Notes under the pieces: generated by a model | The model's database searches: none | What the model saw: only the letters and a program-made list of their open reading frames with translations | Told to the model about the DNA's origin: nothing | Translations under genes and position numbers: made by a program | Shown: positions 1 to 64,000 of the stretch, piece after piece | Position numbering within the stretch: the first letter of the stretch is position 1 | Layout: each line of letters opens with the position of its first letter | Origin: Fibrobacter sp. | Lineage (GTDB): Bacteria; Fibrobacterota; Fibrobacteria; Fibrobacterales; Fibrobacteraceae | Assembly: GCA_024398955.1 (NCBI GenBank) | Contig: JAKSIG010000013.1 | Location: 1-64,000 of the forward strand | Direction: 5' to 3' | Length of the DNA stretch: 64,000 nucleotides

Positions 1-153
1 CCCGCCTTGACACCGCCCAAACTTTTGTATAAATTTAGTAGTGAACAAAAGAACAGTTATTTGTTTGTTTGTTCGTTTCCGGCCAATGCCGCGTTAAGTA
101 TTATGAGTTAAACAGTCCGTCGCTTTTTTAGCCTGTAGCGACTGGAGGAAAGT

Positions 154-936
154 ATGAATAGAAAAATCAAGCCCATCGAGGAGTTGACCATCAGGGACAA
201 CTTCATGTTCGTAAAAGTCTTCAGCGACGAGGAAATCGCCAAGCCGTTTCTCAAGGCCCTTTTGAAGGTCGATATCGAGAAAGTCAGCGTCGTCGGCGAG
301 GCCTTCCAGCAAAGCAATCCCAACAAAAAGTGCGTCCGCTTCGACATCATGGTCAAGGAAGACGGCAACGGCATCGGCCGCGTATTTGACTTAGAGATGC
401 AGATGGTCGATACCAAGGAACTTCCGCTCCGCGCCCGCTACTACCAGGGCGTCTGCGACACGGAAACGCTCGGCAGTTCCCACAGGTACAAGGAGCTTAA
501 GGAACAGTATATCGTCTTCCTCTGCCCCAAGGATATTTTCGGCAAGGACCGCCCCATTTACGAGTTCGAGAACCGCGAAAAGAACGACCATTCCCTGACC
601 TTGGGCGACCTCACTTACAAGATTTTTTGTAATTTTAGCAAGTACGAATCGGTAACCGACGAAGCCGTTCGCGACTACCTGAAGTATTTCGCCACCGATG
701 AGGCGACATCGACAGCAACGAAGGCCATCAAGAACAGGGTGGACTTCTATCACAAGGACCCCAAGACAAGGAGCGACTACATGACTTTTGAAGCAATGCT
801 TGAAGAGGAACGCGATGAAGCGGCCGCTGCCAAGACTAAGGAACTTGCCAAGGCGTTGCGTGATCAGGGGAAACTTACTTTGGAAGAAATTGCTTCTGTT
901 TCTGGCCTCACGCCCGAAGAAATCCAGGCACTGTAA
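154..936 (+). CDS. Rpn-like PD-(D/E)XK nuclease family protein
   Basis: A 260-residue protein of the PDDEXK_2 / Rpn 'PD-(D/E)XK nuclease family transposase' group. Members are often annotated as transposases, but several are recombination-promoting DNA endonucleases. The nuclease core is visible as the acidic strand FDIMVKED near residue 65 followed by the LEMQM strand near residue 80, which matches the D...ExQ pattern of the fold. The C-terminus (about residue 210 on) is Ala/Glu/Lys-rich and ends in a short LTLEEIASVSGLTPEEIQAL helix pair typical of these proteins. A GGAGGAAAG ribosome site precedes the ATG. No terminal inverted repeats or partner genes were seen, so it does not look like part of an intact mobile element. 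The gene is convergent with the allophanate hydrolase gene and shares a terminator with it. Confidence 0.8.
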   Translation: MNRKIKPIEELTIRDNFMFVKVFSDEEIAKPFLKALLKVDIEKVSVVGEAFQQSNPNKKCVRFDIMVKEDGNGIGRVFDLEMQMVDTKELPLRARYYQGVCDTETLGSSHRYKELKEQYIVFLCPKDIFGKDRPIYEFENREKNDHSLTLGDLTYKIFCNFSKYESVTDEAVRDYLKYFATDEATSTATKAIKNRVDFYHKDPKTRSDYMTFEAMLEEERDEAAAAKTKELAKALRDQGKLTLEEIASVSGLTPEEIQAL

Positions 937-939
937 AAA

Positions 940-965
940 AACTGCACCAGCCTGGTGCAGTTTCT
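940..965. terminator. Shared bidirectional terminator
   Basis: AACTGCACCA, three-base loop, TGGTGCAGTT, flanked by A-run on the left and T-run on the right. It sits between two convergent stop codons (936 and 990) and can serve both strands. Confidence 0.8.
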
Positions 966-989
966 GTTATTGGGTGTGGAGATACTTTT

Positions 990-2936
990 TTACTTGTGGA
1001 TGAACTTGCGCCAGTCGCCATATTCGGAAATGTCTATGGCGGAACCTGCTACAATCATCTTCAGGATGGAACTGTCGCCGATGAATCCGGGAACCATGCG
1101 GCCGTCGGAGAGTTTGACTTTTCCGATGCCAAGAGGTGTGGGGATGGCTGCCACGAATTTGCCGAATTCTTCTGGAGAAAGGGCGTAAAGTTCTACATAA
1201 AAACTGCGGCCTGCACAGGCTCCGTCGGCGCTGTTCGTATTTGCGCTTCCAGCAAAAACCATGGCGGGCTTAGAAATGGCTCCGTCCTTGAAGGCGTACA
1301 TCTTGTATTCGGGAGCGGTTTCTGCTGCACCTAAAAATTCAGCGGATTGCAGTTGATAGTGCAATGGTTCGCCTTTCAGGTGGGCACCGCAAACTGCTAG
1401 AGGAATCTTTTCGCTAAGGAAGGGCGAAACCTTTTCGGCGACGTCCAGAAGTTTGAAGTCGTCGAAGGCGCGGCCCACGATGGTTACGCCGAAGGGCAAG
1501 TCCAGCATGCCGCCTGCTGCGCTGGAATCCTTGCAGGTAGCCATGCCTGCGGGAATTGCTAATGCGGAATAATCCAGCAGGTTCATGTAGTTGGTATAAT
1601 AGCCCAAGTTGCTGTTCAGCTTGATGGGATCGGCGTTGACTTCTGCGGTCTTGTAGATGCTGCCTGCGGTTGGCGTCAGCAAAACGTCTACCTTTGCAAA
1701 TTCCTTGTCGGCAATTTTCTTCTTGCCTTGCAGTGTGTGGAAACCTGCGAAAACTTCGGAAGGATGCGGGATTGTCTTGGGGCTAATAATCTGCTTGGTG
1801 ACGGGGAAGATTTCGTCGGGATGTTCCTCGATGAACTTTCCTACGGCGTCGTAACGTTCAAAAACCCAGGGACCTTCGTAAAGCAGGCGAGCGGCTTCCA
1901 GGAAGGGCGTAAAGTGGACGGTGACCTTGGTGCCGCCGGCTTTTTCGAAAGCTTCTACAGCCCGGTAGAAGGCGGCCTTGTAGCCTTCGTTTCCAAAGAA
2001 GTTCAGCTCGCTTTCTTCGGGAACGCCGAAGGTCCATTTTTCTGGCAGGCGGGCGGCGACCCCACTTGCAGCGGCTCCACTTGTGCTGCTGCCCGACGCT
2101 CCGGAATTCCACGGGGCGACTCTTGAATAGGCGTCTTCTTCGTCTTCGGCGCCGGCAATGCTCAAAATGTATCGGGCGTCTTCGTTATTCAATGCGAAAA
2201 TGCTGACGCAGTCCAGGCTGCGGCATGCGGGAATGACTCCGCTTGCGCTGAGCAAGCCGCGGGTGGGCTTTACGCCTACAAGCTTATTGAAGGCTGCGGG
2301 GACGCGGCCAGATCCTGCCGTGTCCGTGCCCAGCGAGAAGCTGCAAAGTTCGTAGGCCAGAGCCGCGGCAGATCCGCTGCTGCTTCCGCCGGAAACATAT
2401 TCCGGTGCGTAGCGGTTGGGAATGCTTCCGTAGGGAGAACGCACCCCCACAAGGCCTGTGGCGAACTGGTCCATGTTGGTCTTGCCCATGGGAATAGCGC
2501 CCGCGTCAATCAGGCGCTGCACCACGAATGCGGATTTCTTGGGCATATAGGCGTAGGCGGGGCAGGCGGAAGTGCTTTCCATGCCCTCGCAGTCGATGTT
2601 GTCCTTGATGGCGAAGGGGATGCCGAACAGCGGCTTGTCTGCAGGAATTTTGAAACCCGAACCCTTATTTTCTGCGACCTTGCTTCCCGCGCTTTTGCAT
2701 TCCGATTTCTCTGCGCAGCATCCTTCTGCAGCTTTCATTACGCTTTCCAACGCACTCAGATATTTTTCCAGCTGTTCATCGCTGGTCTTTGTAATCCAGA
2801 TCTGGCTGGGAGCCGCTTCCATGGCTGCCTTCAGGCTGTTAACAACTTCGCGGGGGGTGAGGTCGCCTTTTTCGTAGGCGGCACGCAAACTGGAAATTTT
2901 TAAATCGAGTGCGGTGCTCGGTGCTGTTTTGGCCAT
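990..2936 (-). CDS. atzF: Allophanate hydrolase (amidase signature family)
   Basis: A 648-residue amidase-signature enzyme. The Ser-Ser-Lys triad is readable: Lys in FAIKDNID (about 109), Ser in the GGSSSGSAAA loop (about 185) and the nucleophile Ser in GTDTAGSGR (about 207). After the amidase domain (to about 480) comes a C-terminal domain of about 150 residues that is characteristic of allophanate hydrolases and not of GatA. Expected reaction: allophanate to ammonia and CO2, the second half of ATP-dependent urea breakdown. No urea carboxylase or biuret gene is nearby, so the source of allophanate is unknown. A Cys/Lys-rich insertion lies at about residues 75-100. A strong AAAGGAGG site precedes the start. 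The gene is divergent from a LysR gene that may control it. Confidence 0.85.
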   Translation of the reverse strand: MAKTAPSTALDLKISSLRAAYEKGDLTPREVVNSLKAAMEAAPSQIWITKTSDEQLEKYLSALESVMKAAEGCCAEKSECKSAGSKVAENKGSGFKIPADKPLFGIPFAIKDNIDCEGMESTSACPAYAYMPKKSAFVVQRLIDAGAIPMGKTNMDQFATGLVGVRSPYGSIPNRYAPEYVSGGSSSGSAAALAYELCSFSLGTDTAGSGRVPAAFNKLVGVKPTRGLLSASGVIPACRSLDCVSIFALNNEDARYILSIAGAEDEEDAYSRVAPWNSGASGSSTSGAAASGVAARLPEKWTFGVPEESELNFFGNEGYKAAFYRAVEAFEKAGGTKVTVHFTPFLEAARLLYEGPWVFERYDAVGKFIEEHPDEIFPVTKQIISPKTIPHPSEVFAGFHTLQGKKKIADKEFAKVDVLLTPTAGSIYKTAEVNADPIKLNSNLGYYTNYMNLLDYSALAIPAGMATCKDSSAAGGMLDLPFGVTIVGRAFDDFKLLDVAEKVSPFLSEKIPLAVCGAHLKGEPLHYQLQSAEFLGAAETAPEYKMYAFKDGAISKPAMVFAGSANTNSADGACAGRSFYVELYALSPEEFGKFVAAIPTPLGIGKVKLSDGRMVPGFIGDSSILKMIVAGSAIDISEYGDWRKFIHK

Positions 2937-3069
2937 GGCGGCCTCCTTTTAGGATGCGGCCGGCTGCAGTTTTGACTGGCGTCTCGACTCGAATTTTGGA
3001 CTTTATTAAACACTTTTATAAAGTAGCTCCTGTCCACTGATTTGGCAATAGAAAACTTCATTTTTTTAT

Positions 3070-3099
3070 AAAAATTGCAGGAACCCATATGCAATTTTT
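3070..3099. repeat. Inverted repeat in the amidase-LysR divergent region
   Basis: AAAAATTGCA, 10-bp spacer, TGCAATTTTT: perfect 10-bp arms. It lies about 135-160 bp upstream of the amidase start. It includes one copy of an AT-rich word (TTTTATAAAAATTGC) that recurs in other intergenic regions of the window. Confidence 0.6.
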
Positions 3100-3156
3100 G
3101 TAAAGGGTTACATGTAGTGAAAATGTTTAAATCTTCCAATAAAAACCAAATATTTC

Positions 3157-3205
3157 CTATTGACTCTATAGGAAAATAAAAACTATTTAACTATATTTGC
3201 TATAG
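3157..3205. promoter_or_regulatory. Two LysR-type boxes and lysR promoter
   Basis: Two 15-bp palindromes of the form CTAT-N7-ATAG: CTATTGACTCTATAG at 3157-3171 (embedded in the longer palindrome TTTCCTAT...ATAGGAAA) and CTATATTTGCTATAG at 3191-3205. The centres are 34 bp apart, about three helical turns. The second contains a TATATTTG -10-like box at 3192, so occupancy would block the LysR gene itself. The pattern fits the T-N11-A rule of LysR sites. Confidence 0.65.
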
Positions 3206-3255
3206 AAAGCGCCGATATCGTCAATGAGGCGCAAGACTTGTACCGCGGAGAAATC

Positions 3256-4197
3256 ATGACTCTTCAACAACTTCGTTACGCCATCGGCATCGCTAAGGTT
3301 GGCTCCTTCAACAAAGCCGCCGAAGCATTGTTCATTTCGCAGCCGTCCCTGACGGCAGCCATTCACGATCTTGAAGATGAAATCGGCATCATGATTTTCA
3401 ACCGCTCCAGCCGAGGCGTAACGCTTACTCCCGAGGGCGAAGAATTCATTGCCCACGCCAATGAACTGTACCATCATTACGAGACGATTCAGGAACGTTA
3501 CAGCAAGGAAGAACAAAAGAAGAAAAAGTTTGCGGTCTCAACCCAGCATTATTCATTCGCCGTGAAGTCCTTCGTGGAGATGGTCAAGAAGTTCAACATC
3601 GACGATTATGAATTTGCCCTCCGCGAAACCAAGACAAAGGAAGTCATCGACGATGTGACAGGCCTACGCAGCGAAATCGGAATTCTTTACCTGAGCGATT
3701 TCAACCGCAAGTACATCAACTATCTGCTGAAGGAACACGACCTGGAATTTCACAAGCTCATCGATTGCCACGCCTACGCCTACATGTGGAAAAATCATCC
3801 GCTGGCAGGCAAGAAGTCCGTGAATCTTGATGACCTTTCCCAGTACCCCTGCCTTTCTTTTGAGCAGAGCGAAAGCGGCAACTATTACTTTGCCGAAGAG
3901 ATTTTAAGTACAAACGAATACCACAAGACCATCAAGGCCAACGACCGCGCCACCATGCTGAACTTGATGGTGGGCCTCAACGGTTACACTCTTTGCTCGG
4001 GCATTATCAGCGAAGAAATCAACGGCTCCGACTACGTGGCGGTTCCTTTCAAGGATGCCAAGGGCGAAGACGACCGCACCATGGAAATTGGCTACATTAC
4101 CAAGAAGAATTTTATGCTCAGCACCATTTGCCGTATCTACATCCGCGAACTGGAAGAATACCTGCAGGCGTATACGGCGGGGAAGGCTGCGGAGTAG
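3256..4197 (+). CDS. LysR-family transcriptional regulator
   Basis: A 313-residue LysR-type regulator. The N-terminal winged helix is clear (MTLQQLRYAIGIAKVGSFNK, then AAEALFISQPSLTAAIHDLE), followed by a periplasmic-binding-protein-like effector domain from about residue 90. I chose the ATG at 3256 because GGAG lies at the right distance before it and because it gives the canonical LysR N-terminus; an in-frame upstream start at 3238 is possible but poor. It is divergent from the allophanate hydrolase gene with two LysR-type palindromes between them, the usual arrangement for a regulator of its neighbour and of itself. The effector is unknown; a nitrogen compound is a guess from context only. 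Confidence 0.85.
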   Translation: MTLQQLRYAIGIAKVGSFNKAAEALFISQPSLTAAIHDLEDEIGIMIFNRSSRGVTLTPEGEEFIAHANELYHHYETIQERYSKEEQKKKKFAVSTQHYSFAVKSFVEMVKKFNIDDYEFALRETKTKEVIDDVTGLRSEIGILYLSDFNRKYINYLLKEHDLEFHKLIDCHAYAYMWKNHPLAGKKSVNLDDLSQYPCLSFEQSESGNYYFAEEILSTNEYHKTIKANDRATMLNLMVGLNGYTLCSGIISEEINGSDYVAVPFKDAKGEDDRTMEIGYITKKNFMLSTICRIYIRELEEYLQAYTAGKAAE

Positions 4198-4221
4198 CCT
4201 AATTTTTCTATCATTAACTTA

Positions 4222-4980
4222 ATGCCTTTGAACACCGACATCTTTAACCGCACCATTCGTCTTGTGGGTAACGAAACCATGGACGCTATCGCAAACAAGC
4301 GCGTCATTATTTTTGGCGTGGGCGGTGTGGGAAGTTGGTGTGCCGAGAGTTTGATTCGTTCTGGAATCCATCACTTGACAATGGTGGATTCGGACAACGT
4401 AAGCGTTACCAATGTGAACCGCCAGCTCATGGCTACCACAAAGACCGTAGGCCAGGTGAAGGTGAACGTGCTTCGGGATCGCCTGCTTGAAATTAACCCG
4501 AACGCCGAAATTGAAGCCCGTGCAGAACTTTACAGCGAAGAAACTGCAGAGTCTTTTCATCTTGAAAATTACGATGTCATCATTGATGCCATCGACAGTC
4601 TTGAATGCAAGATGAACTTGCTGATGAATGCATCCCGCACCAAGGCTAAAGTTTACGCCTCCATGGGGGCGGCCCTCAAGATGGATCCTACCAAAATTCA
4701 TGTGGCGGAATTCTGGGATGTTAAGGGCTGCCCGCTGGCCCGCGCCCTTCGCGATAAGTTCAAGAAAAAACAGATGCGCCCTGCAAAAAAAATCAAGTGC
4801 GTGTACAGCGAGGAACTGCTGAAAAATCTTGGCGACATTCCCGAGCATTTGGCGGCTGGCGATAGCGCCCCCGCGGAGTTCCGCAAGGTCGCTTATAACG
4901 GCACCATGGCTCACGCTGTGGCTATTTTTGGCTTTACCATCGCTGGCCTCGTGATGCAGGATATTACTAATTTAAAATAG
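4222..4980 (+). CDS. tcdA: tRNA threonylcarbamoyladenosine dehydratase
   Basis: A 252-residue E1-like ThiF/MoeB-fold enzyme of the TcdA (CsdL) type, which dehydrates t6A37 in ANN-decoding tRNAs to the cyclic ct6A form using ATP. The nucleotide-binding loop is GVGGVGSWCAESLIRSGI (about residues 32-49), followed by the MVDSDNVSVTNVNRQ strand-loop typical of the family. Length matches the family norm. The start is the first ATG after the LysR stop; its ribosome site is weak. It ends only 4 bp before the HPr-kinase-like gene, so it may be co-transcribed with the cassette below although the function appears unrelated. Confidence 0.88.
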   Translation: MPLNTDIFNRTIRLVGNETMDAIANKRVIIFGVGGVGSWCAESLIRSGIHHLTMVDSDNVSVTNVNRQLMATTKTVGQVKVNVLRDRLLEINPNAEIEARAELYSEETAESFHLENYDVIIDAIDSLECKMNLLMNASRTKAKVYASMGAALKMDPTKIHVAEFWDVKGCPLARALRDKFKKKQMRPAKKIKCVYSEELLKNLGDIPEHLAAGDSAPAEFRKVAYNGTMAHAVAIFGFTIAGLVMQDITNLK

Positions 4981-4984
4981 CCTC

Positions 4985-5875
4985 ATGAAGTGTTTTAAAG
5001 TTGCTGGTCATGTTTTTGTGGTAAAGGCGTCTGATGGATGTTCCGCAGACATCTATTCTTTAATGGACAATTATGCCCCCTTTGAAATAGCCGGCGATGA
5101 CGACGCAATGACCCGGGTGTCGAAGGATGCTATATTCGCTCTTGAAATCCAGGATTTTTCTGAAGTGGATTTTGTGGAGGAAACGCGCCAGGACGACGAA
5201 GGGCAGGAAATTATTTGCGGAAGGACTTCTGGCGGCTTGCCTGTTTTTGAATTTTACTTAGGAAAGGTAAAGGCGGGAACGTTGCTGTGCGAAGAAGATT
5301 TTCGTAATGCTCGCCTTTTGCTTGACTTGCAACAGTCGGCGCCGCACTTGCAAAAATTTGCCTTGAACAATTCCCTGATGGTCTTGTACGCCTTGGCAAC
5401 AGCGTGCTTTGATACGGCCTTGTTCCATTCGGCTGTGGTGACCCGAAGCGAACTGGGTTATATGTTTCTTGGTAAAAGCGGAACCGGTAAAAGTACTCAT
5501 GCCAGAATGTGGCTTAGGCGTTTTGATGACGCGGAACTTTTGAATGACGACAACCCTGTGGTGCGAATCGAACCTGATGGCGTGTGGGTGTATGGTTCCC
5601 CTTGGAGTGGCAAGACTCCCTGTTATAAAAACAGCAGGGCTAAACTTGCAGGTATTATAGATTTAAGCCAGGCTCCGCAAAACAGAATCCGCCCCATTCA
5701 GGGATTAGATGCCTATATGGCACTGCTGGGGAGTATTTCGGGAATGCGCTGGGATAAAAGAATTGCAGATGGCCTGCACGCTACTGAAAACGGCCTTGCC
5801 CAAAAAGTCAGGATGTTCCATCTGGATTGCTTGCCCGATGTAAATGCGGCGGAGGTCTGTTATGGAGCTTTCTGA
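4985..5875 (+). CDS. HPr kinase-like P-loop protein
   Basis: A 296-residue protein with an HPr-kinase / PEP-carboxykinase-like ATP-binding core. The Walker A loop is GKSGTGKST (about residues 163-171), followed by an ELLNDDNPVVR acidic strand (about 184-194) like the HprK metal-binding region. The N-terminal 150 residues are not recognised. It lacks the HprK N-terminal domain and has no HPr partner here. Relatives of this type occur in peptide-modification clusters, for example as kinases in some lasso-peptide operons. Here it opens a compact run with a peptidase, a PqqD-like protein and an exporter. The substrate is unknown. It overlaps the next gene by 14 bp. Confidence 0.7.
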   Translation: MKCFKVAGHVFVVKASDGCSADIYSLMDNYAPFEIAGDDDAMTRVSKDAIFALEIQDFSEVDFVEETRQDDEGQEIICGRTSGGLPVFEFYLGKVKAGTLLCEEDFRNARLLLDLQQSAPHLQKFALNNSLMVLYALATACFDTALFHSAVVTRSELGYMFLGKSGTGKSTHARMWLRRFDDAELLNDDNPVVRIEPDGVWVYGSPWSGKTPCYKNSRAKLAGIIDLSQAPQNRIRPIQGLDAYMALLGSISGMRWDKRIADGLHATENGLAQKVRMFHLDCLPDVNAAEVCYGAF

Positions 5876-6302
5876 CAACCAGATTTTGTCGGAGGCCATT
5901 CGCCTGGTAGAAAGTGGCGTTAGTGTGACGTTTCCGGTAAATGGTCGAAGCATGCTGCCGTTTATTGTGGGCGGCCGCGAAAGTCTTGTGCTGATAAAGC
6001 CCAAGTCCGTGAAGGTTGGCGACGTGGTGCTGGCCTATGTTGACAACACCCACTACGTGATTCATCGAATTCTGAAGGTTGACGGAGAACGCGTTGTTTT
6101 GATGGGCGATGGAAATCTGGTTCTTCGCGAGTATTGCGAATTGCCCGATGTTAAGGCCCTTGCGACTCATGTGGTAAATGCCAGTGGAAAACAACGCTTT
6201 CTGTATGCCTGCCATCGAAAATTTGCTGCCAGACTCTGGAGCCTATGTCGGCCAATCCGCAGATACCTTCTAAAAATTTATCTTGTAACGCATAAGGTTT
6301 GA
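5862..6302 (+). CDS. S24/S26-family (signal-peptidase-like) protease
   Basis: A 146-residue protein with the S24/S26 peptidase core: the nucleophile region is VNGRSMLPFI (about residues 26-35), and a YVIHRILKVDGE strand later supplies a His. The Ser/His arrangement resembles SipW-type or LexA-like relatives, not the Ser/Lys bacterial LepB. No strong membrane anchor is visible; the C-terminus is basic. I place the start at ATG 5862 because GGAGG at 5851-5855 sits just upstream; a start at 5844 is less likely. In context it could process a peptide precursor exported by the downstream transporter. Confidence 0.7.
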   Translation: MELSDNQILSEAIRLVESGVSVTFPVNGRSMLPFIVGGRESLVLIKPKSVKVGDVVLAYVDNTHYVIHRILKVDGERVVLMGDGNLVLREYCELPDVKALATHVVNASGKQRFLYACHRKFAARLWSLCRPIRRYLLKIYLVTHKV

Positions 6303-6321
6303 GAAAATCAAGGAGTCGTGT

Positions 6322-6588
6322 ATGAAAATCAAGAGTGGATTTGTTCTGCGTGACGTGTGTGGCGAAAAAGTCATTATGGGCGAAGGTATCGGAGCCCTTG
6401 ATTTTGGTCGTCTGCTTTGCTTGAATGAGACTGCAGCCTTTTTGTGGGAAGCCGCAACTGCCGGTGAATTTACCATAGAAAGCCTTGCCGAAAAACTTTG
6501 CCAGGAATATGAAGTCTCTCTTGACCAGGCGATTTCCGACGTGACCGCCATTGTTGAACAGTGGCAAGACGTGAAAGTGGTTGAATGA
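6322..6588 (+). CDS. PqqD-family peptide-binding protein (RRE-like)
   Basis: An 88-residue PqqD-like protein. The family hallmark, a conserved LCLNETAAFLWEAA segment (about residues 32-45) after two short strands, is present, followed by two helices (about 52-84). PqqD-type domains are winged-helix RiPP recognition elements that bind a precursor peptide's leader. No radical-SAM, cyclase or precursor gene is adjacent. Its TGA stop overlaps the ATG of the exporter gene (ATGA), indicating translational coupling. Confidence 0.75.
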   Translation: MKIKSGFVLRDVCGEKVIMGEGIGALDFGRLLCLNETAAFLWEAATAGEFTIESLAEKLCQEYEVSLDQAISDVTAIVEQWQDVKVVE

Positions 6589-8228
6589 AGTATCTAACCT
6601 GGCTATGGCGCAATTCACAAGGCGAACGCTTGAATATGGGCGCTCGTGTCGTGGTTGGTGTTTTGCAGGTTGCATTGGGCTTGTTAACGATTTTGTTAAG
6701 CAAGCAGTTTATTGACGAAACCATTCGTGTAGGTAGCGACCAGGATATTGTCAAGATGATTGTCTCCTTGGTGGCAACGGTTGTTGGCGGGGTACTTTGC
6801 CGACAGCTCAATTATTATTTGAATGTGCAGTGCTGCTCGAGAGGCACAAATCGCTTGCGGACACGGGTGTTCTCCCGGATTTTTGATCGTGAACTTTTTG
6901 GCAAGAAGTCCTTGCATTCCGGTGACGTTTCTTCTCGTGTGATGAAGGATGTAGAGACTGTTTGCAATGTGACGTTTGAGTCGTTGCCTCAGATGACCGT
7001 GACCGTGGTGCAGCTGGTGGGCGCCTTTTTGCTGATGCGTTGGTTCGACCCGCGCCTTGCCTGGATTTTACTTTTGCTGACACCTTTTGTTCTTTCTTTG
7101 GGCAAGCTGATTTCTCGACGCCTGCGGAAGATGACTGCGGAAATTCGCGAAGGGGAGAGCCGCGTCCAGATGCATGTGCAGGAATGTGCGGAACACGATG
7201 TCCTGATCCGTTCCATGGAAAGTCAGGGCTTTGTGGGTGGGCTTCTAGACAATATGCAGAACCGCCTGATGAATCGGGTAACGGTCCGCAGTCGCTTTAC
7301 CGTGGTGATTCGTATTCTGTTGGGGCTGTCGTTTGGCCTTGGCTATATGCTTGCCTTTGTCTGGGGTGGCATAGGCCTTCGCAATGGCGTTATCACTTTT
7401 GGTGTCATGACGTCTTTTTTGCAGCTGGTGGGGCAAATCCAGCATCCCATTTTTAACCTGCTCAATATGGCCCCGTCTGTGATTCATGCAACGGCTAGCA
7501 TCGACCGAATTGATGAAATCCTGCAAGAAGAACGGGTGGAGAAAACGCCGTTATTGAATCCTGAAAAATCGCAGGAACAGGTTGAACCTTATGAGTCTGC
7601 GGGCATTCGTGTCGATAACGTGACCTTTGCCTATGGCGATGGCCCTAATGTTCTTGACCACGTTTACCTTGATTTTGGTCGCGGAAAGAAAATTGCGTTG
7701 ATGGGCGAAACTGGAGCTGGAAAGACAACACTCTTTAGGTTGATGCTTGGCTTGGTAAAGCCGAATGCGGGACGTGTGATAATTTATTCCGAGGATGAAA
7801 GCCGCGGCGTCGATGGGACCACCCGAAAGAATTTTGTTTTTGTTCCCCAGGGAAGCTCTCTTTTTAGCGGCTCGGTACGTCTGAATATGCAGATGGCAAA
7901 GGCCGATGTAAGTGACGATGAAATTTGGAAAGCTCTGTATACGGCATGCGCCGATTTTGTAGGAGATTTGCCGAATGGCCTAGATACGGAACTTGGCGAG
8001 CGGGGCTTTGGCTTAAGTGAAGGTCAGGCCGAACGAATCGCTGTTGCCCGCGGTTTACTTCAGAGTGGTTCTGTCATGCTGCTAGATGAAATTAGCGCAG
8101 CTCTTGATGCCGAAACAGAAAAGGAAATGTTCCGTAGAATTTTTGCGGCTTATCCCGAAAAGACCATGATTTTTATTACCCATCGCGATGCGGTTTGTGA
8201 TTTATGCGATGAAGTAATTCACCTTTAG
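6585..8228 (+). CDS. ABC exporter, fused permease and ATPase
   Basis: A 547-residue half-transporter with an N-terminal membrane domain (about 1-310) and a C-terminal ATPase. The ATPase carries Walker A MGETGAGKTT (about 371), signature LSEGQAERIAVARG (about 475), Walker B VMLLDEISAALD (about 495) and the H-loop FITHRD. There is no N-terminal C39 peptidase domain, which fits a separate protease in the same cassette. It probably works as a homodimer in the inner membrane exporting a peptide or lipid. Last gene of the cassette, with a strong terminator right after it. Confidence 0.85.
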   Translation: MKYLTWLWRNSQGERLNMGARVVVGVLQVALGLLTILLSKQFIDETIRVGSDQDIVKMIVSLVATVVGGVLCRQLNYYLNVQCCSRGTNRLRTRVFSRIFDRELFGKKSLHSGDVSSRVMKDVETVCNVTFESLPQMTVTVVQLVGAFLLMRWFDPRLAWILLLLTPFVLSLGKLISRRLRKMTAEIREGESRVQMHVQECAEHDVLIRSMESQGFVGGLLDNMQNRLMNRVTVRSRFTVVIRILLGLSFGLGYMLAFVWGGIGLRNGVITFGVMTSFLQLVGQIQHPIFNLLNMAPSVIHATASIDRIDEILQEERVEKTPLLNPEKSQEQVEPYESAGIRVDNVTFAYGDGPNVLDHVYLDFGRGKKIALMGETGAGKTTLFRLMLGLVKPNAGRVIIYSEDESRGVDGTTRKNFVFVPQGSSLFSGSVRLNMQMAKADVSDDEIWKALYTACADFVGDLPNGLDTELGERGFGLSEGQAERIAVARGLLQSGSVMLLDEISAALDAETEKEMFRRIFAAYPEKTMIFITHRDAVCDLCDEVIHL

Positions 8229-8250
8229 TATTTTTTGAAAATTGAACGAA

Positions 8251-8280
8251 AAAAGGCTCGCGAAAGCGAGCCTTTTGAAA
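8251..8280. terminator. Intrinsic terminator between exporter and metH
   Basis: AAAAGGCTCGC GAAA GCGAGCCTTTT: an 11-bp stem with a GAAA tetraloop and flanking A and T runs. It lies between two convergent genes and is likely used from both sides. Confidence 0.9.
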
Positions 8281-8321
8281 TGCAGTTTTTATGATGAACG
8301 ATGAATTGTTCTCGGCTTGTA

Positions 8322-11300
8322 TTACTTTACGTTAAAGTATTCGATTTCGGGATGGCTGATGTACAACCCGCTGACAGATGCCTGCGGATACATGGCGCCG
8401 TTTTCTGTAAGGCTGATTCCAACGCTGTTGAAGTCGATGAGCTTAGCCACGTTGAAGATTTCCCTGATGTTAGGCAATACCGGATAACCCACAGCCGGGC
8501 GGATGCCCTTCCAGCTGTTGTTTGCAGCCAGTTGCTGGCTCAGGTATTCGGCGCCTGCTTCTGCCAAGCGGTCTGCCACAGTCTGCATCAAAAGAACGTC
8601 GTAATCGCTGCCGCCCTGTTCTGCCTTCAGCTTTTCGAGGCGTTTGACGAAGGCGTCGCTGACGGTAACGGCGAATGCACCTACGATATCGCGGAAAATC
8701 TTGTCGCCCGCCACAGAAGCGTAAACGCTAGCGGTCTTGGCGTCAGAGGGAGCCACATAGTCGCAAAGGGCAAGGCAAGTGCCTTCGGGATTCTGCTGAC
8801 GTGCGGTTGCTATTTCAACGATGTCGGCGTCGGTACCGGTGCGGCCCGTATTAAACGTGATGCCGTCGGCGGTACCTGCAGCCGGGTAGAATGCCTGTAC
8901 TGCACGGAGGGCGTATTCCGGCTTGTTCAGTTCGGCGAGAAGTGCGTCAGCATCGACGCGAAGTTTCTTGGCTTCGTCGCAGTCAGCCTTCACCTTCCAA
9001 GTGAAGAAGAAGTAATCCCAGCTAATCAGCGGAATAACCTTATCCAAAGAAATGGGCGGCAGCTTACTTTCGCCGAAGAAGGGCGGCTGCACCGGGCTAT
9101 ACTTGGACCAGTCGCACTTGAAGCGGCGTTCCACAGGAGTAGATTCTGCGGCAGCCATGGCGACCGCCTTTGCAGTAATCTTGCCGGATTGTTCGTCACG
9201 AATTCGCTGCTGTTCCTTGCGGTTTTCTTCGATGGTAGCGTCACGAGTGGCGGGATCCAGAAGCTTTGCGGCAAGGCCCGGATTGGACGCTGCATCACGG
9301 ACATGGAAAACGGGGCCATCGTAGCAAGGAGCGATCTTCACCGCCGTATGGGTGGGCGAAGTAGTTGCACCGCCCACGATGATAGGAATGCGAAGGCCCG
9401 CCTTCTGCATTTCCTTGGCCACAGTGCACATTTCTTCCAAAGACGGAGTGATAAGTCCAGATAGGCTCAAGATGTCGGCCTTATGTTCAATGGCGGCCTT
9501 CACGATCACATCTTCTGTTACCATAACGCCAAGGTCCACCATCTCAAAGCCGTTGCAGGCCATGATGACGGAAACGATGTTCTTGCCGATATCGTGGACG
9601 TCACCCTTCACGGTGGCGATGACGATCTTGCCACGGGAAGCCGCGGAACCGTTGGCGGCATCGGCCGCCTTACCCGCCTCGATGTAGGGCTGCAAAATTT
9701 CCACGGCCTTCTTCATGGTACGCGCAGTCTTCACCACCTGGGGCAGGAACATTTCGCCGGCGCCAAAACGGCGGCCCACTTCGTTCATGCCATCCATGAG
9801 GGGGCCAGAAATAATGTTCACCGGGCTGTCACCGCGGTTGATCAATTCCATCAGATCCGGCTGAAGGGTTGTAGAAGTTCCCTTCAAGAGGGCTTCCTGC
9901 AAGCGCTGTTCTGGAGTAGTCTGAGCTGCAGCGGCATTCCCGGCAGCGGCGCCCGATTCGGTGGAACCAGCAACATTTGCAGAACCGGCTCCCATGGCAA
10001 AGATTGCCTTGGGATCGTACTTGGCGCCAGTTTCCTTAGCCTTTGCGGCGGCCTCGTTCATGCGGCTTGCAATTTCAATCAGTTCCTCGCTAGATTCCGG
10101 ATGGGTGTTCAGCAACACTTCGGTAATGGCCAATCGAAGTTCCAGAGGAATGGTCCTGTAGTCCACAGCAGCGGCGGGATTCATGATGGCCATGCCCATG
10201 CCGTTGGGAGTTGCCAAGTGCAGCATGGTAGAGTGCATAGCTTCGCGGAGGTAGTTGTTTCCGCGGAAGGCGAAACTCAGGTTGGAAAGACCTCCGGAAA
10301 TGCGGACACCTGGCAAGTTGTCGATAATCCAGCGGCAGGCGCGAATAAAGTCGTGGGCGTAGGCGTTATGTTCCGCCATGCCTGTTGCCACCGTCAAGAC
10401 GTTGGGGTCGAAAATAATGTCAGAGGGATCGAAGCTGCACTGTTCCGTAATAATCTTGTAGGCGCGGGACGCTATGGCCACGCGGCGGTCGTAATTGGTG
10501 GCCTGACCTTCTTCGTCAAAGAGCATTACGATGACGGCTGCGCCCAAGCGCTTCACCGTCTTGGCATGTTCAATAAAAGCTTCCTCACCCATCTTTAGAG
10601 AGATGGAATTCACGATGCACTTGCCCTGAGCGCACTTCAGGCCTTCTTCGATGACTTCGAAGCGGGAGCTGTCCACCATGATGGGCACGCGGCTAATTGC
10701 CGGGTCTGAAGCCAGCAAGTTCAGGAAGGTGCGCATTTCCTGCTTGGCATCCAAAAGGCCATCGTCCATGTTGACGTCAACCACCTGGGCACCATCTTCC
10801 ACCTGCTTGCGGGCGATGTCCAGAGCTTCGTCGTAGTTCTTTTCGTTGATAAGTCGCAGGAACTTCTTGGAGCCAGCCACGTTGCAGCGTTCTCCCACCT
10901 GCACAAAATCTTCGGCGTTACAGTTGTCGGCGCCGTTGCTTGGGCGCACCTGAGAAACCATCAGCGGTTCCAGGCCTGCGAGACGCAGTAGCGGAGAGGT
11001 TGCGAACGCAGGAGCGGGCTTGCGGCGTTCGTAGTCTGCAGGCAAGGCATCCAGCATTTTGCGCATGGCTGCAATGTGTTCCGGCGTAGTACCGCAGCAG
11101 CCACCAACCATGTTCACCAGTTTTTCATCAATGTAGGGCTTCAGCTTCTGCACCATGTCGGCAGGAGTGTCATCGTAACCGCCAAACTGGTTAGGCAAAC
11201 CTGCATTAGGATGGCAGCTGATATAGCAAGGAGCCTGCTTACCCATACGGCGCAGGTAAGGCACCATGCCGTCGGCACCAAGACCGCAATTCAAGCCAAT

Positions 11301-12023
11301 GGACAAAGGCTTTACGTGCATCACGCTGATAGCGAAGGCTTCCACCGTCTGCCCAGAAAGGGTGCGGCCCGAAGCGTCACTCACCGTCATGGAGAACATG
11401 ACTTCAACGGGCTTCAGGGCGGCGATGGCTTCGGCGGCGTTCTTGCCTGCAGCTTCGGCGCTTGCGACCGCGTCGGCCTTGCGCTTTTCCATCACCTTCA
11501 TGTAGGCGCTTGCTGCCGCCTTGGCGTTCAACGTATCAAAAATCGTTTCGATAAGGATTGCGTCTACGCCTTCTTCAATCAGCACCTGGATCTGTTCCAG
11601 GTAGGCGTCTTCCAATTCATCGAAAGTAATGCTACGGCTGGCAGGATCGTTCACATCCTCGCTCATAGAAAGCATCTTGCTGGTGGGACCCACGTCGCCC
11701 AGGATGTAAACCTTGCGGCCGTACTTTTCCATGGCCTCGGCAGCAGCCTGCTTGGCGATCTTTACAGAAGCGCGGTTCATTTCCGCAATGCGATGTTCCT
11801 GATGGTATTCGTGCTGGCTCACCCTCTGGCTAGAGAAGGTGTTGGTGGTAAGGCAGTCCACGCCGGCGTCCACATAGCGGCGCTGGATATCCAAGATGAC
11901 ATCGGGACGTTCAATAGAGAGCATGTCGTTGTTGGCACCCTTAATCCCATAAGTCTGAATGACAGAACCCATGCCGCCATCCAGCAGCAACATCTTGTTT
12001 TCAAATGCTTCGCGTAAAGTCAT
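8322..12023 (-). CDS. metH: Cobalamin-dependent methionine synthase
   Basis: A 1233-residue full-length MetH that transfers a methyl group from methyltetrahydrofolate to homocysteine through cobalamin. Domains in order: homocysteine-binding barrel (about 1-325) with zinc ligands in GLNCGLGA (about 245) and GGCCGTTP (about 308); pterin-binding barrel (about 360-640); cap and B12 domain with the lower-ligand motif GDVHDIGKN (about 806); and the AdoMet reactivation domain with ENGAMYPQASVSG near the end. Ala-rich insertions at about residues 185-210 and 690-715 look like linkers. The ATG is only 13 bases after a TAAAAT box on the minus strand, so the transcript may be leaderless. I found no cobalamin or SAM riboswitch in the upstream 340 bp. 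Confidence 0.95.
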   Translation of the reverse strand: MTLREAFENKMLLLDGGMGSVIQTYGIKGANNDMLSIERPDVILDIQRRYVDAGVDCLTTNTFSSQRVSQHEYHQEHRIAEMNRASVKIAKQAAAEAMEKYGRKVYILGDVGPTSKMLSMSEDVNDPASRSITFDELEDAYLEQIQVLIEEGVDAILIETIFDTLNAKAAASAYMKVMEKRKADAVASAEAAGKNAAEAIAALKPVEVMFSMTVSDASGRTLSGQTVEAFAISVMHVKPLSIGLNCGLGADGMVPYLRRMGKQAPCYISCHPNAGLPNQFGGYDDTPADMVQKLKPYIDEKLVNMVGGCCGTTPEHIAAMRKMLDALPADYERRKPAPAFATSPLLRLAGLEPLMVSQVRPSNGADNCNAEDFVQVGERCNVAGSKKFLRLINEKNYDEALDIARKQVEDGAQVVDVNMDDGLLDAKQEMRTFLNLLASDPAISRVPIMVDSSRFEVIEEGLKCAQGKCIVNSISLKMGEEAFIEHAKTVKRLGAAVIVMLFDEEGQATNYDRRVAIASRAYKIITEQCSFDPSDIIFDPNVLTVATGMAEHNAYAHDFIRACRWIIDNLPGVRISGGLSNLSFAFRGNNYLREAMHSTMLHLATPNGMGMAIMNPAAAVDYRTIPLELRLAITEVLLNTHPESSEELIEIASRMNEAAAKAKETGAKYDPKAIFAMGAGSANVAGSTESGAAAGNAAAAQTTPEQRLQEALLKGTSTTLQPDLMELINRGDSPVNIISGPLMDGMNEVGRRFGAGEMFLPQVVKTARTMKKAVEILQPYIEAGKAADAANGSAASRGKIVIATVKGDVHDIGKNIVSVIMACNGFEMVDLGVMVTEDVIVKAAIEHKADILSLSGLITPSLEEMCTVAKEMQKAGLRIPIIVGGATTSPTHTAVKIAPCYDGPVFHVRDAASNPGLAAKLLDPATRDATIEENRKEQQRIRDEQSGKITAKAVAMAAAESTPVERRFKCDWSKYSPVQPPFFGESKLPPISLDKVIPLISWDYFFFTWKVKADCDEAKKLRVDADALLAELNKPEYALRAVQAFYPAAGTADGITFNTGRTGTDADIVEIATARQQNPEGTCLALCDYVAPSDAKTASVYASVAGDKIFRDIVGAFAVTVSDAFVKRLEKLKAEQGGSDYDVLLMQTVADRLAEAGAEYLSQQLAANNSWKGIRPAVGYPVLPNIREIFNVAKLIDFNSVGISLTENGAMYPQASVSGLYISHPEIEYFNVK

Positions 12024-12273
12024 GGACTCAATTTTAGAAATTTGCCCCTAAAATTCACTATGTACGACCTTGGACTAATTACGATTTTTGAAAAGTTTGT
12101 CGTGACTATCGGCAAAACCTATAACAAGAAATAGTCCGTTTATATACAGACTGCATTTTTACCCCGCAATTTTTATAAAGGACAATAAAAAAACTCCTAT
12201 AGGTGCCTTTTTTTCAAAAAATGCCGTTTTTTCGGGATTCATCCAGTATTTGTGATAATCTTCACATTCCTTT
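12024..12273. other. AT-rich intergenic stretch between metH and the regulator
   Basis: No gene seen. It holds the short metH promoter region next to 12024, one reversed copy of the AT-rich word GCAATTTTTATAAA (12166-12179), a CCTATAGG palindrome flanked by A and T runs near 12190-12212, and a TTTTTTCAAAAAATGCCG segment near 12212. The remainder shows no structure I can name. Confidence 0.5.
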
Positions 12274-12337
12274 TGGACAAAACGTCCACAGCAATTTGTT
12301 TAATTGATTATCTTTTGATATGGCGAAAGTCTATCTT
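12274..12337 (+). promoter_or_regulatory. Palindromic operator plus -10 of the TIGR02147 gene
   Basis: TGGACAAAACGTCCA (12274-12288, centre 12281). A TATCTT box starts at 12332, exactly 51 bp on. The gene start is 34 bp further. This is the only copy found before a non-enzyme gene. A second TATCTT at 12309 does not keep the spacing. Confidence 0.8.
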
Positions 12338-12365
12338 ATGTTTGTAAAGATTTGGATAGATTACT

Positions 12366-13229
12366 ATGGTTACGTTTTCTGACATCGTGGATTACCGCGA
12401 ATTCCTAAAGGCCTTCTACGACCGCAAAAAGGCAGAGATGCCTTTCTACAGCTATCGTATGATGGGCGATAAGTTGGGTCTTGATTCCAGCTATCTATAT
12501 AGGGTGCTCCAGAAGAAGCAGCACCTGCCTGCCCGTGCTTTGCCCGCTGCCAAGGAAATGCTAGACCTTTCTGGTCGCGAAGCTGAATACTTCGACCTGC
12601 TATTTTCCGCCTCTGTTACCAAGGACAAGGCTCAGCGCGAAGAACTGATGGCCAAGGCGCTCTCTCTAAGAGACGTGAATCGTCATAGCCTGGTCGCTGC
12701 AGAACTTAAGCTTCTGGAAAACTGGTGGATTCCCGCCGTTCGCGCTTACCTGGAACTGAATGGTGGCGTGGTGAACCTGAAGCAGATCGCTCATGACATC
12801 TGCCCGCCTATTACCGAGGCTCAGGCTCAAGAAGCCATTGATACCCTGCTGGAAGTGGGTCTTGTCAAGAAGATGGCTTCTGGTAAACTTGCTCTTACCG
12901 ACGCTCATCTGACCGCTGGTGGCCCCGAGAAGAAGGCTGCCGTGCGCAAGTTCCAGCGTCAGGTGTTGTCTTTAGCTAGTGATGCTCTTGACAATGTCCC
13001 TGTGGACGAAAGAAATATTTCTACTCTTACGTTGTCAGTCGACCAGTCTTGTTTTGAAGATTTGGGAGACATGCTCCGTGAATTCAGACGTCTGGTTCAA
13101 AAGCGCGTCGATGGCGCCAAGAATCCCGATCGTGTGATGCAACTGTCGATGGCCTTCTACCCGGTAGCCCGCAAGGGTGGGGTTGGCTCTGTAGATGCGA
13201 CGGAGGTTGGCAAAAGGGAGACAAAATGA
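12366..13229 (+). CDS. TIGR02147-family DNA-binding protein, candidate regulator of the hemicellulase island
   Basis: A 287-residue member of TIGR02147, a large paralogous family of Fibrobacter. The N-terminal part contains YREFLKAFYDRKKAEMPFYS, then a helix-turn-helix-like LGLDSSYLYRVLQKKQHLP (about residues 39-57). The middle (about 110-175) has a second winged-helix-like region with PITEAQAQEAIDTLLEVGLV, and the tail holds VMQLSMAFYPVARK. The function of the family is not established; the fold suggests DNA binding. Its stop overlaps the ATG of a lipoprotein gene by 4 bp. Its own promoter carries the palindrome found before 13 enzyme genes downstream, so it may regulate itself and them. No strong ribosome site is visible before the ATG. 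Confidence 0.8.
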   Translation: MVTFSDIVDYREFLKAFYDRKKAEMPFYSYRMMGDKLGLDSSYLYRVLQKKQHLPARALPAAKEMLDLSGREAEYFDLLFSASVTKDKAQREELMAKALSLRDVNRHSLVAAELKLLENWWIPAVRAYLELNGGVVNLKQIAHDICPPITEAQAQEAIDTLLEVGLVKKMASGKLALTDAHLTAGGPEKKAAVRKFQRQVLSLASDALDNVPVDERNISTLTLSVDQSCFEDLGDMLREFRRLVQKRVDGAKNPDRVMQLSMAFYPVARKGGVGSVDATEVGKRETK

Positions 13230-14614
13230 AAAAGTGGGTGTGGCATATAAGTCTAGCTGCTGCGAGCGCATTCGGTGCGCTTTTTGTCGCGTGCAGTAAC
13301 GACAAAACCGCAGGCTCTTCGTTCGAGACGGAGAACTCGGTTGCCTCTGTGGCTATGAAAGTCCAGCTGCCCGATGGCAATCCTGCTGCTCGTACCCAGG
13401 TTCTGGTGCGTCCTAGCAGTTTCTTGGCTGGCGCAAGTTCTCGTGCTATTGATGCTTCTGTTGCAGGTGATGTTGTAGAGTCTGATTCTGCTGCAGGTAT
13501 CTTTAATGAAACGACAGACGACCAGGGCCGGTTGAACCTGCCTAAGATGAAACCGGGTTCCTATGTCATCGAAGTCCGTGGCGAAACCATGAAGGCTGTC
13601 GCTAGCGTCGATGTCAAGGATAGTTCCTGCGATTCTGTTTCTATGACTCTTGCAAAGACCGGTTCCCTTAAGGGCCAGGTGGTGATGCCGTATCGCGCAT
13701 CTTCTGTGTCTGTGGGTATCCAGGGTCTTGATTATGTTGTTCAAACTGACGGCCATGGCGAGTTCGAATTTACCTCTCTGCCTGCTGGCGAGTTCAGCGC
13801 TGTGGGCTTCATTTACACCGAACAGGAAATTGCTGGCGGTGAAAGTGTTGGTACCACTCAGATTCTGGGTTCCAAGGTCGTTGAAATTTCTACTAAGTCT
13901 GGTAACGGCGACGTAGAAGATGTTATTATCGGCTCTCGCCCGGTTCCTGTTCCTGTGGATACTGTACCCGAAGATACCGTGGCCGAAGACACTACTCCGG
14001 CTTACCCCTACGTTCTGTTCGAAGATTTCGAAGACAGCACTTACGGCTGGTATACTACGGTTTCTCGCTATGCCGAGGCTGCGCTTAGCGCCGATGAAGC
14101 TGGATTCGATCGCGATGGTCTTTGTGCCCGCTTTGAATATCAGGCTGACTCCATGAGCACCTGGACCTTGATGGGTCGTGCCTTTACGCGCCCGCAGGAT
14201 CTGAGTGATTTGGACTCTGTGGTCTTCTGGGTTCGTGCAACTGAGCGCGACAGCCAGTGGGTAAGCTTCTCCTTCGATGTCCTGGTCGACAGTGCAACTG
14301 CTGCCGAAACCGGCTACGAAAATGGAAAGTCCTGGATTCATTTCCGCAAGTTGAGTACCGAATGGAACCGTCTGGTGGTTTATCCGGATTCCTTGATCCC
14401 GACCGATTCCATAGAAGTGAATGCAGGAAACATTGGCTGGGACGCTGTCAAGACCCACGTGACCAACATCAACGTGTTTGCCGGCAGCCATAAGAAGGGT
14501 TCTTCTCACGAACTGTTTGTCGATGATATCGAGTTCTTCGGTGCCGAAATTGATGAATCTGTTGCAGAAGAAACGTCTGAAGAAGCTGAATCCAAGAAAA
14601 AGTCTGAAGAATAA
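13226..14614 (+). CDS. Lipoprotein with regulatory-like repeats and a CBM11-like domain, partner of the regulator
   Basis: A 462-residue predicted lipoprotein. The N-terminus is a short basic and hydrophobic signal ending FVAC, with Cys23 as the acylation site. Residues about 40-215 hold two carboxypeptidase-regulatory-like beta units, each with a DDQG or DGHG turn followed by a PG- or AG-containing strand (KPGSYVIEV, PAGEFSAVGF). After a Pro/Thr/Glu linker, residues about 265-445 form a galactose-binding-like sandwich resembling CBM11: FEDFEDSTYGWY at the front, a central DLDSVVFWVRA strand, and LFVDDIEFFG at the end. The tail is Glu/Ser/Lys-rich. Translational coupling to the TIGR02147 gene suggests the two proteins act together; sensing polysaccharide at the envelope is an inference. 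Confidence 0.75.
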   Translation: MKKWVWHISLAAASAFGALFVACSNDKTAGSSFETENSVASVAMKVQLPDGNPAARTQVLVRPSSFLAGASSRAIDASVAGDVVESDSAAGIFNETTDDQGRLNLPKMKPGSYVIEVRGETMKAVASVDVKDSSCDSVSMTLAKTGSLKGQVVMPYRASSVSVGIQGLDYVVQTDGHGEFEFTSLPAGEFSAVGFIYTEQEIAGGESVGTTQILGSKVVEISTKSGNGDVEDVIIGSRPVPVPVDTVPEDTVAEDTTPAYPYVLFEDFEDSTYGWYTTVSRYAEAALSADEAGFDRDGLCARFEYQADSMSTWTLMGRAFTRPQDLSDLDSVVFWVRATERDSQWVSFSFDVLVDSATAAETGYENGKSWIHFRKLSTEWNRLVVYPDSLIPTDSIEVNAGNIGWDAVKTHVTNINVFAGSHKKGSSHELFVDDIEFFGAEIDESVAEETSEEAESKKKSEE

Positions 14615-14639
14615 GGCTTCCTGGTAAAGAACTTTAAGA

Positions 14640-14671
14640 AAGGCCTGCCACTATGGTGGTGGGCCTTTTTT
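14640..14671 (+). terminator. Terminator of the regulator-lipoprotein operon
   Basis: AAGGCCTGCCAC TATG GTGGTGGGCCTT followed by TTTT. Confidence 0.8.
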
Positions 14672-14713
14672 GCGTTTATCTTAAAAGAATGCGATCCTTG
14701 ATGCATTCCGTTA

Positions 14714-14777
14714 TTGACAAGTTGTCCATAGAACGTTTGTGCCTGGCTGAAAAAAATTGTTTTTTCAAAGATATCTT
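14714..14777 (+). promoter_or_regulatory. Palindromic operator plus -10 of the first GH43 gene
   Basis: TTGACAAGTTGTCCA (centre 14721) and TATCTT from 14772, 51 bp apart. Gene start at 14826. Confidence 0.8.
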
Positions 14778-14825
14778 TAAAACATAAAGATAAGGCTGAG
14801 TGTTTTTGGCCTTAGGGAGTTTGAA

Positions 14826-17099
14826 ATGAATTTTTTTAAAAAGGTAATCGGCGCTACATTTGCAGCAGGCCTTGCCACCTTCGGCTTGGCTTATAACCCG
14901 ATTTCTACCTATCATTACTTGGCTGACCCAGGTGCGGCTGCCGATGATGAGTATTTCTACATCATTACGGACTCTGACGACCCGGCCGCCTATGACGCCA
15001 ACGGTTATTCTATCAAGGCCCTCTATGCCTTCCGTTCCAAGGATATGCAGAACTGGACCGACTTCGGTATCATCTACGATGCCCGCCAGGTAAACGGCAT
15101 TGGCGATATCTGGGCATCCGGCATTGCCAAGAATCCCAACGATGGTAGGCTATACATTGTGTTCCCCGATGGCGGCGGTGGCGGTATCGGCCTTATCGGT
15201 GCCGACAGCATTGCCGGCCCTTGGACAAACCCCCTTCCCAACAACAAGAAGTTGATCAACAACTGGGGCGGCGGCTTTGCTGACTGTGATGGCATTGGCT
15301 GGTGCTTTGACCCGGCTATCTTCTACGATACCGACGGCACGGGGTATTTTACCTTTGGCGGCGGTAGCAGCGATTCCCGTCCTGCAGCCGACAATAACAA
15401 CAACATCTTCAATATCTACAAGCTGAACAAGGATATGAAGGGCTTCGATACAAAGCCGACCCAGCTGAAGATTGGTGGCCCCAAGGCTATGGAAGCTTCC
15501 TATATCCATAAGTACAAAGACAACTACTACCTGTCTTACAGTACTGCAGACTTGCGCATTGCATACGGTATGTCTAAGAGCCCCACAGGTCCTTACACCT
15601 ATAAGGGCATCTTCATGGGCAATCCCAATATCAATGGCCAGAACATCAATGCCAATAACAATAACCATCATGGTATTGCCGAATTCAAGGGCCACTGGTA
15701 CGTTGTCTATCATGATCGTCGTATTGCTAATGGTTACGATGGCCTTGAAAAGATTCCTGCCGATGATGGTAAGCCGAATCCGGTTCCCGCATTCCATCGT
15801 AGTGTTAGTGTTGATGAATTCACCTATGCTGCCGATGGTTCCATGAATAGCTTGACTTTTACAAAGGAAGGCCCCAAGCAGATTGAAAACTTTGACCCCT
15901 ACGATTGGTATCCGGCTTTGACCAGCTCCAAGCAGAAGGGTGTCCGCAGCCGTTCCAACTGGGCTCCGGGCAAGGTTGCCGAAAACATCTTGCTTCCGCT
16001 TGCCAGCCGTAGCGAATCCTGGATTCGCGTTTCTGGCGTGGATTTCGGTAAGGGCGCAACTGGCTTTACTGTAGAAGCCGCAAGCGTTGCCGACAACAAC
16101 AAGATTGAAATCCGCAAGGGCTCTGCAACGGGTACCCTGGCTGGCACCTGTACCCTCAAGAAGACTGGTTCCAAGAGCACCTTTGCAGAAACTTCCTGCG
16201 ATGTAGATGGCCTCTCCGGCATTGTGGAGCAGCTGTTCCTGGTGTTCAAGGGTTCTCAGGACTCTACCATGGCCATCAAGGGCTGGGGCTTCGAAGGTAG
16301 CGGCAAGACTCCTCCGGAACCGCAGAAACCTTTTGGCGGCAAGGCTTGGGCAATTCCTGGTAAGATTCAGATGGAAGACTTCGATGTTCCGGGTACTGGC
16401 CGCGGTGACGAGTATGCTTCCTATAGCGATAATGATGAAGAAAACCATGGCGACAGCGACTACCGTAAGGATGACGCCCCGTCTGTTGATCTCTACAAGA
16501 AGTCTGGCGACCGCATTGTTGTAGGCTACATCCAGAAGGGTGAATGGCTGGAATACACGGTGAATGTGGCTGAAACTGGTACTTATACCATGTTTGCCGC
16601 AGTGGCTTCCGATGGCGGCTCCAGTTTCCAGCTTTCTGTGGATGGCGAGAACATTACCGAAGAAATCGCAGTTCCTGCAGCCAAGAAGGAAGAAGGTGCC
16701 GAACAGAACTTTGACGACTATGCCAAGGTTTCTGCAAAAGTTAACCTGACCAAGGGTGAGCATGTTCTTCGCTTTACGGCAACTGCCGACTGGTTCGATA
16801 TAGACTACGTCAACTTTGAGGCTGGCGAAGATGCCGTTGACCCGGATCCGATTGTTGGCGAAGGTGAACAGACTCCTGTTGTAGGTGACAGTACTGCCAT
16901 TGGTAAGGTCGTTCGCTTGAATTCCGCTGCCGTGGAAACCTTCGGTGTATTCGATTTGAAGGGCAAAAAGGTTGCCTCTATAGAAGCTGTGGGTCTTTCT
17001 TCTGCCGTTTCTCAATGGAAGAACAGTGCCAAGCTTCAGGGTATCTATGTGATCCGTGGTTCCAAGGGGCAGATGTCCAAGATTCGCGTCACTCGCTAA
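14826..17099 (+). CDS. Secreted GH43 arabinofuranosidase/xylosidase with two CBM6-like modules
   Basis: 757 residues: signal peptide (about 1-22); five-bladed GH43 catalytic domain (about 23-350); a CBM6-like module (about 355-492); the island-type CBM6 (about 500-665, from AIPGKIQMEDFDVPG); linker; C-terminal paralogous module (about 691-757). The three GH43 acids are visible: base Asp in HYLADPGA, modulator Asp in CFDPAIFYDTDG, acid Glu in AMEASYIHKY. Expected to release arabinose or xylose from arabinoxylan; exact specificity cannot be read from sequence. The architecture of catalytic domain, CBM6 and terminal module recalls the arabinoxylan arabinofuranohydrolase described in F. succinogenes. 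Confidence 0.88.
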   Translation: MNFFKKVIGATFAAGLATFGLAYNPISTYHYLADPGAAADDEYFYIITDSDDPAAYDANGYSIKALYAFRSKDMQNWTDFGIIYDARQVNGIGDIWASGIAKNPNDGRLYIVFPDGGGGGIGLIGADSIAGPWTNPLPNNKKLINNWGGGFADCDGIGWCFDPAIFYDTDGTGYFTFGGGSSDSRPAADNNNNIFNIYKLNKDMKGFDTKPTQLKIGGPKAMEASYIHKYKDNYYLSYSTADLRIAYGMSKSPTGPYTYKGIFMGNPNINGQNINANNNNHHGIAEFKGHWYVVYHDRRIANGYDGLEKIPADDGKPNPVPAFHRSVSVDEFTYAADGSMNSLTFTKEGPKQIENFDPYDWYPALTSSKQKGVRSRSNWAPGKVAENILLPLASRSESWIRVSGVDFGKGATGFTVEAASVADNNKIEIRKGSATGTLAGTCTLKKTGSKSTFAETSCDVDGLSGIVEQLFLVFKGSQDSTMAIKGWGFEGSGKTPPEPQKPFGGKAWAIPGKIQMEDFDVPGTGRGDEYASYSDNDEENHGDSDYRKDDAPSVDLYKKSGDRIVVGYIQKGEWLEYTVNVAETGTYTMFAAVASDGGSSFQLSVDGENITEEIAVPAAKKEEGAEQNFDDYAKVSAKVNLTKGEHVLRFTATADWFDIDYVNFEAGEDAVDPDPIVGEGEQTPVVGDSTAIGKVVRLNSAAVETFGVFDLKGKKVASIEAVGLSSAVSQWKNSAKLQGIYVIRGSKGQMSKIRVTR

Positions 17100-17172
17100 A
17101 ATTAAACGCAAATTGCTGAATTTGGCGAATTTCGCTTAAAAACGGCAAAAAAGGAACTCCATAAACACATCC

Positions 17173-17207
17173 AAAAGCCTCTCGGAAAGTATCCGGGGGG
17201 CTTTTGA
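17173..17207 (+). terminator. Terminator after first GH43 gene
   Basis: AAAAGCC...CTCGG, loop, CCGGG...GGCTTTT. It ends 4 bp before the next operator. Confidence 0.8.
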
Positions 17208-17210
17208 CTA

Positions 17211-17274
17211 TGGACAATTTGTCAATGGGATTTGCATGGCCTTAGGGAATACTTATTCTAAATGAGAATATTTT
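17211..17274 (+). promoter_or_regulatory. Palindromic operator plus -10 of the GH30 gene
   Basis: TGGACAATTTGTCAA (centre 17218) and TATTTT from 17269, 51 bp apart. Gene start at 17324. Confidence 0.8.
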
Positions 17275-17323
17275 TAGATACGTAGAGCCAGTGGTGTGGC
17301 TTTATGCTCAAGGAGTATGGGAT

Positions 17324-19492
17324 ATGTGGAAGTTCTCTAAAATTTTAGCTTTTACTGGTGCATTCGGCCTTTTTGCCGGTAGTGCCTTTGCATCTACCGT
17401 GAATGTAGATGTTAGTGAAGAACACCAGGTCATTCGCGGATTCGGTGGCATGGTTCATAATACCTGGCAGGGCAATGCAGGTCTTTCTGAGGCTGACGCA
17501 AAGATTGCCTTTGGTACAGGCGACGGAACCTTGGGTCTTAACACCCTCCGTATTCCGGTGAATGGCAACAAGAATGACTTCGGCAAGGAAGTGCAGGCTG
17601 CCAAGTGGGCCAAGAAGTATGCTGGCGATGATTTTATTCTTTATGCTACTCCGTGGACTTCCCAGTACGCAGGCGGAAACCAGCATATTGCCGCAAGCAA
17701 TTACCAGGGCTATGTAGACCATCTGAATAGCTTTGCCGAATACATGAAGGGCCAGGGCGTTCCTCTGTATGGTCTCTCCATCAGTAACGAACCGGACTGG
17801 TGCTCTGAATGGGCTTGCTGGTCTGCTGACGAAATTTACAACTTCACCAAGAACTATGCGGGCCAGATGCGCAAGCATGGTACCAAGGTGATTTCTACGG
17901 AATCCTTCGCCTACCAGAAGAAACTTTATGACCAGGTGCTGAATGACGCCAACGCCCTGAAGAACTGGGATATTCTTGGTGCTCATTTCTATGCTAGCGA
18001 TGCAAAGACTGCTGATTCCTGGTTCCAGTACTCTCTTGCTGACCAGAAGAAGGTGGAACGCTGGATGACCGAACACTACACCGAAAGCCAGGGCAGTGGC
18101 AACTACTGGCGTACCGTGATGGGGACCGGTGACCAGGCAAACCAATACAAGGTGGATACTGTTCGCGCCATGGACGTTGGCTACGAAATCCATCGCGCCA
18201 TGGTGGTGGGTAACTTCAATCAGTATACCTGGTGGTATATTCGTCGTTGCTATGGCTTGATCATGGAAAAGGATTTCGGCAACAAGTTGCAGATTCCTTC
18301 CGGCGAAATCGGTAAGATTTCCAAGCGCGGCTATGTGCTTTCCCAGTTTGCCCGCTTTGTTCGCCCCGGGGCAATCCGTGTGGGCGCTACTGCAAAGCCC
18401 GAAGATAATGTGTACGCTTCTGCTTATAAGAGCAAGGATGGTGACTCCACGATTGTGGTTCTCGTAAACCGTGATTACAAAAATGCAAAGACTGTTACCG
18501 TGAATGTGAAGGGTGCCGATGTAAAGACCGTTCACATGTACACTACCAGCGAATCCAAGAATGCCAAGTACGAAGGTGAGCTGGATGTTGTAAATGGCTC
18601 TGTAACAGTCAAGATGGAATCTGGTTCCTCCAATAAGGACTGCATTGTGACCTTGGTGGGTGTAGGCGAACAGATTGTCATTCCGCAGGAACCGTTTAAC
18701 GAAAAGAAGGAGCCTTGGGCCATTCCGGGTAAGATTCAGGCAGAAGACTTCGATGTTTCTGGTGCTGGCAAGGATGAAAACGGCAACAGCAATGTTTCCT
18801 TCTTCGATAATGATTCCGAAAATCATGGCGACAGCAAGTATCGTGCAGAAGATGCTGCCGGCGTAGATATTTACACCAAGAAGTTCGGTACCGTAATCGG
18901 TTATAATCAGGCTGGCGAATGGCTGGAATACACCGTTAACGTGAAGGAAGCCGGTGACTACACCATGTTTGCTTACGTGGCTTCTAGCAACGGCACTGCA
19001 AGTTTCCAGATGCTCATGGATAACAAGGCCATTACCGATACTGTCGTAGTTCCTAAGACCGTAACTGCGGAAGAAGGCGATTTCGAAGAATTTGGCAAGA
19101 TTCAGCGTAATGTAACCCTTACCGCAGGCAAGCATATCATGCGCCTGAACATTACGGGCGACTGGATGGACGTGGACTACTTCACCTTTGTGAAGGGCAA
19201 GGATGCCGAAGATCCGGAACCGGATATTATTGACGATGAACAGGATACTACCGCAAAGGATTCTTCTGTTACTGAACCGGTTGCTGGCGATAGCACCGCT
19301 ATTGGCAAGATTCGTCTTGTTCAATCCGGTGTTCAGGCCTACAGCGTGTTCGACATGAACGGTAATTTCCTGGGCAAGTTTGAATCCGATGCCGCCGCAA
19401 TGCAGAAGAATACCGCAAAGCTGGTGAAGTCGAAGGGTACATACCTGGTAAAGGCCGCTGGTCAGTCTACCTTGGTTAACGTGGCCAAGTAA
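17324..19492 (+). CDS. Secreted GH30 xylanase (glucuronoxylanase type) with CBM6
   Basis: 722 residues from the ATG at 17324, chosen because AAGGAG lies 9 bp upstream and a signal peptide (ending SAFA, residue 23) follows directly; in-frame GTG at 17291 would add residues before the signal. GH30 barrel plus side sandwich at about 24-450: acid/base Glu in GLSISNEPDW, nucleophile Glu in ERWMTEHYTES. The fold and loops are closest to subfamily 8, whose members cut glucuronoxylan next to methylglucuronic acid, but I cannot confirm the uronate-binding arginine by alignment. CBM6 at about 460-622, acidic linker, C-terminal module at about 658-722. Confidence 0.87.
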   Translation: MWKFSKILAFTGAFGLFAGSAFASTVNVDVSEEHQVIRGFGGMVHNTWQGNAGLSEADAKIAFGTGDGTLGLNTLRIPVNGNKNDFGKEVQAAKWAKKYAGDDFILYATPWTSQYAGGNQHIAASNYQGYVDHLNSFAEYMKGQGVPLYGLSISNEPDWCSEWACWSADEIYNFTKNYAGQMRKHGTKVISTESFAYQKKLYDQVLNDANALKNWDILGAHFYASDAKTADSWFQYSLADQKKVERWMTEHYTESQGSGNYWRTVMGTGDQANQYKVDTVRAMDVGYEIHRAMVVGNFNQYTWWYIRRCYGLIMEKDFGNKLQIPSGEIGKISKRGYVLSQFARFVRPGAIRVGATAKPEDNVYASAYKSKDGDSTIVVLVNRDYKNAKTVTVNVKGADVKTVHMYTTSESKNAKYEGELDVVNGSVTVKMESGSSNKDCIVTLVGVGEQIVIPQEPFNEKKEPWAIPGKIQAEDFDVSGAGKDENGNSNVSFFDNDSENHGDSKYRAEDAAGVDIYTKKFGTVIGYNQAGEWLEYTVNVKEAGDYTMFAYVASSNGTASFQMLMDNKAITDTVVVPKTVTAEEGDFEEFGKIQRNVTLTAGKHIMRLNITGDWMDVDYFTFVKGKDAEDPEPDIIDDEQDTTAKDSSVTEPVAGDSTAIGKIRLVQSGVQAYSVFDMNGNFLGKFESDAAAMQKNTAKLVKSKGTYLVKAAGQSTLVNVAK

Positions 19493-19534
19493 GGCCCAGA
19501 TTCAAAAGAACTTCCATAAACCAAACCAAAACCA

Positions 19535-19573
19535 AAGAGGCGCCTCGGAAATCCGTGGCGTTCTCTTTTTTTT
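19535..19573 (+). terminator. Terminator after GH30 gene
   Basis: AAGAG-CGCC-CGG, AAAT loop, CCG-GGCG-CTCTT with small bulges, followed by a long T-run. Confidence 0.75.
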
Positions 19574-19599
19574 GACGGGCCCGATTGCGTATGAAAACA

Positions 19600-19663
19600 T
19601 GGACTTTTTATCCATAAATCCTTTATAAAAAAGACGGCTTTTTGTTCTTGCAGGAAATAATTT
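19600..19663 (+). promoter_or_regulatory. Palindromic operator plus -10 of the CE6 gene
   Basis: TGGACTTTTTATCCA (centre 19607) and TAATTT from 19658, 51 bp apart. Gene start at 19695. Confidence 0.75.
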
Positions 19664-19694
19664 ATAGCATGGATAATTGTAAGGAGTGTGTTGT

Positions 19695-21389
19695 ATGACG
19701 ATTAAATCCAAAATTTTGAAGTCCGCGCTGAGTGCTTTTGCTGTTGCGGGCCTTGCCTGGGCGGCTCCTAACCCGAATTTTCATATTTATATTGCTTATG
19801 GCCAGTCCAATATGGCGGGTAACGGCGAAATCGTGCCTGCTGTAGATCAGGCGACCAATCCCAAGAATTTTATTATGTTGGCTTCTCATACGGCAAATGC
19901 AAGCAGCCGTAAGGGCCAGACCAATCAATCCATCAAGATGGGCGAGTGGTATCCGGCAATTCCCCCCATGTTCCATGCTTTTGAACAGCTTTCGCCGGCC
20001 GATTATTTTGGCCGTGCCATGGTGGATTCCCTGCCGGGCGTAACCGTTGGCATTATTCCCGTGGCTATCGGTGCTGTAAGTATCCGCGCATTCGACAAGG
20101 ATCAGTACCAGGCTTACTTTGCTGGCGATGGCAAGGACATCATGTCCTGGGGTTGGCCCAAGGATTATGACAACAATCCTCCGGGACGTATTCTGGAATT
20201 GGCCAAGAAGGCCAAGGAAGTGGGCGTTATTAAGGGCTTCATCTTCCATCAGGGGGAAAGTGACGGCGTTGACGATAACTGGCGCAAGACTGTTTACAAG
20301 ACTTATAAGGACGTCATTACCGCTCTGGACCTGAACGAAAATGAAGTTCCTTTTGTGGCAGGTGAAATGCTCCAGGAATCCGGCGCCTGCTGCGCTAGCA
20401 AGAATCCGGGCATTGCCCAGCTTAAGAACAACTTTAAGAAATTTGGTTTGGCTTCTTCCAAGGGCCTGAAGGGTAACGGAAAGGACCCCTACCATTTTGG
20501 CCGCGATGGCGTTATCGAATTGGGTAAGCGTTATGCTTCTGAAATGTTAAAGCTTATTGATAAGACTATCGACCCCAACGCACCGGCAGTTGACTTGGTG
20601 AACCCGGGCAACTCTGTGGTTCCCGACGAACCTCCTGAAGAATACGGCCCCTATGTGGATGTCATTGAAATTCCGGGCAAGGTTCAGGCAGAAAACTATA
20701 ACAAGGGCGGCGCCGAGGTCGCTTATCACGACAACAGCAAGGGCAACGAAGGCGGAATCCTTCGTAAGGATGACGTTGACATTTACCAGCCCAACATGGG
20801 CATGGTGGTGGGCTACTGCGAAAAGGGCGACTGGATGAAGTATTCCGTGAAGGTCGCTGAAGATGGTGACTACGAAATCTCCGCTCTGGTAGCGGGCGAC
20901 AACGGAACCGGAAGCATTGCGCTCTACATCGACGATGAAAAGATTGGCGATGGCATTGTCAACGAAGGCAAGGGCTTTGATGCGTTTACTACCGTAAGCG
21001 GTGGCAAGGCTACCCTCAAGGCTGGCGAGCACGAGCTGAAGCTGGAAGTTACCAACCCCTGGATTGATATCGACTATGTGGAATTCAAGAAGGTCGCTGC
21101 AGATCCGGTGGTGGATCCGGATACTTCCAAGAAGGATCCTGCTGTCGATACGGATACTACGGGGACTGGCATTGCAAAGAACCTTCACTTGGGTGCTTCT
21201 CAGCCGGGCCAGTTCTCTGTAATTGACATTCATGGTAACGAAGTTGCCTCATTCTATGCAAATAGTATGGCTACTGCAATTCGCGAAGTGAAGCGCGTGG
21301 GCAAGTATCACGGTATTTCTAAGGGTGTGTATTACTTGCGTTCCAACAATGGCTCTCTGAATATCCAGAAGGTGGTTGTTCGTGAATAG
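19695..21389 (+). CDS. Secreted CE6 acetyl xylan esterase with CBM
   Basis: 564 residues from ATG 19695 (AAGGAG 8 bp upstream). The signal peptide ends LAWA (23). SGNH-type CE6 domain at about 24-300 with nucleophile Ser in YGQSNMAGNGE, the FHQGESDG block and the C-terminal DPYHFGRDG His block. It removes acetyl groups from xylan so that xylanases can bind. CBM at about 320-460 begins IPGKVQAENYNKGG and is a divergent variant of the island CBM6. C-terminal module at about 493-564. Domain order matches the acetyl xylan esterase FSUAxe6B known from F. succinogenes S85 (catalytic domain, CBM6, FPm-1). Confidence 0.88.
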   Translation: MTIKSKILKSALSAFAVAGLAWAAPNPNFHIYIAYGQSNMAGNGEIVPAVDQATNPKNFIMLASHTANASSRKGQTNQSIKMGEWYPAIPPMFHAFEQLSPADYFGRAMVDSLPGVTVGIIPVAIGAVSIRAFDKDQYQAYFAGDGKDIMSWGWPKDYDNNPPGRILELAKKAKEVGVIKGFIFHQGESDGVDDNWRKTVYKTYKDVITALDLNENEVPFVAGEMLQESGACCASKNPGIAQLKNNFKKFGLASSKGLKGNGKDPYHFGRDGVIELGKRYASEMLKLIDKTIDPNAPAVDLVNPGNSVVPDEPPEEYGPYVDVIEIPGKVQAENYNKGGAEVAYHDNSKGNEGGILRKDDVDIYQPNMGMVVGYCEKGDWMKYSVKVAEDGDYEISALVAGDNGTGSIALYIDDEKIGDGIVNEGKGFDAFTTVSGGKATLKAGEHELKLEVTNPWIDIDYVEFKKVAADPVVDPDTSKKDPAVDTDTTGTGIAKNLHLGASQPGQFSVIDIHGNEVASFYANSMATAIREVKRVGKYHGISKGVYYLRSNNGSLNIQKVVVRE

Positions 21390-21486
21390 CCAGGAAGTTT
21401 CTATCATAAAGCAGATTGTGGTTTGCAGTCTGGTTGCAATCGCCCTTGGCCTGATTTACGGCTAGTTTGGGGGCAAAGCCTGTTCA

Positions 21487-21550
21487 TTGATAAAATGTCA
21501 ATGAAAGGTTGTAGGCCAATGCGCTTTTTTGATGTATCAGTAGGTAATTT
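21487..21550 (+). promoter_or_regulatory. Palindromic operator plus -10 of the second GH43 gene
   Basis: TTGATAAAATGTCAA (centre 21494; symmetry extends to TTCATTGA...TCAATGAA) and TAATTT from 21545, 51 bp apart. Gene start at 21602. Confidence 0.8.
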
Positions 21551-21601
21551 ATAGCTGTGAAAGTTTGCAGGTGGTGGTGTTTTGCCTGCAGAGGAGACTA
21601 T

Positions 21602-23950
21602 ATGGGATTGTTTAGCAATTTTGTTAAGGGTGCAGTTTTGGGTGCCGTTGTCGCAGGCGCCGCATCTGCTGCTTCTGTTTCCAATCCGTGGATTTATTCT
21701 GACGTACCGGACCTTTGCATTGCAAAGGGCGAGGGCGACAACTATTATATGGTTAGCACAACCATGCATTATGCTCCTGGTGTGCCTATCATGAAGTCAA
21801 CGGATCTTGCCAATTGGCGTACTGTCAATTACGCCTATGAAACCTTGACCAATAACGACAACATGAACTTGAACGGCGGCAAGAACGCCTATGGTAAGGG
21901 TTCCTGGGCTTCTGCCATCCGTTATAACAAGGGCAAGTGGTATATTCTCACTCCGTCTTATACCACCAACAAGACTCATCTTTACATTACCGACGATATT
22001 GAAAACGGCCCCTTTACCGAAAAACTCTTGCCGTTCTATCATGACCCCAGCATCTTCTTCGACGATGATGGCAGCGCCTACGTGATTTATGGCGGTGGCC
22101 AGCTCAGCATCGTTAAGCTGAAGGCCGACCTTTCTGGCCCCGATGGCGGCTCTACCGTGTTGGTGAACGAAGCTTTACGTAACCAGACTTCTGGTACTTC
22201 TAGCTACATCGTGGCCTTGGAAGGCGCCCATATGGAAAAGGTCAATGGCGAATACTATCTGTTTGGCATTAGCTGGTTTGGCCCCTGCCGTACAGAACTG
22301 GTTTTCCGTTCCAAGAATCTGATGGGCGGCTACTCCGGCAAGATTTTCCTGCAGAACAACGGCGTTGCCCAGGGCAGTATCTTTAAGACCGAAGGCGGCA
22401 AGTGGTATGGCTACCTGTTCCGCGATAGCGGTGGCATTGGCCGTATCCCGTACCTGATGGAAGTAGAATGGAAGGATGGCTGGCCTACAGTTGTAGGCGG
22501 CAAGGCTCCTGCTACTCTCGATTTGCCGAACGCTGTGGATCCTGGTTATGGCATGGTCACTTCCGATGACTTCGACGGTTCTGAACTTCCCCTGGAATGG
22601 CAGTGGAACCACAATCCCGATAACAGCAAGTGGGCTCTTTCTGACGGCAAGCTGAAAATCACTACCGGCCGTGTGGATGGCAAGCTTTACACTGCAAAGA
22701 ACACCCTGACTCAGCGTACCTATGGTCCCAAGTGCTCTGGCCGTACTCTTGTGAACGGTAAGGACATGAAGGATGGTGACGTTGCCGGTCTCGTTGCCTT
22801 GGCTGACTCCCTGGGCTTTGTGGCTCTCGAAAAGAACGGCAACGGATTCGAAGTGGTTTACTATGAACGTGAATTCAAGCTGAAGAGCGTTCCTATCAGC
22901 GGCGACGAAGCTTATTTCCGTATTGACTTTGACTTTACCAGAGACCGTGCAAACTTCTACTATAGCCTTAACGAAAAGGACTGGACTAAAATTGGTAACG
23001 AACTGAAGCTGCCCTACACCTTGGGCATGTTCGTGGGTTATCGTTTCGGCCTGTTCAACTTTGCAAAGAAGACTGCTGGCGGTACCGCTGCATTTGACTG
23101 GTTCAAGGTGGGTAACGACTATAATGACGAAATCTATTTGGATGGCGCTGTAGAACCTGTTCCTCAGACTCCTCATAATGCAACTCAAACTCCTTGGGCT
23201 GTTCCGGGCAAGATCGAAATGGAAAACTTCGACGATCCGGGCAAGGGCAAAGATGGCGCATCCTATAGCGATAAGGACAACGACAAGAATCAGGGCGACA
23301 GCGACTACCGTAAGGAAACTGGCGTTGACCTTTACAAGAAGGCAACTGGCGTTATCGTTGGTTACAACCAGGCTGGTGAATGGCTGGAATATACCATCAA
23401 TGTGAAGAAGGCTGGTGACTATACCATGTTTGCCGCAGTTGCATCTTCTGGTGGTTCCGCATTCAATTTCACCTTGGATGGTAAGGAACTGACTGGTGAC
23501 GTAGAAGTCCCTGCCAATGTTGTGGCCGAAGGCGAAGAACAGAACTTTGATGACTACAATAAGGTACAGAAGAACGTTGTGTTGCCTGCTGGCGAACATG
23601 TGCTGCGTTTCAATGTGGTTAAGGACTGGATGGATATCGACTACATTACCTTTGTGGAAGGTAAGGATGCTACTGACCCTGAACCTATTGTGGATACCAC
23701 GGCTACGGAGCCTTCCGATCCTGAATGCGAAGGCGATGAATGTACGATTTCTATCGCAAAGATCCATATGGATTTTGCGGGCGAGCAGAATTACCGCGTA
23801 TTCAGCCTGAACGGTAATATGCTGGGAACAATTCGCGCTAACGGCTCGAATGTTGTAAATGCAACCCGCGCATTCGTAAAGCAGAGCGGTATTTATATCG
23901 TAAAGCCGGCTCGCGGTGGCCTGATGCATAAAATTTCTGTAACCAAGTAA
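21602..23950 (+). CDS. Secreted GH43 xylosidase/arabinofuranosidase with C-terminal sandwich and CBM6
   Basis: 782 residues from ATG 21602 (AGGAG just upstream; a signal peptide ending ASA follows). GH43 propeller at about 25-310: base Asp in SDVPDLCIAKG, modulator Asp in HDPSIFFDDDG, acid Glu in ALEGAHMEKVNG. It is followed by the large concanavalin-like sandwich (about 320-515) found in GH43 beta-xylosidases of the subfamily 12 type, which usually completes the active-site pocket. CBM6 at about 530-690, linker with a paired-Cys acidic patch (CEGDEC), and C-terminal module at about 715-782. Probably acts on xylo- or arabino-oligosaccharides. Confidence 0.88.
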   Translation: MGLFSNFVKGAVLGAVVAGAASAASVSNPWIYSDVPDLCIAKGEGDNYYMVSTTMHYAPGVPIMKSTDLANWRTVNYAYETLTNNDNMNLNGGKNAYGKGSWASAIRYNKGKWYILTPSYTTNKTHLYITDDIENGPFTEKLLPFYHDPSIFFDDDGSAYVIYGGGQLSIVKLKADLSGPDGGSTVLVNEALRNQTSGTSSYIVALEGAHMEKVNGEYYLFGISWFGPCRTELVFRSKNLMGGYSGKIFLQNNGVAQGSIFKTEGGKWYGYLFRDSGGIGRIPYLMEVEWKDGWPTVVGGKAPATLDLPNAVDPGYGMVTSDDFDGSELPLEWQWNHNPDNSKWALSDGKLKITTGRVDGKLYTAKNTLTQRTYGPKCSGRTLVNGKDMKDGDVAGLVALADSLGFVALEKNGNGFEVVYYEREFKLKSVPISGDEAYFRIDFDFTRDRANFYYSLNEKDWTKIGNELKLPYTLGMFVGYRFGLFNFAKKTAGGTAAFDWFKVGNDYNDEIYLDGAVEPVPQTPHNATQTPWAVPGKIEMENFDDPGKGKDGASYSDKDNDKNQGDSDYRKETGVDLYKKATGVIVGYNQAGEWLEYTINVKKAGDYTMFAAVASSGGSAFNFTLDGKELTGDVEVPANVVAEGEEQNFDDYNKVQKNVVLPAGEHVLRFNVVKDWMDIDYITFVEGKDATDPEPIVDTTATEPSDPECEGDECTISIAKIHMDFAGEQNYRVFSLNGNMLGTIRANGSNVVNATRAFVKQSGIYIVKPARGGLMHKISVTK

Positions 23951-23996
23951 GGTTATGAAATAAAATCTGAAGAACTTCCATAAACACATCCCATAT

Positions 23997-24034
23997 AAAC
24001 GGCATCTGAACACTCCCAGATGCCGTTTCTTTTT
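23997..24034 (+). terminator. Terminator after second GH43 gene
   Basis: AAACGGCATCTG, eight-base loop, CAGATGCCGTTT, then CTTTTT. Confidence 0.88.
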
Positions 24035-24044
24035 GATTTTCCTA

Positions 24045-24108
24045 TGGACAAACTATCCATGGAACTTGCTTTAGCTTTTGTGCGGGCTGCCCTATTTTCG
24101 TGTAATTT
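24045..24108 (+). promoter_or_regulatory. Palindromic operator plus -10 of the CE1-type esterase gene
   Basis: TGGACAAACTATCCA (centre 24052) and TAATTT from 24103, 51 bp apart. Gene start at 24169. Confidence 0.75.
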
Positions 24109-24168
24109 ATAGAATGGTAAATCCTTTTTTTGATAATGGTGTCAAAAAAAAGTGTGTATGGGTATCTG

Positions 24169-25800
24169 ATGAAAAAGGAACTACTCTTTTCCGCCGTGTT
24201 GGCACTGGTTGGTGCGACAGAATCTTTTGCAGGTAATGCAAAGGCCGAAACTTTGAACGGTCGCTCCATTTATGTTTATGCGCCTGCAAATATTGAAAAG
24301 AACAAGCCGCTTTTGATTTCTTGCCACGGCATGAATCAGGATGCTGCCTACCAGAGCAATCAGGCCCGCTGGGAAGATATTGCCGATACCGCCCGCTTTG
24401 TGGTGGTTTACCCCAATGGCATTAACAAGGGCTGGGACCTTGGCGGCGACAAGGATATCAACCTGATGAAGGACATTATCGACGAAATGTCCAAGCGTTA
24501 CCAGATTGACCTTTCCCGCGTGTACCTGTCCGGCTTTAGCATGGGCGGCATGTTCACCTATTACGCCATGGGTAAGATTGCCGACAAGATTGCTGCCTTC
24601 GCTCCTGTTTCCGGTTACATGATGGGCGGCCCGGGCAAGGCTCAGCGCCCTGTGCCTATTATTCACCATCACGGTACCAGCGACGATGTGGTTACCTACA
24701 ACAACGTGATGACCCACATCAATGCCTACAAGAATCAGTTTAACTGCCCTGCAAATCCCTCTGAAACCCAGACGTTCCCTGCAAATTCCAAGTCTGAAAT
24801 GTGGGGTCCCTGCGATGATGGCGTTAGCGTCAAGCTTGTAACCTTGGGCGGCAAGGGCCATTGGCATTCCAATGACGAAGCTGTGGTTCATACCAGCAAG
24901 TCCATCTGGAACTTCATCAAGAATTACACTCTGGACGGCTCCGTAGATGCAGTGGAACCTGAACCCCAGAAGCCTTTCAAGGGTTCGGCAATCGCTATCC
25001 CGGGTAAGGTGGAAGCCGAAGATTTCGATATTCCGGGCGTTGGCCGCAATGCAGATGGTACTACCAATCAGTCCTTCAGCGTTGGCACTTCCGAAAACAA
25101 GGGCGATTCCGATTACCGCAAGGATACTCCCGTCAGCATTTACAAGAAGGCTACCGGCAATGTCATCGGGTATAACGGCGAAGGCAACTGGTACGAATAT
25201 ACGGTTGATGTGAAGGCCGACGGCGAATACACGGTTTACGCCGCTGTTGCCGCCGCAGGTTCTACTTCCAGTTTCCAGCTGTCTATGGATGGCAAGGATA
25301 TTTCTGAAAAGGTTGCCGTTCCCGCGGCTGCCGCAGGCGAGGACAACTATGATGATTACAACAAGGTCAGCTTTGACGTGAAGCTTTCCAAGGGTCAGCA
25401 TATCCTGCGTCTTACCGTCACTGGCGCCTGGTTTGACATCGACTACATGACCTTTGTAGCAAAGGGCGAGGCCGACCCGGAACCTATCGAGACTCCTGCA
25501 GTCGATCCAGTTGATCCGGAAAATCCGGGCAATCAGTCTGGTGATTCCGATAAGTGCGAATCTGATGAAAAATGCTCTGACGATTCTGGGGATGGTTCTG
25601 CAATTGGAACACGCATAGCCTTGAATGTTAACGCTTCTAGGTCTTATAGCGTCTACGATTTGTCCGGCACTTTCCTAGGTAAGATTCAGGCATCCAATGT
25701 TGGTGAAATGCAAGTTCAGACTCTTGCGCTGACAAAAAAATCTGGCGTTTACCTGGTAAGATCTGCAGGATTTGCCAAGAAGATTCAAGTGAATCGCTAG
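24169..25800 (+). CDS. Secreted CE1-type (feruloyl/acetyl) esterase with CBM6
   Basis: 543 residues from ATG 24169, chosen because a clean signal peptide (ending ESFA, about 21) starts there; the ribosome site is weak and in-frame starts exist from 24130. Alpha/beta-hydrolase domain (about 25-260) of the feruloyl esterase / PHB-depolymerase-like group: nucleophile Ser in SGFSMGGMF, oxyanion loop CHGMNQD, late His in GGKGHWHSN. It probably removes feruloyl or acetyl decorations from xylan. CBM6 at about 270-430, a Cys-containing acidic linker (CESDEKC), and C-terminal module at about 480-543. Confidence 0.83.
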   Translation: MKKELLFSAVLALVGATESFAGNAKAETLNGRSIYVYAPANIEKNKPLLISCHGMNQDAAYQSNQARWEDIADTARFVVVYPNGINKGWDLGGDKDINLMKDIIDEMSKRYQIDLSRVYLSGFSMGGMFTYYAMGKIADKIAAFAPVSGYMMGGPGKAQRPVPIIHHHGTSDDVVTYNNVMTHINAYKNQFNCPANPSETQTFPANSKSEMWGPCDDGVSVKLVTLGGKGHWHSNDEAVVHTSKSIWNFIKNYTLDGSVDAVEPEPQKPFKGSAIAIPGKVEAEDFDIPGVGRNADGTTNQSFSVGTSENKGDSDYRKDTPVSIYKKATGNVIGYNGEGNWYEYTVDVKADGEYTVYAAVAAAGSTSSFQLSMDGKDISEKVAVPAAAAGEDNYDDYNKVSFDVKLSKGQHILRLTVTGAWFDIDYMTFVAKGEADPEPIETPAVDPVDPENPGNQSGDSDKCESDEKCSDDSGDGSAIGTRIALNVNASRSYSVYDLSGTFLGKIQASNVGEMQVQTLALTKKSGVYLVRSAGFAKKIQVNR

Positions 25801-25820
25801 TAAAATTTAGCGGCTTTGTG

Positions 25821-25884
25821 TTGACAAAACGTCCATGAAAGGTGTGGCTTTGCCGCGCCTTTTTCTTGCATAAGCAGGTATTTT
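25821..25884 (+). promoter_or_regulatory. Palindromic operator plus -10 of the GH27 gene
   Basis: TTGACAAAACGTCCA (centre 25828) and TATTTT from 25879, 51 bp apart. A terminator for the previous gene sits between the two. Gene start at 25915. Confidence 0.8.
25840..25864 (+). terminator. Terminator lodged inside the GH27 promoter region
   Basis: AGGTGTGGC TTT GCCGCGCCT, a 9-bp stem with two G-U pairs, then TTTT. It lies between the operator and the -10 box of the next gene. Confidence 0.75.
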
Positions 25885-25914
25885 TGATAAGGTAAATAAT
25901 CAAGGAGCGAACGA

Positions 25915-27870
25915 ATGTGTGGTTTAAAGAAAACTTTTGGAATTGCCGCTATGGCAACTCTGGCATTTGCTGCCTCAGCAAATGCTCACCCCGATAGCTT
26001 GGTGCTTACGCCCCCTCTGGGCTGGAACAGCTGGAACGTGTTCCACGAAAATATTAACGAGAACCAGATCAAGGAAGTTGCCGACGCCATGGTTTCTTCC
26101 GGCCTTCGCGATGTGGGCTACATCTATCTGAACTTGGATGACAACTGGATGGATACCAAGCGCGACGCCAATGGTGACCTTCAGAACCATCCCAAGACTT
26201 TCCCCAGTGGCATGAAGGCTCTGGCCGATTACATTCATAAGAAGGGCCTGAAGTTCGGCGTGTATGGCGACCGCGGTAAACGTACCTGCCATCATTACAA
26301 CAGCAACTGGGAAAGCGAAAACGGCTCCTACATGCACGAAGAACAGGATGCCAAGAAGTTTGCCGAATGGGGCGTTGACTACCTGAAGTACGATAACTGC
26401 GACCCGGCTCCCGGCTCCAACCAGGAAGCGGATTACACCCGCATGAGTAAGGCTCTCCGCAATTCCGGCCGCGACATCGTGTTCAGCATTTGCGCCTGGG
26501 AATATAAGGACTGGATGCCGAAAATCGCCCATCTGTGGCGTACCACTTTCGATATTGGCCCCGAATGGAGATCTACCTCCTGGTACCGCGGCGTTTACGA
26601 AATTATCGATGCCAATGACAAGTACTGGAAGATTGCAAAGCCGGGTAACTGGAATGACCCGGACATGCTGGAAGTGGATAACAGAAACCTGACTTACGAA
26701 GAACAGAAGTCCCAGATGACCATGTGGTCCATTATGGCGGCTCCCATCATGATCAGTTCCGATGTCCGCAAGATGAGTGATCAGGTTAAGGACCTTTACC
26801 TGAACAAGGATATGATTGCCATTAACCAGGACTCCCTGGGCGTTCAGGGCCATCGAATTTCCAATGTGAACGGCAAGCAGGTTTGGACCAAACCCTTGCG
26901 CAATGGTGACCTCGCTGTAGCCCTCCTGAATGACAATACCTCTACCCAGACTATCGAAGTCAACTTTAAGGATATTGGCGTAGAAGGCGAGGTGGAAGTC
27001 CGTGATGCCTGGCAGAAGAAGGATCTTGGTCCTAGATCTAGTGTTTCGGCAGAAGTTCCTGCTCACGGTTCTGTGTTGCTACGCCTTGTTGTAAAGCCCG
27101 TTCCTCGTGAACCCTTTGGCGGTAAGGCCGCTGCCATTCCTGGCAAGATCGAAATGGAAAACTTCGACATTCCGGGCACTGGCGCAGGTAACGCTTCCTT
27201 CAACGAAATGGATTCCGAAAACCATGGCGATAGCGATCTTCGCCCGGGTACCGGTGTGGACCTCTACAAGAAGGCAACTGGCGTAATTGTGGGTTACAAC
27301 CAGGCTGGCGAATGGCTGGAATACACCGTGAACGTCGCTGAAACCGGCACTTACACCATGTTCGCTGCAGTGGCTTCTGCCAATGAAACCTCTGGCTTTA
27401 AGCTGTCCATGGATGGTAAGGATATCACCGAAGAAATCCTTGTTCCCAAGGCTGCCGAAGGTGAAGAAAACTATGATGACTACAACAAGGTGAAGGCCAA
27501 TGTGAACCTTACCAAGGGAGAACACATCATGCGCTTTACTGTTACCGGTGACTGGATGGATATCGACTATATCAACTTTGTGGCTGGCGAAAATGCAAAG
27601 GACGACGCTCCCATCGAAGGCAAGGAAGATACCGACATCGTAGATACTTCTGCAGTAGATTCTTCAGAGGCGATCGCTAACAGAATAGTTAACCTTGTGA
27701 ATGTCCATGGGGAATACAATGTGTTCTCCTTGACGGGAAAGCTTATTGGTCGCGTTCAGTCTTCTGTTAATGGTATGTCTGAATCCCTGAAAAATGCAGG
27801 CTATGCCAAGGGCGTCTACATGGTCCGTGAAGTTCGCGGAAATAGAGTGCAGCGCGTTCAGGTAAAGTAG
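25915..27870 (+). CDS. Secreted GH27 alpha-galactosidase with CBM6
   Basis: 651 residues with AAGGAG before the ATG. The signal peptide ends ANA (about 24). GH27 barrel and sandwich at about 28-395: PPLGWNSWNVF at the start of the barrel, nucleophile Asp in DYLKYDNCDP, acid/base Asp in WRTTFDIGPEW. It should release alpha-galactosyl side groups from galactomannan or xylan; beta-L-arabinopyranosidase is a known alternative within the family. CBM6 at about 400-560, linker, C-terminal module at about 585-651. Confidence 0.9.
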   Translation: MCGLKKTFGIAAMATLAFAASANAHPDSLVLTPPLGWNSWNVFHENINENQIKEVADAMVSSGLRDVGYIYLNLDDNWMDTKRDANGDLQNHPKTFPSGMKALADYIHKKGLKFGVYGDRGKRTCHHYNSNWESENGSYMHEEQDAKKFAEWGVDYLKYDNCDPAPGSNQEADYTRMSKALRNSGRDIVFSICAWEYKDWMPKIAHLWRTTFDIGPEWRSTSWYRGVYEIIDANDKYWKIAKPGNWNDPDMLEVDNRNLTYEEQKSQMTMWSIMAAPIMISSDVRKMSDQVKDLYLNKDMIAINQDSLGVQGHRISNVNGKQVWTKPLRNGDLAVALLNDNTSTQTIEVNFKDIGVEGEVEVRDAWQKKDLGPRSSVSAEVPAHGSVLLRLVVKPVPREPFGGKAAAIPGKIEMENFDIPGTGAGNASFNEMDSENHGDSDLRPGTGVDLYKKATGVIVGYNQAGEWLEYTVNVAETGTYTMFAAVASANETSGFKLSMDGKDITEEILVPKAAEGEENYDDYNKVKANVNLTKGEHIMRFTVTGDWMDIDYINFVAGENAKDDAPIEGKEDTDIVDTSAVDSSEAIANRIVNLVNVHGEYNVFSLTGKLIGRVQSSVNGMSESLKNAGYAKGVYMVREVRGNRVQRVQVK

Positions 27871-27921
27871 TCTGATTCGGCATAGAATTCAGTTTATCTA
27901 AAAGTTGGAACTTAGGTTCCC

Positions 27922-27948
27922 GCGGGGTAGAAATACCCCGTTTTTTTT
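27922..27948 (+). terminator. Terminator after GH27 gene
   Basis: CGGGGTA GAAA TACCCCG followed by eight T. Confidence 0.88.
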
Positions 27949-28037
27949 GTGCCTGAAATAGTAAGTTATTGTCTGCAAGGCGTTTTTTTTGGGGAAAATG
28001 GTGCAATTTTAAGTATTTTATCCGATGTGATTCAAGT

Positions 28038-28053
28038 TTGGCACGGACTTTGC
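28038..28053 (+). promoter_or_regulatory. Sigma-54 (RpoN) type promoter
   Basis: TTGGCACGGACTTTGC matches the -24/-12 consensus YTGGCACGrNNNTTGC. GG (28040-28041) and GC (28052-28053) are separated by the required 10 bp. Transcription would start near 28065, 25 bp before the GTG start. No enhancer site was identified. Confidence 0.7.
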
Positions 28054-28089
28054 GATAAGGGCGTGAACAACAAACAAAAGAGGTTTATT

Positions 28090-28542
28090 GTGAAGACAAA
28101 ACTGATGCCCGCAATCGCATTCTCCCTGGTGGGATTCTTTGCATCTGCATCCTTGGCTCAGGAAGATGCTCCTGTGGTTGACCAGCCCGCAGTTTCTGAA
28201 GAGGTGGCAACCGAGGCTGCCGATGTGAAGGCTGACAAGGCAACTAAGGAAGATCCTCGTGCCGATCGAGCCAAGGAACGTTTTGAACGCAAGGATGCCA
28301 AAAAGGCTGAAATTGCAAACCACAAGGCCGAAAAAGACGCTCAGAAGGCTGAAAAGAAGGCCTTGAAGGACGAACGCAAGGCCGAAAAGGACGCTCAGAA
28401 AGCTGAAAAGAAGGCCTTGAAGGATGAACGCAAGGCCGAAAAGGACGCCCAGAAGGCTGAAAAGAAGGCTTTGATGGACGAACGCAAGGCCGAAAAGAAG
28501 GCCGCCAAGGAAGAACGTAAGGCTGATCGTCAGAAAGATTAA
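28090..28542 (+). CDS. Secreted Lys/Glu/Ala-rich repeat protein
   Basis: 150 residues from GTG 28090, preceded by AGAGGT. The signal peptide ends SLA (about 23); the mature part begins QEDAPVVDQP and turns into highly charged sequence. From about residue 78 there are three tandem copies of the 18-residue unit KAEKDAQKAEKKALKDER and a degenerate fourth, predicted to be a long solvent-exposed helix or coiled coil. I do not recognise a family. It lacks a CBM and the C-terminal module of its neighbours, and its promoter is sigma-54-like, so it appears to be an insertion in the island under separate control. An envelope spacer or cation-binding role would be speculation. Confidence 0.65.
   Translation: MKTKLMPAIAFSLVGFFASASLAQEDAPVVDQPAVSEEVATEAADVKADKATKEDPRADRAKERFERKDAKKAEIANHKAEKDAQKAEKKALKDERKAEKDAQKAEKKALKDERKAEKDAQKAEKKALMDERKAEKKAAKEERKADRQKD
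28324..28485 (+). repeat. Three tandem 54-bp coding repeats
   Basis: Units 28324-28377, 28378-28431 and 28432-28485, nearly identical, encoding an 18-residue Lys/Glu/Ala unit. A partial fourth unit follows. Direct repeats of this kind can expand or contract by slippage. Confidence 0.9.
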
Positions 28543-28549
28543 TAGCCTT

Positions 28550-28613
28550 TTGACAAAATGTCAATGAAAGGTGCCTGAAGAGTAAATCTTCAGGCCCTTT
28601 TTGTAGATATCTT
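28550..28613 (+). promoter_or_regulatory. Palindromic operator plus -10 of the GH5 gene
   Basis: TTGACAAAATGTCAA (centre 28557) and TATCTT from 28608, 51 bp apart. The leader to the start at 28718 is about 100 bases, the longest in the set. Confidence 0.8.
28573..28602 (+). terminator. Terminator lodged inside the GH5 promoter region
   Basis: GCCTGAAG, seven-base loop, CTTCAGGC, then CCTTTTT. It ends transcription of the Lys/Glu protein gene between the operator and the -10 box of the next gene. Confidence 0.85.
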
Positions 28614-28717
28614 TATTTATGTAAAATGCGTTGTGGTGGCGTTTTTTACATCGATGCACTGTGGTGGGTGCATGCAGCGGGACTTTTGTTCTTGACTGCA
28701 AAAATTGTGAGGAAAAT

Positions 28718-30529
28718 ATGGGTATGTTCAAGAGTTTGAAGAGCTCTATTTCTGCTGCAGCCCTTGTCGCTTTTGTTGCGGGATCTGCAGTTAATTCTTT
28801 TGCCATTACAAACCAGTTCCGAGGTGTGAACTGGGCCGATAAGCGCGACAACTTTGTGTCCGATGCGTTGGTTCTTTCCGGTATGGCCGGGGTAGGTTCT
28901 TACGACGGGGCTGTCACTGTTGCAGAGCGCGTTATTGGCGGCTTTGTAGAACAGTTGGGTACGAATAGCGTGCGTCTGCCTATCAATGAACCGACGGTCA
29001 CCGGCAGCTACTGGAATACCTACAAGGGTGTTCTCGATGTTGCCTTAAAGTATGGCCGTACGGTTATGGGCTATTGGGGACCTGCACAGCCCGCTGGCCC
29101 CAAGGACATGAATAACTGGTGGAAGATGTGGGAAGTCGTGGTAAAGACTTACGGCGACAATCCCAATGCCTACTTTGAAATTTTCAATGAACCCCACATG
29201 TACAGCAAGACGGAACTTCGAGATCTGTATGCCAAGTGGCTAGAAAAGTTCCCCGATGTTCCCCGCGACCATATTCTTCTGGATGGTTCTGGCCTGGCAT
29301 GGAATGTGCCCGATATTGCTGACGACCCCCGTTTTGACGGCTGCCTTTTTGCGGTTCATGAATACACCTTCTGGAACATGAGCATTACCACTGAACAGGG
29401 CTGGATGAACAGCTTCAAGGGCAAGGTGGGCAAGTACGCCGACCGTACTGTAGCTACTGAATGGGGCGGTGCCATGGGCCCTGGTGACAAGAACGGTGTC
29501 CATTACGAAGTCATGGATTACAACGATCCCAATCCCAAGAACTACTTCATGGCTTACATCCGCGGTATGTCCGAACAGTTGCGTCAATGGAAGATGGGTA
29601 GCTTCTACTGGGTGGGCCTCCGCGATGGAGACTGGTACAGCATGATGAAGCGTAGCGGTGAAGGTGCGAACATCAAGCTTGAAATTGTGAATCAGTCTGG
29701 CGTAGACCGCATGCAGTATTCCTGGACCGATACCGTGGAAGTAAAGCCTGTTCCTCAGGAACCCTTTGGCGGCAAGGCTTGGGCGGTTCCTGGCAAGATT
29801 CAGGCCGAGGATTTTGATGTTCCTGGCGTTGGCAAGAATAACGATTCCTATTACGACAAGGACAAGGAAAATCATGGCGATTCAGACTACCGTAAGGATA
29901 CCGGCGTTGATCTGTACAAGAAGTCTGGCGACCGTGTTGTTGTAGGCTATATTCAGAACGGTGAATGGCTGGAATACACTGTCAATGCTGCCAAGGCCGG
30001 CGACTACACCATGTTTGCTGCAGTTGCTTCCGACGGGGGTTCCAGCTTTAGCGTGTCTGTCGATGGAAAGGTTGTTGTGGAAAATATCGAAGTTCCCAAG
30101 GCCGACAAGGCCGAAGGCGACGAACAGAACTTTGATGACTACGCCAAGGTCAGTGCGAACGTAAGCCTTACCGCAGGCGAGCATGTTGTACGTGTGACAG
30201 CCACTGCCGACTGGTTCGACATAGACTACTTTACCTTTGTAGAAGGCAAGGATGCTACTGATCCTGAACCTATCGTAAAGGATCCTGTAGACTCCGATGA
30301 TCCGGGAGTTGAACCTGGTGAAGATTGCAAGGATTCTTCTGACGAAGGTTGTGAAGAAACTATCGCAATTCGCAGCCATGGTATATCTGTTGCTCCTGTG
30401 GATATGTCCAGGGCCCAGTATTTTGATATGCGAGGGAATCGCATTAGCAGAAATGCTGCCTTGGGACAGGGTGTGTACCTGATTCGCATTCCTGGCGTGA
30501 AAAACCTGATTGTTCGTAAGGCGAAATAA
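28718..30529 (+). CDS. Secreted GH5 glycosidase with CBM6
   Basis: 603 residues from ATG 28718 (GAGG just upstream); ATG 28724 is an alternative and an in-frame ATG at 28631 would disrupt the signal. The signal peptide ends NSFA (about 29). GH5 barrel at about 30-340: acid/base Glu in EIFNEPHMY, nucleophile Glu in VATEWGGAMG. The subfamily is not assignable by eye, so endoglucanase, mannanase and xylan-active options remain. CBM6 at about 346-510, a paired-Cys acidic linker (CKDSSDEGC), and a short C-terminal module at about 545-603. Confidence 0.82.
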   Translation: MGMFKSLKSSISAAALVAFVAGSAVNSFAITNQFRGVNWADKRDNFVSDALVLSGMAGVGSYDGAVTVAERVIGGFVEQLGTNSVRLPINEPTVTGSYWNTYKGVLDVALKYGRTVMGYWGPAQPAGPKDMNNWWKMWEVVVKTYGDNPNAYFEIFNEPHMYSKTELRDLYAKWLEKFPDVPRDHILLDGSGLAWNVPDIADDPRFDGCLFAVHEYTFWNMSITTEQGWMNSFKGKVGKYADRTVATEWGGAMGPGDKNGVHYEVMDYNDPNPKNYFMAYIRGMSEQLRQWKMGSFYWVGLRDGDWYSMMKRSGEGANIKLEIVNQSGVDRMQYSWTDTVEVKPVPQEPFGGKAWAVPGKIQAEDFDVPGVGKNNDSYYDKDKENHGDSDYRKDTGVDLYKKSGDRVVVGYIQNGEWLEYTVNAAKAGDYTMFAAVASDGGSSFSVSVDGKVVVENIEVPKADKAEGDEQNFDDYAKVSANVSLTAGEHVVRVTATADWFDIDYFTFVEGKDATDPEPIVKDPVDSDDPGVEPGEDCKDSSDEGCEETIAIRSHGISVAPVDMSRAQYFDMRGNRISRNAALGQGVYLIRIPGVKNLIVRKAK

Positions 30530-30569
30530 GCCGAGAAATTCCCCAAATACGGTTTTTTATTAAAAAATA

Positions 30570-30606
30570 GCCTTTTTACCCCGAAATGAGGTAAAAGGGC
30601 CTTTTT
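30570..30606 (+). terminator. Terminator after GH5 gene
   Basis: GCCTTTTTACC, nine-base loop, GGTAAAAGGGC, then a T-run. Confidence 0.85.
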
Positions 30607-30722
30607 GATATTTTTGCAAAAGTATTTGCAAAAATGGTGCGTTTTTTCGAAAAAGGAGAGGTACTTTTGTACATGTGATGTTGTGCATCAGTCCATGTGT
30701 CAAATAAAAAAGGACAAAGGGA

Positions 30723-32750
30723 ATGTTTGAAAAAATTAGTGTTAGGTCACTTCTCTCTATCGCAGCTGTTGCAGTTCTGCCGAGTAGCGTATTTGCTGCA
30801 ACGACTTTGAACGTAAGCCTTGGCGATAGCATTCGTCCGGTAACCCATGTGGCTTCCGGCTCGCTCTACGGCTTTACAGAGACCCTCCCCAGCAATGTGG
30901 ATGCCGATGTGGCTCCCCTTAAGCCCAATGTGTTCCTGGCTCCCGCACGTAGCGGTAATGGCCGCCAGCAGCCCATTGGCGGCGCCTTCCTGATTTCTCC
31001 CCGTCTCAAGAATACCACCGCAAAGGTCCAGATTCGCCTTGCCGATATTTTGCCGGGTTGGCCCTACAAGTACCAGAATTGGGATAGCTGGGAAAAGGAA
31101 GTCACTTCTGTCATTAACGACAAGAAGTCTTCTGCAGTTCAGAACTTTGACGGCTACGAAATCTGGAACGAACCCAACGACACCTGGAAAGGTTCCGATA
31201 ACTTCGAAAGGGATCTGTGGAAGCCGACATACGACTTGATTCGCAAACTTGATCCGGGCGCTAAAATCATCGGACCGTCCTATTCCTATTACAACTCCTC
31301 CAGGATGGAAAACTTCCTCAAGTTCTGTGTACAGAACAACTGCCTGCCCGATGTGATCAGCTGGCACCAGTGGGGTTCCGAAGGCTTTGTTGGCGCCCTG
31401 GAAAACCTGCGCAGCCTCGAAAAGAAGTACAACATTTCTCCCCGCGCCATCAGCATTAATGAATACTCCGATGGAGAACACACCTATGAAGGCTGCCCGG
31501 GAATTTCTGTTCCCTTCATTGCTAAGTTTGAACGCCACGGCGTTGAAAGTGCAATGATTTCCTGGTGGTTCGTACCGCTTCCAGGTCGCTTGGGTAGCTT
31601 GCTTACCGCTCAGAACCAGCGCGGTGGTGGTTGGCATCTGTACAAGTGGTACGGTGACATGTCTGGCTACATGGCCAAGGTTACCCCTCCCAACGACAAG
31701 AGTGCCGGTGTCGATGGCTTTGCTGCTGTAGATGCCAAGCAGAACTATGCAAGCGTCGTTATTGGCGGAAACACCCTGGGTGATGTCAATGTGGTCTTTG
31801 ACAAGATTCCGGCCTTCTTGGGCGGCAAGGTCAAGGCCATTGTGGAACGTGTTGTCTGGAAGGACAAGGATACTGCGGTCCCCAAGACCGATACCCTTTC
31901 TACCAAGGAATACACCATGAACGGAACCACTCTTACCGTTCCGCTGAATATCGAAAGTAAGTTCTATGGTTACCGTGTCTACCTGACTCCTGTTAACGTT
32001 CCTCTGAAGCCCTACAAGGATGTAATTGAACTCCCCGGTAAGGTGGAAGCAGAAAACTACGATGTGGCTGGTCAGGGATTCTCTTACTTCGATAACGATG
32101 CCGAAAACAGGGCTGGTGATTACCGTGAAGATGGCGTTGATATTGAAAAGGCTGGCGATAACTATGTAATCGGTTATACCGAAGCCAATGAATGGCTCAA
32201 GTATTCTGTAGACGTAGTTTCCGAAGGCGAATACGAAATTACTGCAAATGTAGCTGCCGCCTCTGATACCAAGGGCTTCAAGCTGTTCCTGGATGACGAG
32301 GAACTGACGGGTGAATATACCATTCCTGCTACAGGTGAAGATTGGAAAACCTATAAGGTCGTGAAGGTTGGCAGCGCCAAGCTCACTGCTGGTAAGCATG
32401 TGCTGAAGCTTCAGATTGACGGCCCCTACGTGAATATTGACTGGGTCAATTTTGCGGAACCTGTTCCCGAAGTTCCGGAAACTCCCGAAACGGCAGATTC
32501 GACTGACGTTGTCGATACCAACTCTATAGCTATTGGACAGTTCGTGGATCGTATGAATGGCCTTGGCCTGAAGATCGCTAATGAGGCCTTTGCAGTCTTT
32601 GACCTGAATGGCTCCTTCCTTGGAAAGGTTGCTGCAAGGGATTTCCAGAGTCTGCGCCACGAAACTCGTAATCTGGTAAAGAAGGATGGCCTCTACATTG
32701 CCAAGTCTCTAAAGTCTGGTTCTGTAGTTCGTCTGAATATTTCCAGATAA
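30723..32750 (+). CDS. Secreted clan GH-A glycosidase, GH39-like, with CBM
   Basis: 675 residues; AAAGG precedes the ATG. The signal peptide ends SVFA (25). A barrel domain at about 27-350 has an acid/base motif EIWNEPNDTW and a likely nucleophile in ISINEYSDGEH, a pattern closest to GH39; a beta domain follows to about 425. GH39 members are beta-xylosidases or related enzymes, but the match is weak and the family could differ. CBM at about 429-580 (LPGKVEAENYD) belongs to the second CBM subtype of the island. C-terminal module at about 610-675. This is the only plus-strand enzyme gene of the island with no copy of the palindromic operator at the expected position. Confidence 0.65.
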   Translation: MFEKISVRSLLSIAAVAVLPSSVFAATTLNVSLGDSIRPVTHVASGSLYGFTETLPSNVDADVAPLKPNVFLAPARSGNGRQQPIGGAFLISPRLKNTTAKVQIRLADILPGWPYKYQNWDSWEKEVTSVINDKKSSAVQNFDGYEIWNEPNDTWKGSDNFERDLWKPTYDLIRKLDPGAKIIGPSYSYYNSSRMENFLKFCVQNNCLPDVISWHQWGSEGFVGALENLRSLEKKYNISPRAISINEYSDGEHTYEGCPGISVPFIAKFERHGVESAMISWWFVPLPGRLGSLLTAQNQRGGGWHLYKWYGDMSGYMAKVTPPNDKSAGVDGFAAVDAKQNYASVVIGGNTLGDVNVVFDKIPAFLGGKVKAIVERVVWKDKDTAVPKTDTLSTKEYTMNGTTLTVPLNIESKFYGYRVYLTPVNVPLKPYKDVIELPGKVEAENYDVAGQGFSYFDNDAENRAGDYREDGVDIEKAGDNYVIGYTEANEWLKYSVDVVSEGEYEITANVAAASDTKGFKLFLDDEELTGEYTIPATGEDWKTYKVVKVGSAKLTAGKHVLKLQIDGPYVNIDWVNFAEPVPEVPETPETADSTDVVDTNSIAIGQFVDRMNGLGLKIANEAFAVFDLNGSFLGKVAARDFQSLRHETRNLVKKDGLYIAKSLKSGSVVRLNISR

Positions 32751-32767
32751 CAAAGTTGATTGCCGGA

Positions 32768-32798
32768 TTGAATAATGATTTGGAATTGTCTATCTTTG
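32768..32798 (+). promoter_or_regulatory. Housekeeping-type promoter of a leaderless small gene
   Basis: TTGAAT (32768-32773), 17 bp, TATCTTTG (32791-32798). The ATG at 32804 lies 13 bases after the first T of the -10, so transcription would start at or next to the start codon. Confidence 0.6.
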
Positions 32799-32803
32799 GA
32801 TCC

Positions 32804-32983
32804 ATGAGAGAACCAATTAAAGACGAATCCAAATTGGATGACGAAAAGGCAAAAAAGGCAAGCGACCGCGTTAAGAGAATGCGCGGGTGGCTTGGAGTAA
32901 AAAGTTCCGTGGAAACTCATAACCTTGGCGGTGGCGGAGATATCCTTATTGATGTTGACGCCCCAAATGGTTGGAACCGATAA
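32804..32983 (+). CDS. Small protein of unknown function, probably leaderless
   Basis: 59 residues, highly charged, beginning MREPIKDESKLDDEKAKKAS and ending with a Gly-rich GGGGDILIDVDAPNGWNR. No signal peptide and no family recognised. The support is a well-formed promoter whose start point coincides with the ATG, a clear stop, and position in an otherwise empty gap between two enzyme genes. An in-frame upstream ATG at 32756 would place the promoter inside the gene. It could be a cytoplasmic adaptor or a remnant; I cannot tell. Confidence 0.5.
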   Translation: MREPIKDESKLDDEKAKKASDRVKRMRGWLGVKSSVETHNLGGGGDILIDVDAPNGWNR

Positions 32984-33025
32984 TTTCTGGACGTCGCAAT
33001 AGACTTTCTCAAAAAATAAACGTCC

Positions 33026-33061
33026 CATCCCATTGACAACTTGTCCATGGGATGTTTTTTT
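33026..33061 (+). terminator. Terminator hairpin formed by the extended operator
   Basis: CATCCCATTGACAA, one base, TTGTCCATGGGATG (one mismatch), followed by seven T. The 15-bp operator is the top of this hairpin. No other terminator follows the small gene upstream. Confidence 0.7.
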
Positions 33062-33096
33062 ATGCCGTTTTATTTTAGACGACTTAAAGATATCTT
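33033..33096 (+). promoter_or_regulatory. Palindromic operator plus -10 of the GH141-like gene
   Basis: TTGACAACTTGTCCA (centre 33040) and TATCTT from 33091, 51 bp apart. Gene start at 33148. Confidence 0.85.
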
Positions 33097-33147
33097 TAGA
33101 TTGGTTGAAGAGCGAATTTTGTTTGGAGTCGCTCATAGAGAGGAAAT

Positions 33148-35790
33148 ATGGTTTTTAAGAGGTTTGTTCCCAAGACTGTTTTTTGTGCTGCCACTTTGGG
33201 CTTGGCTGGCTTGGCCCAGGCCGCAACTCAGGCGACATTTTATGTGGCTCCCGATGGTAGCGATGCTGCCAAGGGTACCAAGGAGGCTCCCTTTAAGACC
33301 ATTGGTGCCGCCCAGAAGGCTGTGCGCGCCATTAACGGCTCCATGACCGGCGACATCGAGGTGATTCTTAGAGAAGGCACCTATCAGGTAACTAATACCA
33401 TCAATTTTGATGAACGTGACGGTGGCCAGAACGGTCATTACGTTCGCTACAAGGCTGCAGAAGGGGAACACCCGCTGATTACCGGCGGCATGCCCATTAC
33501 GGGCTGGACCCTTCATGACGAGGCCAATAACATCTGGAAGGCCGAGGGCGTTGAAGGCCGTTTCCGTCAGCTTTATGTGAACAACCAGAAGGCTGTTCGC
33601 GCTTGTTTCCCCAACGTGATTGCGGCAAACGACAAGGGTGTCGGCGGCTTTGACCATGACTTTGTGCGTCTTACCAAGGTGGACTCTACGGGCCGCGCTT
33701 TCGATGTGTCTGCGGATTACATCAAGAATATCAAGAACATCGAGGATGTGGAAATCCACTTGATGATCGCCTGGTCCGAAAATATCCTGCGTCTTGAAAA
33801 GGCTCAGGTGAATGGCGGTACCGCAAAGCTTATTCCCAAGGATCCTGAACGTACCAAGCTGTTCCATCGTGCTTACCCCATGCTGGGCACCGCCTTCATG
33901 AGCAATCCGCCCAAGCAGCAGGCCTTCTATCTGGAAAATTCCTACGACCTCATTGATGCGGAAGGGGAATGGTATCTAGACGAAAAGGAACATGTTCTTT
34001 ATTACAAGGCTCGCAAGGGCGAAAGCATGCAGACTGCCAATGTAGTGGCTCCCCGCGTGAATACGCTGTTTAATGTCCTGGGTAAGGATACCAAGACCAA
34101 GGTGGGCTACATGGCTTTCGAAGGCTTGACCTTTGCCCACTCCAACTATACCCGCCCCAGCGAAGAGGGTTTCCTGGATTTGCAGGCAGCCAACTTTAAC
34201 GTGGATGTCTTGCCGGATCCGGGTCGCGGTAACTGGGAAAAGCTGAACAGTAATAAGTTTTTACTGTGGCGCCCCGATGCTGCCTTCCGTGTGGAAAATG
34301 CCCATCATTTTTTGGTGCAGGGTTGCGTTTTCTCCCAGATTGCGGCAACAGGCCTTGACTTTGTTTCTGGAACTAATGACGACATGATCCAGGGCAATGC
34401 CTTCTTTGAAGTGGGTGCTGCTGGCATTATGCTGGGCAAGTTCGCTCCCGACTCCCTCAGCGAAATTCACGAAGGTTACAATCCCACTGACAAGGATGAA
34501 ATCAGTACCCGCGATACCATCAAGAACAACCTGGTAACAAACGTGACCAACGAACATCAGGGGGCTGTAGGTATTGGCGCTGGTTACCCCCGCTATGTGG
34601 TGATTGAACATAACGAAGTTTCCTACACTTATTACTCTGGAATTTCTGTTGGTTTTGGCTGGACAAAGAAGGAGACAGCCATGACCAACAACCATATTAA
34701 CTGGAATAACATCCACCACATCGCCCGTTTGCTGTGTGACTCCGGTCCGATCTACACTTTGTCTAACCAGGGTACCGGCAGCGAAATCCAGCATAACTAT
34801 ATCCATGACAATGGAACCTCCAAGTGGGCAGACTACTGGAATGTGCCCATCTATCTGGACGAAGGCTCCAGCGGCTTTACCGTGAAGGAAAACGTGTTCA
34901 AGAATTCTCCGAGTGGTGTGGGCCAGAACCAGGCTGGTACCAATACGCTGCAGCAGACAAACGACTACTATAACGCCGATGTTGTTGCCAATGCTGGCAT
35001 CGAAAAGGATTTCCAGTACATCCGTAACATCAAGGACATTCCTGTGGCGGATTTCTCCAACATTGTTCCCCAGGCTCCTTTTAATGAAGTGACTCACAGC
35101 ATTCCCGGTCGCCTGCAGTTTGAAGACTACGACGAAGGCGGTCAGGCTGTTTCTTACAGCGACAAGGATGCTGCAAACCAGGGCGGCGCCTACCGCGAAG
35201 ACGGTGTAGATGTGGTTGGCCTCGGCTGTGCAGATTCTGCCGCTACGGAAGACTGCAAGGGCTATGCTATCGGCTATACCGAAGCCGGCGAATGGATGGA
35301 ATACACCGTCAACGTGATTCTCGAAAGCGAATACGTCTTCCGCGCCAACGTGGCCAGCGGTCTGGATGTGGCTGGATTCCAGCTGTTCCTGGATGGCAAG
35401 GCTGTAAGCGATACCATCTCTATCCCCAAGGGCGAAGACTGGGATACCTACGGCACCGTCGAAGGAAAGACTGCAAAGCTCCCTAAGGGCGAACATGTTC
35501 TTCGCGTCATGATGACGGGCGCTTACGGTAATCTGGACTGGATCCAGTTTGCGATCACCGAAGCGGAATTGGATGAGCCTGATGGAATTCGCGGAGGCTA
35601 CAACCTGAATCTGGATGTTTCGGGCGTGGGCGCCTACAAGATCTACAACTCCCAAGGCCGCCTGATGGGTTATGTGAATGCCACATCCGCCCGCGAGGCC
35701 CGCGACATGGTTCGCAGTCGCGTTATGGACGCCGGCATTTACATGGTGAAGACGCCCAACGGCTCTGCCTTCAGAATGAACGTCCGCTAA
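33148..35790 (+). CDS. Secreted right-handed beta-helix glycosidase, GH141-like, with CBM
   Basis: 880 residues with GAGAGG before the ATG. The signal peptide ends AQA (about 25). The beta-helix domain (about 27-640) opens with TFYVAPDGSDAAKGTKEAPF and ILREGTYQVTNTI, and includes GYMAFEGLTFAHSN and a run of helix rungs with His/Asn ladders (about 380-600). This is the layout of GH141 (xylanase and fucosidase activities known) and related to GH120. Catalytic residues cannot be assigned by eye. CBM at about 650-810 and C-terminal module at about 815-880. The CBM is almost the same as that of the GH2 enzyme further on. Confidence 0.7.
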   Translation: MVFKRFVPKTVFCAATLGLAGLAQAATQATFYVAPDGSDAAKGTKEAPFKTIGAAQKAVRAINGSMTGDIEVILREGTYQVTNTINFDERDGGQNGHYVRYKAAEGEHPLITGGMPITGWTLHDEANNIWKAEGVEGRFRQLYVNNQKAVRACFPNVIAANDKGVGGFDHDFVRLTKVDSTGRAFDVSADYIKNIKNIEDVEIHLMIAWSENILRLEKAQVNGGTAKLIPKDPERTKLFHRAYPMLGTAFMSNPPKQQAFYLENSYDLIDAEGEWYLDEKEHVLYYKARKGESMQTANVVAPRVNTLFNVLGKDTKTKVGYMAFEGLTFAHSNYTRPSEEGFLDLQAANFNVDVLPDPGRGNWEKLNSNKFLLWRPDAAFRVENAHHFLVQGCVFSQIAATGLDFVSGTNDDMIQGNAFFEVGAAGIMLGKFAPDSLSEIHEGYNPTDKDEISTRDTIKNNLVTNVTNEHQGAVGIGAGYPRYVVIEHNEVSYTYYSGISVGFGWTKKETAMTNNHINWNNIHHIARLLCDSGPIYTLSNQGTGSEIQHNYIHDNGTSKWADYWNVPIYLDEGSSGFTVKENVFKNSPSGVGQNQAGTNTLQQTNDYYNADVVANAGIEKDFQYIRNIKDIPVADFSNIVPQAPFNEVTHSIPGRLQFEDYDEGGQAVSYSDKDAANQGGAYREDGVDVVGLGCADSAATEDCKGYAIGYTEAGEWMEYTVNVILESEYVFRANVASGLDVAGFQLFLDGKAVSDTISIPKGEDWDTYGTVEGKTAKLPKGEHVLRVMMTGAYGNLDWIQFAITEAELDEPDGIRGGYNLNLDVSGVGAYKIYNSQGRLMGYVNATSAREARDMVRSRVMDAGIYMVKTPNGSAFRMNVR

Positions 35791-35828
35791 GTCCTTCGAG
35801 TCGGCCAACGTCATCTTGAAACGAAATC

Positions 35829-35858
35829 ATCCCGAGGTTTTTTAAACTTCGGGATTTT
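35829..35858 (+). terminator. Terminator after GH141-like gene
   Basis: ATCCCGAGGTTT, loop, AAACTTCGGGAT, then TTTT. Confidence 0.88.
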
Positions 35859-35863
35859 TCTAT

Positions 35864-35952
35864 ATGCTACAGTTTGTAGTATGAATTTCTATAAAATTCA
35901 TTTTTTTATAAAAATTGCGTTTTTTTTGTGAAATTCATAAATTTTGTAGCAT
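35864..35952 (+). promoter_or_regulatory. Distinct inverted repeats before the second TIGR02147 gene
   Basis: ATGCTACA-GTT-TGTAGTAT (35864-35882, one mismatch), a further exact TGTAGCAT half-site at 35945-35952, and the palindrome ATGAATTT-N5-AAATTCAT (35881-35901) with another AAATTCAT at 35931. None resembles the TGGACA palindrome of the island. The downstream promoter reads TTGCGA (35961), 17 bp, TAAATT (35984). Confidence 0.55.
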
Positions 35953-35995
35953 AAAATCTATTGCGAGTATAGAGAGCAAAACTTAAATTATAGGT

Positions 35996-36829
35996 ATGAA
36001 AGAAATCGTAGATTATCACAGCTATCGAAAGTACATGCAGGACTTTTACGAGGAACGCAAGCGCTGTTCCGCCTTTTCCTGGCGTGAATTTTCGAAGATT
36101 GCAGGATTTTCTTCGCCTAACTATATGAAGGTGGTTTGCGAAGGCAAGAGCCGCCTCAGCAAGGCGGGGGTAGAGAGCGTGTCCCGCGCCATGGGGCTGG
36201 AAGGTTTCCAGGTGGAATACTTTACCGCCATGGTTGATTTCGAGGATGCAAAGACGGAGGCGAAAAAGAAGGCTGCCTTCCAGCGGATGCAGGACATCGC
36301 CAAGGAAAATCGGATGCGGGTCATCGATGCCGACGCCTACCATTATTTTGAATCCTGGGTGAATCCGGTCTTGCGCGAGTTGGCGCCGCTCATGCCTGGG
36401 GCAAAACCTCTGGAAATGGCTCGTATGTGCTACCCTGTGGTCAGTGCCGCCGAGGTCCGTCATTCTCTGGATTTCATGGTGTCTGCGGGACTTCTCAAGA
36501 AAGAGGGGGAGGTGTACGTGCAGACGGAGAAGTCGGTAACGGGTTCTGCCGAGGCAATCCCGCTGGCGCTTCGCTCCATGCATCGCCAGATGTCAAAGCT
36601 TGCTACCGAAGCCATTGATGACCGCCCTGTGACGGAGCGCTTTATGGCAGGCGTCACCTTGGGTATTTCGCCGAAGACTTACGAACGTATTGCACAGGAA
36701 ATAGATGCGTTCCGCCAGAAGCTGGTGGCCATTGCCGCCGAAGAAGAAAGCTACACTCAGGTGTACCGCGTGAATTTACAGATGTTCCCTTTGACAAAGG
36801 ATGTTAACGGGGGCGAGGAGGAAAAATGA
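35996..36829 (+). CDS. Second TIGR02147-family DNA-binding protein
   Basis: 277 residues, the same family as the protein at 12366. The N-terminal YRKYMQDFYEERKRCSAFSW is followed by a helix-turn-helix-like FSSPNYMKVVCEGKSRLSKA (about residues 41-60). The tail holds the family-typical YRVNLQMFPLTKD. The -10 box TAAATT begins 12 bp before the ATG and no ribosome site is visible, so the mRNA is probably leaderless. Stop overlaps the next ATG by 4 bp (ATGA). The promoter has its own set of repeats, and the gene sits between two enzyme genes of the island. Its target is unknown. Confidence 0.8.
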   Translation: MKEIVDYHSYRKYMQDFYEERKRCSAFSWREFSKIAGFSSPNYMKVVCEGKSRLSKAGVESVSRAMGLEGFQVEYFTAMVDFEDAKTEAKKKAAFQRMQDIAKENRMRVIDADAYHYFESWVNPVLRELAPLMPGAKPLEMARMCYPVVSAAEVRHSLDFMVSAGLLKKEGEVYVQTEKSVTGSAEAIPLALRSMHRQMSKLATEAIDDRPVTERFMAGVTLGISPKTYERIAQEIDAFRQKLVAIAAEEESYTQVYRVNLQMFPLTKDVNGGEEEK

Positions 36830-38433
36830 AAATGTTGAACTTTGCGAACTTCAAAAGGGGTGCGCGGTTTAGTAAAGTTGCGCTGTTGGGTGCTGCTTTT
36901 TGTATGTCGACTCTTGTGGCCTGTTCCGATTCCAGCTCCACTGACCCGGAGTTGACCGGTTCCACCAATGAACCCAACGCAGTAGCGGGCGATTCTACGC
37001 TGACGGATACCACCGGGCATAAAAATCCTGTGGTTTCTCCTGCGGATTTGACGGCTGAACAGATTGCTATTCTGGAAAAGAGCTTCGACATATTCAAGGG
37101 CCCAAAGCCGTCTTACACAGAAGATAGTTTTGGTGCCCCGGTAATTTCCGATGACAACATGTGGATAGAACCGGATTCCCAATTTGTCTATATCATGGAA
37201 AAAATCATCGTTCCTTTTGGCGGTTGGGGTGGTGGCCGTAGCCAGTATCGATACATGAGTGAGGATCGTCTTCGCGAATGCTTTGTGGAAAGTGATTTCA
37301 GCGGGTCTGCCGTATTTTCCATTCGCGAATACCAGAAGAATCCCCGTTTTTTGAATGGGTTCCTTTATGAACATTGGAAGAGTATTGAATCTGCCCGCTA
37401 TACGGTAGAAGAGGGCGATACGGTCGTCATCAAGTCGGTGGGTACAGGCGTTGCTACCAGTGGCTTCTGGGGCCTCGATTACAGCTGTGCAGAATTTTTG
37501 CTGAACTTCAAGGATGATTGCAAAAAGCAAAATGGCCTGTTCAAGGATTTTGGTGACGGCTGCCGCAAAGGTAAACCTATCGTGTCCTGCGCCTTCTTCC
37601 TGCCAGAAGGAGCTACAACCCAGTCCTACATTGACAACTACGAGCAGGAACTGATTGACTTCTGTAAGGAAGATTCCCTGTGGTACGCCCCTAAGGATGA
37701 CCCTGCCCATACTCCGGGCGGTTGCATGGGCGAAAGCGGCGTAGATGAAAATGGACAGTCTTTCAATAGGATTGAGTGTACCTATCAGAATGGGGATCCT
37801 ATGGACCTGAGCGGCTGGGAAATGGACGATAACTATGATCCGGAGGAAAGCTCTATCTATAACGCCTGGCGACTGAATGTGAAACGGACTTATGACGCCT
37901 ATAGGAAGCAGTTCGCGGTATGGGAGATCGTCACCGACACCATGATTTATTTAAAAAATTATCCCGAATTAAATTCCGGAGATGGCTTTGCCTATAACAC
38001 CTTGCCGGAAGGTGACGCAAGTAAAGGTTACAGAACGGAAGGAATGTATCCGCTGAACGATACGCTGGTAGGGAAGTTCTTCCCCGAGGTATTGAACAAT
38101 CCTCGTATGGTTGAAAAACTGACGGATGACGAAAACTCCGGAACCTACTTTATGGTAGTTCTTAAGGATGTGGGCGCCAAGGGACATGTCCTGAAGTCTA
38201 TCGGGCAGGACGAAATTCTTGTGACGGATGTGGTGAAGTCTGGTGACTGCCCCGCCGACGAGACGGTCTATTATTCCGCATTCCTCGTGAAGGGCAATCC
38301 CGACTGGGATGTTTCGGGAAAGACGGTCCGCCGTCAGGTTTTCGAAAGCCCGCTTTGGAGTTGTAACGATCCCGAAAGTCTGGAACGTATTGAACCTTAC
38401 GGCCAATGGATTGTGCCCGATATGGTAGACTGA
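36826..38433 (+). CDS. Lipoprotein of unknown function paired with the second regulator
   Basis: 535 residues. Lipoprotein signal with lipobox LVAC and Cys33, followed by a Ser/Thr/Asp linker (SDSSSTDPELTGSTNEP). The rest is Cys-containing, rich in aromatic residues and Gly, and matches no family I recognise; it does not resemble the sugar-binding domain of the lipoprotein at 13226. Translational coupling to a TIGR02147 gene is exactly as in the first pair. By analogy it may be an envelope partner for the regulator, but no membrane-spanning link is visible in either protein. Confidence 0.7.
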   Translation: MKMLNFANFKRGARFSKVALLGAAFCMSTLVACSDSSSTDPELTGSTNEPNAVAGDSTLTDTTGHKNPVVSPADLTAEQIAILEKSFDIFKGPKPSYTEDSFGAPVISDDNMWIEPDSQFVYIMEKIIVPFGGWGGGRSQYRYMSEDRLRECFVESDFSGSAVFSIREYQKNPRFLNGFLYEHWKSIESARYTVEEGDTVVIKSVGTGVATSGFWGLDYSCAEFLLNFKDDCKKQNGLFKDFGDGCRKGKPIVSCAFFLPEGATTQSYIDNYEQELIDFCKEDSLWYAPKDDPAHTPGGCMGESGVDENGQSFNRIECTYQNGDPMDLSGWEMDDNYDPEESSIYNAWRLNVKRTYDAYRKQFAVWEIVTDTMIYLKNYPELNSGDGFAYNTLPEGDASKGYRTEGMYPLNDTLVGKFFPEVLNNPRMVEKLTDDENSGTYFMVVLKDVGAKGHVLKSIGQDEILVTDVVKSGDCPADETVYYSAFLVKGNPDWDVSGKTVRRQVFESPLWSCNDPESLERIEPYGQWIVPDMVD

Positions 38434-38491
38434 TTTTTTCCTGTACCAGCGATTTGCTGTTTTTGACTCAATTTTCGCGATTTTATCATTT

Positions 38492-38525
38492 ATCCCATGG
38501 ACAACTTGTCAATGGGATTTCTTTT
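38492..38525 (+). terminator. Terminator hairpin formed by the extended operator
   Basis: ATCCCATGGACAA, one base, TTGTCAATGGGAT (one mismatch), then TTCTTTTT. The operator forms the top of the stem, as at 33026. Confidence 0.65.
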
Positions 38526-38561
38526 TGTACCTATAAAAATTGCGGTTATCAAAGATATTTT
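38498..38561 (+). promoter_or_regulatory. Palindromic operator plus -10 of the third GH43 gene
   Basis: TGGACAACTTGTCAA (centre 38505) and TATTTT from 38556, 51 bp apart. Gene start at 38594. Confidence 0.82.
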
Positions 38562-38593
38562 TATAGAAAAATGTAAAAAGGGAATGGTTTTGT

Positions 38594-40777
38594 ATGAAAA
38601 AGAACTTAAAAAAGTGGATTGCCCCGGCCGCATTTGGCCTGTTTGGCCTGGGTTTGGTGCCCTCGGCCATGGCCGATAATCCGTTTATCCAGACATATTA
38701 TTCTCCGGACCCGGCTCCGGTCGTGTTTGGCGATACCCTTTGTTCCTATTCCGGTAACGACGAAGGCGGTTCCTTCTTTACCATGCATGGCTGGCGCGTT
38801 TCCTGCACCACCGATATGGTGAACTGGACCGATATGAACGGCCTCATTCTTGAAGCCGGTGACTTTAACGGCAGCGCCAAGAAGAATGGCGACTGGGCTG
38901 CCCAAGTTATCCGTCGTAAGGATGCCAGCGGCAAATTCAAGTATTACTACTACGTGACCGTGGAATCTACCCGCGGTGGCCGCGCCATTAACGTAGCGGT
39001 TTCCGATTTCAAGGAAGGCCCCTTCAAGGATGCCCTGAACGGCAAACACTTGGCTGGCCCCAACTGGGACTACATCGACCCTACCGTATGGATTGATGAT
39101 GACGGCCAGGCTTACCTCTACTGGGGTAACCCCAAGCTTTATTACTGCCCTCTTAAGGACAATATGATCGAATGTGACGGTAAGGAAAAGGTCACCGACA
39201 TGGCTTCCTTTAACGGCAAGTATACCGAAGGTCCGTGGATTCACAAGCGCGGCAAGAAGTACTACATGATTTACGCTGCCGGCGGCATTCCGGAATCCAT
39301 TGACTACTCCTGGAGTGATTCTCCTACCGGTCCGTGGGAATACAAGGGCGTCATTATGCCTAGCGCCGAAAAGGGTTCTGCCTTTACGGTCCATTCCGGC
39401 ATTGTGGACTTTAAAGGTCGTAGCTTCTTCTTCTATCATAACCAGCGTCGCGTTCCCAGCGCTGGCGGTTATTCCCGTACTTCCGCTGTGGAAGAATTTA
39501 CCTGGGGTGCCGATGGTACCATTCCTACCATCCGCATGACAGACGATGGCGTTACCAAGCCTATCAAGAATCTTGATCCGTATACCCGCGTGGAAGCTGA
39601 GACCAAGGCATGGATCGAAGGCATCACCGTGGATAAGACCGGTGGCTATACCATTATCAAGAATGTGGATGTCGAAGGCAAGACCGTATTCCTTACCAAT
39701 ATGAATGCGGGTTCCTGGACCAAGGTCCGTTCCGTGGATATGAGCGACGGTGCCGACAATATCGTAGTTTGCACCAAGGGCGGTTCTGGTAAGATTGAAC
39801 TTCATTCCGGTTCTGCAACAGGTCCGCTGATGTCTACCATCGATGTTCCCGCAAGCACTGACTGGCAGGAAAATTCCTTCCCGGTTACTGGTGCAGATGG
39901 TGTTGGCGATCTTTATTTCGTATTTAAGTCCGGCAACTTCAAGTTTGACTACTGGTTCTTCGAAAGCACAAAGCAGGCTGTTCCCCAGGAACCGTTCTCC
40001 GGCAAGGCTGCTGCCATTCCGGGCAAGATCCAGGCCGAAGACTTTGATAAGCCGGGCGTAGGTCGCGGCAACCAGTCCTTCAGCGACAAGGATGCCGAAA
40101 ATCATGGCGACAGCGACTATCGTAAGGAAGACGCTCCCGCAGTTGACCTCTACAAGAAGGGCGCTGATGGAAGCCGCGTGGTTCTTGGCTATGTCCAGGA
40201 AGGCGAATGGCTGGAATACACCGTAGACGTTGCCAAGGCCGGCGACTACACTATGTTTGCTGCAGTTGCATCTGCTGGCGGATCCAAGTTCAAGCTGTCC
40301 ATCGATGGCGAAGACATTACGGACGATGTTGAAGTGCCTAAGGCTGCCGAAGGCGAAGACAACTATGACGACTATAACAAGGTCAAGGCTAATGTCACGT
40401 TGCCCGCAGGTAAGCATATCCTTCGCTTTACTGCAACCGGCGACTGGTTTGACGTAGACTACTTCAATTTCGAAAGCGGCAAGGATGCTGACGACTCTCA
40501 GCTTCTGCCTGGCCCCGGTGAAGAAGAAAATCCCGGTGAATCTACTGATCCTGATGGTCCTATCGGAATCGTATCCAGCGTGAACTACTCTGTTTCTGTG
40601 GATTCCAAGTACGACGTGTTTGACTTGACCGGCAAGCACATGGGTCGTGTGAACCTGGGTATAGGTTCTGCAGAAAGCCTGTCTCAGCGTATGAGTGCTG
40701 CAGGTTTTGCTCGCGGTCTCTACATGGTTCGCGGCATCAAGAGCCAGAAAATGACCAAGGTGAATGTGGCAAAGTAG
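38594..40777 (+). CDS. Secreted GH43 arabinofuranosidase/xylosidase with two CBM6-like modules
   Basis: 727 residues, signal peptide ending SAMA (about 27). GH43 propeller at about 29-330: base Asp in YYSPDPAPVVFG, modulator Asp in YIDPTVWIDDDG, acid Glu in YTEGPWIHKRG. A CBM6-like module (about 335-460) follows directly, as in arabinoxylan arabinofuranohydrolases, then the island CBM6 (about 463-630), linker, and C-terminal module (about 660-727). Layout parallels the GH43 at 14826, but the catalytic domains differ clearly, so the two probably act on different linkages. Confidence 0.87.
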   Translation: MKKNLKKWIAPAAFGLFGLGLVPSAMADNPFIQTYYSPDPAPVVFGDTLCSYSGNDEGGSFFTMHGWRVSCTTDMVNWTDMNGLILEAGDFNGSAKKNGDWAAQVIRRKDASGKFKYYYYVTVESTRGGRAINVAVSDFKEGPFKDALNGKHLAGPNWDYIDPTVWIDDDGQAYLYWGNPKLYYCPLKDNMIECDGKEKVTDMASFNGKYTEGPWIHKRGKKYYMIYAAGGIPESIDYSWSDSPTGPWEYKGVIMPSAEKGSAFTVHSGIVDFKGRSFFFYHNQRRVPSAGGYSRTSAVEEFTWGADGTIPTIRMTDDGVTKPIKNLDPYTRVEAETKAWIEGITVDKTGGYTIIKNVDVEGKTVFLTNMNAGSWTKVRSVDMSDGADNIVVCTKGGSGKIELHSGSATGPLMSTIDVPASTDWQENSFPVTGADGVGDLYFVFKSGNFKFDYWFFESTKQAVPQEPFSGKAAAIPGKIQAEDFDKPGVGRGNQSFSDKDAENHGDSDYRKEDAPAVDLYKKGADGSRVVLGYVQEGEWLEYTVDVAKAGDYTMFAAVASAGGSKFKLSIDGEDITDDVEVPKAAEGEDNYDDYNKVKANVTLPAGKHILRFTATGDWFDVDYFNFESGKDADDSQLLPGPGEEENPGESTDPDGPIGIVSSVNYSVSVDSKYDVFDLTGKHMGRVNLGIGSAESLSQRMSAAGFARGLYMVRGIKSQKMTKVNVAK

Positions 40778-40821
40778 TCCAAGATAATTTAGCTAAGTGA
40801 AATTTTCCTTAGAAATAAGAG

Positions 40822-40850
40822 TGCGGCTCAGAAATGAGTCGCATTTTTTA
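40822..40850 (+). terminator. Terminator after third GH43 gene
   Basis: TGCGGCTCA GAAA TGAGTCGCA followed by TTTTTT. Confidence 0.85.
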
Positions 40851-40881
40851 TTCCCGAGAATTGCAATTGGCAATTGAGGCT

Positions 40882-40945
40882 TTGACAAAATGTCAAAGGA
40901 AATTGCGTTGAGGGCTGGTATTTTATGCCGGATAAGAAATATTTT
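40882..40945 (+). promoter_or_regulatory. Palindromic operator plus -10 of the GH2 gene
   Basis: TTGACAAAATGTCAA (centre 40889, symmetry extends by CTT/AAG) and TATTTT from 40940, 51 bp apart. Gene start at 40975. Confidence 0.82.
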
Positions 40946-40959
40946 TCTTATTGGTGTAA

Positions 40960-44880
<3,921 letters not shown>

Positions 44881-44923
44881 TCTCTAGCAGATAGAGTTAA
44901 CGTACTCCACACCCAAGAAAAAG

Positions 44924-44955
44924 ACATCCTGGAAGCGATTCCGGGATGTTTTTGT
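44924..44955 (+). terminator. Terminator after GH2 gene
   Basis: ACATCCTGGAA GCGA TTCCGGGATGT followed by TTTT. Confidence 0.85.
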
Positions 44956-45017
44956 CATGCCAAGCCATGTCATTCCGAACTTGTTTCAAAATCTTTTTCG
45001 GCATCGGCAATCTCTCC

Positions 45018-45081
45018 TTGACAATCTGTCCACAGATGTTTTCTTTAGACTGTTGTATTTCATTGCTGGCCTAGGTATCTT
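45018..45081 (+). promoter_or_regulatory. Palindromic operator plus -10 of the GH95 gene
   Basis: TTGACAATCTGTCCA (centre 45025) and TATCTT from 45076, 51 bp apart. Gene start at 45115. Confidence 0.8.
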
Positions 45082-45114
45082 TATATTCTGACAAATGGGT
45101 TGAAAGAGGTCATT

Positions 45115-48100
45115 ATGTTTTCTAGAAATTTGCTGTTCGGCTTGGGTCTGAGTTTTGCAACTCTCGCCATTCCTGCTTTTGTTGCCCCGGCAACAGCAGC
45201 GCCTGAAACTTCTCATGTTCTGTGGTACAATGGCGATGCCGGTACCACTTTTACTAATGCATTGCCCATCGGTAACGGCTATATGGGCGGCATGGTCTAT
45301 GGCGGCGTCAGCAAGGACGTAATCAACCTGAATGAAGGTACCGTCTGGAACAGCGGCCCCGGCAGCAATAACGTTTCCAATGGCTACTCCAAGATGGCAG
45401 AAATTCGCAGTTCCCTTTTCTCGGGCAACTACGATCGTGCTGAACAGCTGACGGGCCAGCTTTCTACTTACGATATTGCAAAGTTCCAGCCTGTAGGCGA
45501 CTTGGTTCTGGATTTTGGCCACACGGGTACAGATTACCGCCGTGAACTGGATTTGGAAACTGCCATCGCCAAGACCACTTACACTTCTGGCGGCGTCAAG
45601 TATACCCGCGAATATTTTGCAAACTATCCTGACAACGTCATCGTCATTCGAATTTCTGCAGACGCAACCGGCAAGGTAAACTTTAGCGCTTCCCTCACAA
45701 CGCCTCATACCAACAAGAGCATCAAGAATGTAGGTTCCGACGCTTTAACTTTAGATGCCACCATCAATTCCATCAAGTTCCAGACCCGCTTTGTGGTAAA
45801 GGCCGATGGCGGTAAGGTTTCTGCAGGCAGTGGCTCTGTGAAGGTGGAAGGGGCAAACTCCGCCTACATCATCCTGAATACAGGTACAAACTTTGTCTCC
45901 TTCGATAATGTTTCCGCAAATGCCGGCGAACGCGCCGCTGCCGCCATCGATGCCGCCAGCAAGAAGACTTATGACCAGCTGAAATCCACCCACCTGAAGG
46001 ACTATCAGGAACTGTATAATCGCGTACGCCTGAACCTGGGTACACCTGCGTCCAACGCCGGCGACATCACCTCCAGCCGCGTCAAGAATTTCAACACCAC
46101 CGACGACCCTTCCTTCGTAGAACTGTATTATCAGTTTGGTCGTTACCTCATGATTTCCAGCTCCCGCAAGGGCGGCCAGCCCGCCAACCTTCAGGGCATC
46201 TGGAACAACGAAATGAATCCTTCCTGGGGTAGCAAATATACCACCAACATCAATCTTGAAATGAACTACTGGATGGTGGAATCCGCCAACCTTCAGGAAT
46301 GCGGTGTGCCGCTGTTCGACAAGATCAAGTCCCTGGTCACTCAAGGCTCTAAGACTGCAAAGACCATCTGGGGTACCGACAAGGGCTGGGTGGTTCATCA
46401 CAATACCGACCTTTGGAACCGCACAGGACCTGTGGACGGCTCCTGGGGTGTATGGCCTTCTGGCGCGGGTTGGCTCAGCACCCACCTGTGGGAACATTAC
46501 CTCTTTACCGGCGATAAGCAGTTCCTGAAGGATGCCTACTCTACCATGAAGGGCGCCGCAGAATTTTACCTATCCACTATGGTGGAAGAACCTGTCAGCG
46601 GCCACAAGTATCTGGTGACGGCTCCCAGCGACTCTCCGGAAAATACCCACGGCAAGTACAACGTCTGCTTTGGCCCAACCATGGACATCCAGATTGCCCG
46701 CGACGCCTTCAATAACGCCATCGAGGCTTCCAAGATTCTTGGTGTCGACGAAGACCTTCGTGCCGAATTTGAAAATGCGGTAAAGCGCTTGCCGCCCAAT
46801 CAGATCGGCAAGTACAAGCAGCTGATGGAATGGTTCGAGGACTGGGACGATCCTCGTAGCGATCATCGCCATGTTTCTCATCTGTATGGAATGTTCCCCA
46901 GTGCCCAGATTTCTGTAGACGGCACTCCGGAATTTGCAGAAGCTGCAAAGACCACGTTGACCCAGCGTGGCGACAATGCCACGGGCTGGTCCCTGGCCTG
47001 GAAAATCAACTTGTGGGCCCGTTTGCAAGACGGCGATCACGCCTACAAGCTGGTTCGCAACTTGCTTACTCCGGACCGTACTTACAACAATCTTTTTGAT
47101 GCCCATCCGCCTTTCCAGATTGACGGAAACTTCGGTGCGGTTTCCGGCATTAACGAAATGTTTATCCAGAGTCAAGGCGGAAAAATCCGCATTCTGCCGG
47201 CACTTCCTTCCAAGTGGTCCAGCGGTTCTGTGGCCGGCCTCAAGGCCCGCGGCGGTGTTACCGTGGATTCCATGGCCTGGAACAACGGCAAGCTGACCTA
47301 TCTGGGATTGAGTACCACTAACAAGGATAACTTGAATATTGAATACAATGGAAATCTTGTTAGCACCACCACTATGGCTGGCGGCAAGTATGAATTCGAC
47401 GGCAATTTGAAGTTGACCAACGAACCCTTTGAAGCGGTAACTCTTCCTGCAAAAATAGAGGCGGAAGATTACGTGGCCATGGAAGGGGTCGTTATTGAAC
47501 CGGATGAATCCGGCGAACCCAACATTGGCTGGATCGAAGACGGAGACTGGACCGAGTATTTCGTGAAGGCGCCCACTGCAGGAAAGTACTCCCTGAAGGT
47601 TCGCCTGGCGTCTGGTGCAGGTTCCAAGGGAACTTTGACCGTTTCCGATTCTGCCGGCAGGGAACTGGGCTCGATTGCGGTTGATCCCGAAAAGACTAAG
47701 GGATGGAACGATTGGTACGAAGAAGAAACGGAACTGGAACTTCCTGCAGGTGAACAGATTTTGCGCTTTACCTTTAATGGGGAAGGATTCCTTATGAATG
47801 TGGATAACTTCTCCCTAGAGCCGTTAGAGAGTGTTTCCATCCCGAGGGTTGCTGCACGCGTCATTAACGCTTTGGAAGTTTCTCGCGTGCCGATGTCTCA
47901 GGCAAGTGTCGCCCTTATGGTCAAGGCTCCTGCAGGAGAAAGCTTCACTGTACGCCTCGTGAATACCGATGGTCGACTTATGGGAACATCCCGTGGCGTA
48001 GGCGGATTTTCTAATCTGGTGGAATTCGGTTCTGCCGAACGACTCCCTCAGGGTAATTATATAGCCGTAGTTCGCTGTGGCTCCCGCCAAAAAACGCTGC

Positions 48101-48117
48101 ATTTGTCCGTATATTAA
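45115..48117 (+). CDS. Secreted GH95 alpha-fucosidase/galactosidase with CBM
   Basis: 1000 residues from ATG 45115 (AAAGAGGT upstream; in-frame 45100 is less likely). The signal peptide ends PATA (about 28). GH95 spans about 30-775: N-terminal sandwich starting LWYNGDAGTTFTNALPIGNG, then an (alpha/alpha)6 barrel with HHNTDLWNRTGPVDGSWG, general-acid Glu in TAPSDSPENTH and the GDNATGWSLAWKINLWARL block. GH95 contains alpha-1,2-L-fucosidases and alpha-L-galactosidases, both plausible for xyloglucan or xylan side chains. CBM at about 777-905 is the most divergent of the island. The C-terminal module (about 925-1000) is also divergent. Confidence 0.88.
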   Translation: MFSRNLLFGLGLSFATLAIPAFVAPATAAPETSHVLWYNGDAGTTFTNALPIGNGYMGGMVYGGVSKDVINLNEGTVWNSGPGSNNVSNGYSKMAEIRSSLFSGNYDRAEQLTGQLSTYDIAKFQPVGDLVLDFGHTGTDYRRELDLETAIAKTTYTSGGVKYTREYFANYPDNVIVIRISADATGKVNFSASLTTPHTNKSIKNVGSDALTLDATINSIKFQTRFVVKADGGKVSAGSGSVKVEGANSAYIILNTGTNFVSFDNVSANAGERAAAAIDAASKKTYDQLKSTHLKDYQELYNRVRLNLGTPASNAGDITSSRVKNFNTTDDPSFVELYYQFGRYLMISSSRKGGQPANLQGIWNNEMNPSWGSKYTTNINLEMNYWMVESANLQECGVPLFDKIKSLVTQGSKTAKTIWGTDKGWVVHHNTDLWNRTGPVDGSWGVWPSGAGWLSTHLWEHYLFTGDKQFLKDAYSTMKGAAEFYLSTMVEEPVSGHKYLVTAPSDSPENTHGKYNVCFGPTMDIQIARDAFNNAIEASKILGVDEDLRAEFENAVKRLPPNQIGKYKQLMEWFEDWDDPRSDHRHVSHLYGMFPSAQISVDGTPEFAEAAKTTLTQRGDNATGWSLAWKINLWARLQDGDHAYKLVRNLLTPDRTYNNLFDAHPPFQIDGNFGAVSGINEMFIQSQGGKIRILPALPSKWSSGSVAGLKARGGVTVDSMAWNNGKLTYLGLSTTNKDNLNIEYNGNLVSTTTMAGGKYEFDGNLKLTNEPFEAVTLPAKIEAEDYVAMEGVVIEPDESGEPNIGWIEDGDWTEYFVKAPTAGKYSLKVRLASGAGSKGTLTVSDSAGRELGSIAVDPEKTKGWNDWYEEETELELPAGEQILRFTFNGEGFLMNVDNFSLEPLESVSIPRVAARVINALEVSRVPMSQASVALMVKAPAGESFTVRLVNTDGRLMGTSRGVGGFSNLVEFGSAERLPQGNYIAVVRCGSRQKTLHLSVY

Positions 48118-48163
48118 TTCCCCAAAAACGTTACCCCATCGCCAAATCCTGACGAGGGGATAA

Positions 48164-48234
48164 CTAAGGGTCCCCCTTAGTCCCGTATATTTGCCCTGCA
48201 AAAACGCGCGGGGTCCAGGGGGTGTAACCCCCTG
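48164..48234. terminator. Hairpins between convergent GH95 and esterase genes
   Basis: CTAAGGG-TCC-CCCTTAG (48164-48180) and CAGGGGG-TGTA-style loop-CCCCCTG (48216-48234). Both could stop transcription from either side, although long T-runs are lacking. The GC-rich character differs from the AT-rich gaps elsewhere and may be a mobile intergenic repeat. Confidence 0.5.
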
Positions 48235-48241
48235 CATCTTA

Positions 48242-49792
48242 TTAAGGCATGCTAAACTGCTTCATGAAGTTCCAGCCAATGCGTGCGCAACCCGCTTCAT
48301 GACTGTTACCGCTGCAGGACCCGCCTAATCTGTTGGTGCAGAGACCGACCTGAACGCCATCCTTGCAGCTTTTGTACATCTGGCAGCCGTTTTCGGGAAC
48401 GCCCTGCTCTGCACTGCCTGTACAGCCGTTCAATTCTGCCCACTTCTTCATGTTATTTTCTGCACCCAGGAAAGTGATGGAACGCCCAGGGACAGCCTGA
48501 GAGAGACCGCCATTATAGTTTACGACAAAGTCTCCGGTTCCGCGGAAATTCAGTACAGGAATGGGACGTGCCGGTTTGCAACCATCATACTTGCCTTCAA
48601 TAAGTTCGCTGGATAAGTCAAAAGAAGCCGGTGCCACTGCGGCGTACACGTCGGCCATCTTGCAGGCGGCGTAGTTAGACATGCCTCCGCCCATGGAATA
48701 GCCAGTTGCATAGATTCGCTTGGAATCAATATAGGCGACCTTCTTTACTTCGGCAATGAACTTGCGACTAAATGCCACGTCGTCGTCCATAGAGCAGCAG
48801 GGACCTACGTTCCATGCGTGACCGCCATTCATCATGCCTCCCTGTGGATAATCGCCACCGTCAGGGTAAACGATAATGACCTGGTCTGCCGCCGTTTCGC
48901 TTTCGTAAGTGGCTGATTGGGCCCAGCCGCCTGCGGTATTTCCAATGGGGTGGTAGTCCACAATCATCGGGACAGCCTTTTCTCCAGTGTAGGTGCTGGG
49001 AACGTGAACAATGATAAGTCGACCGTCGACCGTGTAATTGTGGTTGCCAGGAGAAAGAACCGTTGCTGGCTTTACATCTTCGCCAGTAACGAATGATCCA
49101 ATGCTAGAGGAACTTTCGGCAACAAGGTCGCTGGAACTGGAGGATTTTGGCCAGGGACTTTCGCTGCTGGAGCTGGTGGCGCTGGCTTTCTTCATCACCA
49201 CCTTCACGTCGGTTTCCACTTCTGCCTTCATTGTGTAGCCAGTAGGCTCGTAACCTGCGAGATTGAACATGAAGGTGGCCATGATGTCGCCTTCCTTGCG
49301 CAATACGCGGGCGGCCCCCTGCTTGGTCAGCACATAGTTGTTGTTGGTCCCGTTGGCATTTACCTTCAGAATCATAAAGTTCTGGTTTGTGAACTTCTTT
49401 AGGTTGATTACGGCGTTTGTTCCGCTAAACTCGTTCTGGTAGGCGACCTTGCCCAGAGCGTTCATCAAGGAAACCTTGACTACTGTGCCGGATATGTTGC
49501 TGATGCTAAGTAGGTTGCCCTTGTACTGTACGTCAAGGTGGTGCGAGTTCATGCTTGGCAAAATGCCGGATGGACCTTCATTGCTCAAGCTAAAGTTGCC
49601 TGCGTCATCAGTGATTCCTGAAATGCCTGAATAATTAAATGAGGCTATGGTCACACCACCCAAAGGTGCACCGTCCTCGTTTGCAACACTGCCCGAAATA
49701 CTCCAGGCGAAGGCAATGCTTGCCAGAGATCCAAATGCTAAACCTAGTGCCGCTCTCCTGGCGACGCTACCCAAATACTGCTTGGCGCTCAT
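48242..49792 (-). CDS. Secreted CE1-type esterase with N-terminal accessory domains
   Basis: 516 residues on the opposite strand to the rest of the island; AGGAG precedes the ATG and the signal peptide ends AFA (about 29). Order: carboxypeptidase-regulatory-like unit (about 30-75, SISGSVANEDGAPLGGVTI), a beta domain resembling a T9SS-type sorting domain (about 82-140, VKVSLMNALGKVAYQ), poly-Ser linker (about 190-225), and an alpha/beta-hydrolase (about 230-516) with nucleophile Ser in ATGYSMGGGMSNY and a late His in SGNSHEAGC. Probably a feruloyl or acetyl esterase. It has no island CBM and no C-terminal module, and no operator copy upstream. Confidence 0.78.
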   Translation of the reverse strand: MSAKQYLGSVARRAALGLAFGSLASIAFAWSISGSVANEDGAPLGGVTIASFNYSGISGITDDAGNFSLSNEGPSGILPSMNSHHLDVQYKGNLLSISNISGTVVKVSLMNALGKVAYQNEFSGTNAVINLKKFTNQNFMILKVNANGTNNNYVLTKQGAARVLRKEGDIMATFMFNLAGYEPTGYTMKAEVETDVKVVMKKASATSSSSESPWPKSSSSSDLVAESSSSIGSFVTGEDVKPATVLSPGNHNYTVDGRLIIVHVPSTYTGEKAVPMIVDYHPIGNTAGGWAQSATYESETAADQVIIVYPDGGDYPQGGMMNGGHAWNVGPCCSMDDDVAFSRKFIAEVKKVAYIDSKRIYATGYSMGGGMSNYAACKMADVYAAVAPASFDLSSELIEGKYDGCKPARPIPVLNFRGTGDFVVNYNGGLSQAVPGRSITFLGAENNMKKWAELNGCTGSAEQGVPENGCQMYKSCKDGVQVGLCTNRLGGSCSGNSHEAGCARIGWNFMKQFSMP

Positions 49793-49967
49793 TTATTACT
49801 CCTTTTTTGAGCTTTCCAAACATCCAAACACTTCTCTCCCAATGATATAAAAATGTTGAAAAAATAGGCCCCTGTTTACAAGCTTTTACGATATTATGTC
49901 CATTATGGATAAAAATTGCTTTTTTGATTAAAAAAAGGAACTTTTTTTGAATGACTTCAAAACGTTA

Positions 49968-50031
49968 TGGATTTTTAGTCCATGCAAATTGCTTTTTGGG
50001 GGTAAAAATTTGGTTGTTCAGGCGATAATTT
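49968..50031 (+). promoter_or_regulatory. Palindromic operator plus -10 of the first GH10 gene
   Basis: TGGATTTTTAGTCCA (centre 49975) and TAATTT from 50026, 51 bp apart. Gene start at 50077. Confidence 0.75.
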
Positions 50032-50076
50032 TATGGAAAAGGTTATGGGATATAACTTCAAAAAGGAAGTGTGTTT

Positions 50077-51960
50077 ATGAATAAGTTTTTCTCTCTCGCA
50101 ATTGCAGGCCTCGCTGCAGCATCTGTAAGCCATGCAGCCCTTGCCGATGGTGGCGCCAAGTTCCTCGGTAACATTACTACCAGTAGCCAGATTCGTTCCG
50201 ACATGGGTACCTACTGGAACCAGATTACCAACGAAAACGGCTGTAAGTGGGGCTCTATCCACTCTGTCGATGCAAATGGTAAGAGCGTCTTCAACTTCAA
50301 CGGCTTCGATAGCTGCGAAAACGGTTACAAGTGGGCCAAGGCGGCTCCGGGCCGTACCTTCAAGTTCCATGCTCTTATCTGGGGCTCCCAGAAGCCCAAC
50401 TTCCTTTGCACCAAGAAGAATCCTGGCATCACAAAGGAAAAGACCAAGCAATACATCGAAGAATGGTTTGATGCCGTGGCCGCCAAGTTCCCCGACCTGG
50501 AATACATCGACGTGGTGAACGAAGCTATTTGGTCTGGCGATCCGTATAATGGCAACTATCACTCTGGCTATAGCAAGCCGGCTGCAGGTGCCGAAGGCAT
50601 CAGTACCGACGACCCGGAATGCGGCGGTACCTACATCGTTCAGGCTCTTGGCGGTGATGACGTCATTAACGGCAAACATCAGTACAATTTCGTGAAGAAG
50701 GCTTTCGAAATGGCCCGTGAACGCTGGCCGGAAGCAAAGCTCATCTATAATGACTATAACACCCTTTCCTGGCAGATGAACGAAGGTATCGAAATGGTTC
50801 AGACCCTGCTCAAGAATGGCGCTCCCATTGACTTCTATGGCCAGCAGTCCCATGATTGCAAGGGCATGAGCAAGGCCGATTTCGAATCCAAGATGACCAA
50901 GATTCACGACGCCGTAGGCATTCCCCTGCTGGTTTCTGAATATGACATTGGTGAAGCCGATGACCAGAAGCAGAAGAATGACTATGCCAACCAGATCCCC
51001 TTCATGTGGGAAACTCCCTGGGTCGGCGGTATCACCATTTGGGGTTACATCAATGGCGCAACCTGGGCTGCCAACACCGGCATCATGGAAAAGGATGGCA
51101 GGAAGCGTGCCGCCATGGTCTGGCTGGAGGATTACTTCGCAAAGAACCTGGATAAGGGCCAGAACAACACTGCGGTTCCTGTAGAACCTGAACCGCAGAC
51201 CCCGTTCAAGGGCAGTCCCCTGACCATTCCAGGCAAGATCCAGATGGAAGACTTTGACATCCCGGGCAAGGGCCGAGGTAATGACTCCTACAGCGACAAG
51301 GATACCGAAAACCACGGTGATTCCGATTATCGTAAGGGTACAGGCGTTGATCTTTATGCAAAGTCCGGAGACCGCATTGTAGTTGGCTATAACCAGGCAG
51401 GCGAATGGCTGGAATATACCGTAAACGTCAAGGAAACAGGTTCGTACACCATGTACGCCGCTGTAGCCTCTTCCGGTGGCTCTGCATTCTCCCTCTCCAT
51501 GGATGACAAGCCCATTACTGAAATTCTTGAAGTTCCTGCCGCAGCCGCAGTTCCTGAAGGAGAACAGAACTTTGATGACTACAACAAGGTCAAAGCCAAT
51601 GTGAACCTGACTGCTGGTGAACACATCCTGCGCTTCACCGTTGAAAAGGACTGGTTGGACGTTGACTACATCAACTTTGTTGCTGGTGAAAACGCTCCGG
51701 ATACAGATCCCATCGAGAAGGATGAACCCGTTGCAGACGACAGCACCGCAATTGGCAAGACAATCAAGATGGGCGTTGACCGCGTTTCCGACTATGACGT
51801 GTTTGACATGCAGGGGGCATTCATGGGCCGCCTAAGCGCCTATGGCATGGAACAGGCTGTATCTACCGTCAAGAACAACGGAATCAACATGGCTAAGGGT
51901 CTGTACATCGTGCGTGAACGCTTCACCGGCAATATGCAGGAAGTTCGCGTTACCAAGTAA
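50077..51960 (+). CDS. Secreted GH10 xylanase with CBM6 (first)
   Basis: 627 residues from ATG 50077 (AAGGAAG upstream). The signal peptide ends SHA (about 20). GH10 barrel at about 22-365: acid/base Glu in YIDVVNEAIW, nucleophile Glu in LLVSEYDIGEADD, with the family's HALIWGSQ-like segment earlier. It cuts beta-1,4-xylan inside the chain. CBM6 at about 377-540, linker, C-terminal module at about 560-627. Tandem with a second GH10 gene that shares the domain order; each has its own operator and terminator. Confidence 0.92.
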   Translation: MNKFFSLAIAGLAAASVSHAALADGGAKFLGNITTSSQIRSDMGTYWNQITNENGCKWGSIHSVDANGKSVFNFNGFDSCENGYKWAKAAPGRTFKFHALIWGSQKPNFLCTKKNPGITKEKTKQYIEEWFDAVAAKFPDLEYIDVVNEAIWSGDPYNGNYHSGYSKPAAGAEGISTDDPECGGTYIVQALGGDDVINGKHQYNFVKKAFEMARERWPEAKLIYNDYNTLSWQMNEGIEMVQTLLKNGAPIDFYGQQSHDCKGMSKADFESKMTKIHDAVGIPLLVSEYDIGEADDQKQKNDYANQIPFMWETPWVGGITIWGYINGATWAANTGIMEKDGRKRAAMVWLEDYFAKNLDKGQNNTAVPVEPEPQTPFKGSPLTIPGKIQMEDFDIPGKGRGNDSYSDKDTENHGDSDYRKGTGVDLYAKSGDRIVVGYNQAGEWLEYTVNVKETGSYTMYAAVASSGGSAFSLSMDDKPITEILEVPAAAAVPEGEQNFDDYNKVKANVNLTAGEHILRFTVEKDWLDVDYINFVAGENAPDTDPIEKDEPVADDSTAIGKTIKMGVDRVSDYDVFDMQGAFMGRLSAYGMEQAVSTVKNNGINMAKGLYIVRERFTGNMQEVRVTK

Positions 51961-51992
51961 ACTCTGAAAGAATTTCTCTCTCTTTGTCAACA

Positions 51993-52027
51993 AAACGGTC
52001 ATTCCCATTGCAGGAATGGCCGTTTTT
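51993..52027 (+). terminator. Terminator after first GH10 gene
   Basis: AACGGTCATTCC, seven-base loop, GGAATGGCCGTT, then a T-run. Confidence 0.88.
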
Positions 52028-52081
52028 TGTTTTTTTAGGGCTTTTTTTTATAAAAATGCTGTTTTTATTGAAATTTCGCCA

Positions 52082-52145
52082 TGGATAAAATGTCCATAGC
52101 AAATGCATTTGACTGTGAAATATTCCGACTTGGACAGGATAATTT
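52082..52145 (+). promoter_or_regulatory. Palindromic operator plus -10 of the second GH10 gene
   Basis: TGGATAAAATGTCCA (centre 52089) and TAATTT from 52140, 51 bp apart. Gene start at 52190. Confidence 0.8.
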
Positions 52146-52189
52146 TATGGATGGTTATGGGAAAACCCCAAAAAAGGATGTGGATTGTT

Positions 52190-54154
52190 ATGAAAAAGTT
52201 TTCTAAAAAGTCTGTAGCAGCTATCGCTTTGGCAGCTGCATGCGCAGTTCCGACTTTTGCAGGTCCCGGTATCGCCGATGGCGCTGCAAAGTTCGTGGGT
52301 AACATTACCCAGTCTAATACCGCTCCCGGTCCCAACGACGAATTTACCAAGCTCTGGAACCAGGCCACTGCCGAAAACGGCTGTAAGTGGGGTTCCATCG
52401 AAGGTACTCGCGGCAAATATAACTGGGCAGGTTGCGATGCCGCCTACAACTGGGCAAAGAATAACGGTGGCCATTTCAAGTTCCACGCTCTCCTCTGGGG
52501 TTCCCAGTATCCTAACTGGCTTTCTGGCCTGAGTGTGGACGAAACCAAGAAGGCCATTACCGCATGGTTCGACGCTGTAAAGGCTCATTATCCCGATATC
52601 GAGATGATTGACGTGGCCAACGAAGCTATTCGTACCGGTCCTGGCCAGTATCATTCCAACTATACCAAGACCAATATTATTCCCGCTCTCGGTGGCGATA
52701 ATAATGGTGACTACGCTTTCTTGACCACTGCTTTCAAGATGGCCCGCGAACGCTGGCCCAAGGCAATCCTGATCTATAACGACTATAACACCATCCAGTG
52801 GAACGTGGACCAGGGCATTGACCTGATCAATACCATCCGTAAGAATGGCGCTCCGGTTGACGCATACGGCCTCCAGGCTCATGACTTGATGAGCACCGGT
52901 GGTGGCTACAACGGCACCGGTGGTGGTGGCAACTGCCTTAACTATAACACCTTTAAGTCCACTATGGAAAAGATCCATAGCAAGACAAACAACTTCCCGA
53001 TTCTCATTTCTGAATACGACGTTCCTTCTACCGATGACAACATCCAGGAACAGTGCTATAAGGAACAGTTTGCATACTGGATGGAAGATCCCAATGTTGC
53101 TGGCATCACCATCTGGGGCTACATCTATGGTCATACATGGCTCGACTGTAACGGTCAGGCTAGCGGTTGTTCCGGCTTGATCAAGAACGGCCAGGATCGT
53201 AAGGCCATGACCTGGATGAGAAACTACTTGAAGTCCAACAAGGGCGTAAACACTACCGGTCTTGCCACTGGCATTGTGGCAGATCCTGAACCGCAGACTC
53301 CGTTTGGTGGCAAGGCTGCTGCCATCCCGGGTAAGATTGAAGCTGAAAACTTTGACGTTCCGGGCATTGGCGTTATCAATGGTGTTTCTGGTGCTTCCTA
53401 CAGTGTCGCAAATACCGGCAAGGGCGATTCCGGCTACCGTAAGGACGAAGGCGTAAACCTTTACAAGAACGCAACCGGTGTTGTCATCGGCTATAATGAC
53501 GAAGGCAACTGGTACGAATATACTGTTGACGTCAAGGAAACTGGCACTTACACCATGTATGCTGCAGTTGCTTCCGCTAATGCTACCTCTGGCTTTAAGC
53601 TCTCCATTGATGGCAAGGATATCACTGAAAGCATTTCCGTTCCTAAGGCTGCTGCTGGTGAAGAAAACTACAGCGACTATAACAAGGTCAATGCCGATGT
53701 TAACCTCACCTCTGGCAAGCACATTCTCCGTCTCACTGTTACTGGCGCCTGGTTCGATATCGACTACATGACCTTCGTTGCCAAGGGCGAAAAGGATCCG
53801 GAACCCATCGTTAAGGAAGATCCGGAATCCAGCACTTCCACTGGCAATGATAATTCCGGCTCCGGCGAAACTCAGAATCCGACAACTGGCGAATCTGTTG
53901 TAGGCGGCAATACCGAAGTTGGAACTCCCGATGATGGTACCGGCATCGCTCATAGCCTCCAGTTCGAATTCAAAACCCTCCAGAAGTTCGACGTATTCGA
54001 TATGCAGGGTTCCTTCATGGGCCGTCTCAATGCCTACAGCTTTGATCAGGCTATCAATACCGTCAAGCAAAGCGATGTCAAGTTTGCAAATGGTACCTAC
54101 TACATCCGTAATAAGGAAACCAAGCAGATGACCACCTTTACCATCGCTAAGTAA
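52190..54154 (+). CDS. Secreted GH10 xylanase with CBM6 (second)
   Basis: 654 residues from ATG 52190, where AAAGGATG precedes and the signal peptide (ending TFA, about 24) starts; an in-frame ATG at 52103 lies before the -10 box and is therefore excluded. GH10 barrel at about 25-355 with acid/base Glu in MIDVANEAIRTG and nucleophile Glu in ILISEYDVPSTDD. A Gly-rich loop GGGYNGTGGGGN (about 240) is absent from the first GH10. CBM6 at about 372-530 has a variant core with GNWYEYTVDV, shared with the esterase at 24169. A long Ser/Thr/Gly/Asn linker precedes the C-terminal module (about 585-654). Confidence 0.92.
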   Translation: MKKFSKKSVAAIALAAACAVPTFAGPGIADGAAKFVGNITQSNTAPGPNDEFTKLWNQATAENGCKWGSIEGTRGKYNWAGCDAAYNWAKNNGGHFKFHALLWGSQYPNWLSGLSVDETKKAITAWFDAVKAHYPDIEMIDVANEAIRTGPGQYHSNYTKTNIIPALGGDNNGDYAFLTTAFKMARERWPKAILIYNDYNTIQWNVDQGIDLINTIRKNGAPVDAYGLQAHDLMSTGGGYNGTGGGGNCLNYNTFKSTMEKIHSKTNNFPILISEYDVPSTDDNIQEQCYKEQFAYWMEDPNVAGITIWGYIYGHTWLDCNGQASGCSGLIKNGQDRKAMTWMRNYLKSNKGVNTTGLATGIVADPEPQTPFGGKAAAIPGKIEAENFDVPGIGVINGVSGASYSVANTGKGDSGYRKDEGVNLYKNATGVVIGYNDEGNWYEYTVDVKETGTYTMYAAVASANATSGFKLSIDGKDITESISVPKAAAGEENYSDYNKVNADVNLTSGKHILRLTVTGAWFDIDYMTFVAKGEKDPEPIVKEDPESSTSTGNDNSGSGETQNPTTGESVVGGNTEVGTPDDGTGIAHSLQFEFKTLQKFDVFDMQGSFMGRLNAYSFDQAINTVKQSDVKFANGTYYIRNKETKQMTTFTIAK

Positions 54155-54201
54155 AGTTTAGGACCTGTTCCTTCAAAGAACCTAATCCAAAACACCAAAC
54201 A

Positions 54202-54239
54202 AAGGACCTCGCGGCGTGTGCCGCGAGGTTCCTTTTTTA
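54202..54239 (+). terminator. Terminator closing the hemicellulase island
   Basis: AAGGACCTCGCGGC GTGT GCCGCGAGGTTCCTT followed by TTTT: a long GC-rich stem. Confidence 0.92.
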
Positions 54240-54256
54240 TAGTCAAATGGGCTGGC

Positions 54257-56143
54257 TTAATGGAGCCTTTTTAAGAAATGTTCCGCAACCCTTTGGGAAC
54301 TGTTGGCATCCGTGGTTATGTTGAATAGGGGCTTCATCTTCAGACGTTCCTGCTCGAATCTGTCTACGCCGCGAGAGAAGTCATCCAGGAATCGCAAAAA
54401 ATCTTCGTGAGTGAAGATTTTTTCGCCGGGCATATAGTCCTGGGGATTTTCTACAATAAAGCCTCTTTCCTTGGCGTAGCTCTCGAAATCCGAAAGGAAG
54501 AATCCAATGGGGCGGTTTAGCAGCAGATAGTCAAAGTAGATGGAGGAATAGTCTGTAAGCAGGCCGTCAGCGGCGCCTACCAGGTGATGTAATTGCACAT
54601 CTTTTTTTACAAGTTCGGTATCCTCCAGATACCTGATGTTGCTAAAGTCCATTTGCTGCAAAATTTCGGTCCTTTGCAGATGATGGATTTTTATCACAAG
54701 GAAAATCTTCAGCTTGGCAAGAATCTCGTTCAGCTGTTTCATTTCGAGTGTGCTGGAAATTGTTGGGAGCACGAAGGGCTGTGTTATGGAACAGTCTTCC
54801 CACAGGGCGCCTTGTCTAAAGGTGTTCATGCAAAGTAGAAGCTTGTTCCCGCGATAGCTTTCGCCAAAAAGTTTTTCTACAGCATCGTTCGTTTCGAACA
54901 TCAGATCGTTGCGAGGCGGTTCAAAAAACTTTAGCTGACCTTCGCTTGCGTGGTGAAACTTGAGAATCCAGTCCTTGAAGTCCCTGGATTGCGCCAGCAA
55001 GTAATCGTAGGTATTGGACTTGTTTGCGCCGGCGGCCTTAAGTGGCATCCCATGACACATGTTTATTGAAATCTGGTTCTTCTTGCGGTTCTTGAGCCAG
55101 TACGGGTGAGTGAAGAAGAAGTACTTGCATTTCCCGTAAATTCTCCATGCGCGTAGTTCTTCCTTGATGCCTGCATTAGTGCTTGTCAATAACACGTTCC
55201 TTGGCCATTCCCTTTTGCGGAAGTAATCCAGGTCCTTGACATTCCATACGATGACATAATCGTCGTTGTAATGATTCTTGACAAGGTATTCGTAGAAGGC
55301 CCTTGCGTTATCGCAGAAGTCTCCTTCACTTTCCAGGAGAATGTAGTTTTCCTGGACTGCGGTCATATTAAAAATCAGCCACTTCAGCTTACGAATGGGG
55401 AAGGTGTAAATCTGATGAAATTTCTTTTGTAATGAGACTACGAAATCAGACTTCTTCATTCTCTTGAACCAGTTGATGGTTCTTCTGTATCGGCTTTTCT
55501 TGCGAACCCACGAACCTGCAAAATGATGGATCGTGAAAGTGTTGTCCGTAACCTTAAGCTTAAGGGTCTTGTGATGCTTGGGGCTAAAGAAGTCGATGGG
55601 CAGAAGCTGCATGGACTTCTCGTCAGGATTAAAGTCCTCGATGCGATTGATCATGGAAATGCCATAGCGTTCCATGAAAAGGTCTCGCATCAGTTCTGGC
55701 AGGGGAACCATGTCGAAGGATCCGTCTTCCTTGATGAAGTGCCTGTCCTTGTAGTGTTCCAGGCATTCGCCAACCCACTTGGAATTTGGCTCTACGCCAA
55801 AGATGGCGGATTCCACAATGTTTGGGGACTGCTCCCTGCCTAAAAAGTAGGGCCTGTCCAGCAGGGGGTCGAAAGGCTTCAGCACCTCGACGTCTGCATC
55901 AAGATAGATGCCGCCCTCGGTCTGTAAAGCATAAAAACGGATATAGTCGGCGACAAAGGCGAATTTCCTTGATTCGTAGGCTTCCTTGGTCCATGCGGTG
56001 GTCTCGGGAGGAAACTTCTCCTGGTTCCACTGGATGATTTCATAGTCGGGAAGGTTCTTTTTCCAGGATTCAATACAGTAGGCTATCTTGGGCGGCAGCT
56101 TGCTATCGCCGAACCAGCAGTAATGTATCTTCTTGGGAATCAT
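54257..56143 (-). CDS. Fused GT32-like glycosyltransferase and CDP-glycerol-type phosphotransferase
   Basis: 628 residues. The N-terminal half (about 1-240) is a glycosyltransferase with a sugar-binding DXD region: IPKKIHYCWFG at the start and GGIYLDADVEVLKPFD near residue 90, as in GT32/capsular transferases. The C-terminal half (about 260-628) resembles CDP-glycerol glycerophosphotransferase (TagB/TagF-like), with CHGMPLK and the late TDYSSIYFDYLLL motif. I start at 56143 because this ATG overlaps the upstream flippase stop as ATGA; longer in-frame starts run inside that gene. Likely builds a phosphoglycerol-substituted surface glycan. Confidence 0.8.
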   Translation of the reverse strand: MIPKKIHYCWFGDSKLPPKIAYCIESWKKNLPDYEIIQWNQEKFPPETTAWTKEAYESRKFAFVADYIRFYALQTEGGIYLDADVEVLKPFDPLLDRPYFLGREQSPNIVESAIFGVEPNSKWVGECLEHYKDRHFIKEDGSFDMVPLPELMRDLFMERYGISMINRIEDFNPDEKSMQLLPIDFFSPKHHKTLKLKVTDNTFTIHHFAGSWVRKKSRYRRTINWFKRMKKSDFVVSLQKKFHQIYTFPIRKLKWLIFNMTAVQENYILLESEGDFCDNARAFYEYLVKNHYNDDYVIVWNVKDLDYFRKREWPRNVLLTSTNAGIKEELRAWRIYGKCKYFFFTHPYWLKNRKKNQISINMCHGMPLKAAGANKSNTYDYLLAQSRDFKDWILKFHHASEGQLKFFEPPRNDLMFETNDAVEKLFGESYRGNKLLLCMNTFRQGALWEDCSITQPFVLPTISSTLEMKQLNEILAKLKIFLVIKIHHLQRTEILQQMDFSNIRYLEDTELVKKDVQLHHLVGAADGLLTDYSSIYFDYLLLNRPIGFFLSDFESYAKERGFIVENPQDYMPGEKIFTHEDFLRFLDDFSRGVDRFEQERLKMKPLFNITTDANSSQRVAEHFLKRLH

Positions 56144-57663
56144 TTTTTCAATCCTATCTTGTGCAGGAGCTTCGCCTTGTCTTCCTTGTTCAGTAAAATT
56201 ACAAAGTTTATGGCGAAGGCGGTAATCGCAGTGATGGCGCTGGCCAGGGCGAAGGTTCCCCAGGAGTGGATCCACTGGCTTATGTTAATGGCGAAGGCGA
56301 TTCCTGCCGTTAAAAGTACGGCGATAAAGTTCTTGATGATTGCCGGGAAGAACGTTAGTATGTGTAGGCCAAGGCAATGGGCCCCGTACATAGGCAGGAA
56401 TGTGAGCGCCCTAATGATAGACAATATGGTGCTGAGCCCTGCGACAACGTATAGCTTCATTTCAAGGGTGTCGCAGAACTGGAGCGTGATTAGCAGTGCG
56501 ACTATGGAAATAACCGAATTTGCAAAAAGGTAAAGTGAAGAAACCTTGACCTTGTTGGCTACGGTAAATACGTTCCATACGCCTTCAAGCGGTAGAGAGA
56601 ATACATAGGCTAGGCATGTCAATATAGACAGTTCCTGAAGAAGCTTTGCGTTCTGCCCGGGCATCCATAAGCTGTAAAGCTGCTCGCCGTAGGCAAAGAG
56701 AATCGCCATGGGGATGCAGGAAAATACGCCAAGGATCTTGATGGATGAAAGCACCTGGTTCTTCATTCCCTGCGTATCCTTTTGAGCGTAGGATATGGTG
56801 AGTTGCGGTGCAAATACGCCTGCAATTACGGCGAATAGCGAAAGTATCTGGGAGGGTAGGGTCTTTGATACGCTGAGATAGCCCATGGCTTCGGCGCTAA
56901 TGAAAATGTTGACAAGTAGCAGGTCTAGCCCTCGGGAGAGCAGTGAGCCTAATCTGGTAAAGCTATTCCAGACTCCGCTTGAAATGAGCTGCTTGACGTA
57001 GCCGAAGTCGTAATACCTGGTAGAAACCTTGACTTCTGGCAGTAGCGTTTTTGTGTAGTAGATGTTGATCCCGAATACGTAAAGGGAGCTGGCAATTTCA
57101 GCAAGGCCAAGATACCAGACTCGGCTCTTGAAAATAAAGAATGCTCCTACAAGAATAACGGCTCGAAGGGCACAGGCCTCCACCTTTCTAAGTGAGGACA
57201 GGTCCAGCCGGTTCTTTGCAAAAGTGGCTACTCCAAATGGGGTGCCAATGATTGAAATGAAAAATGAGAAGAAAATGAGTAGCCAGAGTAAGGTTACGTC
57301 GGAAACCAGGTTCGAAGATATCTGGATGAAATGGTCCAGGTTTGCGATGAATATCAGCGAGGGCACCAATAACACGCAGGCGAGAATGATGTTTGCGATG
57401 AGTACCGAAGAAAAGTACTTTAGGACGTCGTCGGTCTTGTTCTGGTAGAAACTTACGGTAATGAATCTCGATGCCATGGAATTCAGGGCGACCGTAAGTA
57501 TCTGGACGTATCCAAGGAACTCGTTTGCCAGGCCAAAAAAGCCGTATGCCTCGATTCCAAGCCGGGATACGACAAAAGGCGTAAGGAAGAAACCAATGCA
57601 AAAATTCGTGGTCAGGGATACCACGGTTGCTATCATGTTAATGACAAGCCTGTTCTGAGCCAT
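56140..57663 (-). CDS. Polysaccharide flippase (Wzx / MATE-like)
   Basis: 507 residues with about 12-14 hydrophobic segments and few charges between them, the pattern of the oligosaccharide flippase superfamily. The N-terminus reads MAQNRLVINMIATVVSLTTN with the typical TNFCIGFFLTPFVVSRLG first helices. It should move lipid-linked oligosaccharide across the inner membrane. Coupled by a 4-bp overlap to the transferase gene that follows, so the two form one surface-glycan unit. No other glycan genes are present on this side of the ribosomal operon. Confidence 0.8.
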   Translation of the reverse strand: MAQNRLVINMIATVVSLTTNFCIGFFLTPFVVSRLGIEAYGFFGLANEFLGYVQILTVALNSMASRFITVSFYQNKTDDVLKYFSSVLIANIILACVLLVPSLIFIANLDHFIQISSNLVSDVTLLWLLIFFSFFISIIGTPFGVATFAKNRLDLSSLRKVEACALRAVILVGAFFIFKSRVWYLGLAEIASSLYVFGINIYYTKTLLPEVKVSTRYYDFGYVKQLISSGVWNSFTRLGSLLSRGLDLLLVNIFISAEAMGYLSVSKTLPSQILSLFAVIAGVFAPQLTISYAQKDTQGMKNQVLSSIKILGVFSCIPMAILFAYGEQLYSLWMPGQNAKLLQELSILTCLAYVFSLPLEGVWNVFTVANKVKVSSLYLFANSVISIVALLITLQFCDTLEMKLYVVAGLSTILSIIRALTFLPMYGAHCLGLHILTFFPAIIKNFIAVLLTAGIAFAINISQWIHSWGTFALASAITAITAFAINFVILLNKEDKAKLLHKIGLKK

Positions 57664-57828
57664 TGGTCCATAAAATTTAGAAAAATAAGGCAGGATGCTG
57701 TAAAAAAGCCCCCTTTTATCCCTAAAAACGAGCTATAATGTTTATACAATCATAATGATTAATATAATTGATAGAATCTAGAACCCCTAAACTACGGACT
57801 TTTTTGTAAAAAATGCAGTTTTTTTACC

Positions 57829-57860
57829 TTGAAACCCTTGGAAGAATCTTCTAAATTTTG
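57829..57860 (+). promoter_or_regulatory. Promoter of the rplM-rpsI operon
   Basis: TTGAAA (57829-57834), 17 bp, TAAATTTTG (57852-57860). The leader to the ATG is about 57 bases. This and the rpsB promoter give a local housekeeping standard for comparison with the island promoters. Confidence 0.6.
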
Positions 57861-57920
57861 CCCCGCAATATCCGAGACACAGTAGTTTTGGATTACTAAC
57901 GAAAAACACAAAGGATTTAC

Positions 57921-58349
57921 ATGAAGACTATTACGGTAAACCCGAGCAAGGTCGAACGCAAGTGGAAGCTTGTGGACGCTGCTAACAAGCCGATGGGCCG
58001 CGTGGCAAGCGAAGTTGCACGTCTCCTCATGGGTAAGCACAAGGCCATCTTCTCCCCGAACGTCGACACTGGCGATTTCGTGGTTGTGATCAATGCAGAA
58101 AAGGTTGCAGTTACTGGCAACAAGAACCTCAACAAGGAATACTTCCACCACACCGGTCACATCGCTGGTGAACGTTGGATCAACTTTGCCGATCTCCAGG
58201 CTAAGCACCCGACCGCTCCGCTGGAAGCTGCCATTTGGGGCATGCTGCCGCACAGCGCTCTCGGTCACAAGATGATCAAGAAACTCAAAATCTATGCTGG
58301 CGCCGAACATCCGCACGCTGCACAGAATCCCGAAGTCGTAGACTTGTAA
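57921..58349 (+). CDS. rplM: 50S ribosomal protein L13
   Basis: 142 residues, full length for L13. Typical blocks are visible: WKLVDAANKPMGRVASEVAR at the start, the central GDFVVVINAEKVAVTGNK, and the C-terminal MLPHSALGHKMIKKLKIYAG. L13 binds 23S rRNA early in large-subunit assembly. First gene of the usual rplM-rpsI pair. Confidence 0.97.
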   Translation: MKTITVNPSKVERKWKLVDAANKPMGRVASEVARLLMGKHKAIFSPNVDTGDFVVVINAEKVAVTGNKNLNKEYFHHTGHIAGERWINFADLQAKHPTAPLEAAIWGMLPHSALGHKMIKKLKIYAGAEHPHAAQNPEVVDL

Positions 58350-58371
58350 TTTTAGAACGGAGGATACCTCT

Positions 58372-58776
58372 ATCGCTACCGCAAAGAATAAGAAGATCTA
58401 CCGCGGCACTGGCCGTCGCAAGAACGCTATCGCCGCTGTGATTCTGAAGCCGGGTACCGGCAAGCGCACTATCAATGGTCGTGATTTCAAGGATTACTTC
58501 CATTCTGAAGTGCAGAACATGATTGCAAATCTTCCGTTCGCCATCCTTGGCAACGCTGAAGAATGGGACGTCGAAGTTACCGCTCGTGGCGGTGGCATCG
58601 CCGGCCAGATGGGCGCTGTCCGTCTCGGCATCTCCCGCGCACTGGTTGCTAACGACGCAGAAGTGAAGCCGGCCCTCAAGAAGGAAGGCCTCATGACTCG
58701 CGACTCTCGTGCTGTTGAACGTAAGAAGTTCGGCCGCAAGAAGGCTCGTAAGCACTTCCAGTTCTCCAAGCGCTAA
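58372..58776 (+). CDS. rpsI: 30S ribosomal protein S9, apparently with an ATC start
   Basis: 134 residues. S9 is recognisable from IYRGTGRRKNAIAAVILKPG to the C-terminal ARKHFQFSKR, whose last Arg reaches the P site of the ribosome. No ATG, GTG or TTG lies in frame upstream of the conserved region after the rplM stop. GGAGG at 58359-58363 is followed at ideal distance by ATC (58372), then GCT ACC, which fits the usual Met-Ala start of S9. A GTG at 58438 would delete conserved residues. Either ATC is the true start codon or the base at 58374 is a sequence error. Confidence 0.9.
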   Translation: MATAKNKKIYRGTGRRKNAIAAVILKPGTGKRTINGRDFKDYFHSEVQNMIANLPFAILGNAEEWDVEVTARGGGIAGQMGAVRLGISRALVANDAEVKPALKKEGLMTRDSRAVERKKFGRKKARKHFQFSKR

Positions 58777-58816
58777 TCGTTACGATTTCGTTTGGGAAAG
58801 CCGCAGGCTTTTCAAG

Positions 58817-58845
58817 GAGCACCCCGTTGGGGGTGCTCTTTTTTT
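58817..58845 (+). terminator. Terminator of rplM-rpsI
   Basis: GAGCACCCC, short loop, GGGGGTGCTC, then seven T. Confidence 0.92.
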
Positions 58846-58881
58846 GTACCCTCTTTTAAGGGCCTTTTTCGCAGGCGAATC

Positions 58882-59041
58882 TTTAAACAGTTTGCGGTTT
58901 TTACTATCTTTGCCCCAGTCCGGGCAATTACGCCCGGTCGTAAATCAATCACCAGTCTCGTAAGAGCCGCTTCGGTGGTACCAAGGTACTTTGTGGCTTA
59001 ATTACAGGCTGGGTAGAAAAACCGAAAAAAGGAATACTACT
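58882..59041 (+). promoter_or_regulatory. rpsB promoter and structured leader
   Basis: TTTAAA (58882-58887), 17 bp, TATCTTTG (58905-58912). The leader begins with the hairpin CCGGGC-AATTAC-GCCCGG (58920-58937) and goes on with further pairable sequence around 58965-58995. Leaders of rpsB often bind S2 for autoregulation; that role here is an inference. Confidence 0.55.
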
Positions 59042-59779
59042 ATGGCAAATCTGCCTTCTGTTGAAGACCTGCTCGCTGCAGGTTCCCACTTTGGCCACCA
59101 GACTCAGCGTTGGAATCCGAAGATGAAGCCCTACATCTTGGCTGAAAAGAACGGCATCTACGTTCTTAACCTGTCCAAGACCCGCGACCTCCTCGAAACT
59201 GCAGCTGCTGCAGCTAAGAAGATTTCTGAATCTGGCAAGACCGTGCTCTTCGTTGGTACCAAGCCCACTGCTCGTCAGTGCGTGCTGGATGCTGCTGCTG
59301 AATGCAACCAGTTCTCCGTTACCAACCGCTGGCTCGGTGGTATGCTGACCAACTTCCAGACCGTTCGTAAGTCCATCAAGAAGATCGACAAGATCGACGC
59401 TATGGAACAGGATGGTACTTTCCAGGTTCTTTCCAAGAAGGAAGTTCTGGACAAGACCCGCGAACGCGCTAAGCTCCTGGACGTTTTCGGCGGCATCCGC
59501 GAAATGGTGAACCTTCCTGGCCTCATGGTCGTAACCGACCTGGCTCACGAAAAGATCGCCGTTGCTGAAGCACGTCGTCTTCACATTCCTATCATCGGCA
59601 TCTGCGATACCAACGTTGACCCGACCCTCGTCGACTATCCCATTCCGGCTAACGACGACGCTGTCAAGTCCATCAAGCTCATTGTGGACTACATCGCTTC
59701 CAACGTTGCAAAGCGCTCTGCTGACAAGAAGGAATCCAAGGAAGAAGCTAAGAAGTTTGACAACGGTGAGGACAAGTAA
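59042..59779 (+). CDS. rpsB: 30S ribosomal protein S2
   Basis: 245 residues from ATG 59042. S2 signatures are present: LLAAGSHFGHQTQRWNPKM near the start, VLFVGTKPTARQ, NRWLGGMLTNFQT, and PIIGICDTNVDP toward the end, with a Lys/Glu-rich tail. An in-frame ATG at 58991 falls in the leader and is rejected. Followed 2 bp later by tsf, the usual pair. Confidence 0.97.
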   Translation: MANLPSVEDLLAAGSHFGHQTQRWNPKMKPYILAEKNGIYVLNLSKTRDLLETAAAAAKKISESGKTVLFVGTKPTARQCVLDAAAECNQFSVTNRWLGGMLTNFQTVRKSIKKIDKIDAMEQDGTFQVLSKKEVLDKTRERAKLLDVFGGIREMVNLPGLMVVTDLAHEKIAVAEARRLHIPIIGICDTNVDPTLVDYPIPANDDAVKSIKLIVDYIASNVAKRSADKKESKEEAKKFDNGEDK

Positions 59780-59781
59780 TC

Positions 59782-60678
59782 ATGGCAACTATTACCGCCT
59801 CCCTCGTTAACGAACTCCGCCAGAAGACTGGCGTTGGCATGATGCAGTGCAAGAAGGCCCTCACCGAAACTGATGGCGACTTGGACAAGGCTATCGAACT
59901 CCTCCGCAAGCAGGGTGCTGCTGTTGCTGCAAAGCGCGCAGACAAGGCTGCCAAGGAAGGCCGCATCTATCTTATCGAAACTGCTGACAAGGCTGCTGCA
60001 TTCGAACTGTCTTGCGAAACCGAACCGGTTTCTAACAACGACGACTTCGTTGCTCTCGCTAACCTCGCTGTCAAGGCTGTCGAAACTCAGGCTATCTCTT
60101 CTGTTGAAGACCTGAAGAACGCAGTCGTCGATGGCAAGAAGGTGAACGACATCCTCCAGGACGTTCTCGTTAAGATCCAGGAAAACATCGACTTCCGCAA
60201 GTTCGCAGAAATCAAGAAGTCTGCAAACTCCGTGTTCGGTGTCTACAGCCACATGAAGGGCAAGATCGGCGTTATCACCGAACTCGCTTACGAAGGCTCT
60301 GCCGACGAAGCTGCTCTCAAGGCTGCTGCTAAGGATATCGCAATGCAGGCCGCTGCTTTCGCTCCGGTTGCATTGAAGGACTCCGACGTTCCTGCTGAAA
60401 CTATCGAAAAGGAACGCGAAATCGCTCGCGCCCAGATCGAAGCTCAGGCTCAGGCAACTGGCAAGGCTACCAAGCCGGAATTCGTTGAACGTCAGCTTGA
60501 AGGCCGCGTTGCTAAGGTCCTCAAGGAAATCGTTCTCGAAGACCAGGAATTCTTCATGTCTGAAAAGAACCCCAAGAAGCTTAACGTCAAGGACTACCTC
60601 CAGGAAGTCGTTGCTAAGCAGCTTGGCCTCTCCAGCCTGAAGGTCGTGAACTTCATCCGCTTCGAACGCGGTAACTAA
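59782..60678 (+). CDS. tsf: Elongation factor Ts
   Basis: 298 residues, full length. The N-terminal UBA-like region has VNELRQKTGVGMMQCKKAL, and the core has SCETEPVSNNDDFVALA. EF-Ts exchanges GDP for GTP on EF-Tu. Ala and Lys codons use strongly preferred GCT and AAG, as in the neighbouring translation genes, indicating high expression. Confidence 0.97.
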   Translation: MATITASLVNELRQKTGVGMMQCKKALTETDGDLDKAIELLRKQGAAVAAKRADKAAKEGRIYLIETADKAAAFELSCETEPVSNNDDFVALANLAVKAVETQAISSVEDLKNAVVDGKKVNDILQDVLVKIQENIDFRKFAEIKKSANSVFGVYSHMKGKIGVITELAYEGSADEAALKAAAKDIAMQAAAFAPVALKDSDVPAETIEKEREIARAQIEAQAQATGKATKPEFVERQLEGRVAKVLKEIVLEDQEFFMSEKNPKKLNVKDYLQEVVAKQLGLSSLKVVNFIRFERGN

Positions 60679-60715
60679 TTGAAGTAGAGAGAAATCTCTA
60701 GTCGCTTTTAGAAAA

Positions 60716-60743
60716 GGACCGTTCCCTCGGGAGCGGTCTTTTT
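60716..60743 (+). terminator. Terminator of rpsB-tsf
   Basis: AGGACCGTTCCC, short loop, GGGAGCGGTCTT, then TTT. Confidence 0.85.
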
Positions 60744-60790
60744 CTTATGCGAATTCTTTACTATATTGGGTTCAAATACGGAGTTTAATT

Positions 60791-61498
60791 ATGGCAAAGT
60801 TTAATAGAGTCTTGCTTAAGTTGAGCGGAGAGGCTTTGGCTGGTGCCAAGGGTCATGGAATCGACAACGACATTTTGAACGAAATGGCTTCTGAAATTGC
60901 AGACGTGGTTCGTAAGGGTGTTGGTGTTGCACTGGTCATTGGTGGCGGCAACATGATTCGTGGCGTAAGCGCCAGCGCTGGAGGAATGAATCGTGCCCAG
61001 GGTGATGCCATGGGTATGCTGGGTACCGTAATGAATGGCCTTGCCATGCAGGACGCACTAGACAAGCAGGGAATCAACTCTGTGGTCATGAGCGCTATTC
61101 GCATGGAACCTATCTGCGAATTCTTCAACCGTCGTCGCGCTATTGAACTTCTTGCAAATGGTTCCGTGGTGATTTTCTCCGCAGGCACCGGCAATCCCTT
61201 CTTTACAACCGACAGCTGCGCCGCCCTTCGCGCCATCGAAAGCGAATGCGACGTTATCATGAAGGTGACCAAGGTAGACGGCATCTATTCTGCCGACCCC
61301 ATGAAGGATCCTACCGCCACCCGTTTTGACGACATTACCTACCAGGAAGTGATCGCCCGCGGACTTAAGGTGATGGATACCGCTGCCGTCGCTCTGTGCA
61401 TGGAACACAACATGCCCATTTTTGTGTTCAAAATGGAAAAGGGCTGCTTGACTCAGGCCGCCGTTGAAGGTAATTTAGGAACACTAGTACATTGTTAA
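60791..61498 (+). CDS. pyrH: UMP kinase
   Basis: 235 residues of the amino-acid-kinase fold. Motifs: RVLLKLSGEALAG at the start, VIGGGNMIRG near residue 50, and KVTKVDGIYSADPMKDPTA in the ATP/UMP-binding region. It phosphorylates UMP to UDP in pyrimidine synthesis. The gene follows rpsB-tsf and precedes frr, the classic bacterial order. GGAG lies before the ATG. Confidence 0.97.
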   Translation: MAKFNRVLLKLSGEALAGAKGHGIDNDILNEMASEIADVVRKGVGVALVIGGGNMIRGVSASAGGMNRAQGDAMGMLGTVMNGLAMQDALDKQGINSVVMSAIRMEPICEFFNRRRAIELLANGSVVIFSAGTGNPFFTTDSCAALRAIESECDVIMKVTKVDGIYSADPMKDPTATRFDDITYQEVIARGLKVMDTAAVALCMEHNMPIFVFKMEKGCLTQAAVEGNLGTLVHC

Positions 61499-61529
61499 TT
61501 ATTAACTGTTAATTGAAAAAGGTTTTATT

Positions 61530-62063
61530 ATGGCTGATTATAATGAAAAGATGGATAAGGCTGTCGAAGCTACCGAACGTGAATTTACCAAGATTCGTGC
61601 AGGTCAGGCCTCTCCTGCAATTTTGAACGATATTCGTATCGACTACTATGGAACTCCCACTCCCATTTCTCAGGTGGCCAAGGTTTCTGTTCCGGAACCG
61701 CGTATGCTCCTGGTTGCTCCTTGGGAAAAGCAGCTCGTCGACCTGATCGAAAAGGCTATCTACGCAGCAAACATCGGTCTTACCCCCATGAAGGACGGTA
61801 ACTCCATTCGCGTTTCTCTCCCGATCCTCACTACCGAACGTCGTCAGGAACTGGCCAAGATTGCCCGCAAGCATGCCGAAGATGGCCGCGTCGCAATCCG
61901 CAACATTCGCCGTGATGCAAACGACGCCATCAAGAAGGACAAGGAAATGCCCGAAGACGAAGCCAAGAAGCAGCAGGACGAAATCCAGAAGGCTACTGAC
62001 AAGGCTATCGCAAAGATTGATGCTCTCCTTGCTGCCAAGGAAGCAGACATCCTCAAGGTGTAA
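61530..62063 (+). CDS. frr: Ribosome recycling factor
   Basis: 177 residues, slightly shorter than the usual 185. Conserved blocks: EFTKIRAGQASPAILNDIRI near the start, YGTPTPISQVAKVSVPEPR, and VAIRNIRRDANDAIKK. With EF-G it splits the post-termination ribosome. Co-directional with pyrH with only 31 bp between. Confidence 0.96.
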   Translation: MADYNEKMDKAVEATEREFTKIRAGQASPAILNDIRIDYYGTPTPISQVAKVSVPEPRMLLVAPWEKQLVDLIEKAIYAANIGLTPMKDGNSIRVSLPILTTERRQELAKIARKHAEDGRVAIRNIRRDANDAIKKDKEMPEDEAKKQQDEIQKATDKAIAKIDALLAAKEADILKV

Positions 62064-62084
62064 TTCGGTTCTCGGGATTGTAGC

Positions 62085-62795
62085 GTGGCAAATCAGTTAA
62101 GACATGTAGCCATCATTATGGACGGCAATGGCCGTTGGGCCAAGAGCCGCGGCATGGAACGTTTCTTCGGTCACCGTAAGGGAACCGAATCTACCATCGA
62201 TGCCGTAGAAGTGGGCGTAAACCTCAAGCTGGAACACATGACCTTGTATGTGTTCAGTTCCGAAAACTGGGGCCGCCCCTCCAAGGAAGTGGATTACCTC
62301 ATGAACCTTCTCATCGAGATGGTGGTTAAGGAAATCCCCGACCTGATGGAAAAGAACGTAAAGCTTACGGTCATTGGCAACATGGACCGAATTCCTGAAA
62401 AGCCCCGCGCAAGCCTGCAGTCCGCTATCGATATTACTGCAAACAACACTGGCATGCAGCTGAATCTCGCTATCTCCTATGGTGGCCGTCAGGAAATTGT
62501 CAGTGCGGTAAAGTCTATCGCTTCGCAGGTAGCCTCTGGCAACCTGAAGATCGAAGACATCGATGATGACCTGTTTGCAAAAAATCTCTACCTGAAGGGA
62601 GCCCCCGATCCGGACTTGATTATCCGTACCGGAGGAGAATTCAGGCTCTCTAACTATTTGCTTTGGCAGGCCGCCTACAGCGAGTTCTACGTAACGGATA
62701 CTCTGTGGCCCGACTTTACCAAGGAAGAATTTATGAAGGCGGTCGAGTTCTTCAATACTCGCGAACGCCGATTTGGGAAGGTTCTTCATGAGTAA
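62085..62795 (+). CDS. uppS: Isoprenyl transferase (undecaprenyl diphosphate synthase)
   Basis: 236 residues from GTG 62085; no strong ribosome site is seen. The cis-prenyltransferase signature VAIIMDGNGRWAKSRG is at the start, with YVFSSENWGRPSKEV and the late LIIRTGGEFRLSNYLLWQAA. It makes the C55 lipid carrier needed for peptidoglycan and surface glycans. The stop overlaps the cdsA start by 8 bp. Confidence 0.95.
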   Translation: MANQLRHVAIIMDGNGRWAKSRGMERFFGHRKGTESTIDAVEVGVNLKLEHMTLYVFSSENWGRPSKEVDYLMNLLIEMVVKEIPDLMEKNVKLTVIGNMDRIPEKPRASLQSAIDITANNTGMQLNLAISYGGRQEIVSAVKSIASQVASGNLKIEDIDDDLFAKNLYLKGAPDPDLIIRTGGEFRLSNYLLWQAAYSEFYVTDTLWPDFTKEEFMKAVEFFNTRERRFGKVLHE

Positions 62796-63669
62796 TTTGG
62801 CTCAAAGACTGATTACAGCGGTTGTTGCTATTCCGCTGGTATTTTTCCTTTTATGGTTTAACGATTTTTCACGTATTGGCCTGATGTGCTTTTTGGGCGG
62901 TGTTGGTGCCTGGGAATGGGCAGGCATGGTTTCCAAGATGTACAAAGGCCCCGATATGCGTGCCTATTCCTTTGCGGCTACCTTCGCCCTGACTCTTGCC
63001 TGGGCTCTGTCTAAGGGCGGATTCTTTGGCCTTGGCGCGGTTCCCTGCGTTGTGGGCATGGCTTGCGTGGTAATCCTTGCTGGCTATATCTCCATGGCCT
63101 ACTCCAAGGTTGATATCGACCACCTGTTCCCCTGGCTTGTGATGCAGATTGCTGCCCCGCTTTACGTTGGCCTTTGGGGTGGCATGAACGTTCTCATGAT
63201 GGGTAACGGTCAGGGTTTTGAAAATTGCTACGCCTTCATTCTTGTCATGACCAGCATGTGGCTTTGCGATACTGTGGCCTACTTCTTCGGAAAGTTTGCC
63301 GCTGGCAAGGGCCCCTTTGGCCGTCACCTCTTTGCTCCCACCATCAGCCCCAAGAAGACTTGGGAGGGCTCTGTAGCGGGTACTCTTGCTACGGTGGCCT
63401 GGGTGGCTTACTGGTCTAGCCAGACTGCAGCTTTGTCTGCATTCAATGTTCAGATTGACATTGTAAAGGGCTGTGTTCTAGGCTTGCTCATTGCAGTCTC
63501 TGGTCAGGCCGGCGACCTCCTGATGAGTGCTCTCAAGCGCTGGAGCGGTACCAAGGATTCCGGAAACCTGTTCGTGGGTCACGGCGGTGTACTGGATCGT
63601 TGTGATTCCTTCTACCTGACTGCCCCCGCGCTCTACATCCTTCTTGATTGCATGGAAAAGTTCGCCTAG
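62788..63669 (+). CDS. cdsA: Phosphatidate cytidylyltransferase
   Basis: 293 residues from ATG 62788, with GGGAAGG about 7 bp upstream inside uppS; an earlier in-frame ATG at 62773 has no such site. Multiple membrane segments; the C-terminal signature reads SALKRWSGTKDSGNLFVGHG followed by GVLDRCDS, containing the family's conserved Lys-Arg, Lys-Asp and Asp residues. It makes CDP-diacylglycerol for phospholipid synthesis at the inner membrane. Last gene of the pyrH-frr-uppS-cdsA run. Confidence 0.95.
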   Translation: MSNLAQRLITAVVAIPLVFFLLWFNDFSRIGLMCFLGGVGAWEWAGMVSKMYKGPDMRAYSFAATFALTLAWALSKGGFFGLGAVPCVVGMACVVILAGYISMAYSKVDIDHLFPWLVMQIAAPLYVGLWGGMNVLMMGNGQGFENCYAFILVMTSMWLCDTVAYFFGKFAAGKGPFGRHLFAPTISPKKTWEGSVAGTLATVAWVAYWSSQTAALSAFNVQIDIVKGCVLGLLIAVSGQAGDLLMSALKRWSGTKDSGNLFVGHGGVLDRCDSFYLTAPALYILLDCMEKFA

Positions 63670-63672
63670 AAT

Positions 63673-64000
63673 TTATTCCAGGTAAAGAACTTCACCCATC
63701 CTGGGTGTCAACAAAGGCTTGCCGGATTCTTCGGCGGCCTTTTTTGCATTTTTCAGAGGCTCAAGGTAGCTGTGATTGGATAGGCAGAATCTGGAGTTAT
63801 GAACTGTCATGTAGCGGGCCGCATTCAGCTCGGTCATTGCCGTGCCGAGATATTTGGGTAGCGTGTGGATCAGAGCCCACTGTTCGTTGTACTGGCCGTT
63901 TTCGAGAATGCCCAGGTCGATCTTGAATTTTTCGCCAATCTGCTTGAAGTGTTTTCCGTAGCCGGTGTCGCCTCCGATCCAGATGGTACGCTTTGGAGTT
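63673..64000 (-). CDS. MBL-fold metallohydrolase, NAPE-PLD-like (3' part only)
   Basis: The last 109 codons of a minus-strand gene that runs past the window end; stop TAA at 63673-63675. The visible part reads IWIGGDTGYGKHFKQIGEKF and then DLGILENGQYNEQW, which match the Asp-containing metal-binding strand and following segment of the NAPE-phospholipase-D/UlaG-like metallo-beta-lactamase group. A later NHSYLEP segment is near the C-terminus. The zinc-binding HxHxDH motif lies outside the window. Convergent with cdsA, only 3 bp between stops, so the transcripts may overlap. Confidence 0.75.
   Translation of the reverse strand, partial: TPKRTIWIGGDTGYGKHFKQIGEKFKIDLGILENGQYNEQWALIHTLPKYLGTAMTELNAARYMTVHNSRFCLSNHSYLEPLKNAKKAAEESGKPLLTPRMGEVLYLE

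Follow-up and report, generated by a model that had tools for sequence, protein, structure and literature searches.

A TIGR02147 protein and its partner lipoprotein as a candidate control pair of a hemicellulase island in Fibrobacter

RESULTS

A TIGR02147 gene overlaps a lipoprotein gene

The window, a stretch of 64,000 nucleotides of Fibrobacter sp. DNA, holds a hemicellulase island and, ahead of its enzyme genes, a two-gene unit (Table 1). The initial annotation had read the gene at 12366 as a TIGR02147 gene overlapping a lipoprotein gene by 4 bp, and this was confirmed: the product scores 191.2 bits against the NCBIfam model (cutoff of 50; positions 8 to 271 of 272), and the end of the gene shares the sequence ATGA with the start of the lipoprotein reading frame. 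In Pfam, DUF4423 (PF14394; 93.8 bits) is the sole match of the protein, with no helix-turn-helix (HTH) family profile. The AlphaFold model (pLDDT, 82.5; pTM, 0.53) nevertheless begins with a predicted HTH at residues 10 to 84, made of five helices (10 to 24, 30 to 37, 41 to 48, 56 to 65, and 70 to 84) with a block pLDDT of about 87 to 93 from residue 11 of the protein. The check by structure prediction that the initial annotation had proposed thus returned five N-terminal helices in an HTH arrangement; they are followed by the winged-helix-like DUF4423 region and two long helices. The whole chain gave no Foldseek match in the PDB below an E value of 0.001; its weak matches are mainly MarR-type winged helices, with HigA, HetR, and Xre-type proteins among them, and searching the PDB sequences with a profile of the regulator returned no matches. 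The protein has no transmembrane segment (maximum Kyte-Doolittle value in a 19-residue window, 0.77).

The signal peptide of the 13226 product ends in VACSND, which identifies it as a lipoprotein. The lipobox residue Cys23 is invariant in 31 partners, and the core ETEN of the tag is invariant among the lipoprotein partners of 12366 orthologues. The modeled protein has two Ig-like β domains and a C-terminal jelly roll, whose top Foldseek match is CtCBM11 (1v0a; E value of 2.9e−8; TMt, 0.76). A CBM11-type C-terminal domain, as suggested earlier, is therefore correct by fold, while Pfam gives no CBM11 sequence-profile match; from this fold it is plausible that the lipoprotein binds polysaccharide.

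TABLE 1 Positions of the features discussed in the text
Feature	Position	Strand	Remarks
CRP-like site TGTGATAATCTTCACA, just upstream of the operator	12251–12266		Sole exact such site in the window
Operator palindrome TGGACAAAACGTCCA of the regulator gene	12274–12288		Matches conserved upstream of 65 orthologues
Promoter element TATCTT	12332–12337	+	51 bp from palindrome center; TA invariant in 31 aligned orthologue promoters
TIGR02147/DUF4423 protein, 287 aa	12366–13229	+	Proposed activator; predicted N-terminal HTH, winged-helix-like DUF4423, soluble
Partner lipoprotein, 462 aa	13226–14614	+	Lipobox Cys23, tag AGSSFETENSVA, two Ig-like β domains, CBM11-like C-terminal jelly roll
Operator before GH43-CBM6 gene 14826	14714–14728		TATCTT at 14772
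Operator before GH30-type CBM6 gene 17291	17211–17225		Palindrome and composite
Operator before SASA acetylesterase-CBM6 gene 19686	19600–19614		Composite pattern
Operator before GH43-CBM6 gene 21557	21487–21501		Palindrome and composite
Operator before esterase-CBM6 gene 24130	24045–24059		Palindrome and composite
Operator before α-galactosidase (melibiase)-CBM6 gene 25915	25821–25835		Palindrome and composite
Operator before GH5-type (Pfam Cellulase) CBM6 gene 28631	28550–28564		Palindrome and composite
Operator before GH141-type CBM6 gene 33148	33033–33047		Palindrome and composite
Operator before GH43-CBM6 gene 38594	38498–38512		Palindrome and composite
Operator before GH2-CBM6 gene 40975	40882–40896		Palindrome and composite
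Operator before GH95-CBM6 gene 45100	45018–45032		Palindrome and composite
Operator before GH10-CBM6 gene 50071	49968–49982		Composite pattern
Operator before GH10-CBM6 gene in ORF 52103–54154	52082–52096		TAATTT at 52140, inside the called ORF
Own dyad TATGCTACAGTTTGTAGTATG of the second pair	35863–35883		Matching half-site TTTTGTAGCATA at 35942–35953
Second TIGR02147 paralogue of the island, different operator class	35996–36829	+	Partner lipoprotein 36826–38433

A palindrome at a fixed distance from a promoter element

With one mismatch at most, TKGACAANNNGTCMA matches the window 20 times, both strands counted, versus 1.6 ± 1.4 times in shuffled sequences. At all 12 sites located without using the spacing, the distance from the palindrome center to the downstream element TAnYTT is exactly 51 bp. 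Two more sites, at 19600 and 49968, came from a composite pattern of palindrome and element, so that their spacing is not independent; once they are added, the distance is 51 bp at 14 of 14 island sites. When offsets from 30 to 74 bp were scanned, TAnYTT occurred 14 times at 51 bp and at most once at every other offset. The regulator gene was initially said to share its palindrome and spacing with the enzyme genes, and the 14 sites bear this out. All island composites lie on the plus strand. The exact promoter spacing and the footprint in orthologues (see below) rule out the palindrome as a terminator or coding artifact.

Searching the whole genome (3.18 Mb) with the composite pattern gave 19 matches, 14 of them in the island, and none with the reversed control. 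Of the five others, four precede genes for a SASA-CBM6 esterase, a PETase-like lipoprotein, a secreted CarboxypepD_reg protein, and a GH43-CBM35 enzyme, the last with a spacing shortened by one base; the fifth lies before a gene without assignment. For one gene of the island, the GH39-like CBM6 gene at 30723 to 32750, no palindrome could be detected at the distance of 51 bp. The GH10 gene of ORF 52103–54154 probably starts further downstream, at the later methionine of MKKFSKK, because the listed start lies upstream of the gene's own TAATTT. A small ORF between two enzyme genes (27949 to 28542) encodes tandem repeats rich in Lys, Glu, and Ala and has no Pfam match.

The palindrome accompanies orthologues of the regulator

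In all 65 orthologues read, which come from several genera and have 52 to 89% identity, the best palindrome match lies 69 to 117 bp upstream of the ATG. In 35 of them, 11 or 12 of the 12 half-site positions match; in the other 30, the count is 9 to 10, a score that is weak alone and that random windows sometimes reach, and these degenerate palindromes are T-for-C variants in the same place. When 31 orthologue upstream regions were aligned, the only invariant columns were palindrome positions and the TA of TAnnTT.

An orthologue or close homologue of the 12366 protein is present in 94 of 111 genomes of the family. Composite sites number 9 to 19 in 11 of the 12 tested genomes with an orthologue and 0 to 2 in six genomes without one (Mann-Whitney P = 0.001, with counts that are phylogenetically nonindependent). 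One of these six (G046) belongs to the same genus and is 99% complete. The exception among the 12 (G002) is from a distant genus and has an orthologue of 53% identity with a palindrome upstream and a single composite site.

TIGR02147 genes are paired with lipoprotein genes

The genome encodes 22 full-length TIGR02147 copies, and the family is present in 157 of 168 Fibrobacterota genomes. In the literature open without subscription, we found no paper on TIGR02147 and a single passing mention of DUF4423, in line with the earlier description of a large Fibrobacter paralogous family without an established role. A lipoprotein gene begins within −17 to +12 bp after 20 of the 22 full-length genes. 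Near the lipidated Cys, 17 of these 20 partners carry the tag AG-x(1-8)-[NSQ]-x(0-2)-[IVF]-A, whereas among the 53 other lipobox ORFs of the sampled regions it occurs once; because the partners also served to fit the pattern, this difference is somewhat overstated. The C-terminal domains of the partners vary and include Pectate_lyase_4, CBM_4_9, Laminin_G_3 (a lectin domain), and FISUMP/TIGR02145. The C55 pair (L044:2591-12390), for example, has a lipoprotein with a pectate lyase domain and lies beside genes for a rhamnogalacturonan lyase and two GDSL esterases. This combination of a constant tag with a variable, apparently glycan-directed domain resembles a receptor family. Given that such genes are paired across the genome and that the partners share an N-terminal tag, the 12366 regulator and its lipoprotein are likely to be functionally linked.

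Three further observations concern members of the family. The C55 regulator gene is preceded by three TGTAGAC direct repeats; TGTRGAC-type repeats recur in some orthologues and not in all, and a C55 operator as a general claim was dropped. FISUMP TIGR02145 domains end two partner lipoproteins (L055:10738-14157 and L060:7807-9333), which links two large Fibrobacter paralogous families. One TIGR02147 gene without a lipoprotein partner (L052; G000:C96:516-5900) shares its contig with a second copy, broken by one stop, at a distance of about 4 kb.

The second pair and its sister clade

The second TIGR02147 pair of the island, 35996/36826, has relatives with a dyad of the type TATGCTACA-N3-TGTAGTATA and a matching downstream half-site, and dyad and half-site covary between paralogues of the clade. 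Across the 25 sister-clade members, whether the recognition helix carries V or L agrees without exception with whether the second variable base of the half-site is G or T. On a tree built from the C-terminal region, each of the two traits changed three times, and only one to three independent comparisons exist, and we regard this covariation as suggestive, statistically not decisive. It indicates that TIGR02147 proteins may read the element before their own gene. In another genome (G048), an 89% orthologue of the second pair and the orthologue of 12366 are about 22 kb apart.

A CRP-like site before the regulator promoter

The CRP-like site upstream of the operator is retained in many orthologue promoters, and PF13545 detects a single Crp-type protein encoded in the genome. 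In Fibrobacter proteomics, the products of FSU_2263, 2264, 2269, and 2274 were higher on cellulose than on glucose, which was ascribed to catabolite repression (PMC6851124). With the FSU_2263-2274 cluster assigned by gene content as the counterpart of the island, this rise would fit CRP acting through the regulator gene. The site suggests that catabolite control enters via the regulator gene, in a chain that we infer from these elements.

DISCUSSION

In our proposal, the 12366 protein acts as a soluble transcription activator of the one-component type and would bind the palindrome TKGAYA-N3-TRTCMA as a dimer via its N-terminal HTH. Centered 51 bp upstream of the TA of TAnYTT, at roughly −60, the palindrome would allow the activator to recruit RNA polymerase from a class-I-like position and to activate its own two-gene operon (positive feedback), the 13 hemicellulase promoters of the island, and a few promoters elsewhere, while the CRP-like site before the regulator promoter would probably set the catabolite state. 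The cotranslated lipoprotein would display its CBM11-like glycan-binding domain at the envelope and is most likely the pair's cognate component for glycan capture and, as we infer, for sensing; its constant membrane-proximal tag may contact a putative shared transducer. We assign the proposal as a whole, with soluble activator, operator regulon, and sensing lipoprotein, a probability of about 0.7. Computation supports the predicted operator, spacing, regulon, and autoregulatory site.

Whether the lipoprotein is a control component is, in our estimate, close to an even call at best. The main rival holds that it is an output of the regulon only, a surface glycan-binding protein, and that the TIGR02147 protein senses a cytoplasmic cue, which could be a sugar or merely its own level as set by CRP. 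Plain effectors need neither pairing nor tag, yet the pairing is kept in 20 of 22 paralogues despite different operators and C-terminal domains, and the short tag is nearly exclusive to partners. The pair and the enzymes, however, share the same predicted operator, a CBM11 fold would be apt for capturing substrate, input from the cytoplasm could come through the CRP-like site, and the lipoprotein, with 29 to 57% identity among orthologues, evolves much faster than the regulator, as a surface protein would. A link across the membrane is also not visible: we saw no inner-membrane component able to carry the signal, and the island genes scanned encode no membrane-spanning sensor kinase, anti-sigma factor, or SusC/SusD domain. 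Weighing these points, we consider the effector-only role possible and lean against it. If the lipoprotein does sense, we tentatively suggest that Fibrobacterota may use modular sensor pairs instead of PUL-type regulators, each consisting of a TIGR02147 activator with its own operator and a lipoprotein with a constant AG-x-N-x-[IV]A tag and a variable, glycan-recognizing domain suited to the enzymes encoded nearby; through its tag, the lipoprotein would connect to a shared, putative trans-envelope transducer.

Does the 12366 protein activate or repress? Class I activators such as CRP bind a site near −60, whereas repressor sites usually overlap the promoter, vary in position, and need not keep one distance. 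Every site in the island lies upstream of its promoter element at one invariant distance, and it is this distance to TAnYTT that gives the palindrome its class-I-like placement. Repression of the operator set, relieved by a signal, would be in keeping with the frequent role of Xre-type HTH proteins as repressors, and autoregulation occurs in both modes; given the invariant spacing, we regard a repressor as unlikely and an activator as likely.

The orthologue footprint, the correlation of presence and absence, the predicted HTH, and the operator-helix covariation in the sister clade together argue that the 12366 protein very likely reads the palindrome set, a conclusion that is well supported and short of proof. 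A motif before a gene can mark a target instead of a regulator, and the palindrome might be read by the 35996 protein, by the C25 paralogue, which has one similar palindrome (TGGACAAAGAGTCCA) upstream, or by a global factor, with 12366 a mere target. We consider this quite improbable, because the palindrome is kept before the 12366 orthologue across genera, the operator set is gone where the orthologue is absent, and 35996-type proteins have their own, different dyads. Near paralogues (44 to 50% identity) mostly lack the palindrome, for which reason an operator common to them was rejected as well. The initial annotation had the 12366 product activating the operator set; the reading of the palindrome is the well-supported part of that claim, and activation is supported by the invariant spacing.

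Signaling of the RRNPP kind, with a peptide cut from the signal sequence or tag of the lipoprotein reentering the cytoplasm to bind the TIGR02147 protein, would suit an HTH protein whose gene overlaps that of a secreted neighbor and a short conserved peptide beside the lipid Cys, but it is very improbable given a tag common to paralogues, which leaves little specificity, and an AlphaFold C-terminal half of winged helix and long helices with no TPR array.

The genome paper on Fibrobacter succinogenes S85 called the regulation of cellulase genes an unanswered question and noted few recognizable regulators near these genes (PMC3079729). Our analysis names for Fibrobacter a specific and conserved candidate regulator, an operator of fixed geometry, and a predicted hemicellulase regulon. 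The 12366 member very probably switches on the whole hemicellulase island; if true, such a switch helps to answer how fiber-digesting gut bacteria control these genes. For the phylum-wide TIGR02147 paralogous family, the data point to a likely function as DNA-binding switches and suggest a pattern of operator recognition within the family. The pairing with lipoproteins raises the question of the route by which a glycan signal at the envelope would reach a soluble activator.

Several known systems bear a partial likeness to the proposed pair. RRNPP regulators (PrgX, Rgg, and PlcR) share with it an HTH regulator with an adjacent gene for a secreted partner, but here the partner is a lipoprotein of 400 to 500 residues and no TPR domain is predicted in the regulator. 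In contrast to ECF-sigma/anti-sigma surface signaling, the regulator has no transmembrane segment and the partner is a lipoprotein anchored by Cys23. Regulation of Bacteroidetes PULs (SusR, hybrid two-component systems, and ECF-sigma/anti-sigma) likewise places a locally encoded regulator and a glycan-binding lipoprotein of the envelope within a set of polysaccharide degradation genes; however, the control element of the island is a soluble HTH protein, and the scanned ORFs, a subset of all ORFs, contain no SusC/SusD Pfam match. The lipoprotein has the C-terminal jelly-roll fold of CtCBM11 (1v0a; TMt, 0.76) and differs from CBM11 in lacking a sequence-profile match to the family model. Like class I activators of the CRP type, the 12366 protein would use a palindromic site, one per promoter, whose position is constant at about 60 bp before the predicted start, although it belongs to another family, with HTH and DUF4423. 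That family, TIGR02147 (Fsuc_second)/PF14394 DUF4423, of which the protein is a member above the curated cutoff, has no function assigned in the literature open without subscription; we propose for it a defined operator, bound in a sequence-specific manner, and a partner lipoprotein.
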